This document shows, one piece after another, positions 1-38,672 of a stretch of DNA of 38,672 nucleotides. This stretch comes from Chamaesiphon sp. 336R_metabinner_41 (GTDB lineage: Bacteria > Cyanobacteriota > Cyanobacteriia > Cyanobacteriales > Chamaesiphonaceae), in the NCBI GenBank assembly GCA_025359915.1, contig JANYDE010000083.1, positions 1 through 38,672 of the forward strand. Direction: 5' to 3'. Both the position numbers and the translations under genes were made by a program. How positions within the stretch are numbered: position 1 is the first letter of the stretch; each line of letters starts with the position of its first letter. Below the pieces are notes generated by a model. It was not told where the DNA came from. It ran no database searches and saw nothing but the letters and a program-made list of their open reading frames with translations.

Positions 1-350
1 AAATTCCCCTAATACCTAAAGCCTAATACCTAAAGCCTAATACCTAAACCCTAATCCCGAAAGCCTAACTTAATGATTAATTAAGTTTTCCACTACAGAA
101 AAACTGCTATGTTTTTAGAGACTAGAGAACTTTAATCTACTTATTTACGTCTAGATTGCCATAGCACAAAAATCGGTCCCAGCTAAGACTTTGCTGCATC
201 TGCGTATCTTTCATCAATCCATCCACTCATCTTCATGTCGATCTTTTTTGTAGATCTCTTGCGGAAATCAAGCATCAGGATGTGAAGATTAAATCAAATA
301 ATGTGGAAAAGTTTTACCAGCCACTTGTAAAAGGAGTTAAATATAAACTC
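1..350. other. Gene-free leader before the sigma factor
   Basis: Apart from the tandem repeat at 8-68, I see only AT-rich sequence here. There is no convincing ORF, tRNA or strong promoter consensus. The region probably holds the promoter of the sigma factor gene. Confidence 0.5.
8..68. repeat. Tandem repeat, 14-bp unit CCTAATACCTAAAG
   Basis: Four head-to-tail copies of a 14-bp unit (8-21, 22-35, 36-49, 50-63), the last two slightly diverged, plus a partial fifth. The unit is two related heptamers, as in the short tandemly repeated repetitive (STRR) sequences of cyanobacteria. The same motif recurs in the opposite orientation at 3181-3220. Confidence 0.85.
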
Positions 351-1331
351 ATGCCTAGTGTTAAAACTCGAACGATCGCTCAACCCAGATCTACCGGAGA
401 TACGGTGCGTACCTACCTCCACGAAATTGGTCGCGTTCCATTGCTCTCCCACGAGCAAGAGATTTGCTACGGTAAGCAAGTGCAACAAATGATGCGCCTA
501 CAAGAGGTCAAGGAGAGCCTAGAACAGACCTTAAGCCGTCCGCCGACTAAAACAGAGTGGGCGTGCAAATCTGACCTAGTAGAGACCGAACTCGATCGAA
601 TCTTACTCTTGGGACATCAAGCCAAGCAGAAAATGATCGAAGCCAATCTGCGGTTGGTAGTAGCAATTGCCAAAAAATACCAGAAGCGCAACCTCGAATT
701 TCTCGACTTGATTCAAGAGGGTTCGCTCGGATTGGAACGGGGAGTCGAAAAATTTGATCCCACCAGAGGCTATAAGTTCTCAACCTATGCCTACTGGTGG
801 ATCAGACAAGCAATCACCCGTGCCATCGCGCAACAAGGTCGATCGATCCGATTGCCCATTCATATTACCGAAAAACTTAACAAAATCAAAAAAACCCAGC
901 GGGAATTGTCCCAACAACTAGGGCGCAGTGCCACCTCGGGGGAAATTGCCGTCGCGCTAGAACTCGAACCCGCACAGATTCGGGATTATCTGAATATTTC
1001 TCGTCAGCCAATCTCGCTTGATGTGCGCGTTGGCGATCATCAGGACACAGAACTCTCGGAACTACTCGAAGATGGTGGGATTTCTCCAGAGAAATACACG
1101 ATGCAACAATCACTCCGCCACGAACTCCAACTTACCCTCGCCGAACTTACCCGTCAACAACAGGATGTGATTAGTTTGCGCTTTGGATTGGAAGGTGGTA
1201 CGGAGCTATCCCTAGCCAAGGTGGGGGAAATCCTCAATCTCAGTCGCGAACGGGTGCGGCAACTAGAACATCAAGCTCTCTCCCACTTCCGCCGTCGCCA
1301 TAGCAGTTTCCGCGATTATGTAGCAAGTTAG
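351..1331 (+). CDS. Group 2 RNA polymerase sigma-70 factor (SigB/C/D type)
   Basis: Alternative sigma factor that directs RNA polymerase to a subset of promoters. The order of conserved regions is clear. Region 1.2 (DTVRTYLHEIGRVPLLS) is near the N-terminus. Region 2 has EANLRLVVAIAKKYQ, EFLDLIQEGSLGLERGV and FSTYAYWWIRQAITRAI. Region 3 follows, and region 4 has the helix-turn-helix ending SRERVRQLEHQAL. There is no long region 1.1 extension, which separates it from the primary factor. An in-frame GTG at 282 would add 23 residues, but family members begin close to region 1.2 and an AAGGAG lies at 331-336, so I prefer the ATG at 351 (326 aa). A hairpin with a T-run follows the stop. I cannot assign it to a named sig gene without alignment. 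Confidence 0.93.
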   Translation: MPSVKTRTIAQPRSTGDTVRTYLHEIGRVPLLSHEQEICYGKQVQQMMRLQEVKESLEQTLSRPPTKTEWACKSDLVETELDRILLLGHQAKQKMIEANLRLVVAIAKKYQKRNLEFLDLIQEGSLGLERGVEKFDPTRGYKFSTYAYWWIRQAITRAIAQQGRSIRLPIHITEKLNKIKKTQRELSQQLGRSATSGEIAVALELEPAQIRDYLNISRQPISLDVRVGDHQDTELSELLEDGGISPEKYTMQQSLRHELQLTLAELTRQQQDVISLRFGLEGGTELSLAKVGEILNLSRERVRQLEHQALSHFRRRHSSFRDYVAS

Positions 1332-1729
1332 GGCATTCGACCCATTTGTGTAATATTCGCTGTGCAGAATCGATCGAGCGTTAGAAAATATAGTAGGGGC
1401 AATTGATTAATTGCTCCTACTGTATTTTTTACCTCAATTTTTGATGGATTGAAGTAGTAATAATCAATGTCTAATTTTGTTGCAAAATAGTTTTAGATGC
1501 CAATAACTATTAGATACTAATAAGTAGATAGCTTCTAAAGTTGATCAAAAAGAATGTAAGTATATTTTCGCTTGCTCTCCAACTAATTACTTATATTTAA
1601 GATAGGCAATTAGCTAGAAAATACCTAGTATCGATCGACAGAACAAAGCTAGATTAAAACGTCGAGTCATCCCCTGTTATTTTTGCTACTAACACCATAA
1701 ATTATTGTTCGAGAAGGGGGTTGGTGTTT
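1332..1729. other. 398-bp gap: terminator repeat, otherwise nothing coding
   Basis: Holds the hairpin at 1392-1430, then AT-rich sequence with no ORF or RNA gene that I can support. An AGAAGGGGG ribosome-binding site at 1712-1720 belongs to the next gene. Confidence 0.5.
1392..1430 (+). terminator. Candidate rho-independent terminator of the sigma factor gene
   Basis: Arms 1392-1403 and 1410-1421 (12 bp, one G-T pair) enclose a 6-nt loop, followed by TTTTTT at 1425-1430. The arms carry the AGTAGGGGCAAT motif shared with palindromes at 22082-22129 and 34894-34924, so this is also a copy of a dispersed repeat. Confidence 0.7.
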
Positions 1730-2245
1730 ATGATATTTACCACATTCTTACAATTTGGCTGCGCTCACCGCAATCAGTCCATCTGCAACAGCAAACAACG
1801 CTGGATCACTAGTGTAGCAATCGCGGTGTTAGTAACCCTTTCTGGTAAGATGACGGCCATAGCGGAGAAACCCAATCGATTAAGTGTAGCTCCAACTGCA
1901 AACGGAGTATACCTTTATGGTGAATCTAGCAAGCCTGATGTTGTGGGCAAAGAATATATTATTTTTGAAACTATCGGTACCAAAACGATTGGTGCTTTCT
2001 ACCTACCTCGATCGGAGTTTAGTTGCTTTTATGGTCAATTCAAAGGCTCGCGGTTGAGTGTGACCTTAATTGATGCACTCGATCAACAGAAGTACTATTA
2101 TACTCTTTTGCTCAATCCCAACGGTTTGACAGCTAGCAAGCATCCAATGATGGGCGCACCCACATATCAACCGCTCGGAAAGATTAGTAATAACGATCTA
2201 CGGATCTTAGCTGCTTGCAAGTTACAACTTCCAACCCATCAATAG
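1730..2245 (+). CDS. Conserved hypothetical exported protein
   Basis: 171 aa. I do not recognise a named family. A hydrophobic stretch (SVAIAVLVTLSGKMTAIA) about 30 residues in, followed by a hydrophilic domain, fits a signal peptide or membrane anchor. The mature part has a motif run GVYLYGESSKPDVVGKEYII and a SEFSCFYG segment that look like a conserved folded domain. A TTG at 1721 and GTG at 1724 are in frame, but AAGGGGG at 1714-1720 is correctly spaced for the ATG at 1730. It probably acts in the periplasm or at the membrane. It stands alone, convergent with the small gene at 2265. Confidence 0.75.
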   Translation: MIFTTFLQFGCAHRNQSICNSKQRWITSVAIAVLVTLSGKMTAIAEKPNRLSVAPTANGVYLYGESSKPDVVGKEYIIFETIGTKTIGAFYLPRSEFSCFYGQFKGSRLSVTLIDALDQQKYYYTLLLNPNGLTASKHPMMGAPTYQPLGKISNNDLRILAACKLQLPTHQ

Positions 2246-2264
2246 TGATGTACTTAACGACAGT

Positions 2265-2606
2265 TTAGTCGATATCGATCGATTGTGGCCCTTGTTGTTT
2301 ACTTGACTCAGTTTGGTTGCTAGTCGGTGTAAATCCTGCCTCCTTTTCTAGCCACGTTTTTACAGGATCATCAGTCAGATTGAGCCGGAGTACGCCAGAA
2401 ATAAAACCACTGCAAAAGGCTACTGGTTCTTTTGCTAGTTCTTTTAGAATAGGAGTCAGTTCGTTAAAAAGCATAAGTATCGATCGAGCTAATCTGGAGA
2501 ATATCTGCTGCTTCGATTTTAGCGTGTCTTGATCGTGGATAGTTGTCGGTTGGATTTGATTCTTTAGCCCAATATCTCTAGAGCTATCGATCTGTTTCAG
2601 TGTCAA
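2265..2606 (-). CDS. Small hypothetical protein downstream of SH3-like gene
   Basis: 113 aa, no recognised family. It begins with TTG and overlaps the 3' end of the upstream SH3-like gene by 23 bp, which suggests translational coupling. The middle (about residues 36-75) is a moderately hydrophobic helix-forming region, ARSILMLFNELTPILKEL. The C-terminal tail is polar. No ribosome-binding site is obvious. The start is uncertain, and an internal ATG at the MLFNEL position would give a 70-residue product. Confidence 0.5.
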   Translation of the reverse strand: MTLKQIDSSRDIGLKNQIQPTTIHDQDTLKSKQQIFSRLARSILMLFNELTPILKELAKEPVAFCSGFISGVLRLNLTDDPVKTWLEKEAGFTPTSNQTESSKQQGPQSIDID

Positions 2607-3177
2607 CTTGAGATTTAGGTTTAAGTCTAGCTTTAGCTTTGACGTTGGGTTTCGGTGGTTTGGGAGTGTCTAGATTTGGATCTTCAGCCGCCGCTGCCGC
2701 TGCTGCTTTATCGATATTGCCAGCTTTCACCCAGCCTTGGAGATTGTCCGGCTGTGACTGAATCAACACCCACTGCTTATCCTCACTAGTTTTAATGATC
2801 GCAACTTTGGCATTAAATGCTACGCCACCAACTTTTTCAGCACTAGAATCAGGTTCTTTCTTAAGGGATAGTCCATCTTTCCACAGCACTTTGGCATCAT
2901 AGGATTCAGGTGGGAGCTTTTCGGGCGCGTCGGAATTTTTTGGATCTTTGGCAACTGGTGACTGAGTTGGTTTCGCTGTTACAACGGGCTTGGGTTTGGC
3001 TTTAGCTGCTATTGATTTACCACCATCACGCTCTTCCGCAAATATGGGTTTGGGTGGACGGGCACTCATCTGAGTGATGAAGAAATAATAGCCTGCCGCA
3101 CCCAAGATGCCGAACAATCCAATTAATCCAGTTAAAATACCGATGAGTAATTGCAGAGATTTTATTGCGCCGTTCAT
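2584..3177 (-). CDS. Membrane-anchored SH3-like (SH3b) domain protein
   Basis: 197 aa. One N-terminal transmembrane helix (about residues 9-34, LQLLIGILTGLIGLFGILGA) is followed by a Lys/Pro/Ala-rich linker (about 40-90) and a bacterial SH3-like domain (about 92-155). The domain contains DGLSLKKEPDSSAEKVGGV, then WVLIQSQPDNLQGWVKAGNI, the usual SH3b strand pattern. An alanine run and a basic proline-rich tail close the protein. SH3b domains often bind peptidoglycan or other cell-wall ligands, so a periplasmic envelope role is inferred. It shares a transcript with the overlapping gene at 2265, and a heptamer repeat lies just upstream. Confidence 0.75.
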   Translation of the reverse strand: MNGAIKSLQLLIGILTGLIGLFGILGAAGYYFFITQMSARPPKPIFAEERDGGKSIAAKAKPKPVVTAKPTQSPVAKDPKNSDAPEKLPPESYDAKVLWKDGLSLKKEPDSSAEKVGGVAFNAKVAIIKTSEDKQWVLIQSQPDNLQGWVKAGNIDKAAAAAAAEDPNLDTPKPPKPNVKAKARLKPKSQVDTETDR

Positions 3178-3180
3178 GGT

Positions 3181-3220
3181 TTAGGTGTTAGGTATTAGGT
3201 GTTAGGCTTTAGGGGTTTAG
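3181..3220. repeat. Heptamer tandem repeat (TTAGGTG / TTAGGTA type)
   Basis: Period-7 units such as TTAGGTGTTAGGTATTAGG fill the space between ycf46 and the SH3-like gene, with further degenerate copies at 3265-3285. They are the reverse complement of the unit at 8-68. Confidence 0.75.
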
Positions 3221-3284
3221 AAATGAGTCTTGATTGGTTAGGGCTTAGAAAAACGCTTGCGTTTTAAAACCTAAAGCCTACAGC

Positions 3285-4772
3285 CTAGCCGCTAACTTGT
3301 CTTGAGGCTAATCTTGCTTTGCCAGAGTTTGCCCAGTCTTGGAGAAATTGGATTTGGGCTTGGGCTGTGACTGCGAGGGGGATCATTTGACTGGCTGATT
3401 CTAGAATATCATCAGTGGTGAAATCGCGGTTCTGACTAAAGCCGATGTGCATGGCTTCGATCAGAGTTTGTTCGATTTCCGCGCCTGAGAAATCGGGTGT
3501 TTCGTATGCTAATCGATCGAGATCATAACTCGCAAGGTTATGGGGACGAAGTTTAGTGAGGTGGACGTTAAAAATTGCCCGACGTTCCGCTCTGGTGGGT
3601 AGTCCGACAAAGAAGATCTCGTCAAATCGCCCCTTGCGGAGCATTTCAGCGGGAAGTGAATCGATATTATTCGCCGTTGCAACTACAAAGACGGGGGAAG
3701 TTTTCTCCGTCAGCCAGGTAATAAATGTCCCAAATACCCGACTCGCTGTACCTGCATCGCCTTTGCCATCAATACCCGCGAAAGCTTTATCGATTTCATC
3801 GATCCACAACACGCAGGGAGCAAGAGCTTCCGCGAGTTGGATCATTTGTCGAGTCCGCGATTCTGATTCACCCACCAATCCCCCAAATAATCGTCCGACA
3901 TCCAACCGTAATAGCGGTAAATACCAGTGATGGGAAATAGCTTTAGCTGTAAGAGATTTACCAGTGCCCTGAATTCCGACCAGGAGTAGCCCTCTGGGAT
4001 ACGGAAGACCATATTGACGCGCTCGATCGGAAAAAGAACCACCACGGCGCAGCAACCAGTCTTTGAGGTTATCTAATCCACCAATATCGGTAATCTGTTC
4101 CTTGGCGGGATAGAAATCGAGGATTTGGGTTTGGCGGATCGTTTGGCGTTTTTCGGCGAGAACTAATTCTACATCATCGGGACGGATCTCGCCGTGGGTG
4201 GCGATCGCCCGAGCTAATACGCGCCGAATCCGATCTACAGATAATCCTTGACAGGCGCGGATCAGATCGTCTAATTGTTGGCTGCTGAGGTGATTTCCAG
4301 TAGCATTAAGCAATCGATCGATCTCGACTTTGATTTCGCTAGCTGTCGGGAGCGGAAATTCTAAAATGACGATCGCTTCACTCAGATCGCTAGGGATGAT
4401 AATCTGGGGCGAGAGGATGATGATATTTTTCGGTTCAGATTTGAGTTTGCGGGCAAGATTCCGCAGCTTCCGCGCTACCGAAACATCTTCGAGAAAGCGG
4501 TGATAATCACGGAGGATAAAGATCCCCGAAATGTCGGGACTGAGATTGTCGATAAATTCTAACGCTTGCAGGGGATTGCGTTTACCATAGCCCTGATCGT
4601 TGGGATTGCCCTGATAACCATCCACAAAATCCCAGATATAAATCGGCCGATTTCCTTGCTGCTGGGCAACTTTGGAGATCGATCCTTCCACTCGTTCTTC
4701 TTCGGTGGTGGGAATATAAATTAAGGGATATCGCGCCCGTAATAGTAGTTCAAATTCTGTACTAAAGGTCAT
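3285..4772 (-). CDS. ycf46: Ycf46-family AAA+ ATPase
   Basis: 495 aa, the usual length. The N-terminal half starts with the typical FELLLRARYPLIYIPTTEEE segment. The C-terminal half is an AAA+ module with Walker A GIQGTGKS (266-273), Walker B CVLWIDEIDKAF (about 318-329), sensor ATANN, and an arginine-containing RKGRFDEIF motif. Ycf46 is encoded in red algal plastids and cyanobacteria. I recall reports linking it to inorganic-carbon use but treat its function as unsettled. The start codon overlaps the stop of a PIN-toxin stub (4769-4852) on the same strand, so the gene may be transcribed with the antitoxin upstream. Confidence 0.92.
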   Translation of the reverse strand: MTFSTEFELLLRARYPLIYIPTTEEERVEGSISKVAQQQGNRPIYIWDFVDGYQGNPNDQGYGKRNPLQALEFIDNLSPDISGIFILRDYHRFLEDVSVARKLRNLARKLKSEPKNIIILSPQIIIPSDLSEAIVILEFPLPTASEIKVEIDRLLNATGNHLSSQQLDDLIRACQGLSVDRIRRVLARAIATHGEIRPDDVELVLAEKRQTIRQTQILDFYPAKEQITDIGGLDNLKDWLLRRGGSFSDRARQYGLPYPRGLLLVGIQGTGKSLTAKAISHHWYLPLLRLDVGRLFGGLVGESESRTRQMIQLAEALAPCVLWIDEIDKAFAGIDGKGDAGTASRVFGTFITWLTEKTSPVFVVATANNIDSLPAEMLRKGRFDEIFFVGLPTRAERRAIFNVHLTKLRPHNLASYDLDRLAYETPDFSGAEIEQTLIEAMHIGFSQNRDFTTDDILESASQMIPLAVTAQAQIQFLQDWANSGKARLASRQVSG

Positions 4773-4852
4773 ATTTCGGTAGCGAAGTGCTTCGGCTCAG
4801 GATTGCCCATGACAAACCACAAAAAGGTATGCATATCGAGTAATTGTCTCAC
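4769..4852 (-). pseudogene. Truncated PIN-domain toxin (VapC-like) stub
   Basis: A 27-codon frame starts at GTG 4852 with a GTGA overlap with the antitoxin stop, the classic antitoxin-toxin junction. It reads VRQLLDMHTFLWFVMGNPE, matching the first strand and helix of PIN toxins including their first conserved acidic residue (LLD). It then loses similarity and stops at TGA 4769-4771, overlapping the ycf46 ATG. The remaining roughly 100 residues and catalytic acids are absent, probably removed by a deletion that brought ycf46 close. Too short for a working nuclease. Confidence 0.7.
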
Positions 4853-5073
4853 TCCATATACTCCTTCATTTCTTCTAAAGGCTGATCAAAATCATTTGAC
4901 ATCCAGACTAGTCCCTTCTCACTACCAAACTTTGGACGAGGTTTGACTGATGCTATCGGTGTGAATTTGATTGTGGGACGATCTCCATTGAACAAAATTA
5001 CTTCTTCACCATTAATGGCAGCTTCCATTAGCTCGTTCAGTTTGGTTGCAGCTTCCGTGACAGATACTTGCAT
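4849..5073 (-). CDS. Phd/YefM-type antitoxin, partner toxin truncated
   Basis: 74 aa, typical for the family. The N-terminus MQVSVTEAATKLNELMEAA is the DNA-binding and dimerisation part. It is followed by NGEEVILFNGDRPTIKFTPI, the usual strand segment, and an acidic C-terminal tail (DFDQPLEEMKEYME) that in relatives wraps the toxin. A GGAG nine bases before the ATG supports the start. Only a stub of the downstream PIN toxin remains, so this is an orphan antitoxin. It may still repress its own promoter or neutralise a related toxin elsewhere. Confidence 0.85.
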   Translation of the reverse strand: MQVSVTEAATKLNELMEAAINGEEVILFNGDRPTIKFTPIASVKPRPKFGSEKGLVWMSNDFDQPLEEMKEYME

Positions 5074-5291
5074 CGTTTTAGCTCCGTTCTGACTACACCT
5101 TAATTGTACGGGATGAAAATGTCGATCGAACCTTTTTTCGATCGTTTCTGGAATTGCCCAGACTGGTATTGTAGCTGGAACTAGACGAAAACTCGTTCGG
5201 TATGTAACCCTGCATCTACTTCATTCCGAGCAGTTGCCATTAGGTAGTCGCGACTCACACTCAAGTCCACTACCCATTTGCACCATTTAAC

Positions 5292-6980
5292 ATGTCTGAT
5301 TCTGCCCAATCAATTTATCGATTCATTGCCTATACCAGTTGCGTCATCTTACTCGGCAGTCTCGCCGCGTGCAATTCTGGAACTAACAAATCATCTGCGC
5401 CAACTAGTGCGCCCAACCAAACAGCTAATAAACCAGCTCCTAGTGTTGCTAACTCGCAAGTAGGAAAGCTAGAAGGTCTCACGGGTAGCGTGATGGATTC
5501 GTCTACACCGCCTGAACCACAAGCTAAACGGGCATCACAGTCAGAAGAAGTAGCTACTAGCGAAAGCTACAAATCGATCACTGATCATCAATTTTACACT
5601 GCCGATCGACAACCACTATCAACTTTCTCGATCGATGTCGATACTGCGAGTTATAGTAATGTCCGACGATTTATTAATGAAGGACAATTGCCGCCCAAAG
5701 ATGCCGTGCGAATCGCGGAAATGGTGAATTATTTCCCCTATGATTATCCCCAACCGACGGGAGATAAACCCTTTTCGATTAATACTGAAATTGCCACCGC
5801 CCCGTGGAATCCGCAGCACAAACTCGTGCAAATTGGGTTGCAAGGGAAGAAGATTAGGATGGAGAAATTACCACCAAATAATTTAGTCTTCCTGCTCGAT
5901 GTTTCCGGTTCGATGAATGACCCGAATAAACTGCCCCTGCTCAAAGCTTCACTCAAGTTATTAGTTAATGAACTTCGCCCGATCGATCGAGTCGCGATCG
6001 TCGTTTATGCTGGTAGTGCTGGATTAGTTTTGCCCTCCACACCTGGAAATCAGCAAGATAAAATTATTGCCGCGTTAGATAAGCTGGAAGCGGGTGGTTC
6101 TACGGCTGGTGGAGAAGGGATTATTCAAGCTTATCAAGTAGCGCGGGAGAATTTCCTCAAAGCTGGTAATAATCGGGTAATTCTGGCAACAGATGGAGAT
6201 TTCAATGTTGGCGTTAGTAGCGACGATGGTTTAGTTAAACTGATCGAAAAAGAACGTAAGAGTAATATCTTTCTCACTGTGCTTGGTTTGGGAATGGGAA
6301 ATCTCAAAGATGCCAAAATGGAACAATTAGCTGATAAAGGTAATGGTAACTATGCCTATATCGATAATTTGATGGAAGCCAAAAAAGTGTTGGTAAAAGA
6401 ATTTGGCTCAACCTTATTGACGATCGCCAAAGATGTCAAAATCCAAGTTGAATTCAATCCCAAGCAAGTGCAAGCATATCGTCTGATTGGCTATGAAAAT
6501 CGTGTCCTAGCGAACAAAGACTTCAAAGATGATCAAAAAGACGCTGGTGAACTTGGAGCCGGACACGCCGTTACAGCATTATATGAAGTGATTCCGATCG
6601 GTGTGAAAACCAATCTCAAGTTTGCAACACCTAATGCCCAAACTGCGGCAGATAAAGAGACTCAAATTGCCGTGAATAGCAATGAGTTGATGCAAGTCCG
6701 ATTACGGTACAAAGCTCCCAAATCTGATACGTCCCAACTTTTAACTGGTAAGATCGATAATACTGTCAGTAAATCGATTAGCACTGCTTCTAATAATCTG
6801 AAGTTTGCGGCTGCTGTTGCTGAATATGGGATGAATTTACGCAATTCACCTTATAAGGGTAGTAGCGATTTTGGCAGTGTTTTAGAGTTGGCAAGTCAAG
6901 CGAAAGGCGCGGACTTAGATGGTTATCGGGCGGAGTTTATCCGGTTGGTTGAGAAGAGTAAGTTTCTTACTCGATCTTAG
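5292..6980 (+). CDS. von Willebrand factor A domain lipoprotein (YfbK-like)
   Basis: 562 aa. A signal peptide with lipobox LAAC (Cys27) marks it as a lipoprotein. A low-complexity linker is followed by the N-terminal domain of the YfbK family (about residues 105-190, with PLSTFSIDVDTASYSNVRRF). The VWA domain carries the metal-ion-dependent adhesion site DVSGSMN at about 203-209. The C-terminal third matches the domain usually found after VWA in this family (LTTIAKDVKIQVEFNP onward). VWA domains bind divalent metal and mediate protein-protein contacts; the partner is unknown. No clear ribosome-binding site precedes the ATG. It stands alone, with a dispersed palindromic repeat downstream. Confidence 0.88.
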   Translation: MSDSAQSIYRFIAYTSCVILLGSLAACNSGTNKSSAPTSAPNQTANKPAPSVANSQVGKLEGLTGSVMDSSTPPEPQAKRASQSEEVATSESYKSITDHQFYTADRQPLSTFSIDVDTASYSNVRRFINEGQLPPKDAVRIAEMVNYFPYDYPQPTGDKPFSINTEIATAPWNPQHKLVQIGLQGKKIRMEKLPPNNLVFLLDVSGSMNDPNKLPLLKASLKLLVNELRPIDRVAIVVYAGSAGLVLPSTPGNQQDKIIAALDKLEAGGSTAGGEGIIQAYQVARENFLKAGNNRVILATDGDFNVGVSSDDGLVKLIEKERKSNIFLTVLGLGMGNLKDAKMEQLADKGNGNYAYIDNLMEAKKVLVKEFGSTLLTIAKDVKIQVEFNPKQVQAYRLIGYENRVLANKDFKDDQKDAGELGAGHAVTALYEVIPIGVKTNLKFATPNAQTAADKETQIAVNSNELMQVRLRYKAPKSDTSQLLTGKIDNTVSKSISTASNNLKFAAAVAEYGMNLRNSPYKGSSDFGSVLELASQAKGADLDGYRAEFIRLVEKSKFLTRS

Positions 6981-7088
6981 AGATTATTATCTTCAAGCCA
7001 TAGGTAATTCTCTCTAATCTCTTTTGTAAAGTCTATGATATAAGCACAAATTGTTTGAGTTGATGTGTAGATCTTTACCCCACCCCAA

Positions 7089-7136
7089 CCCTCCCCTTAT
7101 TAAGGGGAGGGAGCAAAAGTCACCCTTACAAGGGTG
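7089..7136. repeat. Two palindromic repeat units
   Basis: A perfect palindrome with 11-bp arms (7089-7099 and 7101-7111, CCCTCCCCTTA) is followed by a 7-bp-arm hairpin (7121-7127 and 7130-7136, CACCCTT). Both lie in the gap after the VWA gene. They look like a dispersed repeat element and could form a transcript end. Confidence 0.65.
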
Positions 7137-7221
7137 ATTTAGGGGGATCTCTACCAATATCGATCGTCATAAACATCGTTTCAGATAAGTTAGTCGTTCA
7201 TAAAACAAATCGGATTGCGAT

Positions 7222-8409
7222 ATGAATAATCACAACCAAAACTTACCAAATTTAGTATCACAAGGATATCAGATCGATCGAGTATTAGGTCAAAATATAA
7301 ATGGTGGTAGAGTTACCTATTTAGCTCAAGATCTCAATTACGATCAACCTGTTGTCATCAAACAGTTTCAATTTGCCACAACTGGCAATACCTGGAGTGA
7401 TTATGATGCCTATCAACGTGAAGTTGATCTGCTCCAACAGATCGATCATCCCCGCATCCCTAAATATTTAAGTTCGTGGGAAACACCGACTGGTTTTTGT
7501 TTGGTGCAAGAATATAAATCGGGGATGACATTGGCAAATTCAGGACGAGAATTTACACTTGTTCAGGTGAAACAAGTTGCTGTCGATATTTTAGAAGTAT
7601 TAATTTATCTACAGCAACAGCAACCACCAATTATTCATCGCGATCTCAAACCAGAAAATATTCTTATCGACGATTTCAATGTATATGTAATCGATTTTGG
7701 TTTTGCACGTAGTAATAATAGCGATCTAACTGCTAGCAGCACGATTAAAGGGACTTTGGGCTTTATGCCGCCAGAACAGTTATTCAATCGCCCACTCACT
7801 AAAGCTTCAGATTTATATAGCTTAGGTGTAACTTTAGTCTGTTTATTAACAGGGCGTAAATCGACAGAGATCGATCGACTAATCGACCATAATTATCGCC
7901 TCGATCTGCGATCGCATTTAAGTCATTTACCGCTAAAATTCTTAGCTTGGCTGACCAAAATTACTGATCCTAATCCTGAATCTCGTTATCCTGATGCGCA
8001 GACTGCCTTAACTGCACTCCAAACACTCGACTCCATCAAACTTACACCTATTTCTCAGTCGAAATCGATCGGGTTAGGAGTACTTACAATGGTAGGATTA
8101 CTCATAATTAATAAACATGCATCAATCAAACATCAATCGATTCAACCAGCAATATATCCAATCTCAATTGCACAACTGCAAGCCGAGCGAGGTTGTCCTG
8201 GCTGTAACTTAGCCGGAATCGATCTGCGGAATCTAAATTTACAAAGTTATGACTTTACTGATGCCAATCTAACTGGTGCAGATCTGCGCGATGCTGATTT
8301 ACGCGGGGCAAGTTTGCGTGGGGCAGATCTCACGGATGCGATCTTGACTGGGGTGCATTTAGAGAGTACCGATCTACGTGGAGCTACACTACCAGATAGT
8401 AAGTTTTAG
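7222..8409 (+). CDS. Ser/Thr protein kinase with C-terminal pentapeptide repeats
   Basis: 395 aa. The kinase domain (about 15-270) has a degenerate glycine loop LGQNINGG (22-29), ATP-binding Lys47 (VVIKQF), catalytic HRDLKPEN (139-146), metal-binding DFG (158-160) and the APE-like MPPE (182-185). A single transmembrane helix (about 282-297) precedes a CPGC motif (325-328) and about ten pentapeptide repeats (A(D/N)LxG type) that would form a right-handed beta-helix. The kinase is thus cytoplasmic and the repeat domain on the other side of the membrane. This resembles cyanobacterial kinases of the SpkB kind, though here the Cys motif follows the membrane segment. Substrates are unknown. Confidence 0.92.
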   Translation: MNNHNQNLPNLVSQGYQIDRVLGQNINGGRVTYLAQDLNYDQPVVIKQFQFATTGNTWSDYDAYQREVDLLQQIDHPRIPKYLSSWETPTGFCLVQEYKSGMTLANSGREFTLVQVKQVAVDILEVLIYLQQQQPPIIHRDLKPENILIDDFNVYVIDFGFARSNNSDLTASSTIKGTLGFMPPEQLFNRPLTKASDLYSLGVTLVCLLTGRKSTEIDRLIDHNYRLDLRSHLSHLPLKFLAWLTKITDPNPESRYPDAQTALTALQTLDSIKLTPISQSKSIGLGVLTMVGLLIINKHASIKHQSIQPAIYPISIAQLQAERGCPGCNLAGIDLRNLNLQSYDFTDANLTGADLRDADLRGASLRGADLTDAILTGVHLESTDLRGATLPDSKF

Positions 8410-8520
8410 CTACGAAAAGTTAGCAAGATCAATAAAATTGAAAGCGATCCTCACAAGTTCCTCATCTCGATCGCCTAATATCAAGTTGTATAAGCTTCTA
8501 AATTCAGACTGGTATGAAAG

Positions 8521-8619
8521 ATGAAAAATAACTTTGTTTTAGATGACAAGATTTGGATATCTGTGATTATCTCCTTACTAATGACTTTGCTAGTAATGTC
8601 TTGGACATACTATAGCTAG
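8521..8619 (+). CDS. Possible small single-pass membrane protein (32 aa)
   Basis: An ATG-started frame of 32 codons encodes a short polar N-terminus (MKNNFVLDDK), then a hydrophobic helix (IWISVIISLLMTLLVMSW) ending TYYS. This is the layout of the small one-helix membrane proteins common in cyanobacteria. A weak GAAAG lies immediately upstream. It sits alone in the gap between the kinase and a convergent membrane-protein gene. I do not recognise a family, and chance cannot be excluded at this length. Confidence 0.4.
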   Translation: MKNNFVLDDKIWISVIISLLMTLLVMSWTYYS

Positions 8620-8652
8620 GAACTTCCATGTGCTGAATTGATTTAGCTCAAC

Positions 8653-9090
8653 TCAGTATCGATCTAATCCCACATTTGCTATCTTTGTGCCGTGATCATG
8701 CTTCATCCACCGATAAGAAACAAGATTTAAAAGAATACCAATCAAAACTAAAATAGTCATCAATGCAATTTGATACCAGGCGATCGGTGTAACTAATAAA
8801 TCAGCAATGAGGTGAGAAAAATTCAGAAAAGAATAGATGACAGTCAACCAGAAGTGACCGATCCGATAGCCTTTACTATCTGTAAAAGTAGTCAGAACGA
8901 TTGCGCATAGCGGCGGCACAAAGAACAGCAGCATTAACCACAAAATCCAGGAAATATTTTGAGGATCGTGAGAATAAGCAATATTTTGGCCATGAAATAG
9001 TGGCATCAATCCTAGATCGGTATGAAATAGTAATGCGAGTAAAAAAGCTATCCAGAGAGCAGTAATTTGGTTAGAATAGTTTGGTTTCAT
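8653..9090 (-). CDS. Hypothetical four-helix membrane protein
   Basis: 145 aa from the ATG at 9090, chosen because AAAGAGA lies about 9 bases upstream. A TTG at 9114 would add 8 residues. Four hydrophobic segments are visible: ITALWIAFLLALLFH, ISWILWLMLLFFVPPLCAIVL, HFWLTVIYSFLNFSHLIADLL and WYQIALMTILVLIGILLNLV. The C-terminal tail is polar. I do not recognise the family. It would be an integral cytoplasmic- or thylakoid-membrane protein. No operon partner is obvious. Confidence 0.7.
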   Translation of the reverse strand: MKPNYSNQITALWIAFLLALLFHTDLGLMPLFHGQNIAYSHDPQNISWILWLMLLFFVPPLCAIVLTTFTDSKGYRIGHFWLTVIYSFLNFSHLIADLLVTPIAWYQIALMTILVLIGILLNLVSYRWMKHDHGTKIANVGLDRY

Positions 9091-9420
9091 TTTCGATATC
9101 TCTTTCAGAATCAACAGGTGGGTTCATTATATAAATTTCCATTGCCGATTGTATTTATAGATTAGTTGATAATTTTGAGGAACTTGTGAGGAAATATTTA
9201 CTCGTTACATATTTTAAATTCTGTGGCGGGGCTAGTTGAAATTCAGATCTAAATCCTCACAAAGGCTTTTGTCGATCGATCTCCCAACTATTCTGCCATT
9301 ACAGAGATTTTCATCCACATTACTGGAACAAAACTGGCTAACTCAAAAAACAGTTCTGATTTGTGATTGTACATATCTAATCCCAACAATCCAAGCTATG
9401 ATAATTGAACATCAAGTAGT

Positions 9421-9732
9421 TCAGACTAAACTATTATTATCTAACTTTGACTGAATAAGCAGAATCAAGTCGGCAACTGTAATGCAAGTGAGATCGGTAA
9501 AATCGGCAAAGAAGTCTAACTGAAAAGTTTCAGACAAATCGATGTAAATGTTTGCTGCTTCTAGATAATAGATTAAGTCTTTATAACCAGTCTGATTTTG
9601 ACGATGCTCAGCAAGTCGATCGATAAAATGGTGAAACTTAAATTCTAGATCGATCGCGTCTGGATCGATCTCTAAATTTCTCGCTAGGATCACTCTAACG
9701 ATCTGATATATATCTAGGGTGCCACGTCGCAT
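9421..9732 (-). CDS. Hypothetical acyl-carrier-like small protein
   Basis: 103 aa. The outline resembles an acyl carrier protein: an early helix IVRVILARNLEIDPDAI, a central region, and a late segment CITVADLILLIQSKL like the last helix of carrier proteins. The phosphopantetheine-attachment motif (DSL) is not visible, so it is unlikely to carry an acyl group in the usual way. The similarity is weak and could be coincidental. It is divergent from tilS, with a heptamer repeat between them. Confidence 0.55.
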   Translation of the reverse strand: MRRGTLDIYQIVRVILARNLEIDPDAIDLEFKFHHFIDRLAEHRQNQTGYKDLIYYLEAANIYIDLSETFQLDFFADFTDLTCITVADLILLIQSKLDNNSLV

Positions 9733-9760
9733 TATTTAACTCAATCTAGGTGATATATTT

Positions 9761-9793
9761 AGTTGAAAGTTGAAAGTTGAAAGTTAAAAGTTA
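9761..9793. repeat. Heptamer tandem repeat (AGTTGAA)n
   Basis: Nearly five copies of AGTTGAA, the fourth changed to AGTTAAA, in the divergent gap before tilS. Confidence 0.8.
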
Positions 9794-9853
9794 GATTTAC
9801 TCAAACTCTCTAGGTTGATTACAGTTATAGATGGAGAGTATCGACCATGACAT

Positions 9854-9862
9854 TGGTATAAT
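9854..9862 (+). promoter_or_regulatory. Extended -10 promoter element for tilS
   Basis: TGGTATAAT is a perfect extended -10 (TGnTATAAT) 59 bp upstream of the tilS ATG. No good -35 is seen at the expected spacing, as is common for extended -10 promoters. Confidence 0.5.
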
Positions 9863-9920
9863 AGCTCAACCTGTTAGACTTATTACTAGGTCTAGAGTGT
9901 AGCAATTAGCTATTTGACTG

Positions 9921-10904
9921 ATGCCTTGGACACCTTTACATAGTCAACTTCATCAATGCCTGATCGATCAACCGTTGCTGCCTAGTGGTGCAAATATCTT
10001 GCTAGCAGTGTCTGGAGGGCAAGATTCTCTCTGCCTGGGACAATTGCTCTGCGACTTGCAATCGCGCTGGCAGTGGCAGTTAGCAGTCGCTCACTGCGAT
10101 CATGGTTGGGCGCAGGATGCCGGGATTGCCGATCGAGTTGCTCAAGTTGCCGATCGATGGATGTTAGCATTCCATTGTGAAACCACCACCAATTTACCAG
10201 AAACAGAGGCTGCGGCAAGGGAATGGCGGTACCAATCGTTAATCAGGATTGCCCAAACCACTGGAAGTACTTATATTGTCACCGCTCATACCCAAACGGA
10301 CAGGGCAGAAACTCTACTCTATAATTTGATTCGGGGTGCAGGTGCAGATGGATTGTGTGCGATGTCTTGGCAACGGCAATTGACACCAGAAATTAGTTTA
10401 ATTCGTCCATTGCTGGAAATTAATCGGCTCCAAACAGGTAAATTTTGTCAAGAATATCAATTACCTGTATGGGAAGACAATTACAATCATGATCTAAAAT
10501 ATGCCCGCAATCGGCTCCGGCTAGAGATTATGCCTCAATTAGCAGCCGATTTCAATCCCCAAGTCGAAAGCCATTTAGCTAATACTGCAGAACTACTACG
10601 TGCTGATGTTGAATATTTAGAGTCACTCGCACGAGACTGCTATCAGCAAGCAGTGGATGAACAGAGTGTGATCGTTGGGGAAGTCTGCATCTCGTGCAAT
10701 CGAGTTATCCTTCAATCGATTCCGCTCTCGCTCCAGCGACGAGTCATCCGTCAATTTCTGACCAAAGCTTTGGGCAAGATGCCGACATTTAGTCAGATTG
10801 AAGATACAATTCCGCTGATTAATGCCCCAAATCGTACTCGGACTTCTACCTTTAGCCACGGATTAGCCGCTGAAGTTGCTGGAAAATGGATCGTTGTGCA
10901 TTAG
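9921..10904 (+). CDS. tilS: tRNA(Ile)-lysidine synthetase TilS
   Basis: 327 aa. TilS attaches lysine to C34 of the CAU-anticodon isoleucine tRNA using ATP, changing both decoding and charging. The N-type ATP pyrophosphatase PP-loop SGGQDS (31-36) follows ILLAV. The catalytic domain continues with VAHCDHGW, YIVTAHTQTDRAETLL and LIRPLLEI, then the DNYNHDLKYARNRLR segment. The protein is shorter than enterobacterial TilS and ends soon after the helical region, as in other cyanobacteria. The start is ATG at 9921, with an extended -10 upstream. Functionally this pairs with the isoleucyl-tRNA synthetase at the other end of the window, though they are not linked in an operon. Confidence 0.95.
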   Translation: MPWTPLHSQLHQCLIDQPLLPSGANILLAVSGGQDSLCLGQLLCDLQSRWQWQLAVAHCDHGWAQDAGIADRVAQVADRWMLAFHCETTTNLPETEAAAREWRYQSLIRIAQTTGSTYIVTAHTQTDRAETLLYNLIRGAGADGLCAMSWQRQLTPEISLIRPLLEINRLQTGKFCQEYQLPVWEDNYNHDLKYARNRLRLEIMPQLAADFNPQVESHLANTAELLRADVEYLESLARDCYQQAVDEQSVIVGEVCISCNRVILQSIPLSLQRRVIRQFLTKALGKMPTFSQIEDTIPLINAPNRTRTSTFSHGLAAEVAGKWIVVH

Positions 10905-11380
10905 ACTTTCTGTGTATAAAATTATACGATTAGCTCAACTATTGTAATCATTTGGCTTACATTTTGATTAAACAGCAAAAATTAGATAGGGAACAAGTTC
11001 TAGCACTTTACTATCTTATCAAGTATGAATAAATTGCGATCGATAACCTCAGCTAGTTACGAGATTTGTTAAGATGTCATGATTAACATCAACAATTGTT
11101 TCACCATTCGACGGATAAATAAACTTGGTAGAGTACTGATTCAATGAGCTGATGAGTTTGAGATTTTAGTTAATCCTATATTTGTCCTCACTTACTCAGA
11201 TCAACTTAATTAATCTTACATCTTGCACCAATGCATAGATAGCATTACTGCCATAACGCCTGGGTACCCATGAAGCGGCGTTTTTATTAGGGGGTTCCCC
11301 CCGAATAAAAAAACGACAAGACAGGGCACCCCTACAGGAGACTTGTGCAAGTGTGCCCTTCATAGATAAGATACGATGAT
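10905..11380. other. 476-bp convergent gap between tilS and dndC
   Basis: AT-rich, with no supported gene. It holds two hairpins at the dndC side: a strong one at 11279-11315 and a weaker one with arms AGGGCAC/GTGCCCT at 11323-11329 and 11353-11359. It also has an exact 18-nt match (11090-11107) to an internal dndC segment (12451-12468), probably coincidental. Confidence 0.5.
11279..11315 (-). terminator. Strong hairpin downstream of dndC
   Basis: Arms 11279-11294 and 11297-11315 contain CGTTTTTATTAGGGGG and its near reverse complement, with a tiny loop and only one or two mismatches. The A/T tracts lie in the outer stem, so it could stop transcription from either strand. It is about 65 bp past the dndC stop. 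Confidence 0.65.
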
Positions 11381-12946
11381 TTAGCCGCCTAGTTTCTGTT
11401 CGACACCTTCCGTCTGAAACTTCATCTGTGCCCAAGTCAACTGCTTCACCTTCTCCACGTCACCCTTGCTTGCAGCATCCTTCAGATCTCGTTTCTCGTG
11501 GGCGATAGCTATCGCCTCCTCCTTTGAGCGGGAACTACTATCAAAACACTTCTCTAGGTTTTCAAACACCCCCCGCCGCGATTTAGTTGCGTGTTGGCGT
11601 TCCGTATCGAGTAATTTTGCCATCAATTCTAGATGCATGGCATCCTCACTACAGATTTCTTGCAAAATCGACCATTCATCATTACCTAATAGTTTCTTTT
11701 CCTGAACCCGCGTATCTTTAAACGGCTTGCCCATGACTTCTTCATAGATGCGCGGTAAACTATCATCAAATTCGTGTTTCTCTTCTAACCAAATCCGTCT
11801 AATTTCGCCTAACTCTTCCTCCGTAATCAGGGTGATATCTTGCATATCTAGTGGTGCCGTCTGCCGAATTTGCATCTGCGCCTCTAATACTCGTCGCAAC
11901 CAATGTTCGCGCCAGAATTTAGTATATGGCCCAGGAATTGGCACCACTTCTGTTGTGTTTTTATTTTCTTTAGACTTACGTTCAAACAGTTCAACTTTAC
12001 CATAGATCCGACGAAAATCTCGCTTATCTCGATCGTCATAAATATCCAATTCATTCCGAATATCTAACAACGGTTGCAACCATTCTTTATCCTCATCATT
12101 TTGAATCATCGCCTCCATCGATTTGTCTTTACTCACCAGTGTACATACCCAACAACCAAACCGAGAATCACCACAACTAGGTGTAGATGTATCAACAACC
12201 AATGGACATTCATTATCCGCAGTTGCCCCACGATAGAGCGTGAATAAATCCTGATTATTACCACCCCAAGGATTGGGAAATTGCATCAGATACATCCACA
12301 CCTCGTCAGTGCGCCAATCCTCGATCGGGCTATATATGAGAGAATTAGCTAAATTAGGATTAGGACTCAATCTATCTCTGACTCGGCCTACTTCATTCTT
12401 CTTTAAAACGGCGGCGCGAATAGTGCTTTCACTTTTGCGGACACCTAAAACAACAATTGTTTCACCATAAACTCGCAGAATATTGCGAACAAATTGATTG
12501 ACAGGCTTGATTTTCATCCGTTCCGTACACCACCGAAATCCATGCCGTGGGGCTGGATAACCTTTGCCCATCAAGCAAGACCAAAATGAATCTTTAGCTG
12601 GAGGGTGAAGTAAATGCGGCTCAAATGGCATTGACATTGATTCAGCCGCAGCCTTTAATTGTTTCATCGATCGATCGACCCAAACTGATACAATCGGATT
12701 CTCGACCAATGTATCTGTGGTCATCACATAAATTTTTTTGTGTCGCCGCTCGACGGGTAAAGCTTCAATTGCTGTCCAAATCAACTGTAAGATTGTTGAT
12801 GAATCCTTGCCCCAAGAAATGCCTAATATCCACGGCACACTATCACTCAGATACAAAGTTTGGATCTCTTTAGTCAGTTCGTCGATATGTTCTACTAATT
12901 GGGCTAAATTTCTTGATGAAGCTGCTGCGACTGGAAGACTGCTCAT
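11381..12946 (-). CDS. dndC: DNA phosphorothioation protein DndC
   Basis: 521 aa, usual length. DndC is a PAPS-reductase-like enzyme with ATP pyrophosphatase activity and a 4Fe-4S cluster. With DndA, D and E it replaces a non-bridging phosphate oxygen with sulfur in the DNA backbone. The PP-loop is seen as SWGKDS (44-49), where the usual motif is SGGKDS, so the second Gly is Trp. Cysteines at 124, 140, 247, 258, 265 and 268 (the last in SCGDSRFGCWVC) fit cluster ligation. GVRKSEST, SPIEDWRTDEVW and PIPGPYTKFWREHWLR are also typical. It starts 28 bp after the HNH gene stop, so the two form an apparent operon. dndD, dndE and dndA are not in the window; dndB lies 3.2 kb away on the other strand. 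Confidence 0.9.
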   Translation of the reverse strand: MSSLPVAAASSRNLAQLVEHIDELTKEIQTLYLSDSVPWILGISWGKDSSTILQLIWTAIEALPVERRHKKIYVMTTDTLVENPIVSVWVDRSMKQLKAAAESMSMPFEPHLLHPPAKDSFWSCLMGKGYPAPRHGFRWCTERMKIKPVNQFVRNILRVYGETIVVLGVRKSESTIRAAVLKKNEVGRVRDRLSPNPNLANSLIYSPIEDWRTDEVWMYLMQFPNPWGGNNQDLFTLYRGATADNECPLVVDTSTPSCGDSRFGCWVCTLVSKDKSMEAMIQNDEDKEWLQPLLDIRNELDIYDDRDKRDFRRIYGKVELFERKSKENKNTTEVVPIPGPYTKFWREHWLRRVLEAQMQIRQTAPLDMQDITLITEEELGEIRRIWLEEKHEFDDSLPRIYEEVMGKPFKDTRVQEKKLLGNDEWSILQEICSEDAMHLELMAKLLDTERQHATKSRRGVFENLEKCFDSSSRSKEEAIAIAHEKRDLKDAASKGDVEKVKQLTWAQMKFQTEGVEQKLGG

Positions 12947-12974
12947 GATGATAATTATTGTATTCTGAAATTTA

Positions 12975-13934
12975 TTAAGCTTTAAATTTATTTTGTCGAT
13001 GCCATTCGAGTGCTTCTAATCTTGGAAAGTACTGTTCTTTACTAGGTAGTGAGATAGACTCATGATGAAAATCTTTCATCGACCTAGCATATGGCGAATC
13101 ATCATCTAAATCTCCGGCAACTAAGATCTTATAATTATCATCGATAGTAAACCAACCTAAATCGAATGCCCAATGATGATTCTTACACAGAGATAATCCA
13201 TTATCAATTTTGCTATCCCCAAACTCAGCAAAATGTTTAATGTGGGCACCATCAACAATATTCTGTGTAGGGTTCCTGGTAATTCTTAATTGACAGAAGG
13301 CACATCTATAATTATAAGCATAGACAACTGATTTCCGAAATAAAGAATTCCTGACGACAGATTTACGCCAGACAACTTTAACATCAGCATCGAGGTTTTC
13401 TAATTCTAATCGATCTATTCGCTCTAACTTTTGATTGATATCTAATAAATCACTCAATTCTGTTTGACTATCTGCCAACCAAGTCGCAACTAGAATATCT
13501 ATCAGTACTTGTCTAGTCAATGGATCTTGAAGTAGAACGAACAATTCATCATCTAAATAAGCATAATCTACCAGCTCTTTTAACTTATTGGTAGTTTTGA
13601 TTCTTACCCCATCAGGTAGTTTCTCAGCTTTAAGATGCCAAAATCCATCACGACGCAGATGAGTAAATGGATAATGTATTCCACGTTGGTGACCAGAATC
13701 AAATTCTACAAAACTATTCCAGTATCTATTAAATATCTCAATTAATTCATCGGATACCAAGATACGATTATTAACAATCGATCCTTGAGCTACAAGCTCT
13801 AGCACTGATAACAATAAGATTGGCTTGTGTGGAGATTTACCACGACTTTTATTGTTGTTAACATTGAGATTTGCAAAGCATTTACAGTAATAAGCTAAAT
13901 CTTGCGGCTGAGGCTTTTCTATTAATTCACTCAT
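12975..13934 (-). CDS. Phosphorothioated-DNA-binding HNH restriction endonuclease (SBD-HNH)
   Basis: 319 aa. The N-terminal domain has SPHKPILLL (34-42) and YPFTHLRRDGFW (88-99), the two signature segments of the sulfur-binding domain of ScoMcrA/SprMcrA-type enzymes, which contact the phosphorothioate through a hydrophobic pocket. The C-terminal HNH nuclease has CAFC (211-214), DGAHIKH (228-234) and NGLSLCKNHHWAFD (245-258) with catalytic His and metal ligands. The two-domain layout and length fit the short SprMcrA form. Known relatives are type IV enzymes that cut phosphorothioated DNA and exclude dnd genes, so its position directly upstream of dndC is striking. A dispersed repeat (13953-13979) forms its leader. 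Domain naming rests on motif recall, not a search. Confidence 0.78.
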   Translation of the reverse strand: MSELIEKPQPQDLAYYCKCFANLNVNNNKSRGKSPHKPILLLSVLELVAQGSIVNNRILVSDELIEIFNRYWNSFVEFDSGHQRGIHYPFTHLRRDGFWHLKAEKLPDGVRIKTTNKLKELVDYAYLDDELFVLLQDPLTRQVLIDILVATWLADSQTELSDLLDINQKLERIDRLELENLDADVKVVWRKSVVRNSLFRKSVVYAYNYRCAFCQLRITRNPTQNIVDGAHIKHFAEFGDSKIDNGLSLCKNHHWAFDLGWFTIDDNYKILVAGDLDDDSPYARSMKDFHHESISLPSKEQYFPRLEALEWHRQNKFKA

Positions 13935-13952
13935 GATATGACATCTTCTTTT

Positions 13953-13979
13953 CTCTGTGTCCTCTGCGCCTCTGCGGTT
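13953..13979. repeat. Dispersed CTCTGTGTCCTCTGCGCC-type repeat
   Basis: A 27-bp sequence built of CTCTG-like units. I recall the reverse complement, rich in GCAGAGG and ACACAGAG, as frequent in cyanobacterial intergenic DNA. Here it forms the leader of the HNH gene. Confidence 0.6.
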
Positions 13980-14040
13980 GTTTTAATTTTATTTATCTAA
14001 GCCTACTAGGATCGATTTATTTATCAGTATACAAGCAAAG

Positions 14041-14112
14041 CATCAATCTGTTAAGTTTTTAAAAACCTTTGCCAAGTCTGGACAGGAAGCTGTTAGTCTA
14101 GTTGCTGCAACC
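14041..14112 (+). promoter_or_regulatory. Promoter block shared with dndB (copy 1)
   Basis: Contains the perfect palindrome GTTTTTAAAAAC (14055-14066), a -35-like TTGCCA (14069-14074) and, 19 bp on, an extended -10-like TGTTAGTCT (14091-14099). Transcription would start about 20 bp before the DUF1016 ATG. The block aligns along its length with 16082-16148 upstream of dndB. It also lies in the divergent gap with the HNH-dndC operon, so the palindrome could serve both directions. Confidence 0.6.
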
Positions 14113-14127
14113 CCATAGGTAAGAGCG

Positions 14128-14868
14128 ATGACAGATAAATTGCAGCCCCAATTCGCCGAAATCCTTGCCCTCATCAAAACCGCTCAAAATTACGTCATTG
14201 CCACCAGCAACCAAGAACTGATCAAATTGTATTGGAGCATTGGTAAATATATCAGTGAACGCTTGAAAACCAGCGACTGGGGACAAAAAACAATCGAGCA
14301 ACTCGCCACATTCATCCAAACTCAAGAACCTGGCATCAAAGGATTTGAACGGCGTAACCTATACAGAATGCGCCAATTTTACGAAACCTACCCCGACGCT
14401 GAAATTGTGTCAGCAGTGCTGACACAATTAAACTGGACTCATCATTCAATTCTGATGTCGCGCTGCAAAACTGAAGCCGAGCGGCTATTTTACACCCAGC
14501 TCACCACCACAGAAAGATATACCACCCGCGAACTCGAACGACAAATCAATAGTGGTATCTTTGAGCGTACCCTACTCGCAGATGCCAAACTTCCACTAGC
14601 AACCCAATCACAGCCACAGAGACTGGCGGGAGTCTTTCGCGATAGCTACATTCTCGATTTTCTCAATCTGCCTCCCAGCCACTCGGAAAACGACCTTAAA
14701 ACAGCTTTGATTCTGTGTCTCAAAGACTTTATCCTCGAACTCGGGCGTGATTTCTCCTTTATGGGGCAGGAATATCGCCTCCAAGTTGGCAATACGGACT
14801 TTTTTATCGATTTACTTTTCTATCACCGCGAACTGCAAAGCCTTGTCGCCTTTGAACTCAAATACTAG
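14128..14868 (+). CDS. DUF1016/YhcG-family PDDEXK nuclease, C-terminally truncated
   Basis: 246 aa, against roughly 340-370 for complete members. The N-terminal DUF1016 domain (about 8-145) is intact, with ELIKLYWSIGKYISERLK and GFERRNLYRMRQFY. The C-terminal nuclease domain has FSFMGQEYRLQVGNTDFFID, providing the Asp, then reaches FELK, the ExK half of the active site, and stops one codon later. The remaining 90-120 residues of the nuclease fold are missing. The stop coincides with the start of an IS630 transposase fragment, so the truncation is an insertion/deletion scar. Full-length members occur with restriction-modification and phage-defence genes. The start is ATG 14128, with a promoter-like block upstream. 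Confidence 0.85.
   Translation: MTDKLQPQFAEILALIKTAQNYVIATSNQELIKLYWSIGKYISERLKTSDWGQKTIEQLATFIQTQEPGIKGFERRNLYRMRQFYETYPDAEIVSAVLTQLNWTHHSILMSRCKTEAERLFYTQLTTTERYTTRELERQINSGIFERTLLADAKLPLATQSQPQRLAGVFRDSYILDFLNLPPSHSENDLKTALILCLKDFILELGRDFSFMGQEYRLQVGNTDFFIDLLFYHRELQSLVAFELKY
14403..14429. repeat. 27-bp near-perfect palindrome inside the DUF1016 gene
   Basis: Arms of 13 bp (14403-14415 and 14417-14429) around a single G, with core TTGTGTCAGCA. It encodes EIVSAVLTQL. The mRNA would form a strong hairpin here. Confidence 0.75.
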
Positions 14869-15740
14869 CCATCACCGAAGAATATATCAGCATACTACTA
14901 GAATTAATTGAAATAGCTCCTGAAAAATATGGGTATGAATTTGGAAGATGGACAACAGCGCGGCTAGCAAAATATCTAGAAGAGAAAACGGGAATAAAAC
15001 TAAGTGGTACACAAGTAAGGAGGATTTTACAATCAAAAAAGTATGTTTACATCTGGGCTAAATACAGCCTAGAGGACAAGCAAAATCCAGGTAAAAGGAC
15101 TATCTTCAAGAAGAAGCTAGAAGAATATTTGCAAATAGCAAAAGAGCTTCCAAAGCTTTTACAGGTGTAGTTTTGGGATGAGAGTGGATTTAGTTTACGG
15201 GTAATTAGAAGAAAAAATTGGTGTAAGAAGGGAAGTAGAACGAAAAAAAGAGGTGATCGAAGAAAAGGTCGGATTAATGTAATGGGAGGAGTGAGATACT
15301 CAGACAAAAAAAGATGGGTAGATTTTATTCCAACTGGAAACTCTGTGAATTTTTATTTGGTCTTAGCAACTTTCTACGAGGATCTAAAACAAGAATGGAT
15401 AGAAGCAGGTAATTTAGCTGAAGATTTTAAAGAGAAAGGATGCAAAATTGTGATGATATTGGATAATGCTAGTTTTCATAAAAAAGAAGAAATTTTGCAG
15501 AAGATAGCATCAGAGATGCCAAACTTAATCATAGAATTATTGCCACCATATAGTCCCGATTACAATTTAGTCGAATTGGTGTGGCATTCAACTAAAGAGT
15601 ATATTGCCAATAGATTATTTGAATCGATAGAAAAGCTAGAGCTGGTATTGAATAATTTGCTAAATGAAGAAGGGCTAATTATGAAATGGGATCGAAAATT
15701 AAAGAACAAGGGCAATGCAGTTAATGTGGTTTAGATGTTC
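14869..15740 (+). mobile_element. IS630-family insertion sequence, 5'-truncated
   Basis: The transposase C-terminus and 3' end appear to be present, but the first helix-turn-helix and left end are missing. The left boundary is the DUF1016 truncation point and the right boundary runs into a HepT fragment. Element edges are approximate and no terminal inverted repeats could be paired. Confidence 0.7.
14871..15734 (+). pseudogene. IS630-family transposase, truncated and interrupted by an amber codon
   Basis: One continuous frame encodes the second half of the helix-turn-helix region (FGRWTTARLAKYLEEKTGI, SGTQVRRIL) and then the DDE catalytic domain. The first Asp is in FWDESGF, the second in ILDNASFH, and the Glu in PPYSPDYNLVELVW. 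It ends KNKGNAVNVV, the normal C-terminus. It lacks roughly the first 60 residues. A TAG at 15168-15170, where TGG (Trp, QVWFWDESGF) would be expected, separates the DNA-binding and catalytic parts. An ATG at 15282 could start only the tail of the catalytic domain, which lacks the first Asp. No active transposase is expected. Confidence 0.85.
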
Positions 15741-15744
15741 GACA

Positions 15745-16034
15745 GCTTATGAAAGTCAAGGGCGACAAGCTTTTGATGCACAAGAATTAATCCAGGTTTG
15801 GATGGTTCATCATTTCCAGCAGCTAATTCATTACCGCCAGAAAGATTGAGTCGCTATCCTCGTGTACCTTGGCGACAGATTATCGGGCTAAGAAATATGT
15901 TAGTCTACGAATATTTTAGAATCGATCGACAAGCAATTTGGGATATTATTGAGTCAGATTTACCACCCCTGAAATCGACAGTCGAACAAATGTTGACGGA
16001 TTTTAGCGATGATAATATTACCCCTAAATCATAA
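15745..16034 (+). pseudogene. Broken HepT-type (DUF86) toxin gene
   Basis: Two frames together read as the C-terminal two-thirds of a HepT protein. The first, from 15745, reads AYESQGRQAFDAQELIQVWM and continues to VHHFQ. The second, from about 15810, reads AANSLPPERLSRYPRVPWRQ and continues to IIGLRNMLVYEYF and the DLPPLK motif. Between VHHFQ and AANSLP the usual IIGE is missing and the frame changes, so a small deletion occurred. The N-terminus is lost at the IS630 junction, along with any MNT nucleotidyltransferase partner. The Rx4-6H-type active site appears as RNMLVYEYF, with Tyr where relatives usually have His (VHEYF). A 78-codon frame from 15798 is open but would start inside the fold. 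Confidence 0.72.
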
Positions 16035-16081
16035 CTGCTTTAAAATCGGGGAATTTAAAATGGGTGCTTGATCGAGAGAAT

Positions 16082-16148
16082 CATCAATTAAGTTTTTAAA
16101 AACCTTGCTAAAGTAGGGCGAAAGCTGCTAATCTAGGTGCGGTAACTT
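16082..16148 (+). promoter_or_regulatory. Promoter block shared with DUF1016 gene (copy 2)
   Basis: Palindrome GTTTTTAAAAAC (16092-16103), -35-like TTGCTA (16105-16110), and after 18 bp an extended -10-like TGCTAATCT (16126-16134). The predicted start is about 22 bp before the dndB ATG. The order and spacing match the block at 14041-14112. Confidence 0.62.
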
Positions 16149-16164
16149 TACTCAGCCGTTGATA

Positions 16165-17673
16165 ATGCCAGCCAGCAATATTCCTAGCATCCAGCCAAAT
16201 CAGATTCTCGTTCAACGTACCCAGATGGGCGGAAGTGAGTCATATATTGGCACAGTTACTTTGCAATGGTTGGCCGATCGAGTAAAATATGCCTCAGAGA
16301 TGAGTTTGTTATCAGAGAAATATCAGGCAGAAGAACAGAATATTGCCATCGACAGTGACACGATCGAAATCATTCAACAGCGTCCGTTGGATTGGACTAG
16401 ACAGGCTGCATTAGTTCAGTATTTAGCAGGGCGAACTACGCACAAATTCCCGCCAGTATTAGTTACAGTCGATCGAGCTTGGGTGGATAATATCCATGCG
16501 GATGAATGGGGTAGGGGTGGGAAAGCAACTGAGTCGGCAGCGATATTTACAGCTATTGATGGGAATGACAATGTTGGTTTATTAGATGTGGGTGAATCGG
16601 TGCGGATTTATGCCCTCGATGGACAACATCGATTGATGGGTGTGCAGGGATTGATAGAGTTATTAAATACGGGAGAATTAGCTCGATATAATAAGGATCG
16701 ACATCCGGTGGGGAGTAAAATTACTCGTGCAGAATTGAGGACATCGGATGAATATTTAGAAAGTTTACCCCAAGAAAAGATCGGGGTTGAATTTATTTCG
16801 GCGGTGGTGGAAGGGGAAACACAATTAGCAGCAAGAAGGAGAATTCGATCGATCTTTGTGCATGTGAATTTGATGGCGGTGGCTTTGAGTAAGGGACAGT
16901 TAGCGCAATTAGATGAAAATGATGGCTTTGCAATTGTGGCGCGGAATATTGCCGTCAATCATCCGTTATTAAAAGATCTCTCTGGACGCAAACCGCGCGT
17001 AAATTGGGATAGTGCGACGGTGGCGACGAAGACAACCGTGCTGACTACTTTACAAGCTTTGCAAGATATGGCGGCGAAATATCTCCAGTATCAATTTCCC
17101 AACTGGAAGCCCAAAGCGCAAAAAGGTTTAGTTCCCCTACGTCCAGACACAGCCGAGCTAGAATTGGGGATGGCAGCTTTTAGTGAGCTATTCGATCGCA
17201 TGTCCCAATTTACCAGTTTCGGACGCTTAAAGGGGGAAGATACCCCCAAATTACGCCGCTTTAGCTTTGAACCTGGGGGCGGTGAAGGACATATTTTATT
17301 TCGCCCTGTCGGACAAGTGGCTTTTGCTCAGGGGGTGGGAATGGCGGTTTTTAAGAAACAAATTGCCCAAACCGAGGTTTTCCGTAAACTCGATCGATAT
17401 GATGCTGATGGTGGGTTTAGTCAGATCGATACACCCCAATCCCTCTGGTATGGGATTTTATACGATCCAAATAAGAAACGGATTCTTGTCTCTGGGCGAG
17501 ATTTGGCGGCTAAGTTGATTGTATATCTGTTGGGTGGAGTCGATAATGATTTCGATCGAGCCGAACTCCGTCGTCAGGTAGCTGAAGCGAGAAGTATTGG
17601 TGAATATGCAATGAGTTTTGAAGGGAAATTAGTTACGCCTAAGGAAGTTGGGTTACCTCCAGTATTGATTTGA
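16165..17673 (+). CDS. dndB: DndB, DGQHR-domain protein of the phosphorothioation system
   Basis: 502 aa from ATG 16165; a TTG six bases earlier is in frame. The diagnostic DGQHR motif is at about 152-156 within IYALDGQHRLMGVQGL. It is followed by IGVEFISAVVEG and a VHVNLMAVALSKGQLAQLDE segment, as in ParB-like DGQHR proteins. DndB is not essential for sulfur insertion. In characterised systems it limits modification and acts as a transcriptional repressor of dnd genes. That makes the palindrome just upstream, also found before the DUF1016 gene, a candidate target. dndB is usually next to dndC; here it is 3.2 kb away, on the opposite strand, beyond an IS scar. Other DGQHR proteins exist, so the DndB call is likely but not certain. 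Confidence 0.82.
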   Translation: MPASNIPSIQPNQILVQRTQMGGSESYIGTVTLQWLADRVKYASEMSLLSEKYQAEEQNIAIDSDTIEIIQQRPLDWTRQAALVQYLAGRTTHKFPPVLVTVDRAWVDNIHADEWGRGGKATESAAIFTAIDGNDNVGLLDVGESVRIYALDGQHRLMGVQGLIELLNTGELARYNKDRHPVGSKITRAELRTSDEYLESLPQEKIGVEFISAVVEGETQLAARRRIRSIFVHVNLMAVALSKGQLAQLDENDGFAIVARNIAVNHPLLKDLSGRKPRVNWDSATVATKTTVLTTLQALQDMAAKYLQYQFPNWKPKAQKGLVPLRPDTAELELGMAAFSELFDRMSQFTSFGRLKGEDTPKLRRFSFEPGGGEGHILFRPVGQVAFAQGVGMAVFKKQIAQTEVFRKLDRYDADGGFSQIDTPQSLWYGILYDPNKKRILVSGRDLAAKLIVYLLGGVDNDFDRAELRRQVAEARSIGEYAMSFEGKLVTPKEVGLPPVLI

Positions 17674-17829
17674 CTTGACTCGTCCTTTGCATTAGCAGTT
17701 ATTTTTTGACGATCGCTTTGAGGCAATTGGAGGGAACTATATAGGTACCATGCATTACACTTTCCTGTCTGAATCAGGTTGAGTACTGATATTTTTTTCC
17801 GACTAGACTATTTTTTCATTTATAGTACT

Positions 17830-20325
17830 ATGCGTCTCCAGCCTCAGCAGTCACGACTTATATTGGAATTGCTCATTAACTATCAACGCCAACAAGCTCA
17901 ACAACAAGAACAGGGATCAGCAATGGTCATTGTGTCGATCGTCACAATTTTGATGTTTAGTTTATTGGGCGCTACGTTGGTAATTACCGACCTCAGTCGC
18001 AAAAGTACTGTCGCTTTTGCTGATAGCACTAGTTCATTTTATAGTGCCGAATCGGGGTTAAATCGCCGCGCCGAAGACCTCCGTCAACAATTTTTAGGCT
18101 TTGCCCAACCAGCGGGAACTGCACCCAGTGACATCAGCAATTGTATTAATGGTACTAGCGGGATTGGGAGTGGTAACTTTGGTTGTGAAACCGATACCTT
18201 TAAGTCCACTGAACCACGGGCAATTCAGCAAGATAATAAGATCGTTTCAGCTAATATTGCTCAACCTTATCTTGCTTATACATATGTCCAACCAAATCCT
18301 CAGAATTCCCCGACATTCCCCCAACTCAGGCAAATTCCACCGGGTCAAACTTTCGCGGGATTGAATGCTCTGGAGTACAACTATCGGATCTTTTCAACTG
18401 CAATTCGGCGAGTAAATAGCGCAGACATTAAATCCAGACGTGATGCCCAAGCAGTCTTGCAAATGGATTTCAACAGTCGCGTGATCCCGCTGTTTCAATT
18501 TGCCGCGTTCTTTAATGACAACATGGAAATCAACCCTGGTGCTAGCATTACACTGAGGGGTCGCGTACATACAAATGCTAACTTGAGAGTATCGCCAGCC
18601 TCCCCCAATATATTAAGCTTTACCGGTCCAGTAACTGTTGGGGGTGATATTTATGATTCGATGGACCATGCCTATTCATCTGCACCAACGAAAAATGGTT
18701 TAGTGAGGTTTATTGATGATACTACTGGTGCTGTAGTCAATGATATTAGTAGTAATCCCTTATCATTTAATACTTATGATGGTTATGTTGGGTTGCCATT
18801 GACAGATACTTATTTAAGCCGATTTGGAAATCTTTTTAGATCGAAGGTTAGTCAATTGCAAGTACCGCCAACTGATTTTCTGACTACGAAAGATAGTACA
18901 CAACCTGATGAGATTGGCGAGTATTATGGCAAGGCCGATATTCAGTTAGAATTTTTACCGACTCAAGCAGTACCGTTTAAATTAACAGCGATTAAAACCG
19001 GAATGACGGCTGGTGGCTGTAGTGGTGTCAAAATTTCTAGCGATCGAAAAGGCGGTCCATTTCAATGCTCGATCCTCAGTGAAGGGCAACTGCGCAGTCT
19101 GCAGCAACCCGTGATGGTTCAAAGCGAAGTTGGGACTCAACAGGCTAATTTCTTTTGTCCCAGACTGACAACTGTTACGGCCCCAACTGTCGATCCGACT
19201 CGACGGGAAAAAGTGGTTCGCGCGTTGGCTGCGGCAATTGCCGCTCAAGCAACACCACTCCCTTATGCTGCAACTACCAACAATCTGAGCACTTCGACAG
19301 CATTGCAACAGAGTTTTAGCACCAACTTAGATAGCATCTCTGGACTAACTGAAAAAACTGCATTGTTAGGTAGTACCCCTGAGCAAGTAGCGGCTGTTAA
19401 TAATGGTTGTTTAATTCCCGCACCGATTCAATTTATTAACAATAGTTTTTTCGAGTACCGCGAAGGAAGGTTGCTGAAGCTCTTACAAGTTAATCTTCAA
19501 TCTCTGACTGCCTGGAATTATTATAATATTTCTGTCGATTGGTCTGGTGGTGTCGTTGGTAATACCTATAGCGGACAAGGAAATAATACCGACGAATTAT
19601 TATTCCAACGAGATACCCTCGACACGACTACTGCCGCAGCCGGAAGTTTGCGGGGTTTAGCAGCGGGAACTTCCGGTAAAAGTTTCGGTGCGGCGGATCG
19701 CCAGGAAGGCGGTTTAGTATTCCATCAGACGATCGATAAAACAGTTTACACTTACCCAGCGGCTCAAAGTCCTTACGGGTTTGCTGTCACCCAGGGTAGC
19801 ACCCTGCCAGCACCATTAAGCGTGGTATCAGATCAAACCATCTACGTCCAAGGAGACTACAACACTATCAATAAGCAACCCGCAGCGGTGATGGCCGATA
19901 CGATTAACGTCCTGTCGAATAACTGTTGGGATAATACGTTAGGAATTAAAGGCCCAACTACTAACGAATGTGGTAGAAACGGACGTATTCAGGGCAATGC
20001 CACTACGACGACAATTCAGGCGGCATTTTTGGACAAAACAGATCGCAGTAACCCCGCCATCGACAGATTTAGCGGTGGGTTACAGAATCTGATGCGGTTC
20101 CACGAAAACTGGGGGGGGATAAATTTCAACTATACGGGTTCTTTAGTTAGTGTTGGCATTCCTCAAGAAGTCAGCGGGAAGTTAATGTGCTGCGGTTTTG
20201 CCCATTATGTACCGCCAATCCGTAATTGGGCTTACGATCCTAGTTTTAATCAGTTTAATCAGTTACCGCCCCTAACTCCTCGGGTAATTTATTTACAACA
20301 GCAAGTATTTGGTCGCAAATATTAG
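17830..20325 (+). CDS. Large PilX-like (pilin-like N-terminus) exported protein
   Basis: 831 aa from ATG 17830; a TTG at 17779 would add 17 residues. A Gln-rich start is followed by a single hydrophobic segment (AMVIVSIVTILMFSLLGATL), and then VAFADSTSSFYSAESGLNRR. That is the pattern of PilX N-terminal domains, where the helix precedes an AAEAGL-like motif. The remainder (about residues 110-831) is a long Ser/Thr/Asn-rich domain with scattered cysteines, including a CCG near the C-terminus. The inferred role is a minor pilin-like or surface-exposed component of a type IV pilus or related secretion system. No other pilus gene is adjacent, and I do not recognise the C-terminal domain. Confidence 0.75.
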   Translation: MRLQPQQSRLILELLINYQRQQAQQQEQGSAMVIVSIVTILMFSLLGATLVITDLSRKSTVAFADSTSSFYSAESGLNRRAEDLRQQFLGFAQPAGTAPSDISNCINGTSGIGSGNFGCETDTFKSTEPRAIQQDNKIVSANIAQPYLAYTYVQPNPQNSPTFPQLRQIPPGQTFAGLNALEYNYRIFSTAIRRVNSADIKSRRDAQAVLQMDFNSRVIPLFQFAAFFNDNMEINPGASITLRGRVHTNANLRVSPASPNILSFTGPVTVGGDIYDSMDHAYSSAPTKNGLVRFIDDTTGAVVNDISSNPLSFNTYDGYVGLPLTDTYLSRFGNLFRSKVSQLQVPPTDFLTTKDSTQPDEIGEYYGKADIQLEFLPTQAVPFKLTAIKTGMTAGGCSGVKISSDRKGGPFQCSILSEGQLRSLQQPVMVQSEVGTQQANFFCPRLTTVTAPTVDPTRREKVVRALAAAIAAQATPLPYAATTNNLSTSTALQQSFSTNLDSISGLTEKTALLGSTPEQVAAVNNGCLIPAPIQFINNSFFEYREGRLLKLLQVNLQSLTAWNYYNISVDWSGGVVGNTYSGQGNNTDELLFQRDTLDTTTAAAGSLRGLAAGTSGKSFGAADRQEGGLVFHQTIDKTVYTYPAAQSPYGFAVTQGSTLPAPLSVVSDQTIYVQGDYNTINKQPAAVMADTINVLSNNCWDNTLGIKGPTTNECGRNGRIQGNATTTTIQAAFLDKTDRSNPAIDRFSGGLQNLMRFHENWGGINFNYTGSLVSVGIPQEVSGKLMCCGFAHYVPPIRNWAYDPSFNQFNQLPPLTPRVIYLQQQVFGRKY

Positions 20326-20335
20326 TTGCGTTAAT

Positions 20336-21595
20336 TTACTGGTATTTCTTAAATGCTAGAGTCACATTATGTCCGCCAAAACCGAAGGAATTGGAAAGAG
20401 CAACATCAACGCTGGCAATGCGACTGACGTGGGCAACGTAATCAAGATCGCAACCCTCTTCTGGATTTTCGAGATTGATTGTGGGAGGAATAATGCCGTG
20501 GTGGATGGCCAGCGCAGATGCTACACCTTCGATTCCGCCTGCGCCGCCGAGGAGATGTCCAGTCATGGATTTGGTGGAACTGACAGCAATTTTGTAAGCA
20601 TGATCGCCGAGGGCTGTTTTGATAGCAGTGGTTTCGGTCGGATCGTTAATGGGGGTGCTGGTGCCGTGGGCATTGATATAGCTGACAGATTCAGGCGCAA
20701 GCCCAGCATCCTTGAGGCAGAGGGACATGGCTCGAGCGGCATCGACACCGCCAGGAGTTTGACCAGTCATATGATAAGCATCGCAAGTCATGGCGTAGCC
20801 GACGATCTCGGCGTAGATTTTCGCGCCGCGATTGACTGCGTGTTCGAGTTCTTCGAGGATCAGGATGCCCGAACCTTCGCCCATGACAAAACCATCGCGC
20901 CCGGTATCAAAGGGGCGACAAGCATGGAGGGGATCATCATTGCGAGTAGATACTGCTTTACAAGCAGCAAATCCGGCGATGCCCAAGGGTGTAATTGCTG
21001 CTTCTGTGCCACCGCAAATCATCGCGGTGGCGTAGTCACCTTGAATTAGTCGAAAAGCTTCACCGATCGCATTTGCACCTGCGGCACAGGCTGTGACGGT
21101 ACAGCAATTGGGGCCTTTGGCACCGATGTCAATGGCTACGAGTCCAGCCGCCATATTGGCGATCATCATCGGAATCATAAACGGACTACACCGACTCGGC
21201 CCTTTGGTGAGATAAATTTCTTGTTGTTCTTCGAGAACGCGCAAACCGCCGATACCAGTACCGATGGTAACACCAATCCGATCGGCATTCGTACTATCGA
21301 TCGTCAAACCAGAATCCGCGATTGCTTGCTTGGTGGCGCAGACAGCCAACTGCGCGAATCTGTCCATCCTTTTGGCGGCTTTCTTTTCGAGATAAAAGAG
21401 CGGGTCAAAATTTTTGAGTTCCCCCGCAATCCGACAATCGTGTCTAGATGCATCAAAATTGGTAATCGGGCCAATCCCATTCCGTCCAGTCACCAAGCCG
21501 TCCCAATATTCAGCTAAGGTATTTCCTATCGGCGTAATTGCGCCTAAACCAGTAATAACAACACGTTTGCGATAGCTTCGATCGGAATTTGACAT
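20336..21595 (-). CDS. fabF: 3-oxoacyl-[acyl-carrier-protein] synthase II
   Basis: 419 aa from ATG 21595, where RKRVVITGLGAITPIG begins as expected. A GTG/TTG-type upstream extension to 21628 is not supported. The enzyme condenses malonyl-ACP with acyl-ACP in fatty acid elongation. Active-site Cys170 is in TVTACAAGANA, and the two histidines are in INAHGTSTPINDPTE and STKSMTGHLLGGAGG. The C-terminal NSFGFGGHN motif is present. It lies 109 bp downstream of acpP on the same strand, the common acpP-fabF arrangement, so enzyme and substrate carrier are likely co-expressed. No Shine-Dalgarno is evident. Confidence 0.97.
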   Translation of the reverse strand: MSNSDRSYRKRVVITGLGAITPIGNTLAEYWDGLVTGRNGIGPITNFDASRHDCRIAGELKNFDPLFYLEKKAAKRMDRFAQLAVCATKQAIADSGLTIDSTNADRIGVTIGTGIGGLRVLEEQQEIYLTKGPSRCSPFMIPMMIANMAAGLVAIDIGAKGPNCCTVTACAAGANAIGEAFRLIQGDYATAMICGGTEAAITPLGIAGFAACKAVSTRNDDPLHACRPFDTGRDGFVMGEGSGILILEELEHAVNRGAKIYAEIVGYAMTCDAYHMTGQTPGGVDAARAMSLCLKDAGLAPESVSYINAHGTSTPINDPTETTAIKTALGDHAYKIAVSSTKSMTGHLLGGAGGIEGVASALAIHHGIIPPTINLENPEEGCDLDYVAHVSRIASVDVALSNSFGFGGHNVTLAFKKYQ

Positions 21596-21704
21596 GATGA
21601 ATGATAGAGATGAGATGTGGAGGTGCAAGGAATGCTGGGGTGCTGTGCGGAGTAAATCTCCGCATCACTGCACCGCATGAATCATAAATTTCCGCGCTGC
21701 GGTA

Positions 21705-21944
21705 CTAGCCTGCTTTGGCGTTGATATAGTCAACTACGGATTGAACGGTTTGGAGTTTTTCCGCTTCTTCGTCGGGAATCTCGACATCGAACTCTTCTTC
21801 TAGTGCCATCACGAGTTCTACTACGTCGAGGGAATCAGCTCCTAAATCGTCGGTGAAGTTGGCTTCGGGAGTGATTTTACTAGCATCTACTTCCAATTTA
21901 TCTGCAATTACGGCCTGTACTTTAGCCAATACATCTGCGCTCAT
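21705..21944 (-). CDS. acpP: Acyl carrier protein
   Basis: 79 aa, standard length. Ser38 in [19 protein letters not shown] is the phosphopantetheine attachment site. The C-terminal helix [10 protein letters not shown] is typical. The protein carries growing acyl chains to FabF and other fatty-acid enzymes in the cytoplasm. An AGGA six bases before the ATG is a good ribosome-binding site. It is the first gene of the acpP-fabF pair. Confidence 0.97.
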
Positions 21945-22081
21945 ATATAGTCCTGTTTAGTTAAATAAAGATAATTAACGCTCTTGTACCCAAATCGAGG
22001 GCACGTCAATCGCACTCTACATCTTAATATGAAAATGCGTCAAATTAGGCTTGATAGCTTTAGGGTTTCAGGAATAACCTC

Positions 22082-22129
22082 AAAATTTAGGGTAGGGGCA
22101 ATTCATAAATTGCCCCTACCCTAAATTTT
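22082..22129 (-). terminator. Perfect 22-bp-arm palindrome downstream of the Deg protease gene
   Basis: Arms 22082-22103 and 22108-22129 are exact reverse complements around the loop CATA. The core GGTAGGGGCAATT is the dispersed motif also at 1392 and 34894. The AAATTTT ends give a T-rich 3' side on either strand. It lies 43 bp past the protease stop and is likely both a repeat and a terminator. Confidence 0.7.
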
Positions 22130-22172
22130 AGAGGTTTCCATCGAGTCAGCTATCGCTGAGTTTAGTCAAGCT

Positions 22173-23276
22173 CTAAGAATTTAGGTCTTTGGGAATAACT
22201 TTGACTAACTGATTTTTGCCATCGCGCAAAATGCGGACTTGAATCTGTTTACTGACGAGACTATTCTCCATCACATCCTGTAATTGATTTGCGTCCCGAA
22301 TTGCTTCGCCATTGACTTCGAGAATTGCGTCACCACGGCGCATTCCAGCGATCGAGGCAGCGGTATTCGGCAGGACTTTGACTACTAGTACGCCATTAAT
22401 TTCGGGGATTTGAAATAAGGCGTTGGGATCCTGATTATTCTCGGCGGCGATGGCTGGGGTGAGTGTCACCATTTGCACGCCGAGATAGGGATGGACAACT
22501 TTTTCACCCCGTGCTAATTGGGTGGAAATTGTTTTGGCTTTATTAATCGGAATCGCAAAACCAATTCCCATCGCATCGGCACGGATAGCGGTATTAATCC
22601 CAATTACTCGCCCTTGAGCATCGAGCAGAGGGCCACCAGAATTGCCTGGATTGATAGCTGCATCAGTTTGGATGAAATCGAGGCGTTTGTCCGTCATGCC
22701 GACGCTAGCACTGGCACGTTTGAGGGTACTAATTATCCCTAGTGTCACCGTATTATCCAACCCAAATGGATTGCCAACAGCGATCGCCCAATCGCCTACT
22801 TTAACAATATCAGAATTTCCCAATTGGGCGATCGGTAAATTTTTCGCGCCACTAATTTTTACCACCGCTAAATCAGTAACAGGATCGACACCCTGAACCT
22901 TGCCTTCCAGACTACGCCCATCCTTGAGGATAACAGTTACTTTATCAGCTCGATCGACCACATGAGCATTGGTGAGGATGATGCCATCTCGATCGATAAT
23001 AAACCCCGAACCCTGACCGCGCAATAGCTGTTGCTGGGGCAATCCGGTCATCGACTCATCCCCAAAAAATGGATCCATCCGCCGCGTAATCGTCCGCTCC
23101 GTATCGATCCTGACGACTGCCGCACCGACTCGATCAACTGCGGTAGTCACAAAGCTGCTGCCATTATTATCCGCTATCGCCGCAACTGGCACCGCTGCTA
23201 ATACCGGTAAAGGCAAGAAGGTCGCAATTGTCAAAAAGATCGCCGCGATCGAGTAACCTAGTCTGGACAGTTTCAT
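22173..23276 (-). CDS. Deg/HtrA-family serine protease (HhoA/HhoB-like)
   Basis: 367 aa. A hydrophobic N-terminal signal segment (about 8-30) sends it out of the cytoplasm. The trypsin-like domain has His105 (LTNAHVVD), Asp135 (VTDLAVVKI) and Ser213 (INPGNSGGPLLD). A single PDZ domain (about 265-360) contains GVLVVKVLPNTAASIAGMRRGD. One PDZ domain matches the cyanobacterial HtrA/HhoA/HhoB group, which degrades damaged envelope and lumenal proteins under stress. I cannot choose between the three paralogue names. It ends before the 22-bp palindrome, which separates it from acpP. Confidence 0.94.
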   Translation of the reverse strand: MKLSRLGYSIAAIFLTIATFLPLPVLAAVPVAAIADNNGSSFVTTAVDRVGAAVVRIDTERTITRRMDPFFGDESMTGLPQQQLLRGQGSGFIIDRDGIILTNAHVVDRADKVTVILKDGRSLEGKVQGVDPVTDLAVVKISGAKNLPIAQLGNSDIVKVGDWAIAVGNPFGLDNTVTLGIISTLKRASASVGMTDKRLDFIQTDAAINPGNSGGPLLDAQGRVIGINTAIRADAMGIGFAIPINKAKTISTQLARGEKVVHPYLGVQMVTLTPAIAAENNQDPNALFQIPEINGVLVVKVLPNTAASIAGMRRGDAILEVNGEAIRDANQLQDVMENSLVSKQIQVRILRDGKNQLVKVIPKDLNS

Positions 23277-23479
23277 AGTTCAGTTAGCGATTGGGTAATA
23301 ACTCTCATTCTCTCTATTGTGCCAATTTTTCGCTCGGTAATGGCAGTCGGGCAGGTTCGGTTCTCTTCAATCTGTCATCGCCAAAATGCACGTTGGTTTC
23401 GGCGTAAGTAATATCAGACGTACATTGCTGTCGAAATAACCTCGACAATTCGTGAGTCTAGTTATTGATTCGATCTGCG

Positions 23480-23526
23480 CAGCAGAAATATGGGGATTGA
23501 TAGTCCCCGACTATTTCTAGCTGCTG
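23480..23526 (-). repeat. Imperfect inverted repeat after the ABC-F gene
   Basis: CAGCAGAAATA...GGGGA (from 23480) pairs with TCCCC...TATTTCTAGCTGCTG (to 23526) with a bulge. It lies 16 bp past the ABC-F stop. It could be a terminator but has no T-run. Confidence 0.45.
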
Positions 23527-23541
23527 ATCATGTGTTGAAGT

Positions 23542-25479
23542 CTAGGCAAATTCGGCTAATTCTAACCAACGTTCTGTCGTGGTATCAAGAGTTTTATTCA
23601 GTTGATCTAACTGATTATTTAACTCCTGAAGCTGACTATAGCTTGCCTTTGGTGAATTAGACAATTGATGTGCCAGCTTCACCTTGTCAGCCTCCAACTT
23701 CGCGATTTGAGTTTCCAGTTTAGTAAATTCCCGTTGCTCCCATGTCGATAAACGGCGTTTCTTCTCCTCTTTCGGTGCTTCTGGTGCGATGGCAACTGGT
23801 GCAGCTTTAGCAACTGATTTAGGGTTTGCTAGATTTTTCGCTGCTAATTTATCAGCAGTTGCTTCGGCTTGTTTATAGTCGAGATAGACAGAATAATTAC
23901 CTGGGTATTCACGGATTTTGCCTTCGGGTTCGAGGGCAAATATTTTCTCAACTGTGCGATCGAGGAAGTACCGATCATGAGAAACTACGATCACACAACC
24001 ATTAAATTCGGACAGATATTCTTCTAATACGCCGAGGGTTTGGACATCGAGATCGTTGGTTGGCTCATCAAGGATCAATACATTCGGCGTACTCATCAAT
24101 ACCCGCAACAGAAATAATCGGCGTTTTTCACCACCGGAAAGTTTACTAATCGGCGTATATTGTTGGTTGGGGGTAAATAGAAACCGCTCCAACATTTGCG
24201 ACGCGCTGATTTGACTACCATCGGCAACTTTGACGTATTCACCAACTTCTTTGATGTAGTCGATCGCGCGAAGTTGTTCTGTACCTGCTTCTAATAAGTC
24301 TTCAGAGTGTTGATCGAAGTAACCGATGTGAATGGTGGTGCCGATATCTACCGTGCCACTATCGGGCTGCAATCGTCCAGTACAGATATCCATCAGAGTT
24401 GATTTACCCGTCCCATTCTCGCCGATAATGCCGATTCGATCTTCAGGTGAAAATTCGTAAGTAAAATCAGAAATTAAGGTGCGATCGTCATAAGCTTTGG
24501 ATACACCCACAACCTCGATTACTTTCTTACCAATTCTCCGCCCAGGGGTAGTAATATCTACCTTTCCAGTTGCCTGTTTAAATTCTTTTTCTTTCAGATC
24601 TTCCGCCCGCCCAATCCGCGCTTTTTGCTTAGTACTCCGAGCTTTTGCGCCCCGTTGCAACCAGGCTAATTCCCGACGCAATAATCCCGCATGTTTGCGC
24701 TGAGTCCCCACCATTGACTCTTCGGCGAGAGCTTTCTTCTCTAGATAATAAGTATAGTTACCACTATAGGTAAAGATATCACCTTGGTCGATTTCAATGA
24801 TCCGATTAGTTACTTTGTCCAAGAAATAACGATCGTGCGTAATCAATAAGATCGCCCCACGATAGCGACTCAAATATTCTTGCAACCACTCCACTGACAT
24901 CGCATCTAAATGGTTGGTTGGTTCATCCATTAATAGCGCGTCTGGCTCAGACAATAACGCCGCTGCTAAGGCAATACGTTTGCGATATCCACCCGACAAA
25001 TCACCAACTTTTGCCTCGAAATCAACAATCCCTAACTTAGTCAGAATAATCTTCGCTTTCGTCTCTACTTCCCAGGCATTCAGCGCGTCCATCCGCTGCA
25101 TCACGTCCGATAACTTATTCAACAATTCAGTTGATTCATGATTTTCAGGATGTGCTAATTTTTCAGATACTTCTTCATACTCCCGCACCAATTGCATCTG
25201 CTCGCCACTATCAGCAAATACCTGTTCTAGTACCGTATGATTTGGATCCATGTCTGGCTGCTGGGGCAGATAGATCGTCCGCACCCCAGGATTGAGTAAA
25301 ATCTGACCACCATCGATCGGTTCTAAACCCGCGATCATCTTTAATAACGTCGATTTTCCAGATCCATTCATGCCGATCAAACCTACTTTGTCCGCCGCAT
25401 CTAAGCTAAACGATCCACCTTTGAGAATCTCTTTGATTCCAAAGTCTTTTTTAACTGATTGCAGCGTGAAAATAGTCAT
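23542..25479 (-). CDS. ABC-F family ATPase, Uup-like
   Basis: 645 aa from ATG 25479, where MTIFTLQSVKKDF is the normal N-terminus; a 32-residue upstream extension is rejected. There are two ABC modules without membrane domains. The first has Walker A GMNGSGKS and signature LSGGYRKR; the second has GENGTGKS and LSGGEKRR. A charged linker between them contains KARSTKQKARIGRAEDLKEK. A C-terminal coiled coil (about 575-645, KLETQIAKLEADKVKLAHQL) is typical of the Uup subgroup. ABC-F proteins act on the ribosome or on branched DNA intermediates; the exact role is not deducible here. It is separated from ftsH by repeats. Confidence 0.92.
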   Translation of the reverse strand: MTIFTLQSVKKDFGIKEILKGGSFSLDAADKVGLIGMNGSGKSTLLKMIAGLEPIDGGQILLNPGVRTIYLPQQPDMDPNHTVLEQVFADSGEQMQLVREYEEVSEKLAHPENHESTELLNKLSDVMQRMDALNAWEVETKAKIILTKLGIVDFEAKVGDLSGGYRKRIALAAALLSEPDALLMDEPTNHLDAMSVEWLQEYLSRYRGAILLITHDRYFLDKVTNRIIEIDQGDIFTYSGNYTYYLEKKALAEESMVGTQRKHAGLLRRELAWLQRGAKARSTKQKARIGRAEDLKEKEFKQATGKVDITTPGRRIGKKVIEVVGVSKAYDDRTLISDFTYEFSPEDRIGIIGENGTGKSTLMDICTGRLQPDSGTVDIGTTIHIGYFDQHSEDLLEAGTEQLRAIDYIKEVGEYVKVADGSQISASQMLERFLFTPNQQYTPISKLSGGEKRRLFLLRVLMSTPNVLILDEPTNDLDVQTLGVLEEYLSEFNGCVIVVSHDRYFLDRTVEKIFALEPEGKIREYPGNYSVYLDYKQAEATADKLAAKNLANPKSVAKAAPVAIAPEAPKEEKKRRLSTWEQREFTKLETQIAKLEADKVKLAHQLSNSPKASYSQLQELNNQLDQLNKTLDTTTERWLELAEFA

Positions 25480-25518
25480 AATTTGGGTGCTTAGTACTGG
25501 GAAGTAGTGCTTAGTCAG

Positions 25519-25540
25519 GAAAGGGGAAAGGGGAAAGGGA
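25519..25540. repeat. Heptamer tandem repeat (GGGGAAA)n
   Basis: About three copies of GGGGAAA between ftsH and the ABC-F gene. Confidence 0.6.
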
Positions 25541-25563
25541 TAGAATAATCTTTCCCATGCAAA

Positions 25564-25610
25564 TACCCCACCCAATTTTAGCGAAGATGCGCCACGAAAA
25601 GGGTGGGGTA
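25564..25610 (-). repeat. Inverted repeat downstream of ftsH
   Basis: 10-bp perfect arms TACCCCACCC (25564-25573) and GGGTGGGGTA (25601-25610) with a 27-nt loop, 49 bp past the ftsH stop. It may end the ftsH transcript. Confidence 0.55.
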
Positions 25611-25658
25611 ATTATCATTGTATGTCGATCGAGCATGTTGATGTTGGGTTTTACCAAC

Positions 25659-27428
25659 CTACATGGCTTTGCCTGTATGTAGCCAATCAGCTAATCCAGC
25701 AGGTGCTTGGACTTGGCTGAGGATGGTGCGGAGCGAGTCGCCTTCGAGGACTTCCTGATCGAGCAACACTTTGGTTGTCGATTCTAACAGCTCCCGATTT
25801 TGGTCTAGGATCGCCTTCGCCATGCTATTCGCACCATCGATCGTTTCTTTGATTAGGCGATCGATTTCGCTAGATACACCGCCACTGACAGCCCGACGAG
25901 TATTCGTATCTCCTTCTAAAAATTGCGATTGGTTGCTAGCAAAAGCGATCGGCCCCAGTGTATCACTCATCCCATAGAGAGTAATCGCTTTTTCGGCGAG
26001 GCTAGTTGCTTTCTGAATATCATCACTCGCACCTGTAGATACCTTCCCGAAGACGATCGATTCAGCAGCCCGTCCGCCTAAGAGAGTGGCAATTTGACCG
26101 CGAATTTCGTCTTCCATCATCAGGAAGCGATCTTCATCGGGCATTTGGAGCGTATAACCTAGCGCACCGACTCCACGCGGCACGATCGAGATTTTCTCGA
26201 CTTTACCGCGTCCAGTCATCAAGGCACCGACGAGGGCATGTCCGACTTCATGATAGGCGACAGTTTGCCGCTCGATCGGATTCAATACCCGCGAACGCTT
26301 TTCCAATCCAACCAATACCCGCTCGAACGCTACCTCGAAATCAGCCATCAAGACTGCTTGACGATTGTTTCGTGCTGCCATTAGAGCCGCTTCATTGACG
26401 AGGTTCGCCAAATCCGCACCTGTTAAACCAGATGTGCGCGTCGCTAATAATTCCAGATCGACATCCTCACCCAATTTGACATTATTAGCATGGACAGTGA
26501 GAATCTGCGCTCTACCCGATCGATCTGGTCGGTCAACAACGACTTGGCGATCGAAACGACCTGGACGACGTAAAGCTGGATCGAGGACTTCAGGGCGATT
26601 GGTGGCGGCAATCAGGATCACACCAGTATTGCCATCAAAACCATCCATCTCGGTCAGTAATTGATTGAGGGTTTGTTCGCGCTCATCGTTACCACCATTG
26701 GGATTCATGCCATTACCACGAGATTTGCCGATCGCATCTAGCTCATCGATAAAAATGATACAGGGAGCCTGACGCTTGGCTTTTTCAAACAAATCCCGCA
26801 CTCGTGATGCACCTACGCCGACAAACATTTCGACAAATTCCGAACCAGACATACTAAAGAATGGCACTCCAGCTTCACCCGCAACCGCTTTGGCGAGGAG
26901 TGTTTTACCTGTACCTGGAGGGCCGACTAGTAATACACCTTTAGGAATTTTGGCTCCGAGGCGGGTATATTTATCGCTATTTTTGAGGAAATCAACGACT
27001 TCTTGCAATTCTTGCTTGGCTTCATCGACACCAGCAACATCGGCAAATTTAACTCCAGTTTTTCCTTGGGCATAAGTTCTAGCTTTACTCTTGCCAACAC
27101 CCATTATTCCGCCACCACTACCTTCGGTATATTTAAGTAGCAAAGCACCCGCACCGACAGCAACTAATGGTGGTAAAACAACAGCTAGTAATGTGCCTAG
27201 CCAGGAATCAGACGGAGGATTTTGGATGGTGTATTCCACGCCATTTGCAGTTAGCAAATCAGGCAAACTTTCTGCGAGTAAATCTGGGACGGTAAAATAA
27301 GTTTCTGAACTATTTTCGATACCAACTGTATACTCAATCCGGTTGGGGCTAATTTTTACCTTCGTGACTCGGTTGGTTTTAACTGCTGCTAGAAAATCAC
27401 CGTAAGCCTGTTGGGAAATAGTTGCCAT
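25659..27428 (-). CDS. ftsH: FtsH-type ATP-dependent zinc metalloprotease, single visible membrane helix
   Basis: 589 aa from ATG 27428. A further 13 codons to 27467 are open but unremarkable. FtsH degrades membrane proteins; cyanobacterial forms repair photosystem II. The N-terminal domain ([20 protein letters not shown]) leads into one membrane helix (about 75-99, [20 protein letters not shown]). The AAA module has Walker A GPPGTGKT (169-176), Walker [12 protein letters not shown] and the second region of homology [14 protein letters not shown]. The zinc site is HEVGH. Usual cyanobacterial FtsH proteins are slightly longer and start with an extra membrane helix, which is missing here. It may therefore be a distinct FtsH class, with altered topology. 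Confidence 0.93.
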
Positions 27429-27687
27429 CGTTTTATAAATAAAAGAGTAGATGGAGAGTAATGCCAAATCTAGGTAACAGTTAAGCGTTCGACTATTGAA
27501 GTATTCGACTGACTGTTGCTGATGTTTTTATCTTAGGCGATCGACTTAGCCAACATAAGTCGTGGTGCTACTCTAAAGCTGGCGGTAAACCACACTACGA
27601 GTGTTCCAGCTTACCGCTTATTTCACTATTCACTAAACCACTAAACCACTCTAGATATCTAACTTGACACTAGGAAAAGAATTGCTC

Positions 27688-28809
27688 TTAACCAACCGCC
27701 TGAACTGGGGCGAGAATCTCTCCATATAGGCTTTCAATTCGATCGATGTTACCTTTGAGGGTATAGCGGTCTAATACTCGTTGACGGGCAGATTTACCCA
27801 AGTTATCGCGCCAAATCTGATGTTCGCGAATTAGCGGTAAAATAGTACGGAGTTGCCCCGATACACCTTGAGTATTGATGACAATTCCGGCACCTTCCTC
27901 AATCACCGAGGCATCTGCACCTGCATCGGTGGCGATACAAGCAATACCACAAGACATGGCTTCAAGCAGGGAAAGTGACAAACCTTCCACTAGAGAAGGC
28001 AGTACAAACACATCAGCACCGCGCAAAATCTCGATCCGACGAGCATCATCGCGAATGGCACCCAACCAAATCACTCCATATTCAGGGCCATAAGATGGTT
28101 CGAGATTTGGTCGGAGCGGGCCATCACCAACTAATAATAGTTTGCAACCGTGGTCGCGCATATTGCAGTATTTCCACGCTTTTAGTAAGGATTCAACATT
28201 TTTTTCTGTCGAAATCCGTCCCTGATAAACGTAGATTTGTTTGGCATTAAATTCGGCTTTGATACTACTGGAACCTGGTGCATATTTTGCATCGTCCACA
28301 CCATTGGGAATCACGATGATTCGATCGCGTGGCACACCTAGTTTAACTAATAAATCCTGCTGTTCCTCGCAGAAAATAATCGTGCGATCGTATTTTGCTA
28401 AAAACGGTGCATATAATTGGTACGCTAGCAATTGGCTGGTCGAGGTAACATTTCGCCGCTTGCCATCATAGGGCGTATGAAATGTCGAAATCAGTGGTAA
28501 ATCTAGTTCTTGGCAAATTTCTGGCAGTAGGAAATCGAGAGGTGATAAACTCAGTGAAGCATGAACGATGTCCGGTTTCCGGCGGCGTAGCGATCGTTCG
28601 AGTACCCGTTTTGCCCTAATTGTGGGAATGGTAAATACTTGAGATTTGTAGAGAAATGGTAATGGCACTTCATCGCCATCCGCCTTGGTGTCAGCAAAAT
28701 GCATGAAACTCACTTTGTGCCCACGATTAGTTAAGGCACCAGTAATTTCTCGACTATAGGTAACATTCCCACAAAAAGGCGTTTTCTTTCCCAGCCACGC
28801 AATATGCAT
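27688..28809 (-). CDS. GT4-family glycosyltransferase
   Basis: 373 aa. GT-B fold glycosyltransferase of family 4, transferring a sugar from a nucleotide-sugar donor. The N-terminal Rossmann domain starts MHIAWLGKKTPFCGNVTYSR and includes HTPYDGKR. The donor domain has VYQGRISTEKNVESLLKAW, LLLVGDGPLRP, then EGLSLSLLEAMSCGIACIAT, the conserved EX7E region that binds the nucleotide sugar. The acceptor could be a lipid or polysaccharide and cannot be read from sequence. It is alone in its orientation group, with a heptamer repeat immediately upstream. Confidence 0.9.
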   Translation of the reverse strand: MHIAWLGKKTPFCGNVTYSREITGALTNRGHKVSFMHFADTKADGDEVPLPFLYKSQVFTIPTIRAKRVLERSLRRRKPDIVHASLSLSPLDFLLPEICQELDLPLISTFHTPYDGKRRNVTSTSQLLAYQLYAPFLAKYDRTIIFCEEQQDLLVKLGVPRDRIIVIPNGVDDAKYAPGSSSIKAEFNAKQIYVYQGRISTEKNVESLLKAWKYCNMRDHGCKLLLVGDGPLRPNLEPSYGPEYGVIWLGAIRDDARRIEILRGADVFVLPSLVEGLSLSLLEAMSCGIACIATDAGADASVIEEGAGIVINTQGVSGQLRTILPLIREHQIWRDNLGKSARQRVLDRYTLKGNIDRIESLYGEILAPVQAVG

Positions 28810-28837
28810 TTTTCGTTAAATCGATCGGTATTAAAAT

Positions 28838-28869
28838 AAGTCGTAAGTCGTAAGTCGTAAGTCGTAAGT
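28838..28869. repeat. Heptamer tandem repeat (AAGTCGT)n
   Basis: Four exact copies of AAGTCGT and a partial fifth, 29 bp upstream of the glycosyltransferase start. Confidence 0.85.
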
Positions 28870-29037
28870 TGGGAGCGTCACTACTTCTTAAATATACCAG
28901 AAAAGGCTACCAGAGCGGTAGAGACTATCTGACAGCTCACATCTTGCTACCCGCGCATTTTAGCTAATAGTGATGTTAGAGGAAAAGGAGAAAAGGTAAC
29001 GCCCCACTCTAAGAACTTCACTATCAACTGTCCATTA

Positions 29038-29883
29038 TTAAGTGTTTATCGGTAATTCGAGCGGGATACTTCCTAAGACTCCAGTCCGAAAATCATTGAG
29101 AATCAAATGAGATGTTCGCTCTAAATCGCCTCGATACTTTTCATTTGCCAAATGATGCAGGTATTCTTCCCCGCTCAATGTCGTCGGAACAGAGCCATAT
29201 CGGGCGTTCAACGTGTCTACATATCCCAACTCTTGGCATAGCTCGATAAAGGCTGCCGCCATCCCTTGTCTGTCATATGCAGCCTCACCAATATCATCGC
29301 AGATCGCCAGCTTCACCGCCGCAGATTGGTCGCTCAAACGTCCAGGAATAATCCCTGGTGCATCTAATAACTCTAATTGATCGGAAATTCTGACCCATCG
29401 CAGGGATCTAGTCACACCAGCACGTCTGGCACTTTCTACTACTCGTTTATTTACCAGACGATTGATCAGAGCTGATTTACCCACATTGGGAAAGCCGATG
29501 ACTACAGCTCGGACTGGACGCGGTAACATCCCGCGCTCTTTGCGTTTTTCGTTGATGGCGACACCAACTGACTGCGCTGCTTTGGAGATCGCCACTACTC
29601 CAGTTCCCTGTTGCGCGTTGGCAAAAAATGGCTGTTCGCCTTGGGATAAGAACCATTCCGTCCATGAGTCTTTGACAGCAATCGGAATCATATCCACCCG
29701 ATTCAGAACTAATATTTTGTGTTTATTTCCAATCCACGTCTTGAGGAGTGGATGATATGTCGCAAAAGGAATCCTCGCATCCCGCACTTCAAGCACAACA
29801 TCAACTTTTTTGAGTTGCTCTTGAAGTTGACGCTCGGCTTTGGCAATATGTCCTGGATACCATTGGATTGCAGGGATGGGCAT
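29038..29883 (-). CDS. ylqF: Ribosome biogenesis GTPase YlqF/RbgA
   Basis: 281 aa, normal length. This is a circularly permuted GTPase that helps assemble the large ribosomal subunit. The permuted order is visible: G4 NRVD (61-64) precedes G1 GFPNVGKS (130-137) and G3 DAPG (174-177). The N-terminus IQWYPGHIAKAERQL is typical. The C-terminal helical domain binds ribosomal RNA. The ATG at 29883 is adjacent to a heptamer repeat. There is no operon partner. Confidence 0.94.
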   Translation of the reverse strand: MPIPAIQWYPGHIAKAERQLQEQLKKVDVVLEVRDARIPFATYHPLLKTWIGNKHKILVLNRVDMIPIAVKDSWTEWFLSQGEQPFFANAQQGTGVVAISKAAQSVGVAINEKRKERGMLPRPVRAVVIGFPNVGKSALINRLVNKRVVESARRAGVTRSLRWVRISDQLELLDAPGIIPGRLSDQSAAVKLAICDDIGEAAYDRQGMAAAFIELCQELGYVDTLNARYGSVPTTLSGEEYLHHLANEKYRGDLERTSHLILNDFRTGVLGSIPLELPINT

Positions 29884-29890
29884 GTTGAAT

Positions 29891-29919
29891 TAAGTAATAA
29901 GTAATAAGTAATAGGTAAT
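29891..29919. repeat. Heptamer tandem repeat (TAAGTAA)n
   Basis: Four period-7 units, the last diverged to TAGGTAA, immediately upstream of ylqF. Confidence 0.8.
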
Positions 29920-30081
29920 ATGGCGATTCTCAATGAAAGGCTCGTATCCTTTTGTTCTGAATCTCTTCGCCCTCTATCTTGAAGCCGCTGGTGCAAGATG
30001 TGAGTACCCATTGCCAAGGTAATCGATCGTCGTTTGGATTCTATCCTAAGAATGTTGGAGGTTGCTATCCTATTTTAACCG

Positions 30082-31245
30082 CTATTTCGCTGCCTGAAAC
30101 ACCAACCACCCACCAGTCGCAATCCCGATAAAATTAGGTAGCCATCCGGCAAAAAATGGGGAAATAATCTCGGCTTGTCCCAAAGCTCCACAAACAAACA
30201 TGATTAAATAATAACCAAAAATCATCAATACACTGACTCCAAAACTTGTCGCCTTGCCCGAACGTTGGGGTTTAATTCCCATTGCCGAACCGATGAGGCC
30301 AAAGACGATACAAACGAAGGGAAATGCCAGTTTACTTTGGGTTTTTACTGCAACGGATAAGATTTTTTTCTTGTCGCCACTGAGTCTAATTTGCTCGGCA
30401 TATTCCATCAATTCGGCGACACTCATCTCTTCAGGATTTTTGTCTGGTGCGGCTAAGTCAAAGGGTGATTTGGGTAGTTGCAATTGTTGATGTTGGAAGG
30501 TGACAATATTCCGGTAGGAAGCATCGGGCGCAATTAAATAAATGGTACCATTAACAAAATCCCAGGTACTTTTATCGGCATTCCAGACCGCAGATTGGGC
30601 ATTAAGGATTTGACTCAAGCCTTTATCTTGTTGGGATCTGTCGATAATTGTCAAACCACTCATCGTTTTACCGTCGAATTTTTCGGCGTAAAATAGTCTG
30701 ACTAATACTTGTTCTTTGGTGCCATTTCGATCGATCTCTTTGTACTCAGGGACGATGATATTATCTTTCTTAAAGGCTGGCTTATCCTGCTTGAGAGCGG
30801 TTGAGAGGATCGCTGTAGCTCGTTGATTGGCGGCAGGCACCAACAATTCATTGAAGAAAAAGGTCACAATCGTGACAATGATACTTAAAATTAGCGCGGG
30901 TAAAACCAATCGATAAATACTAATCCCACAACTCCGAAAGGCGATAATCTCACTAGCGGCAGAAAATTGACCATATGTCATCATGCCTGATAACAAAATC
31001 GACATTGGGAATGCATATCCCACATAGAGCGGCATTTTGAGTGCCATTACTTCCATTGCTACTGTAATTGGTAAACCAGCTTCGGCGACCTGACGGACGA
31101 GATCGAATAAACTGCCAATTGCTAAAACGATCGATGAAAATGCCCCAACTCCAAATAAAAACGGCATCAGTAATTGGATGAAGATATATCGATCCATTAC
31201 CGAAATTCCTGGCATGAAGTTTCGCGTTAAACTTTTGTTACCCAC
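30082..31245 (-). CDS. LptF/LptG-family permease of the lipopolysaccharide exporter
   Basis: 387 aa from GTG 31245. Alternative ATG starts at 31215 and 31197 would drop 10-16 residues. The N-terminal half has about three membrane helices (IFIQLLMPFLFGVGAF, PLYVGYAFPMSILLSGM, LVLPALILSIIVTIVTFFF). A periplasmic domain follows (about 130-285), then three C-terminal helices (FPFVCIVFGLIGSAMG, FGVSVLMIFGYYLIMFVCGA, the last near the end). This is the LptF/G topology. With LptB it extracts lipopolysaccharide from the inner membrane. It is the third gene of lptA-lptB-lptF/G, 79 bp after lptB. Cyanobacteria often have one such permease acting as a homodimer; that is inference here. Confidence 0.9.
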   Translation of the reverse strand: MGNKSLTRNFMPGISVMDRYIFIQLLMPFLFGVGAFSSIVLAIGSLFDLVRQVAEAGLPITVAMEVMALKMPLYVGYAFPMSILLSGMMTYGQFSAASEIIAFRSCGISIYRLVLPALILSIIVTIVTFFFNELLVPAANQRATAILSTALKQDKPAFKKDNIIVPEYKEIDRNGTKEQVLVRLFYAEKFDGKTMSGLTIIDRSQQDKGLSQILNAQSAVWNADKSTWDFVNGTIYLIAPDASYRNIVTFQHQQLQLPKSPFDLAAPDKNPEEMSVAELMEYAEQIRLSGDKKKILSVAVKTQSKLAFPFVCIVFGLIGSAMGIKPQRSGKATSFGVSVLMIFGYYLIMFVCGALGQAEIISPFFAGWLPNFIGIATGGWLVFQAAK

Positions 31246-31252
31246 ATTAAAT

Positions 31253-31272
31253 TAGTTGATAGTTGATAGTTA
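31253..31272. repeat. Heptamer tandem repeat (TAGTTGA)n
   Basis: Two exact and one partial copy between lptB and the LptF/G gene. Confidence 0.6.
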
Positions 31273-31324
31273 TTAGTGAATAATTACAGCACGGATTGTG
31301 GATGATTAAATGGGGGCTAGCTGT

Positions 31325-32053
31325 TTAAAAATGAAAATTGCTACCTAAATAATATTGACGTACCAAGGGATTGCTATACATCTCTTCAGTGCTACCAGAA
31401 GCTAACACCTGACCTTCCCGCATGATGTATGCTCGATCGGTAACAGCGAGAGTCTCCCTGACATTATGGTCCGTAATTAGGATACCCATATTTCGATCGC
31501 GTAATTTGGCAATAATTTTTTGGATCTCCGCCACCGCAATCGGATCTACCCCTGCAAAGGGTTCGTCCAAAAATAAGAATTTTGGTCCATCAATCCCCGC
31601 AGCTAGCGCACGAGCTAATTCTGTCCGTCTTCTTTCCCCCCCTGACACCTGATTTCCGAGGGTATCTACCACCTTCTCTAGACTAAATTCAGTAATTAAA
31701 TCGGTTAATTTTTGATCCCACAGCTTACGCGGTACTTTAGTTTGCTCCATCACCAATAATAGATTATCTAATACTGTCAGACTCCGAAAGATACTCGGTT
31801 CCTGCGCTAAATAGCCTATTCCCAGCCGCGCACGCTGATGAATGGATAAATGGGTAATATCCTCATCGTCTAGCCATACCTTGCCTTTGTTGGGCTTCTC
31901 CAGTCCAGTAGCGATGTAGAATGTTGTAGTCTTCCCAGCACCATTAGGGCCGAGTAAACCGACGATTTCACCTTGGGATACGGATAGACTAACGCTATTG
32001 ACGATATTGCGTTTTCCGTAGGATTTATGGATGTTTTCGAGGACAATTTTCAC
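31325..32053 (-). CDS. lptB: Lipopolysaccharide export ATPase LptB
   Basis: 242 aa, standard length. Cytoplasmic ABC ATPase that powers lipopolysaccharide extraction with LptF/G. It has Walker A GPNGAGKTT (35-43), the Q-loop LAQEPSIFRSL, signature VSGGERRRTELARAL, Walker B KFLFLDEPFAGVDPIA and switch-His ITDHNVRETL. The initiation codon is GTG at 32053. It directly abuts a 31-bp C-rich tract on the coding strand, so there is no Shine-Dalgarno. It lies 87 bp after lptA and 79 bp before the permease. Confidence 0.96.
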   Translation of the reverse strand: MKIVLENIHKSYGKRNIVNSVSLSVSQGEIVGLLGPNGAGKTTTFYIATGLEKPNKGKVWLDDEDITHLSIHQRARLGIGYLAQEPSIFRSLTVLDNLLLVMEQTKVPRKLWDQKLTDLITEFSLEKVVDTLGNQVSGGERRRTELARALAAGIDGPKFLFLDEPFAGVDPIAVAEIQKIIAKLRDRNMGILITDHNVRETLAVTDRAYIMREGQVLASGSTEEMYSNPLVRQYYLGSNFHF

Positions 32054-32084
32054 GGGGGGGAGGGAGGAGGGGGGAGAGGGGAGG
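32054..32084 (+). promoter_or_regulatory. G-quadruplex-forming tract abutting the lptB start codon
   Basis: On the plus strand, G runs of 7, 3, 6 and 4 are separated by A, AGGA and AGA, which meets the four-run G-quadruplex pattern. It is the template strand for lptB, so the mRNA has a pyrimidine leader without a ribosome-binding site. The regulatory role is inferred. Confidence 0.5.
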
Positions 32085-32126
32085 ATACCGTGCTAAACGC
32101 GCCCCTTAGAAACAAAGGCGCAATTC

Positions 32127-32147
32127 TCAATTATCAATTATCAATTA
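32127..32147. repeat. Heptamer tandem repeat (TCAATTA)n reaching into lptA
   Basis: Three exact copies. The repeat overlaps the lptA stop codon and the last asparagine codons, so it forms the protein's C-terminus. Confidence 0.8.
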
Positions 32148-32887
32148 TTATTCGTTTTGTCTTCGTCAGGAATAATATAAATAGATTGCACTGGTATCCC
32201 TGTCTTCTGTTTGGCAAAGAATCGCCCCTCCTCAATCAGATAGGTAATCGTTTCGCCTTGCAAACTACTACCATTACTAACGACTAGGACATTTCCCGAT
32301 AAGACAATTTGCTTTGCCTTGACATTATATTGAGCGGTATTTGCCCGTGCTTGGAGCTTCTTCTCAGGATAAGTTAGTCGCACATTTCCGCGTGCTGTAA
32401 TTAGTTCGGTTTTGGTATTGGCTTCTTGGGTATTGGACAAAATCGTTAGTCCCTTGCCACCTTGTTGGGGGACGAGATAGTTGCTGCGGACTTGTTGCTT
32501 GACTTTCGGATTGACAATGAATTTACCTTCCTCAATCAGATAAGTCACGCTTTCGCCTTCCAAGGTACTGCCATTTTGGGTGATTAAAACATTACCTGTC
32601 AGCAAGATTCTTTTCTGCTTGATATAATATTGAGCAAGGTTCGCTTGCGCTTGAACTTTGCGACTAGGGTAGTTGAGTCGAACATTACCCTTGGCTGTGA
32701 CTACTTCTGTTTTAGAATTTGCTTCTTGAGTGTCTGCTTGAATTGATAATCCTTGCGAATTTTGCGGTTGCGCTTGGGCTGGCACCGTCTGAAGGGGTGT
32801 TATATTACAGCCAAGAGCGATCGATGACAAAATTATAAGCCATCCCCAATAATAGGAGCGATTGAAATTGTGAATTAGGCGTTGCAT
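32141..32887 (-). CDS. lptA: LptA-family lipopolysaccharide bridge protein with two tandem LptA domains
   Basis: 248 aa. An N-terminal membrane or signal segment (WGWLIILSSIALGC) suggests an exported protein, possibly lipid-modified at Cys27. Two homologous halves follow. The first has TQEANSKTEVVTAKGNVRLN, then ILLTGNVLITQNGSTLEGES and VTYLIEEGKF; the second has TQEANTKTELITARGNVRLT, then IVLSGNVLVVSNGSSLQGET and ITYLIEEGRF. Each matches the LptA/OstA beta-jellyroll that forms a filament carrying lipopolysaccharide across the periplasm. It is the first of lptA-lptB-lptF/G on this strand; no lptC is in the window. A tandem duplication within one chain pre-assembles a dimer-length piece of bridge. 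Confidence 0.9.
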   Translation of the reverse strand: MQRLIHNFNRSYYWGWLIILSSIALGCNITPLQTVPAQAQPQNSQGLSIQADTQEANSKTEVVTAKGNVRLNYPSRKVQAQANLAQYYIKQKRILLTGNVLITQNGSTLEGESVTYLIEEGKFIVNPKVKQQVRSNYLVPQQGGKGLTILSNTQEANTKTELITARGNVRLTYPEKKLQARANTAQYNVKAKQIVLSGNVLVVSNGSSLQGETITYLIEEGRFFAKQKTGIPVQSIYIIPDEDKTNNN

Positions 32888-32912
32888 GTATTAAATTTTA
32901 TCTGGATTTTGG

Positions 32913-33110
32913 TCATCCCGATCTAGTGGGAGCGCGAAAGCTGGGATTGAGAAAATCTGTATAGTCGAATTCTAATCTAGTTGACGCGCTCAATTTGTGA
33001 TAAGTTTCATACCAAGCCCGACGACATGTTCGAGCGGCAACGTAAATGCATAAATGTGCTACAGTCTTGATGTAGGGTAGCTTACTTAGTATCAATTTAT
33101 CCTCACCCAC
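32913..33110 (-). CDS. Doubtful small ORF upstream of lptA
   Basis: A GTG-started 65-codon frame containing AWYETYHKLSASTRLEFDYT, which looks protein-like, and four arginines plus two cysteines. There is no ribosome-binding site, no recognised family, and it overlaps nothing. It could be a gene remnant or chance. Confidence 0.25.
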   Translation of the reverse strand: MGEDKLILSKLPYIKTVAHLCIYVAARTCRRAWYETYHKLSASTRLEFDYTDFLNPSFRAPTRSG

Positions 33111-33149
33111 TTGACTTCAACCCCGATCGACCTCAGTAATTAAATTTTA

Positions 33150-34646
33150 ATGATGAAAATTAACAATCCCAAAAAATTAATTGACAGATGGTGGATGTAC
33201 GAGATTCCAATTCTGGTGTTTACCTTTATTCTGTCAGTCATTTCGACACTGCATCCAGAGCAAGTAGTCGCGATAGAGAGCCAGTCTGATTTTATCGCAG
33301 ATCGAACTGGTATCAGCACTCCAACCGCGCTGAACTTGGCGAGAGGTATCGCCAAAACACCACAATCTGCTCAAGATTATTTTCAAGAAGCGATGCGTCG
33401 CTATCGTAACAAAGATCGGGTGGGTGCAATCGCTTATTTCGATCGAGCGATTCAGTTGCAACCTGATTTTGTTGATGCTTATAATAATCGAGGCATTGTC
33501 AAAGGCGCGATTGGTGACAAATTAGGCGCGATTGCTGACTATACTAGTGCGATCAACCTCAATCCCAAATTCTTTGCTGCTTATGCCAATCGTGGCTTTG
33601 CTCGATTGAGTGATGGAGATCGAGTAGGTGCGATGTCAGACTTGCAAACCGCCGATGCGATCCAACCAAACGATCCACAGTTATCGATTGGGAAAGGGAT
33701 GATCTTGGCGCAAACTGGCGATAAACAAGGCGCGATTGCCAATTATAATCGGGCAATCAAACTCCAACCCAATAGTCCAGATGCTTATTACAATCGCGGT
33801 TTAGCGAAACTCGATCTCGGCGACAAGGCGGGTGCAATTGCTGATTATAATACGGTAATTAAGATCAAACCGACCTACGCAAATGCCTATTATGGTCGTG
33901 GAAAAGTCAAAGGATCGATCGGCAATTATCAAGGTGCCATCGCTGATTACGATCGAGCGATCTCACTGAAACCAGATCTATTCAATGCTTATTATAACCG
34001 CGCGACTGCCAAAAAAGAAATCGGCGATCGATCGGGTGCCATTGCTGATTACAATCGGATTATTGCTGCTAACCCAAAGGAGGCGATTGCTTTCTTTAAT
34101 CGCGCAGTTGTGTTCGCGGAAACTGGCGAACGTACCAATGCTATCTCTGATTATACGATCGCGATCTCCCTTAATCCTCAGCTAGTCGAAGCATATAATA
34201 ATCGCGGGATTATTCATTTTATGGTAGGCGATCGTCAAGCGGCAATTGCTGACTATACTGAAGCAATCAAGATCAAACCTAGTTATGCGGTGGCTTATCT
34301 AAATCGAGGAATTTCCTTTGCTTCGAGTCGCGAATATGACAAAGCAATCCTCGATTACGATCGCGGAATTGCAATTGCGCCCAACAATCCTGAATTATAC
34401 TTTAATCGGGGTTTAGTTCAATCCCAACGTCAGAATTACTCACAAGCAATCGCTGATTACGATACAGTAATCCGATTGGATCCAAGTCACGCGCTTGCTT
34501 ATAGCAGTCGGGGACTACTCCACGCTGAACAGCAAGCAACTCCTGCGGCTACTAAAGATTTGAAAATGGCTGCAAAATTATTCCAATCTCAAAAGAATAT
34601 AGCTGCCTATGAATCTGTTTTGCGAAAGTTAGCAACAATTAAATAA
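33150..34646 (+). CDS. TPR-repeat protein with N-terminal membrane anchor
   Basis: 498 aa. A hydrophobic segment (about 19-36, IPILVFTFILSVISTL) anchors or exports the protein. A short linker is followed by 12 consecutive 34-residue tetratricopeptide repeats (about 75-480), most matching AYYNRGLAK...G(D)..GAIADY..AI.L.P. Repeats 3, 4 and 12 are the most diverged. TPR arrays form a superhelical scaffold for protein binding; cyanobacterial members help assemble photosynthetic or envelope complexes, but the partner is unknown. The high similarity among repeats 5-9 suggests recent internal duplication. It is divergent from lptA. Confidence 0.9.
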   Translation: MMKINNPKKLIDRWWMYEIPILVFTFILSVISTLHPEQVVAIESQSDFIADRTGISTPTALNLARGIAKTPQSAQDYFQEAMRRYRNKDRVGAIAYFDRAIQLQPDFVDAYNNRGIVKGAIGDKLGAIADYTSAINLNPKFFAAYANRGFARLSDGDRVGAMSDLQTADAIQPNDPQLSIGKGMILAQTGDKQGAIANYNRAIKLQPNSPDAYYNRGLAKLDLGDKAGAIADYNTVIKIKPTYANAYYGRGKVKGSIGNYQGAIADYDRAISLKPDLFNAYYNRATAKKEIGDRSGAIADYNRIIAANPKEAIAFFNRAVVFAETGERTNAISDYTIAISLNPQLVEAYNNRGIIHFMVGDRQAAIADYTEAIKIKPSYAVAYLNRGISFASSREYDKAILDYDRGIAIAPNNPELYFNRGLVQSQRQNYSQAIADYDTVIRLDPSHALAYSSRGLLHAEQQATPAATKDLKMAAKLFQSQKNIAAYESVLRKLATIK

Positions 34647-34683
34647 GTTGTTTATTGTGATGAGACTTTATTTAGAACAAACC

Positions 34684-34705
34684 GCTCAGTCAAAACCGAC
34701 TGAGC
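34684..34705 (+). terminator. Hairpin after the TPR gene
   Basis: 8-bp perfect arms GCTCAGTC (34684-34691) and GACTGAGC (34698-34705), 37 bp past the stop codon. Only a short T-poor tail follows, so termination is uncertain. Confidence 0.4.
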
Positions 34706-34758
34706 AAATTGTCGCGTCTATCATTACAAAGTTGGAACTTCTTGCCTAAAATTAACTC

Positions 34759-34893
34759 AATGATGGTTGAGTGTGATGTCCCCAATGACCTTCCTGCTGC
34801 TCTGAGTCCCATTCCTTCTGTTCGCACATTCATGGCGATTGTGACTATTTCTACTGGCGTTCTCAGCCTCGCCATCACTGTTCCCGTTCGTTC
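34759..34893 (-). pseudogene. Remnant of an IS1-family InsA-like transposase
   Basis: About 45 codons on the minus strand read ERTGTVMARLRTPVEIVTIA then MNVRTEGMGLRAAGRSLGTS and HSTII. This matches the helix-turn-helix part of cyanobacterial IS1-type proteins, where RTGT.MARLRTP and GMGLRATGR are characteristic. The zinc-finger part upstream and the catalytic part downstream are missing. Both edges run into unrelated sequence, one of them a palindromic repeat. Confidence 0.6.
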
Positions 34894-34924
34894 AGTAGGG
34901 ACAATTCATGAATTTCCCCTACCC
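34894..34924. repeat. Degenerate GTAGGGG(C/A)AATT palindrome
   Basis: Third copy in the window of the GTAGGGG-type palindrome (others at 1392-1421 and 22082-22129), with a short ATGAATT core and mismatched arms. Confidence 0.6.
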
Positions 34925-35044
34925 TGACGATCGATAAAATATTGTGATATTGATAGGCTCGTTGGCGGTAGCGGAGCGTTTGCCTGCGCAATAGCCTCCC
35001 GTCCCGAGAATCGAGATGTTTAAATTAAATTCCTAAGCACCGCC

Positions 35045-35050
35045 TATAAT
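35045..35050 (+). promoter_or_regulatory. Candidate -10 element of ileS
   Basis: A perfect TATAAT 35 bp before the GTG start, with no clear -35 at normal spacing. Confidence 0.4.
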
Positions 35051-35085
35051 ATACGGATATCGTCAACTAATCAGCATTTACTACC

Positions 35086-38000
35086 GTGGCAGCACCAGGA
35101 AGTTACAAGGACACCGTAAACTTACCCCAGACTAAGTTTGACATGCGCGCGAATGCCGTCAAACGGGAGCCGGAATTACAGAAATTCTGGGCAGATGAGC
35201 AGATTTTTGAGCGGTTGTCGGAATCTAATCCTGGTGAGATTTTCGTGCTCCATGATGGGCCGCCCTATGCTAATGGTACGTTGCATATGGGTCATGCGTT
35301 GAATAAGACGCTCAAGGATATTATCAATCGGTATCAGTTGCTCAAGGGTAGGAAGGTAAGGTATGTACCTGGCTGGGATTGTCATGGGCTACCGATCGAG
35401 CTTAAAGTAATTCAGGATATGAAGCCGGAGGAGCGGAAAAATCTGTCGCCGTTGGAATTGCGTCACAAGGCGGCGGAGTTTGCCAAGAAGACGGTGGAGG
35501 AGCAGAAGCTCGGCTTCAAACGGATGGGTGTATGGGCGGAGTGGGATAAGCCTTATCTAACGCTACAGCCGGAGTATGAGGCGGCTCAAATCGGTGTGTT
35601 TGGGCAAATGGTATTGAAGGGCTATATTTATCGCGGGTTAAAGCCTGTACATTGGAGTCCTAGTTCTAAGACGGCGTTGGCGGAAGCAGAGCTAGAATAT
35701 CCCGAAGGACATGTCTCGCGGAGTATTTTCGCTGGGTTTAAGGTTAATCATATTACTGATGCTGCGAGGGCTATTTTAGAGCCGTTTCAGGATGATTTAG
35801 CGGTGGCGATCTGGACGACTACGCCGTGGACGATTCCGGCAAATTTGGCGGTGGCGGTGAATCCCGATCTCAGTTATGCGATCGTCGAGGTATCTGCACC
35901 GGAGGATAATCAGTATACTGGCTGCAAGTATGCGATCGTGGCGGCGGATATGGTGGAGAGTTTAGCTGCTAAACTAAATCTGAATCTGACGACTCGATCG
36001 ATCATCAAGGGTGCAGAGTTGGAGTATTGTACCTATCAGCATCCGTTGTACGATCGAGTCAGTCCGATTATTATCGGTGGTGACTATATCACGACTGAAT
36101 CGGGTACTGGTTTGGTACATACAGCACCAGGGCATGGTCAAGAAGATTATATCTCAGGTCAGAAGTATGGGCTAGCAATTCTCGCTCCTGTAGATGGGGA
36201 TGGAAATTTTACTGAGGAAGCAGGGGAGTTATTTAAGGGTGCGAATGTTTTAGGTGATGGGAATGAGTTAGTCATTCAAGCTTTGATTCGGGAGCATTCG
36301 TTAATTAAGGAGGAAGCTTACCCACATAAATATCCTTATGATTGGCGGACAAAAAAGCCGACGATCTTTCGGGCGACGGAGCAATGGTTTGCATCGGTGA
36401 AGGGATTTAAAGAGGAAGCCTTAAAAGCAATTTCAGAAGTAGAATGGATTCCTGCTCAGGGTGAGAATCGGATTCGCCCGATGGTAGCGGAAAGATCGGA
36501 TTGGTGTATCTCCCGTCAACGCAATTGGGGCGTACCAATTCCGGTTTTCTATGATGAAGAAACCAACGAAACATTAATGACTGGCGAAACCATCGCCCAC
36601 GTTCAGAATATCGTCGCCGAGCATGGTTCTGATGCTTGGTATTCGATGTCTGTCGAGGAATTATTACCCGAATCCTATCGTCACAATGGACGTAGCTATC
36701 GTAAGGGGATGGATACGATGGATGTCTGGTTTGATTCCGGCTCTTCATGGGCGGCGGTGGCGCGTCAACGGGATAATTTAGTCTATCCAGTGGATATGTA
36801 TTTAGAAGGTTCCGATCAACATCGGGGCTGGTTCCAATCGAGTTTATTAACGAGTGTTGCTAATAATGGTATCGCGCCATTTAAAACCGTCCTGACTCAT
36901 GGATTTGTCCTGGACGAAAAGGGACGCAAAATGAGTAAATCATTGGGTAATATTATCGATCCAATGATTGTGATGGATGGTGGTAAAAACCAGCAGAAAG
37001 ATCCAGCTTATGGTGCCGATGTTGTGCGGCTGTGGGTATCCTCGGTAGACTATTCTAACGATGTCCTAATCGGCTCAACTGTTCTCAAACAACTATCCGA
37101 TGCTTCCCGCAAAATTCGGAATACAGCTCGATTCCTACTGGGAAATATCCACGACTTCGATCCAGCCACAGATGCAGTTCCCTACGCTGAATTGCCAGAA
37201 CTCGATCGATATATGCTCCACAGAATGAGCGAAGTATTAACCGAAATCACCGAATCATTCGATCGATATCAATTCTTTAAATTCTTCCAAATCATCCAAA
37301 ACTTCTGCATCGTCGATCTCTCCAACTTCTATCTAGACATCGCCAAAGACCGATTATACATCAGTTCACCCACATCCTTCCGCCGCCGCAGTTGCCAAAC
37401 CGTACTGGCAATTATCCTCGAAAACCTTACCCGCGCCATCTCACCCGTCCTCTGTCACATGGCAGAAGATATCTGGCAGTATTTGCCCTACCAAACCCCT
37501 TACAAGTCCGTATTTGAGTCTGGCTGGGTAAAACTCGATCCACAGTGGTCACAACCCGATTTAGCCCTCACCTGGGACAAAATTCGCGACCTGCGCACAG
37601 ATGTAAATAAGGTGATGGAACAAGCGCGCACCGATAAATCGATCGGTTCTTCCCTGGAAGCTAAAGTGTTATTACAGGTAGAAGATCCGACATTACGCGC
37701 TAAATTGCATGAATTGTCATTTTATACCCCGCTCCCAGCACCAGCACCTGTCAGCGCAGTCAAGGGAAATAAGAGTACTCCGACAATTGACAAATTAGTC
37801 AATAGCTCCCAAATTGTCGCAGCACAAAAACTCTTCCAAAGTGGGGGAAATGCGATCGGGAATACAGTTAATATTGTCACCGAGACATATAAACGAGGAT
37901 GGCGATTAATCGGTAATCTTTTCCTACTATTATCTGGCGGGATTAGCTTATATATTGCGATCGAATTAATTCATGTCGTCAATCGCATTCCCTTCGTCGA

Positions 38001-38475
38001 AACTGGACTAAAAGCAGTCGGATTGGTAATGAGCGTCTTATTTGTGAGTCGTAATTTACTCACAACAGATAAACGGAAAGCGACATTCGATCGAGCCATA
38101 GAGTATAAAAGTACCATTATCGGCGCACAAATGCCGATCGAGCGGATTGTTTCGCCAGTAGAAGATACAGGCGAATTAGTCGCACCCGCACCTGTAAATT
38201 TACCCGTCGAACCACTCACACCCCAACGTAAATCGAATGGTATCGATGAACTTCGATATCTATTCCTCGCCTCTCAAGTCGAGCTAATTGACGATGAGAG
38301 TAAACTGCAAGGATTAGCACACCAAACATCGATTGAAGGTGGGAAAATTGGTGTAACAACCGCAGAAGGTGAAAAATGCGATCGATGTTGGAATTATTCA
38401 CCCACTGTCGGACATTCTACCGAACATCCGACTGTATGCGATCGATGTGTTGATGCTTTAGCAGGTGAGTTTTAA
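35086..38475 (+). CDS. ileS: Isoleucyl-tRNA synthetase with CAAD membrane domain
   Basis: 1129 aa, about 170 longer than ordinary bacterial-type IleRS. GTG start; the typical KDTVNLPQTKFDMRANAVKRE follows immediately, so later ATGs would cut the family N-terminus. Class I motifs are HMGH (67-70) and KMSKS (615-619), with an editing domain between. The anticodon-binding domain runs to about 880. Residues about 882-1050 are an insertion with two membrane helices (GWRLIGNLFLLLSGGISLYI and GLKAVGLVMSVLFVSRNLL), the CAAD domain known to tether some cyanobacterial synthetases to thylakoids. The C-terminal zinc finger CDRC...CDRC (1098-1121) is intact. Strand composition flips from G-rich to C-rich within the gene. 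Confidence 0.96.
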   Translation: MAAPGSYKDTVNLPQTKFDMRANAVKREPELQKFWADEQIFERLSESNPGEIFVLHDGPPYANGTLHMGHALNKTLKDIINRYQLLKGRKVRYVPGWDCHGLPIELKVIQDMKPEERKNLSPLELRHKAAEFAKKTVEEQKLGFKRMGVWAEWDKPYLTLQPEYEAAQIGVFGQMVLKGYIYRGLKPVHWSPSSKTALAEAELEYPEGHVSRSIFAGFKVNHITDAARAILEPFQDDLAVAIWTTTPWTIPANLAVAVNPDLSYAIVEVSAPEDNQYTGCKYAIVAADMVESLAAKLNLNLTTRSIIKGAELEYCTYQHPLYDRVSPIIIGGDYITTESGTGLVHTAPGHGQEDYISGQKYGLAILAPVDGDGNFTEEAGELFKGANVLGDGNELVIQALIREHSLIKEEAYPHKYPYDWRTKKPTIFRATEQWFASVKGFKEEALKAISEVEWIPAQGENRIRPMVAERSDWCISRQRNWGVPIPVFYDEETNETLMTGETIAHVQNIVAEHGSDAWYSMSVEELLPESYRHNGRSYRKGMDTMDVWFDSGSSWAAVARQRDNLVYPVDMYLEGSDQHRGWFQSSLLTSVANNGIAPFKTVLTHGFVLDEKGRKMSKSLGNIIDPMIVMDGGKNQQKDPAYGADVVRLWVSSVDYSNDVLIGSTVLKQLSDASRKIRNTARFLLGNIHDFDPATDAVPYAELPELDRYMLHRMSEVLTEITESFDRYQFFKFFQIIQNFCIVDLSNFYLDIAKDRLYISSPTSFRRRSCQTVLAIILENLTRAISPVLCHMAEDIWQYLPYQTPYKSVFESGWVKLDPQWSQPDLALTWDKIRDLRTDVNKVMEQARTDKSIGSSLEAKVLLQVEDPTLRAKLHELSFYTPLPAPAPVSAVKGNKSTPTIDKLVNSSQIVAAQKLFQSGGNAIGNTVNIVTETYKRGWRLIGNLFLLLSGGISLYIAIELIHVVNRIPFVETGLKAVGLVMSVLFVSRNLLTTDKRKATFDRAIEYKSTIIGAQMPIERIVSPVEDTGELVAPAPVNLPVEPLTPQRKSNGIDELRYLFLASQVELIDDESKLQGLAHQTSIEGGKIGVTTAEGEKCDRCWNYSPTVGHSTEHPTVCDRCVDALAGEF

Positions 38476-38510
38476 GTACTAATCATAGATTCAGAATATC
38501 TACAATGGAC

Positions 38511-38539
38511 ACCCCTGCACAATTAACCTGTAGCAGGGT
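38511..38539 (+). terminator. Weak hairpin after ileS
   Basis: Arms ACCCCTGC (38511-38518) and GCAGGGT (38533-38539), one bulged base, 35 bp past the stop. No strong T-run. Confidence 0.35.
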
Positions 38540-38568
38540 GGTTTCATACACCGGAAGAAAAATCGCTT

Positions 38569-38642
38569 AGTCCACTTCAGTGGACTTTCGCTCTTAGCCC
38601 CAAATTCATTTGTTCGCGTAGCGTCTGCCTTCGCAGAGGGCG
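38569..38642. repeat. Dispersed repeat elements at the window end
   Basis: Near-perfect palindrome AGTCCACTTCAGTGGACT (38569-38586), then a GC-rich imperfect hairpin with CGCGTAGCGTCTGCC and CGCAGAGGGCG (about 38615-38642). Both look like the dispersed palindromic repeats common between cyanobacterial genes. Confidence 0.55.
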
Positions 38643-38672
38643 TTTGAAGACTAAGAACTAGGGTTTTGACAT

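Follow-up and report, generated by a model that had tools for sequence, protein, structure and literature searches.

The SBD-HNH gene and its neighbour dndC

The stretch analysed here (the window) comprises 38,672 nucleotides of contig JANYDE010000083.1 from Chamaesiphon sp. 336R_metabinner_41. On its minus strand an endonuclease gene encoding a sulfur-binding domain (SBD) and an HNH domain precedes dndC, and a DndB-like gene lies divergent from it, 2.2 kb away (Table 1). The original prediction, according to which an HNH protein with the SBD segments SPHKP (residues 34-38) and YPFTHLRRDGFW (residues 88-99) is encoded 28 bp before dndC on the same strand, is confirmed. No terminator-like site was found between the two genes on this strand, and the one promoter-like match in the gap region (12986-12957, 9/12) is at chance frequency. 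HNH and dndC form an apparent operon, their adjacency suggesting co-transcription.

Table 1. Features of the locus in window coordinates
Feature	Position	Strand	Description
dndC, sulfurtransferase of DNA phosphorothioation	11381..12946	-	ORF, 521 aa; TIGR03183, PADLOC DndC
Spacer, HNH stop to dndC start	12947..12974	-	28 bp
SBD-HNH endonuclease gene	12975..13934	-	ORF, 319 aa
HNH nuclease domain	12978..13358	-	residues 193-319; Pfam HNH_2 E 1e-08, predicted TagI fold Z 11.7
Sulfur-binding domain (SBD)	13467..13904	-	residues 11-156; predicted fold on 8h0l Z 21.8, 5zmo Z 13.8
DndB-like DGQHR protein	16159..17673	+	504 aa; TIGR03187 154 bits, Pfam DndB E 8e-14

In the AlphaFold2 model of the SBD-HNH protein (mean pLDDT 80) the N-terminal domain superimposes on SBD-Hga (8h0l) at 1.8 A over 142 residues and also matches the SBDs of ScoMcrA (5zmo) and SprMcrA (7cc9, Z 13.2), as the original assignment had required, and the C-terminal part resembles the HNH domain of TagI. 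A phmmer search against the PDB likewise returned SBDHga1 (8h0l; E 1.1e-16, residues 15-159). The NCBIfam model NF045808, 'phosphorothioated DNA-binding restriction endonuclease', covers residues 21-318 (E 1.5e-40), but as the score of 139 bits does not reach the curated cut-off (180), the protein was classed as a relative of this family and not as a member. HNH_2 is the sole Pfam domain above its cut-off, and no SAD/SRA domain was found between the end of the SBD match at about residue 156 and the start of the HNH domain at about residue 193. The sulfur pocket is canonical, with H36 and K37 corresponding to H116 and R117, and Y88 and P89 to Y164 and P165, of ScoMcrA. The HNH domain carries C211, C214, D228, H231, N245, C250, H253 and H254; judged by the residue roles in ScoMcrA (PMC6224610), its catalytic and zinc-type residues (H231, N245, H254, C211, C214 and C250) are intact, and the zinc site would consist of three cysteines and probably a histidine, as compared to four cysteines in ScoMcrA (PMC6224610). 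By model and sequence, the gene product joins an SBD to an HNH nuclease with all active-site residues in place, and cleavage of phosphorothioated (PT) DNA is its predicted activity.

The dndC product scores 677 bits against TIGR03183 (equivalog cut-off 290.4) and 641 bits against the PADLOC DndC model, and both its PP-loop residues (S44, K47, D48, S49) and the cysteines C140, C247, C258, C265, C268 and C467 are near-invariant among 73 sequences. The DndB-like protein misses the cut-off of the DndB equivalog TIGR03233 (17.8 vs 328 bits). In total the genome contains dndC, dndD, dndE, the DndB-like gene and a PbeABCD-like set, all at full length, over six contigs, five of which, other than that of the window, hold dndD (C131), dndE (C14), pbeA, pbeD and a pbeB-pbeC pair. 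All four Pbe-like genes are present in dispersed form, away from the HNH gene, and despite this scatter HNH-dndC remain joined, as do pbeB-pbeC. There is one dndC; neither a second copy nor a standard dndBCDE operon, which together with a lack of conservation of the pair would have told against the prediction, was found in this genome.

It had been suggested at the outset that Dnd modification may be off or incomplete here, in which case the nuclease would be harmless. The distribution of the dnd genes over separate contigs, with no single operon in this assembly, would fit a silent or broken system, and scattered dndBC and dndDE may impair the system in toxic Microcoleus (PMC8546630). However, the writer genes are full length, the same gene set occurs in Chamaesiphon and Microcystis relatives, and comparison of the window with the Chamaesiphon locus L152 gives dN/dS values of 0.06-0.09 for dndC and for the DndB-like gene and of 0.10 for HNH. 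These values indicate purifying selection on HNH and dndC, which is weaker between two Microcystis compared (0.18-0.25 for HNH, 0.21-0.26 for dndC). We regard a silent Dnd system as the least probable of the explanations considered here.

Conservation of the pair in cyanobacteria

The best 80 relatives with an SBD-HNH gene kept from a contig scan are all cyanobacterial, and 72 of them have an intact dndC (at least 500 aa) downstream on the same strand, so that the proximity of the two genes is not due to chance. In the others dndC is interrupted by a contig end (3/80), reduced to a remnant (1/80) or not found before the stretch ends (4/80). Both genes are intact in 69/80, and a broken HNH accompanies an intact dndC in 3/80. 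The genes are directly adjacent (gap <100 bp) in 33 loci, and in 40/80 a DndB-like gene on the opposite strand lies between them or, at a contig end, past HNH. The proposed operon-like association of a PT-type SBD-HNH gene with dndC is thereby borne out as a conserved cyanobacterial pair. Frame overlap of the two genes, seen in 8/33 adjacent pairs, was rejected as evidence: it hinges on the first-start rule, and all eight pairs are separated by 14 to 34 bp if a later Met is taken.

In two MAGs of Chamaesiphon (L152, L153) and in three Microcystis (L191, L194, L196) neither dndD nor dndE accompanies the pair within the stretch covered, and both genes are present elsewhere in these five genomes. 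More generally, dndD and dndE were found in 12/12 genomes checked, dndD being absent from the locus itself in 10 of them. Between L191, L194 and L196 and the Microcystis loci L102 and L104, dndC alone is alignable. Where the genes are together, relatives display the order pbeA-pbeB-pbeC-pbeD-[SBD-HNH]-dndB-dndC-dndD-dndE, that is, the PbeABCD order of helicase, small ORF, SMC-like ATPase and ~152-aa protein, here a ~156-aa TIGR04062 protein, followed by HNH. The small ORF between helicase and SMC is present in 46/46 locus records, which represent fewer genomes because several regions were counted twice, and clearly belongs to one family in 41/46. HNH directly follows the TIGR04062 gene (-4 to 47 bp) in 40 of the 80 named loci; these (L152-L231) and the G loci (L075-L151) partly overlap, several being one genome region twice. 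On a Chloroflexota plasmid the order is helicase, 65-aa ORF, ATPase, HNH, DndB, DndE, DndD, DndC. A phage collection yielded no match spanning 80% of the SBD-HNH protein in 5 phage records, and a viral collection nothing beyond HNH-domain pieces in 6 viral loci.

A survey covered 242 genomes, with an SBD-HNH threshold of 90 bits picked after the results had been seen. SBD-HNH occurs in 23/43 genomes with dndC as compared to 25/199 without (Fisher p 3e-8, uncorrected for kinship), and within the order of the window in 13/22 with and 0/5 without dndC; a few of the HNH genes counted are broken (G231, G116). Weaker survey matches (37 to 76 bits) mostly span the HNH part only; G065 and G218, among the five genomes of this order without dndC, each have one. 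HNH and dndC co-occur and do not avoid each other. Within the order of the window, 9/22 genomes with dndC have no HNH of at least 90 bits, which makes HNH an optional component. According to coordinates read by hand, the genes are linked within 10 kb in 19 of the 23 genomes with both and lie on different contigs in the other 4; the linked cases include two with a broken HNH (G231, G116), one with a shortened dndC (G164) and one whose dndC contains a stop (G089). An HNH is present in 3 of the 4 genomes in which dndD but not dndC passes the cut-off, too small a sample to indicate a loss specifically of dndC beside an intact HNH.

Broken HNH genes beside intact dndC, found in the 3/80 loci and also in the survey loci L089 and L099, are expected if HNH can harm the cell, or may be draft-sequence errors; the reverse, an intact HNH beside a lost or shortened dndC, is seen in L090, L127, L226 and L242. 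Such losses on either side would be expected if the two together carry a cost, as they would if HNH were a suicide enzyme able at any time to cut the PT sites of its own genome, with a labile inhibitor, DndC or DndB holding it back until it is set free by phage attack and kills the cell. Apparent co-transcription with dndC, as implied by adjacency, and intact active sites would also fit. However, a candidate inhibitor was not found, and in the 25 survey genomes with HNH but no dndC over the cut-off an enzyme for suicide at self-PT sites would be idle. We consider this explanation improbable.

Residues of the two domains and inheritance of the pair

Each of the HNH-domain residues listed above is conserved in at least 78 of the 79 dndC-linked relatives, including the catalytic H231 (78/79), N245 and H254 (both 79/79). 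The sulfur pocket, in contrast, is not strictly kept: the position of H116 is H in 23/79 and Y or N in 56/79, that of K117 is Q in 13/79, the Y164 position is variable too, and P165 is near-constant (77/79). The proteins with an altered H116/K117 pocket include that of Chamaesiphon L153, and the published changes R117Q and H116I reduce PT binding (PMC6224610). A changed specificity, one of the options of the original prediction, may apply in view of this variation among relatives, although the window protein itself has the canonical pocket. The residue counts, and those of traits, refer to a tree of 109 rows and leave out one of them, the distant long branch L128_m4717. As raw counts, the pocket histidine is present in 23/79 dndC-linked and 16/22 non-linked proteins; a tie between its loss and dndC linkage was rejected, as only 3 to 4 independent pairs bear on it and none is in support. 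The tree requires 10 changes of linkage with the first labels and 4 when contig-cut rows are set aside or when L159, L162 and L169, whose dndC is cut by the contig end, are counted as linked.

Variation at H116 and K117 might indicate that the SBD is altered and that HNH cuts unmarked DNA from which the host is protected by PT, as in classical restriction. P165, however, is almost always retained, and active-site-complete HNH proteins occur in 22 rows with no intact dndC nearby (17 with none, 5 with a remnant), a few of these genomes having dndC elsewhere. Moreover, 22/48 survey genomes with HNH have neither dndC nor dndD over the cut-off, and the persistence of HNH where no writer is found argues that it hardly cuts any unmarked DNA. 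We consider classical restriction highly improbable.

The variation of H116 and Y164 could instead reflect a change in the sequence context that is read. Base reading differs among SBDs (PMC6224610; PMC7470945), and HNH might be a type IV guard that cuts PT DNA in a context left unmarked by the host DndCDE, thereby excluding rival dnd plasmids or phages; dnd genes do sit on cyanobacterial plasmids. This was also the explanation offered for unresolved neighbour cases in an earlier survey (PMC7461809). It does not account, however, for the persistence of the HNH-dndC link in genomes with otherwise dispersed dnd genes, nor for the frequent position of HNH directly after the PbeD-like gene; we regard a guard of this kind as somewhat unlikely, yet as a serious rival.

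Over 43 loci the evolutionary distances of HNH and those of DndC show a correlation of 0.90, or a partial correlation of 0.41 given DndD and DndE, which would fit joint inheritance and is no proof of contact. In the Microcystis pair HNH is 96% and DndC 83% identical, indicating that the two are not always inherited as one unit.

A proposed place for the nuclease within the Dnd-Pbe system, and known counterparts

But why would a cell encode an enzyme of this type beside dndC? SBD-HNH cutters are expected to harm sulfur-marked cells, and a PT-reading nuclease would not be expected in a cell whose active PT writer shares its specificity (PMC7461809). Their being encoded together nevertheless suggests that they probably belong to one defence system. 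We tentatively favour, with somewhat less than even confidence, that SBD-HNH is an integral nuclease of the Dnd-Pbe PT defence system of cyanobacteria, apparently made together with DndC and kept restrained or gated. The fact that HNH and dndC stay joined while other dnd and pbe genes disperse and the position of HNH within the Pbe-like module of relatives support this, whereas the loosely kept sulfur pocket, the location of HNH away from the Pbe-like genes in the window genome, the weaker selection elsewhere and an HNH that is optional and sometimes broken count against it. To what is read from the sequence, namely fold, active-site residues, a complete writer gene set, conserved pairing and purifying selection, this reading adds PT binding, restraint and a trigger, which we infer. 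The SBD would read PT marks laid by DndCDE on the host's own DNA, and this would position or license HNH but not by itself trigger cutting; proteins of the Pbe-like module, the DndB-like protein or a complex with DndC may hold the enzyme in check. Invasion would then free HNH to cut or nick the invading DNA or, as a last resort, marked self DNA. By analogy with archaeal PbeABCD, SspE and DndI, its overall role might be that of a gated restriction or abortive arm. A pair timed as in abortive infection, another option of the original prediction, would be compatible with the observations.

The original prediction had also envisaged a compact PT-based system lacking DndFGH. Absence of dndFGH has been reported for Nostocales (PMC8569181), in agreement with this; DndH-type (TIGR03237) matches occurred in 0/242 genomes in a search whose control was silent too in 14/14 genomes. 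Compactness, in turn, does not hold, as a PbeABCD-like module adjoins the pair in relatives and is scattered in the window genome itself. The pair also bears on the inference that cyanobacterial dnd is without a restriction part and antioxidant in origin (PMC8569181; repeated in PMC12707154), next to which a restriction role has already been argued in Microcoleus from a helicase-type enzyme upstream of dndBCDE (PMC8546630). The conserved pairing of dndC, a writer gene, with a gene for a reader nuclease would, if confirmed, offer a tractable case of a modification-dependent nuclease kept off self DNA. In cyanobacteria, the thought origin of dnd, a gated PT-reading nuclease that should by itself destroy marked self DNA may even be a standing part of the writer set (Dnd-Pbe-HNH). 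Conditional safety and not incompatibility would then be ancestral, and the type IV SBD-HNH enzymes that stand alone would be escaped effectors, a speculation that we consider rather unlikely.

A restriction role for the SBD-HNH proteins of Dnd loci has been proposed before; we found no description of the two-domain cyanobacterial SBD-HNH/dndC pair in the literature. Fewer than 3.6% of predicted PT-dependent enzymes lie near dnd, with about 65 unresolved cases (PMC7461809). Like ScoMcrA, SprMcrA and EcoWI (SBD-HNH, SBD-SRA-HNH; NF045808), the window protein combines SBD fold and pocket with a catalytic HNH; different from these, it is without an SRA domain and scores below the NF045808 cut-off, and its gene adjoins an intact dndC, the complete set of writer genes being present in the genome. 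Proteins of the type wHTH(SBD)+SAD+HNH were described in the Dnd neighbourhoods of 698 taxa and proposed as the restriction part (PMC10853773). They are likewise SBD-bearing HNH enzymes of Dnd loci, but the window protein has two domains only, SAD/SRA not being among them, and is encoded upstream of dndC, whereas those nucleases lie mainly downstream of the modification genes; the accessible part of that account makes no mention of cyanobacteria. In archaeal DndCDEA-PbeABCD a helicase, a 66-aa protein, an SMC-like protein and a 152-aa protein stand beside the PT writer, require PT in trans and are not toxic without PT (PMC6459918). The cyanobacterial loci contain the same kinds of genes in similar sizes, a likeness of gene kind, size and order only; in the archaeal system, as far as the accessible text goes, no HNH is named and viral DNA is left uncut (PMC6459918). 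Finally, DndI, which uses PT to release self DNA (PMC11662687), and SspE, which depends on host PT (PMC9646914), are nucleases that sense host PT as we propose for the window HNH, with the difference that DndI has ATPase activity (PMC11662687), whereas the window protein, with HNH_2 as its only Pfam domain above cut-off, showed no NTPase domain.

Nuclease gene, dndC and the domains of the nuclease

The SBD-HNH gene stops 28 bp before the start of dndC on the same strand, and our scan found no minus-strand terminator-like site between them, the sole site on that strand lying downstream of dndC. Because no such site was found between the genes and promoter-like matches, including the one ahead of dndC, occur at chance frequency (10 observed, 10.5 expected), the pair is likely to be read on a single transcript, in line with the apparent operon of the original prediction.

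Features of the window, of further contigs (C) of the own assembly and of loci (L) of relatives
Feature	Location	Strand	Remarks
dndC	window 11381-12946	minus	521 aa
SBD-HNH gene	window 12975-13934	minus	319 aa
Terminator-like site	window 11335-11321	minus	downstream of dndC
Promoter-like match	window 12986-12957		immediately ahead of dndC
DndB-like/HNH spacer	window 14128-16031
IS630-type transposase piece	window 15282-15734		in spacer
HepT remnant	window 15846-16031		in spacer; E 4e-16
DndB-like gene	window 16159-17673	plus	2.2 kb from HNH
dndD	C131		627 bits; single gene over cut-off in own assembly
dndE	C14		127.7 bits
TIGR04095 helicase	C73		638 bits
PbeB-like frame	C72:5222-5338		58 aa; immediately precedes SMC-like ATPase
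SMC-like ATPase	C72		985 bits to model built from relatives
TIGR04062 protein	C62		173 bits
Stand-alone SBD proteins	L115:6004-6579; L144:7622-8215		also L088, L117, L119, L125-L128, L134, L140
AAA-ATPase genes between HNH and dndC	L086:6830-9963; L087:7333-12067		two and three tandem copies

The sulfur-binding domain comprises residues 11-156 and is matched by that of Hga (8h0l; phmmer, E 1.1e-16). An AlphaFold2 model of the protein (54-sequence alignment, mean pLDDT 80, below 50 at the poorly modelled residues 222-230) gives Z 21.8 against 8h0l and Z 13-14 against the corresponding domains of ScoMcrA and SprMcrA, and residues 193-319 form in the predicted structure an HNH nuclease near TagI (Z 11.7); the 319 residues contain no recognisable SRA/SAD domain. 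The window protein has the catalytic H231, N245 and H254 and a canonical pocket, H36, K37, Y88 and P89 standing at the pocket positions given in the accessible part of PMC6224610. Among the dndC-linked proteins the active-site residues are retained in 78-79 of 79; pocket position H116 (ScoMcrA numbering) is Y or N in 56/79 and K117 is Q in 13/79, a variation that is the best sequence evidence that reading may have changed in some members of the family.

Spread and inheritance in cyanobacteria

Relatives of the nuclease among genome contigs number 246, and the best 80 are all cyanobacterial by title. In these best 80 loci both genes are intact in 69; three have a broken HNH with an intact dndC, one an intact HNH with a dndC remnant, three a dndC cut at the contig end, and in four the stretch ends before any dndC. 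The two genes are adjacent in 33 of them, a DndB-like gene follows HNH on the opposite strand in 40, one or two AAA-ATPase genes intervene in two, and in five no gene could be recognised between them or behind HNH; the TIGR04062 gene immediately precedes HNH (-4 to 47 bp) in 40. These counts are biased towards dndC-linked relatives, since ranking was by similarity to a profile built mostly from such proteins. In L086 and L087 an AAA-ATPase gene of about 515 aa (Pfam scan on the L085 copy) lies between HNH and dndC in tandem copies, two and three respectively (table).

A less biased figure comes from 242 genomes of the class, in which dndC, dndD, dndE and the TIGR04095 helicase exceed cut-off in 43, 46, 49 and 48 genomes, respectively, and SBD-HNH (NF045808, at least 90 bits) in 48: by hand, HNH and dndC were found linked in 19 of the 23 genomes with both. 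SBD-HNH occurs in 23 of 43 genomes with dndC and in 25 of 199 that lack it (p 3e-8, with no correction for kinship). Within the window's order dndC is present in 22 of 27 sampled genomes, and SBD-HNH in 13 of these 22 and in 0/5 of the others.

With contig-cut rows set aside, the HNH tree holds four changes of dndC linkage, from which we conclude that the linkage is old and mostly inherited. In one branch of 33 rows (19 without dndC, five remnants, seven with dndC, two cut) HNH is kept and dndC mostly missing, a pattern we read as loss of dndC. The closest relative of the window HNH among the best 80 of 246 is from a Chamaesiphon MAG (L152; 91% protein identity). Between the two, dN/dS is 0.10 for HNH (nuclease part 0.045, SBD part 0.12-0.15) and 0.06-0.09 for dndC, and both genes are under purifying selection in Chamaesiphon; against a second MAG, L153, identity is 63% for HNH and 88% for DndC. 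Two Microcystis compared give dN/dS values above these (HNH 0.18-0.25, dndC 0.21-0.26), and their HNH proteins are more alike than their DndC proteins (96% and 83% identity), which argues against strict joint inheritance there.

Dnd genes and the Pbe-like module

In relatives the order is helicase, small ORF, SMC-like ATPase, TIGR04062 protein, HNH, dndB (reverse), dndC, dndD, dndE and TIGR04096 methyltransferase. The small ORF is present in 46/46 records where helicase and SMC adjoin and clearly belongs to one family in 41; the other five (L148, L173, L179, L197, L221) may be chance frames. HNH occupies an optional slot: in related genomes its place is taken by a second DGQHR protein (L096-L098, L100) or by other genes. 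Frames of the PbeA-like TIGR04095 helicase mostly run to about 460-550 aa in the window's order and mostly to 700-770 aa in other orders. Two long helicases carry a weak PLD-like N-terminal domain below the Pfam cut-off (E 3e-5 in L079, 3e-4 in L077) and the two short ones checked (L084, L076) have none, from which SBD-HNH may be the cluster's only nuclease in the window's order.

The own assembly measures 4.23 Mb in 169 contigs, at completeness 100. It has one dndC, the window copy, and together with dndD, dndE, the DndB-like gene and the helicase, PbeB-like, SMC-like and TIGR04062 genes the set is full, on six contigs. No further dnd or pbe model matched in 20 kb around dndD or 13 kb around dndE (L092, L095); C73 and C62 were inspected by eye around the helicase and TIGR04062 genes. 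C14 and C73 end less than 4 kb from dndE and the helicase, so that real distances to the other genes may differ from the apparent ones. The spacer between DndB-like gene and HNH holds, besides the transposase piece and the HepT remnant, a truncated DUF1016/YhcG gene (246 aa; the profile stops within the nuclease domain); in L152 a nucleotidyltransferase and a toxin-antitoxin pair of RES/Xre type take their place. Both dndD and dndE exceed cut-off in 12/12 further genomes (those of L152, L153, L191, L194, L196, L206, L173, L179, L223, L230, L197 and L178), dndD being split in two pieces on two contigs in that of L173. Ten of the 12 loci contain no dndD, the contig ending just past dndC in L197 and L206; L223 and L230 contain it.

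Stand-alone SBD proteins of 166-197 aa, without nuclease, are encoded just upstream of SBD-HNH, several overlapping or abutting it, mostly in loci without intact dndC; that of L115 matches the Hga domain with E 1.8e-21, and they are possibly separate PT readers. L109-L114, L127, L133 and L147-L151 encode, on the strand opposite dndC or dndE, a further DndC-like protein that is short, mostly about 400 aa, and in most cases scores about 100-144 bits against TIGR03183, below cut-off. Wherever the TIGR04096 methyltransferase can be seen, this gene is close to it. On the Picosynechococcus plasmids L242 and L247, SBD-HNH stands beside dnd genes with a dndC lacking its N-terminal part (332-335 aa remaining); dndD and dndE of L242 seem whole. 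A Chloroflexota plasmid (L244, NZ_CP128401.1) has helicase, 65-aa ORF, short AAA ATPase, HNH, dndB, E, D, C and B together.

Possible function and known systems

How would a predicted PT-reading nuclease coexist with the writer? That it simply cuts all host PT sites is unlikely, because it adjoins the writer and keeps its active site, and cutting of all unmarked DNA is not likely either, because HNH is also kept by genomes for which no writer turned up. The simplest remaining reading, and the most likely one, is that HNH would belong to a Dnd-Pbe system as its gated, PT-dependent nuclease; its main rival is a type IV guard against a different PT motif.

The general idea is already known, as the accessible part of PMC10853773 puts forward HNH proteins with an SBD, encoded at Dnd loci, as the restriction component. 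The cyanobacterial pair of a two-domain SBD-HNH gene and dndC was nowhere described in the open literature searched, nor in the accessible parts of PMC7461809, PMC10853773, PMC8569181, PMC6459918, PMC6224610, PMC7470945, PMC12707154 and PMC11662687; supplements and subscription papers may list the adjacency, and it may figure among the approximately 65 unresolved cases of Table S4 of PMC7461809. The available text of PMC8546630 places a dnd 'restriction enzyme' upstream of dndBCDE in Microcoleus, with dndBC apart from dndDE, and that of PMC2442094 reports that several cyanobacteria, Microcystis PCC 7806 among them, still have dndC-D-E in a cluster, both accounts being silent there on HNH. As far as PMC6459918 could be consulted, the cyanobacterial cluster has the same order and size pattern as archaeal PbeABCD, in which PbeB has 66 aa and PbeD 152 aa.
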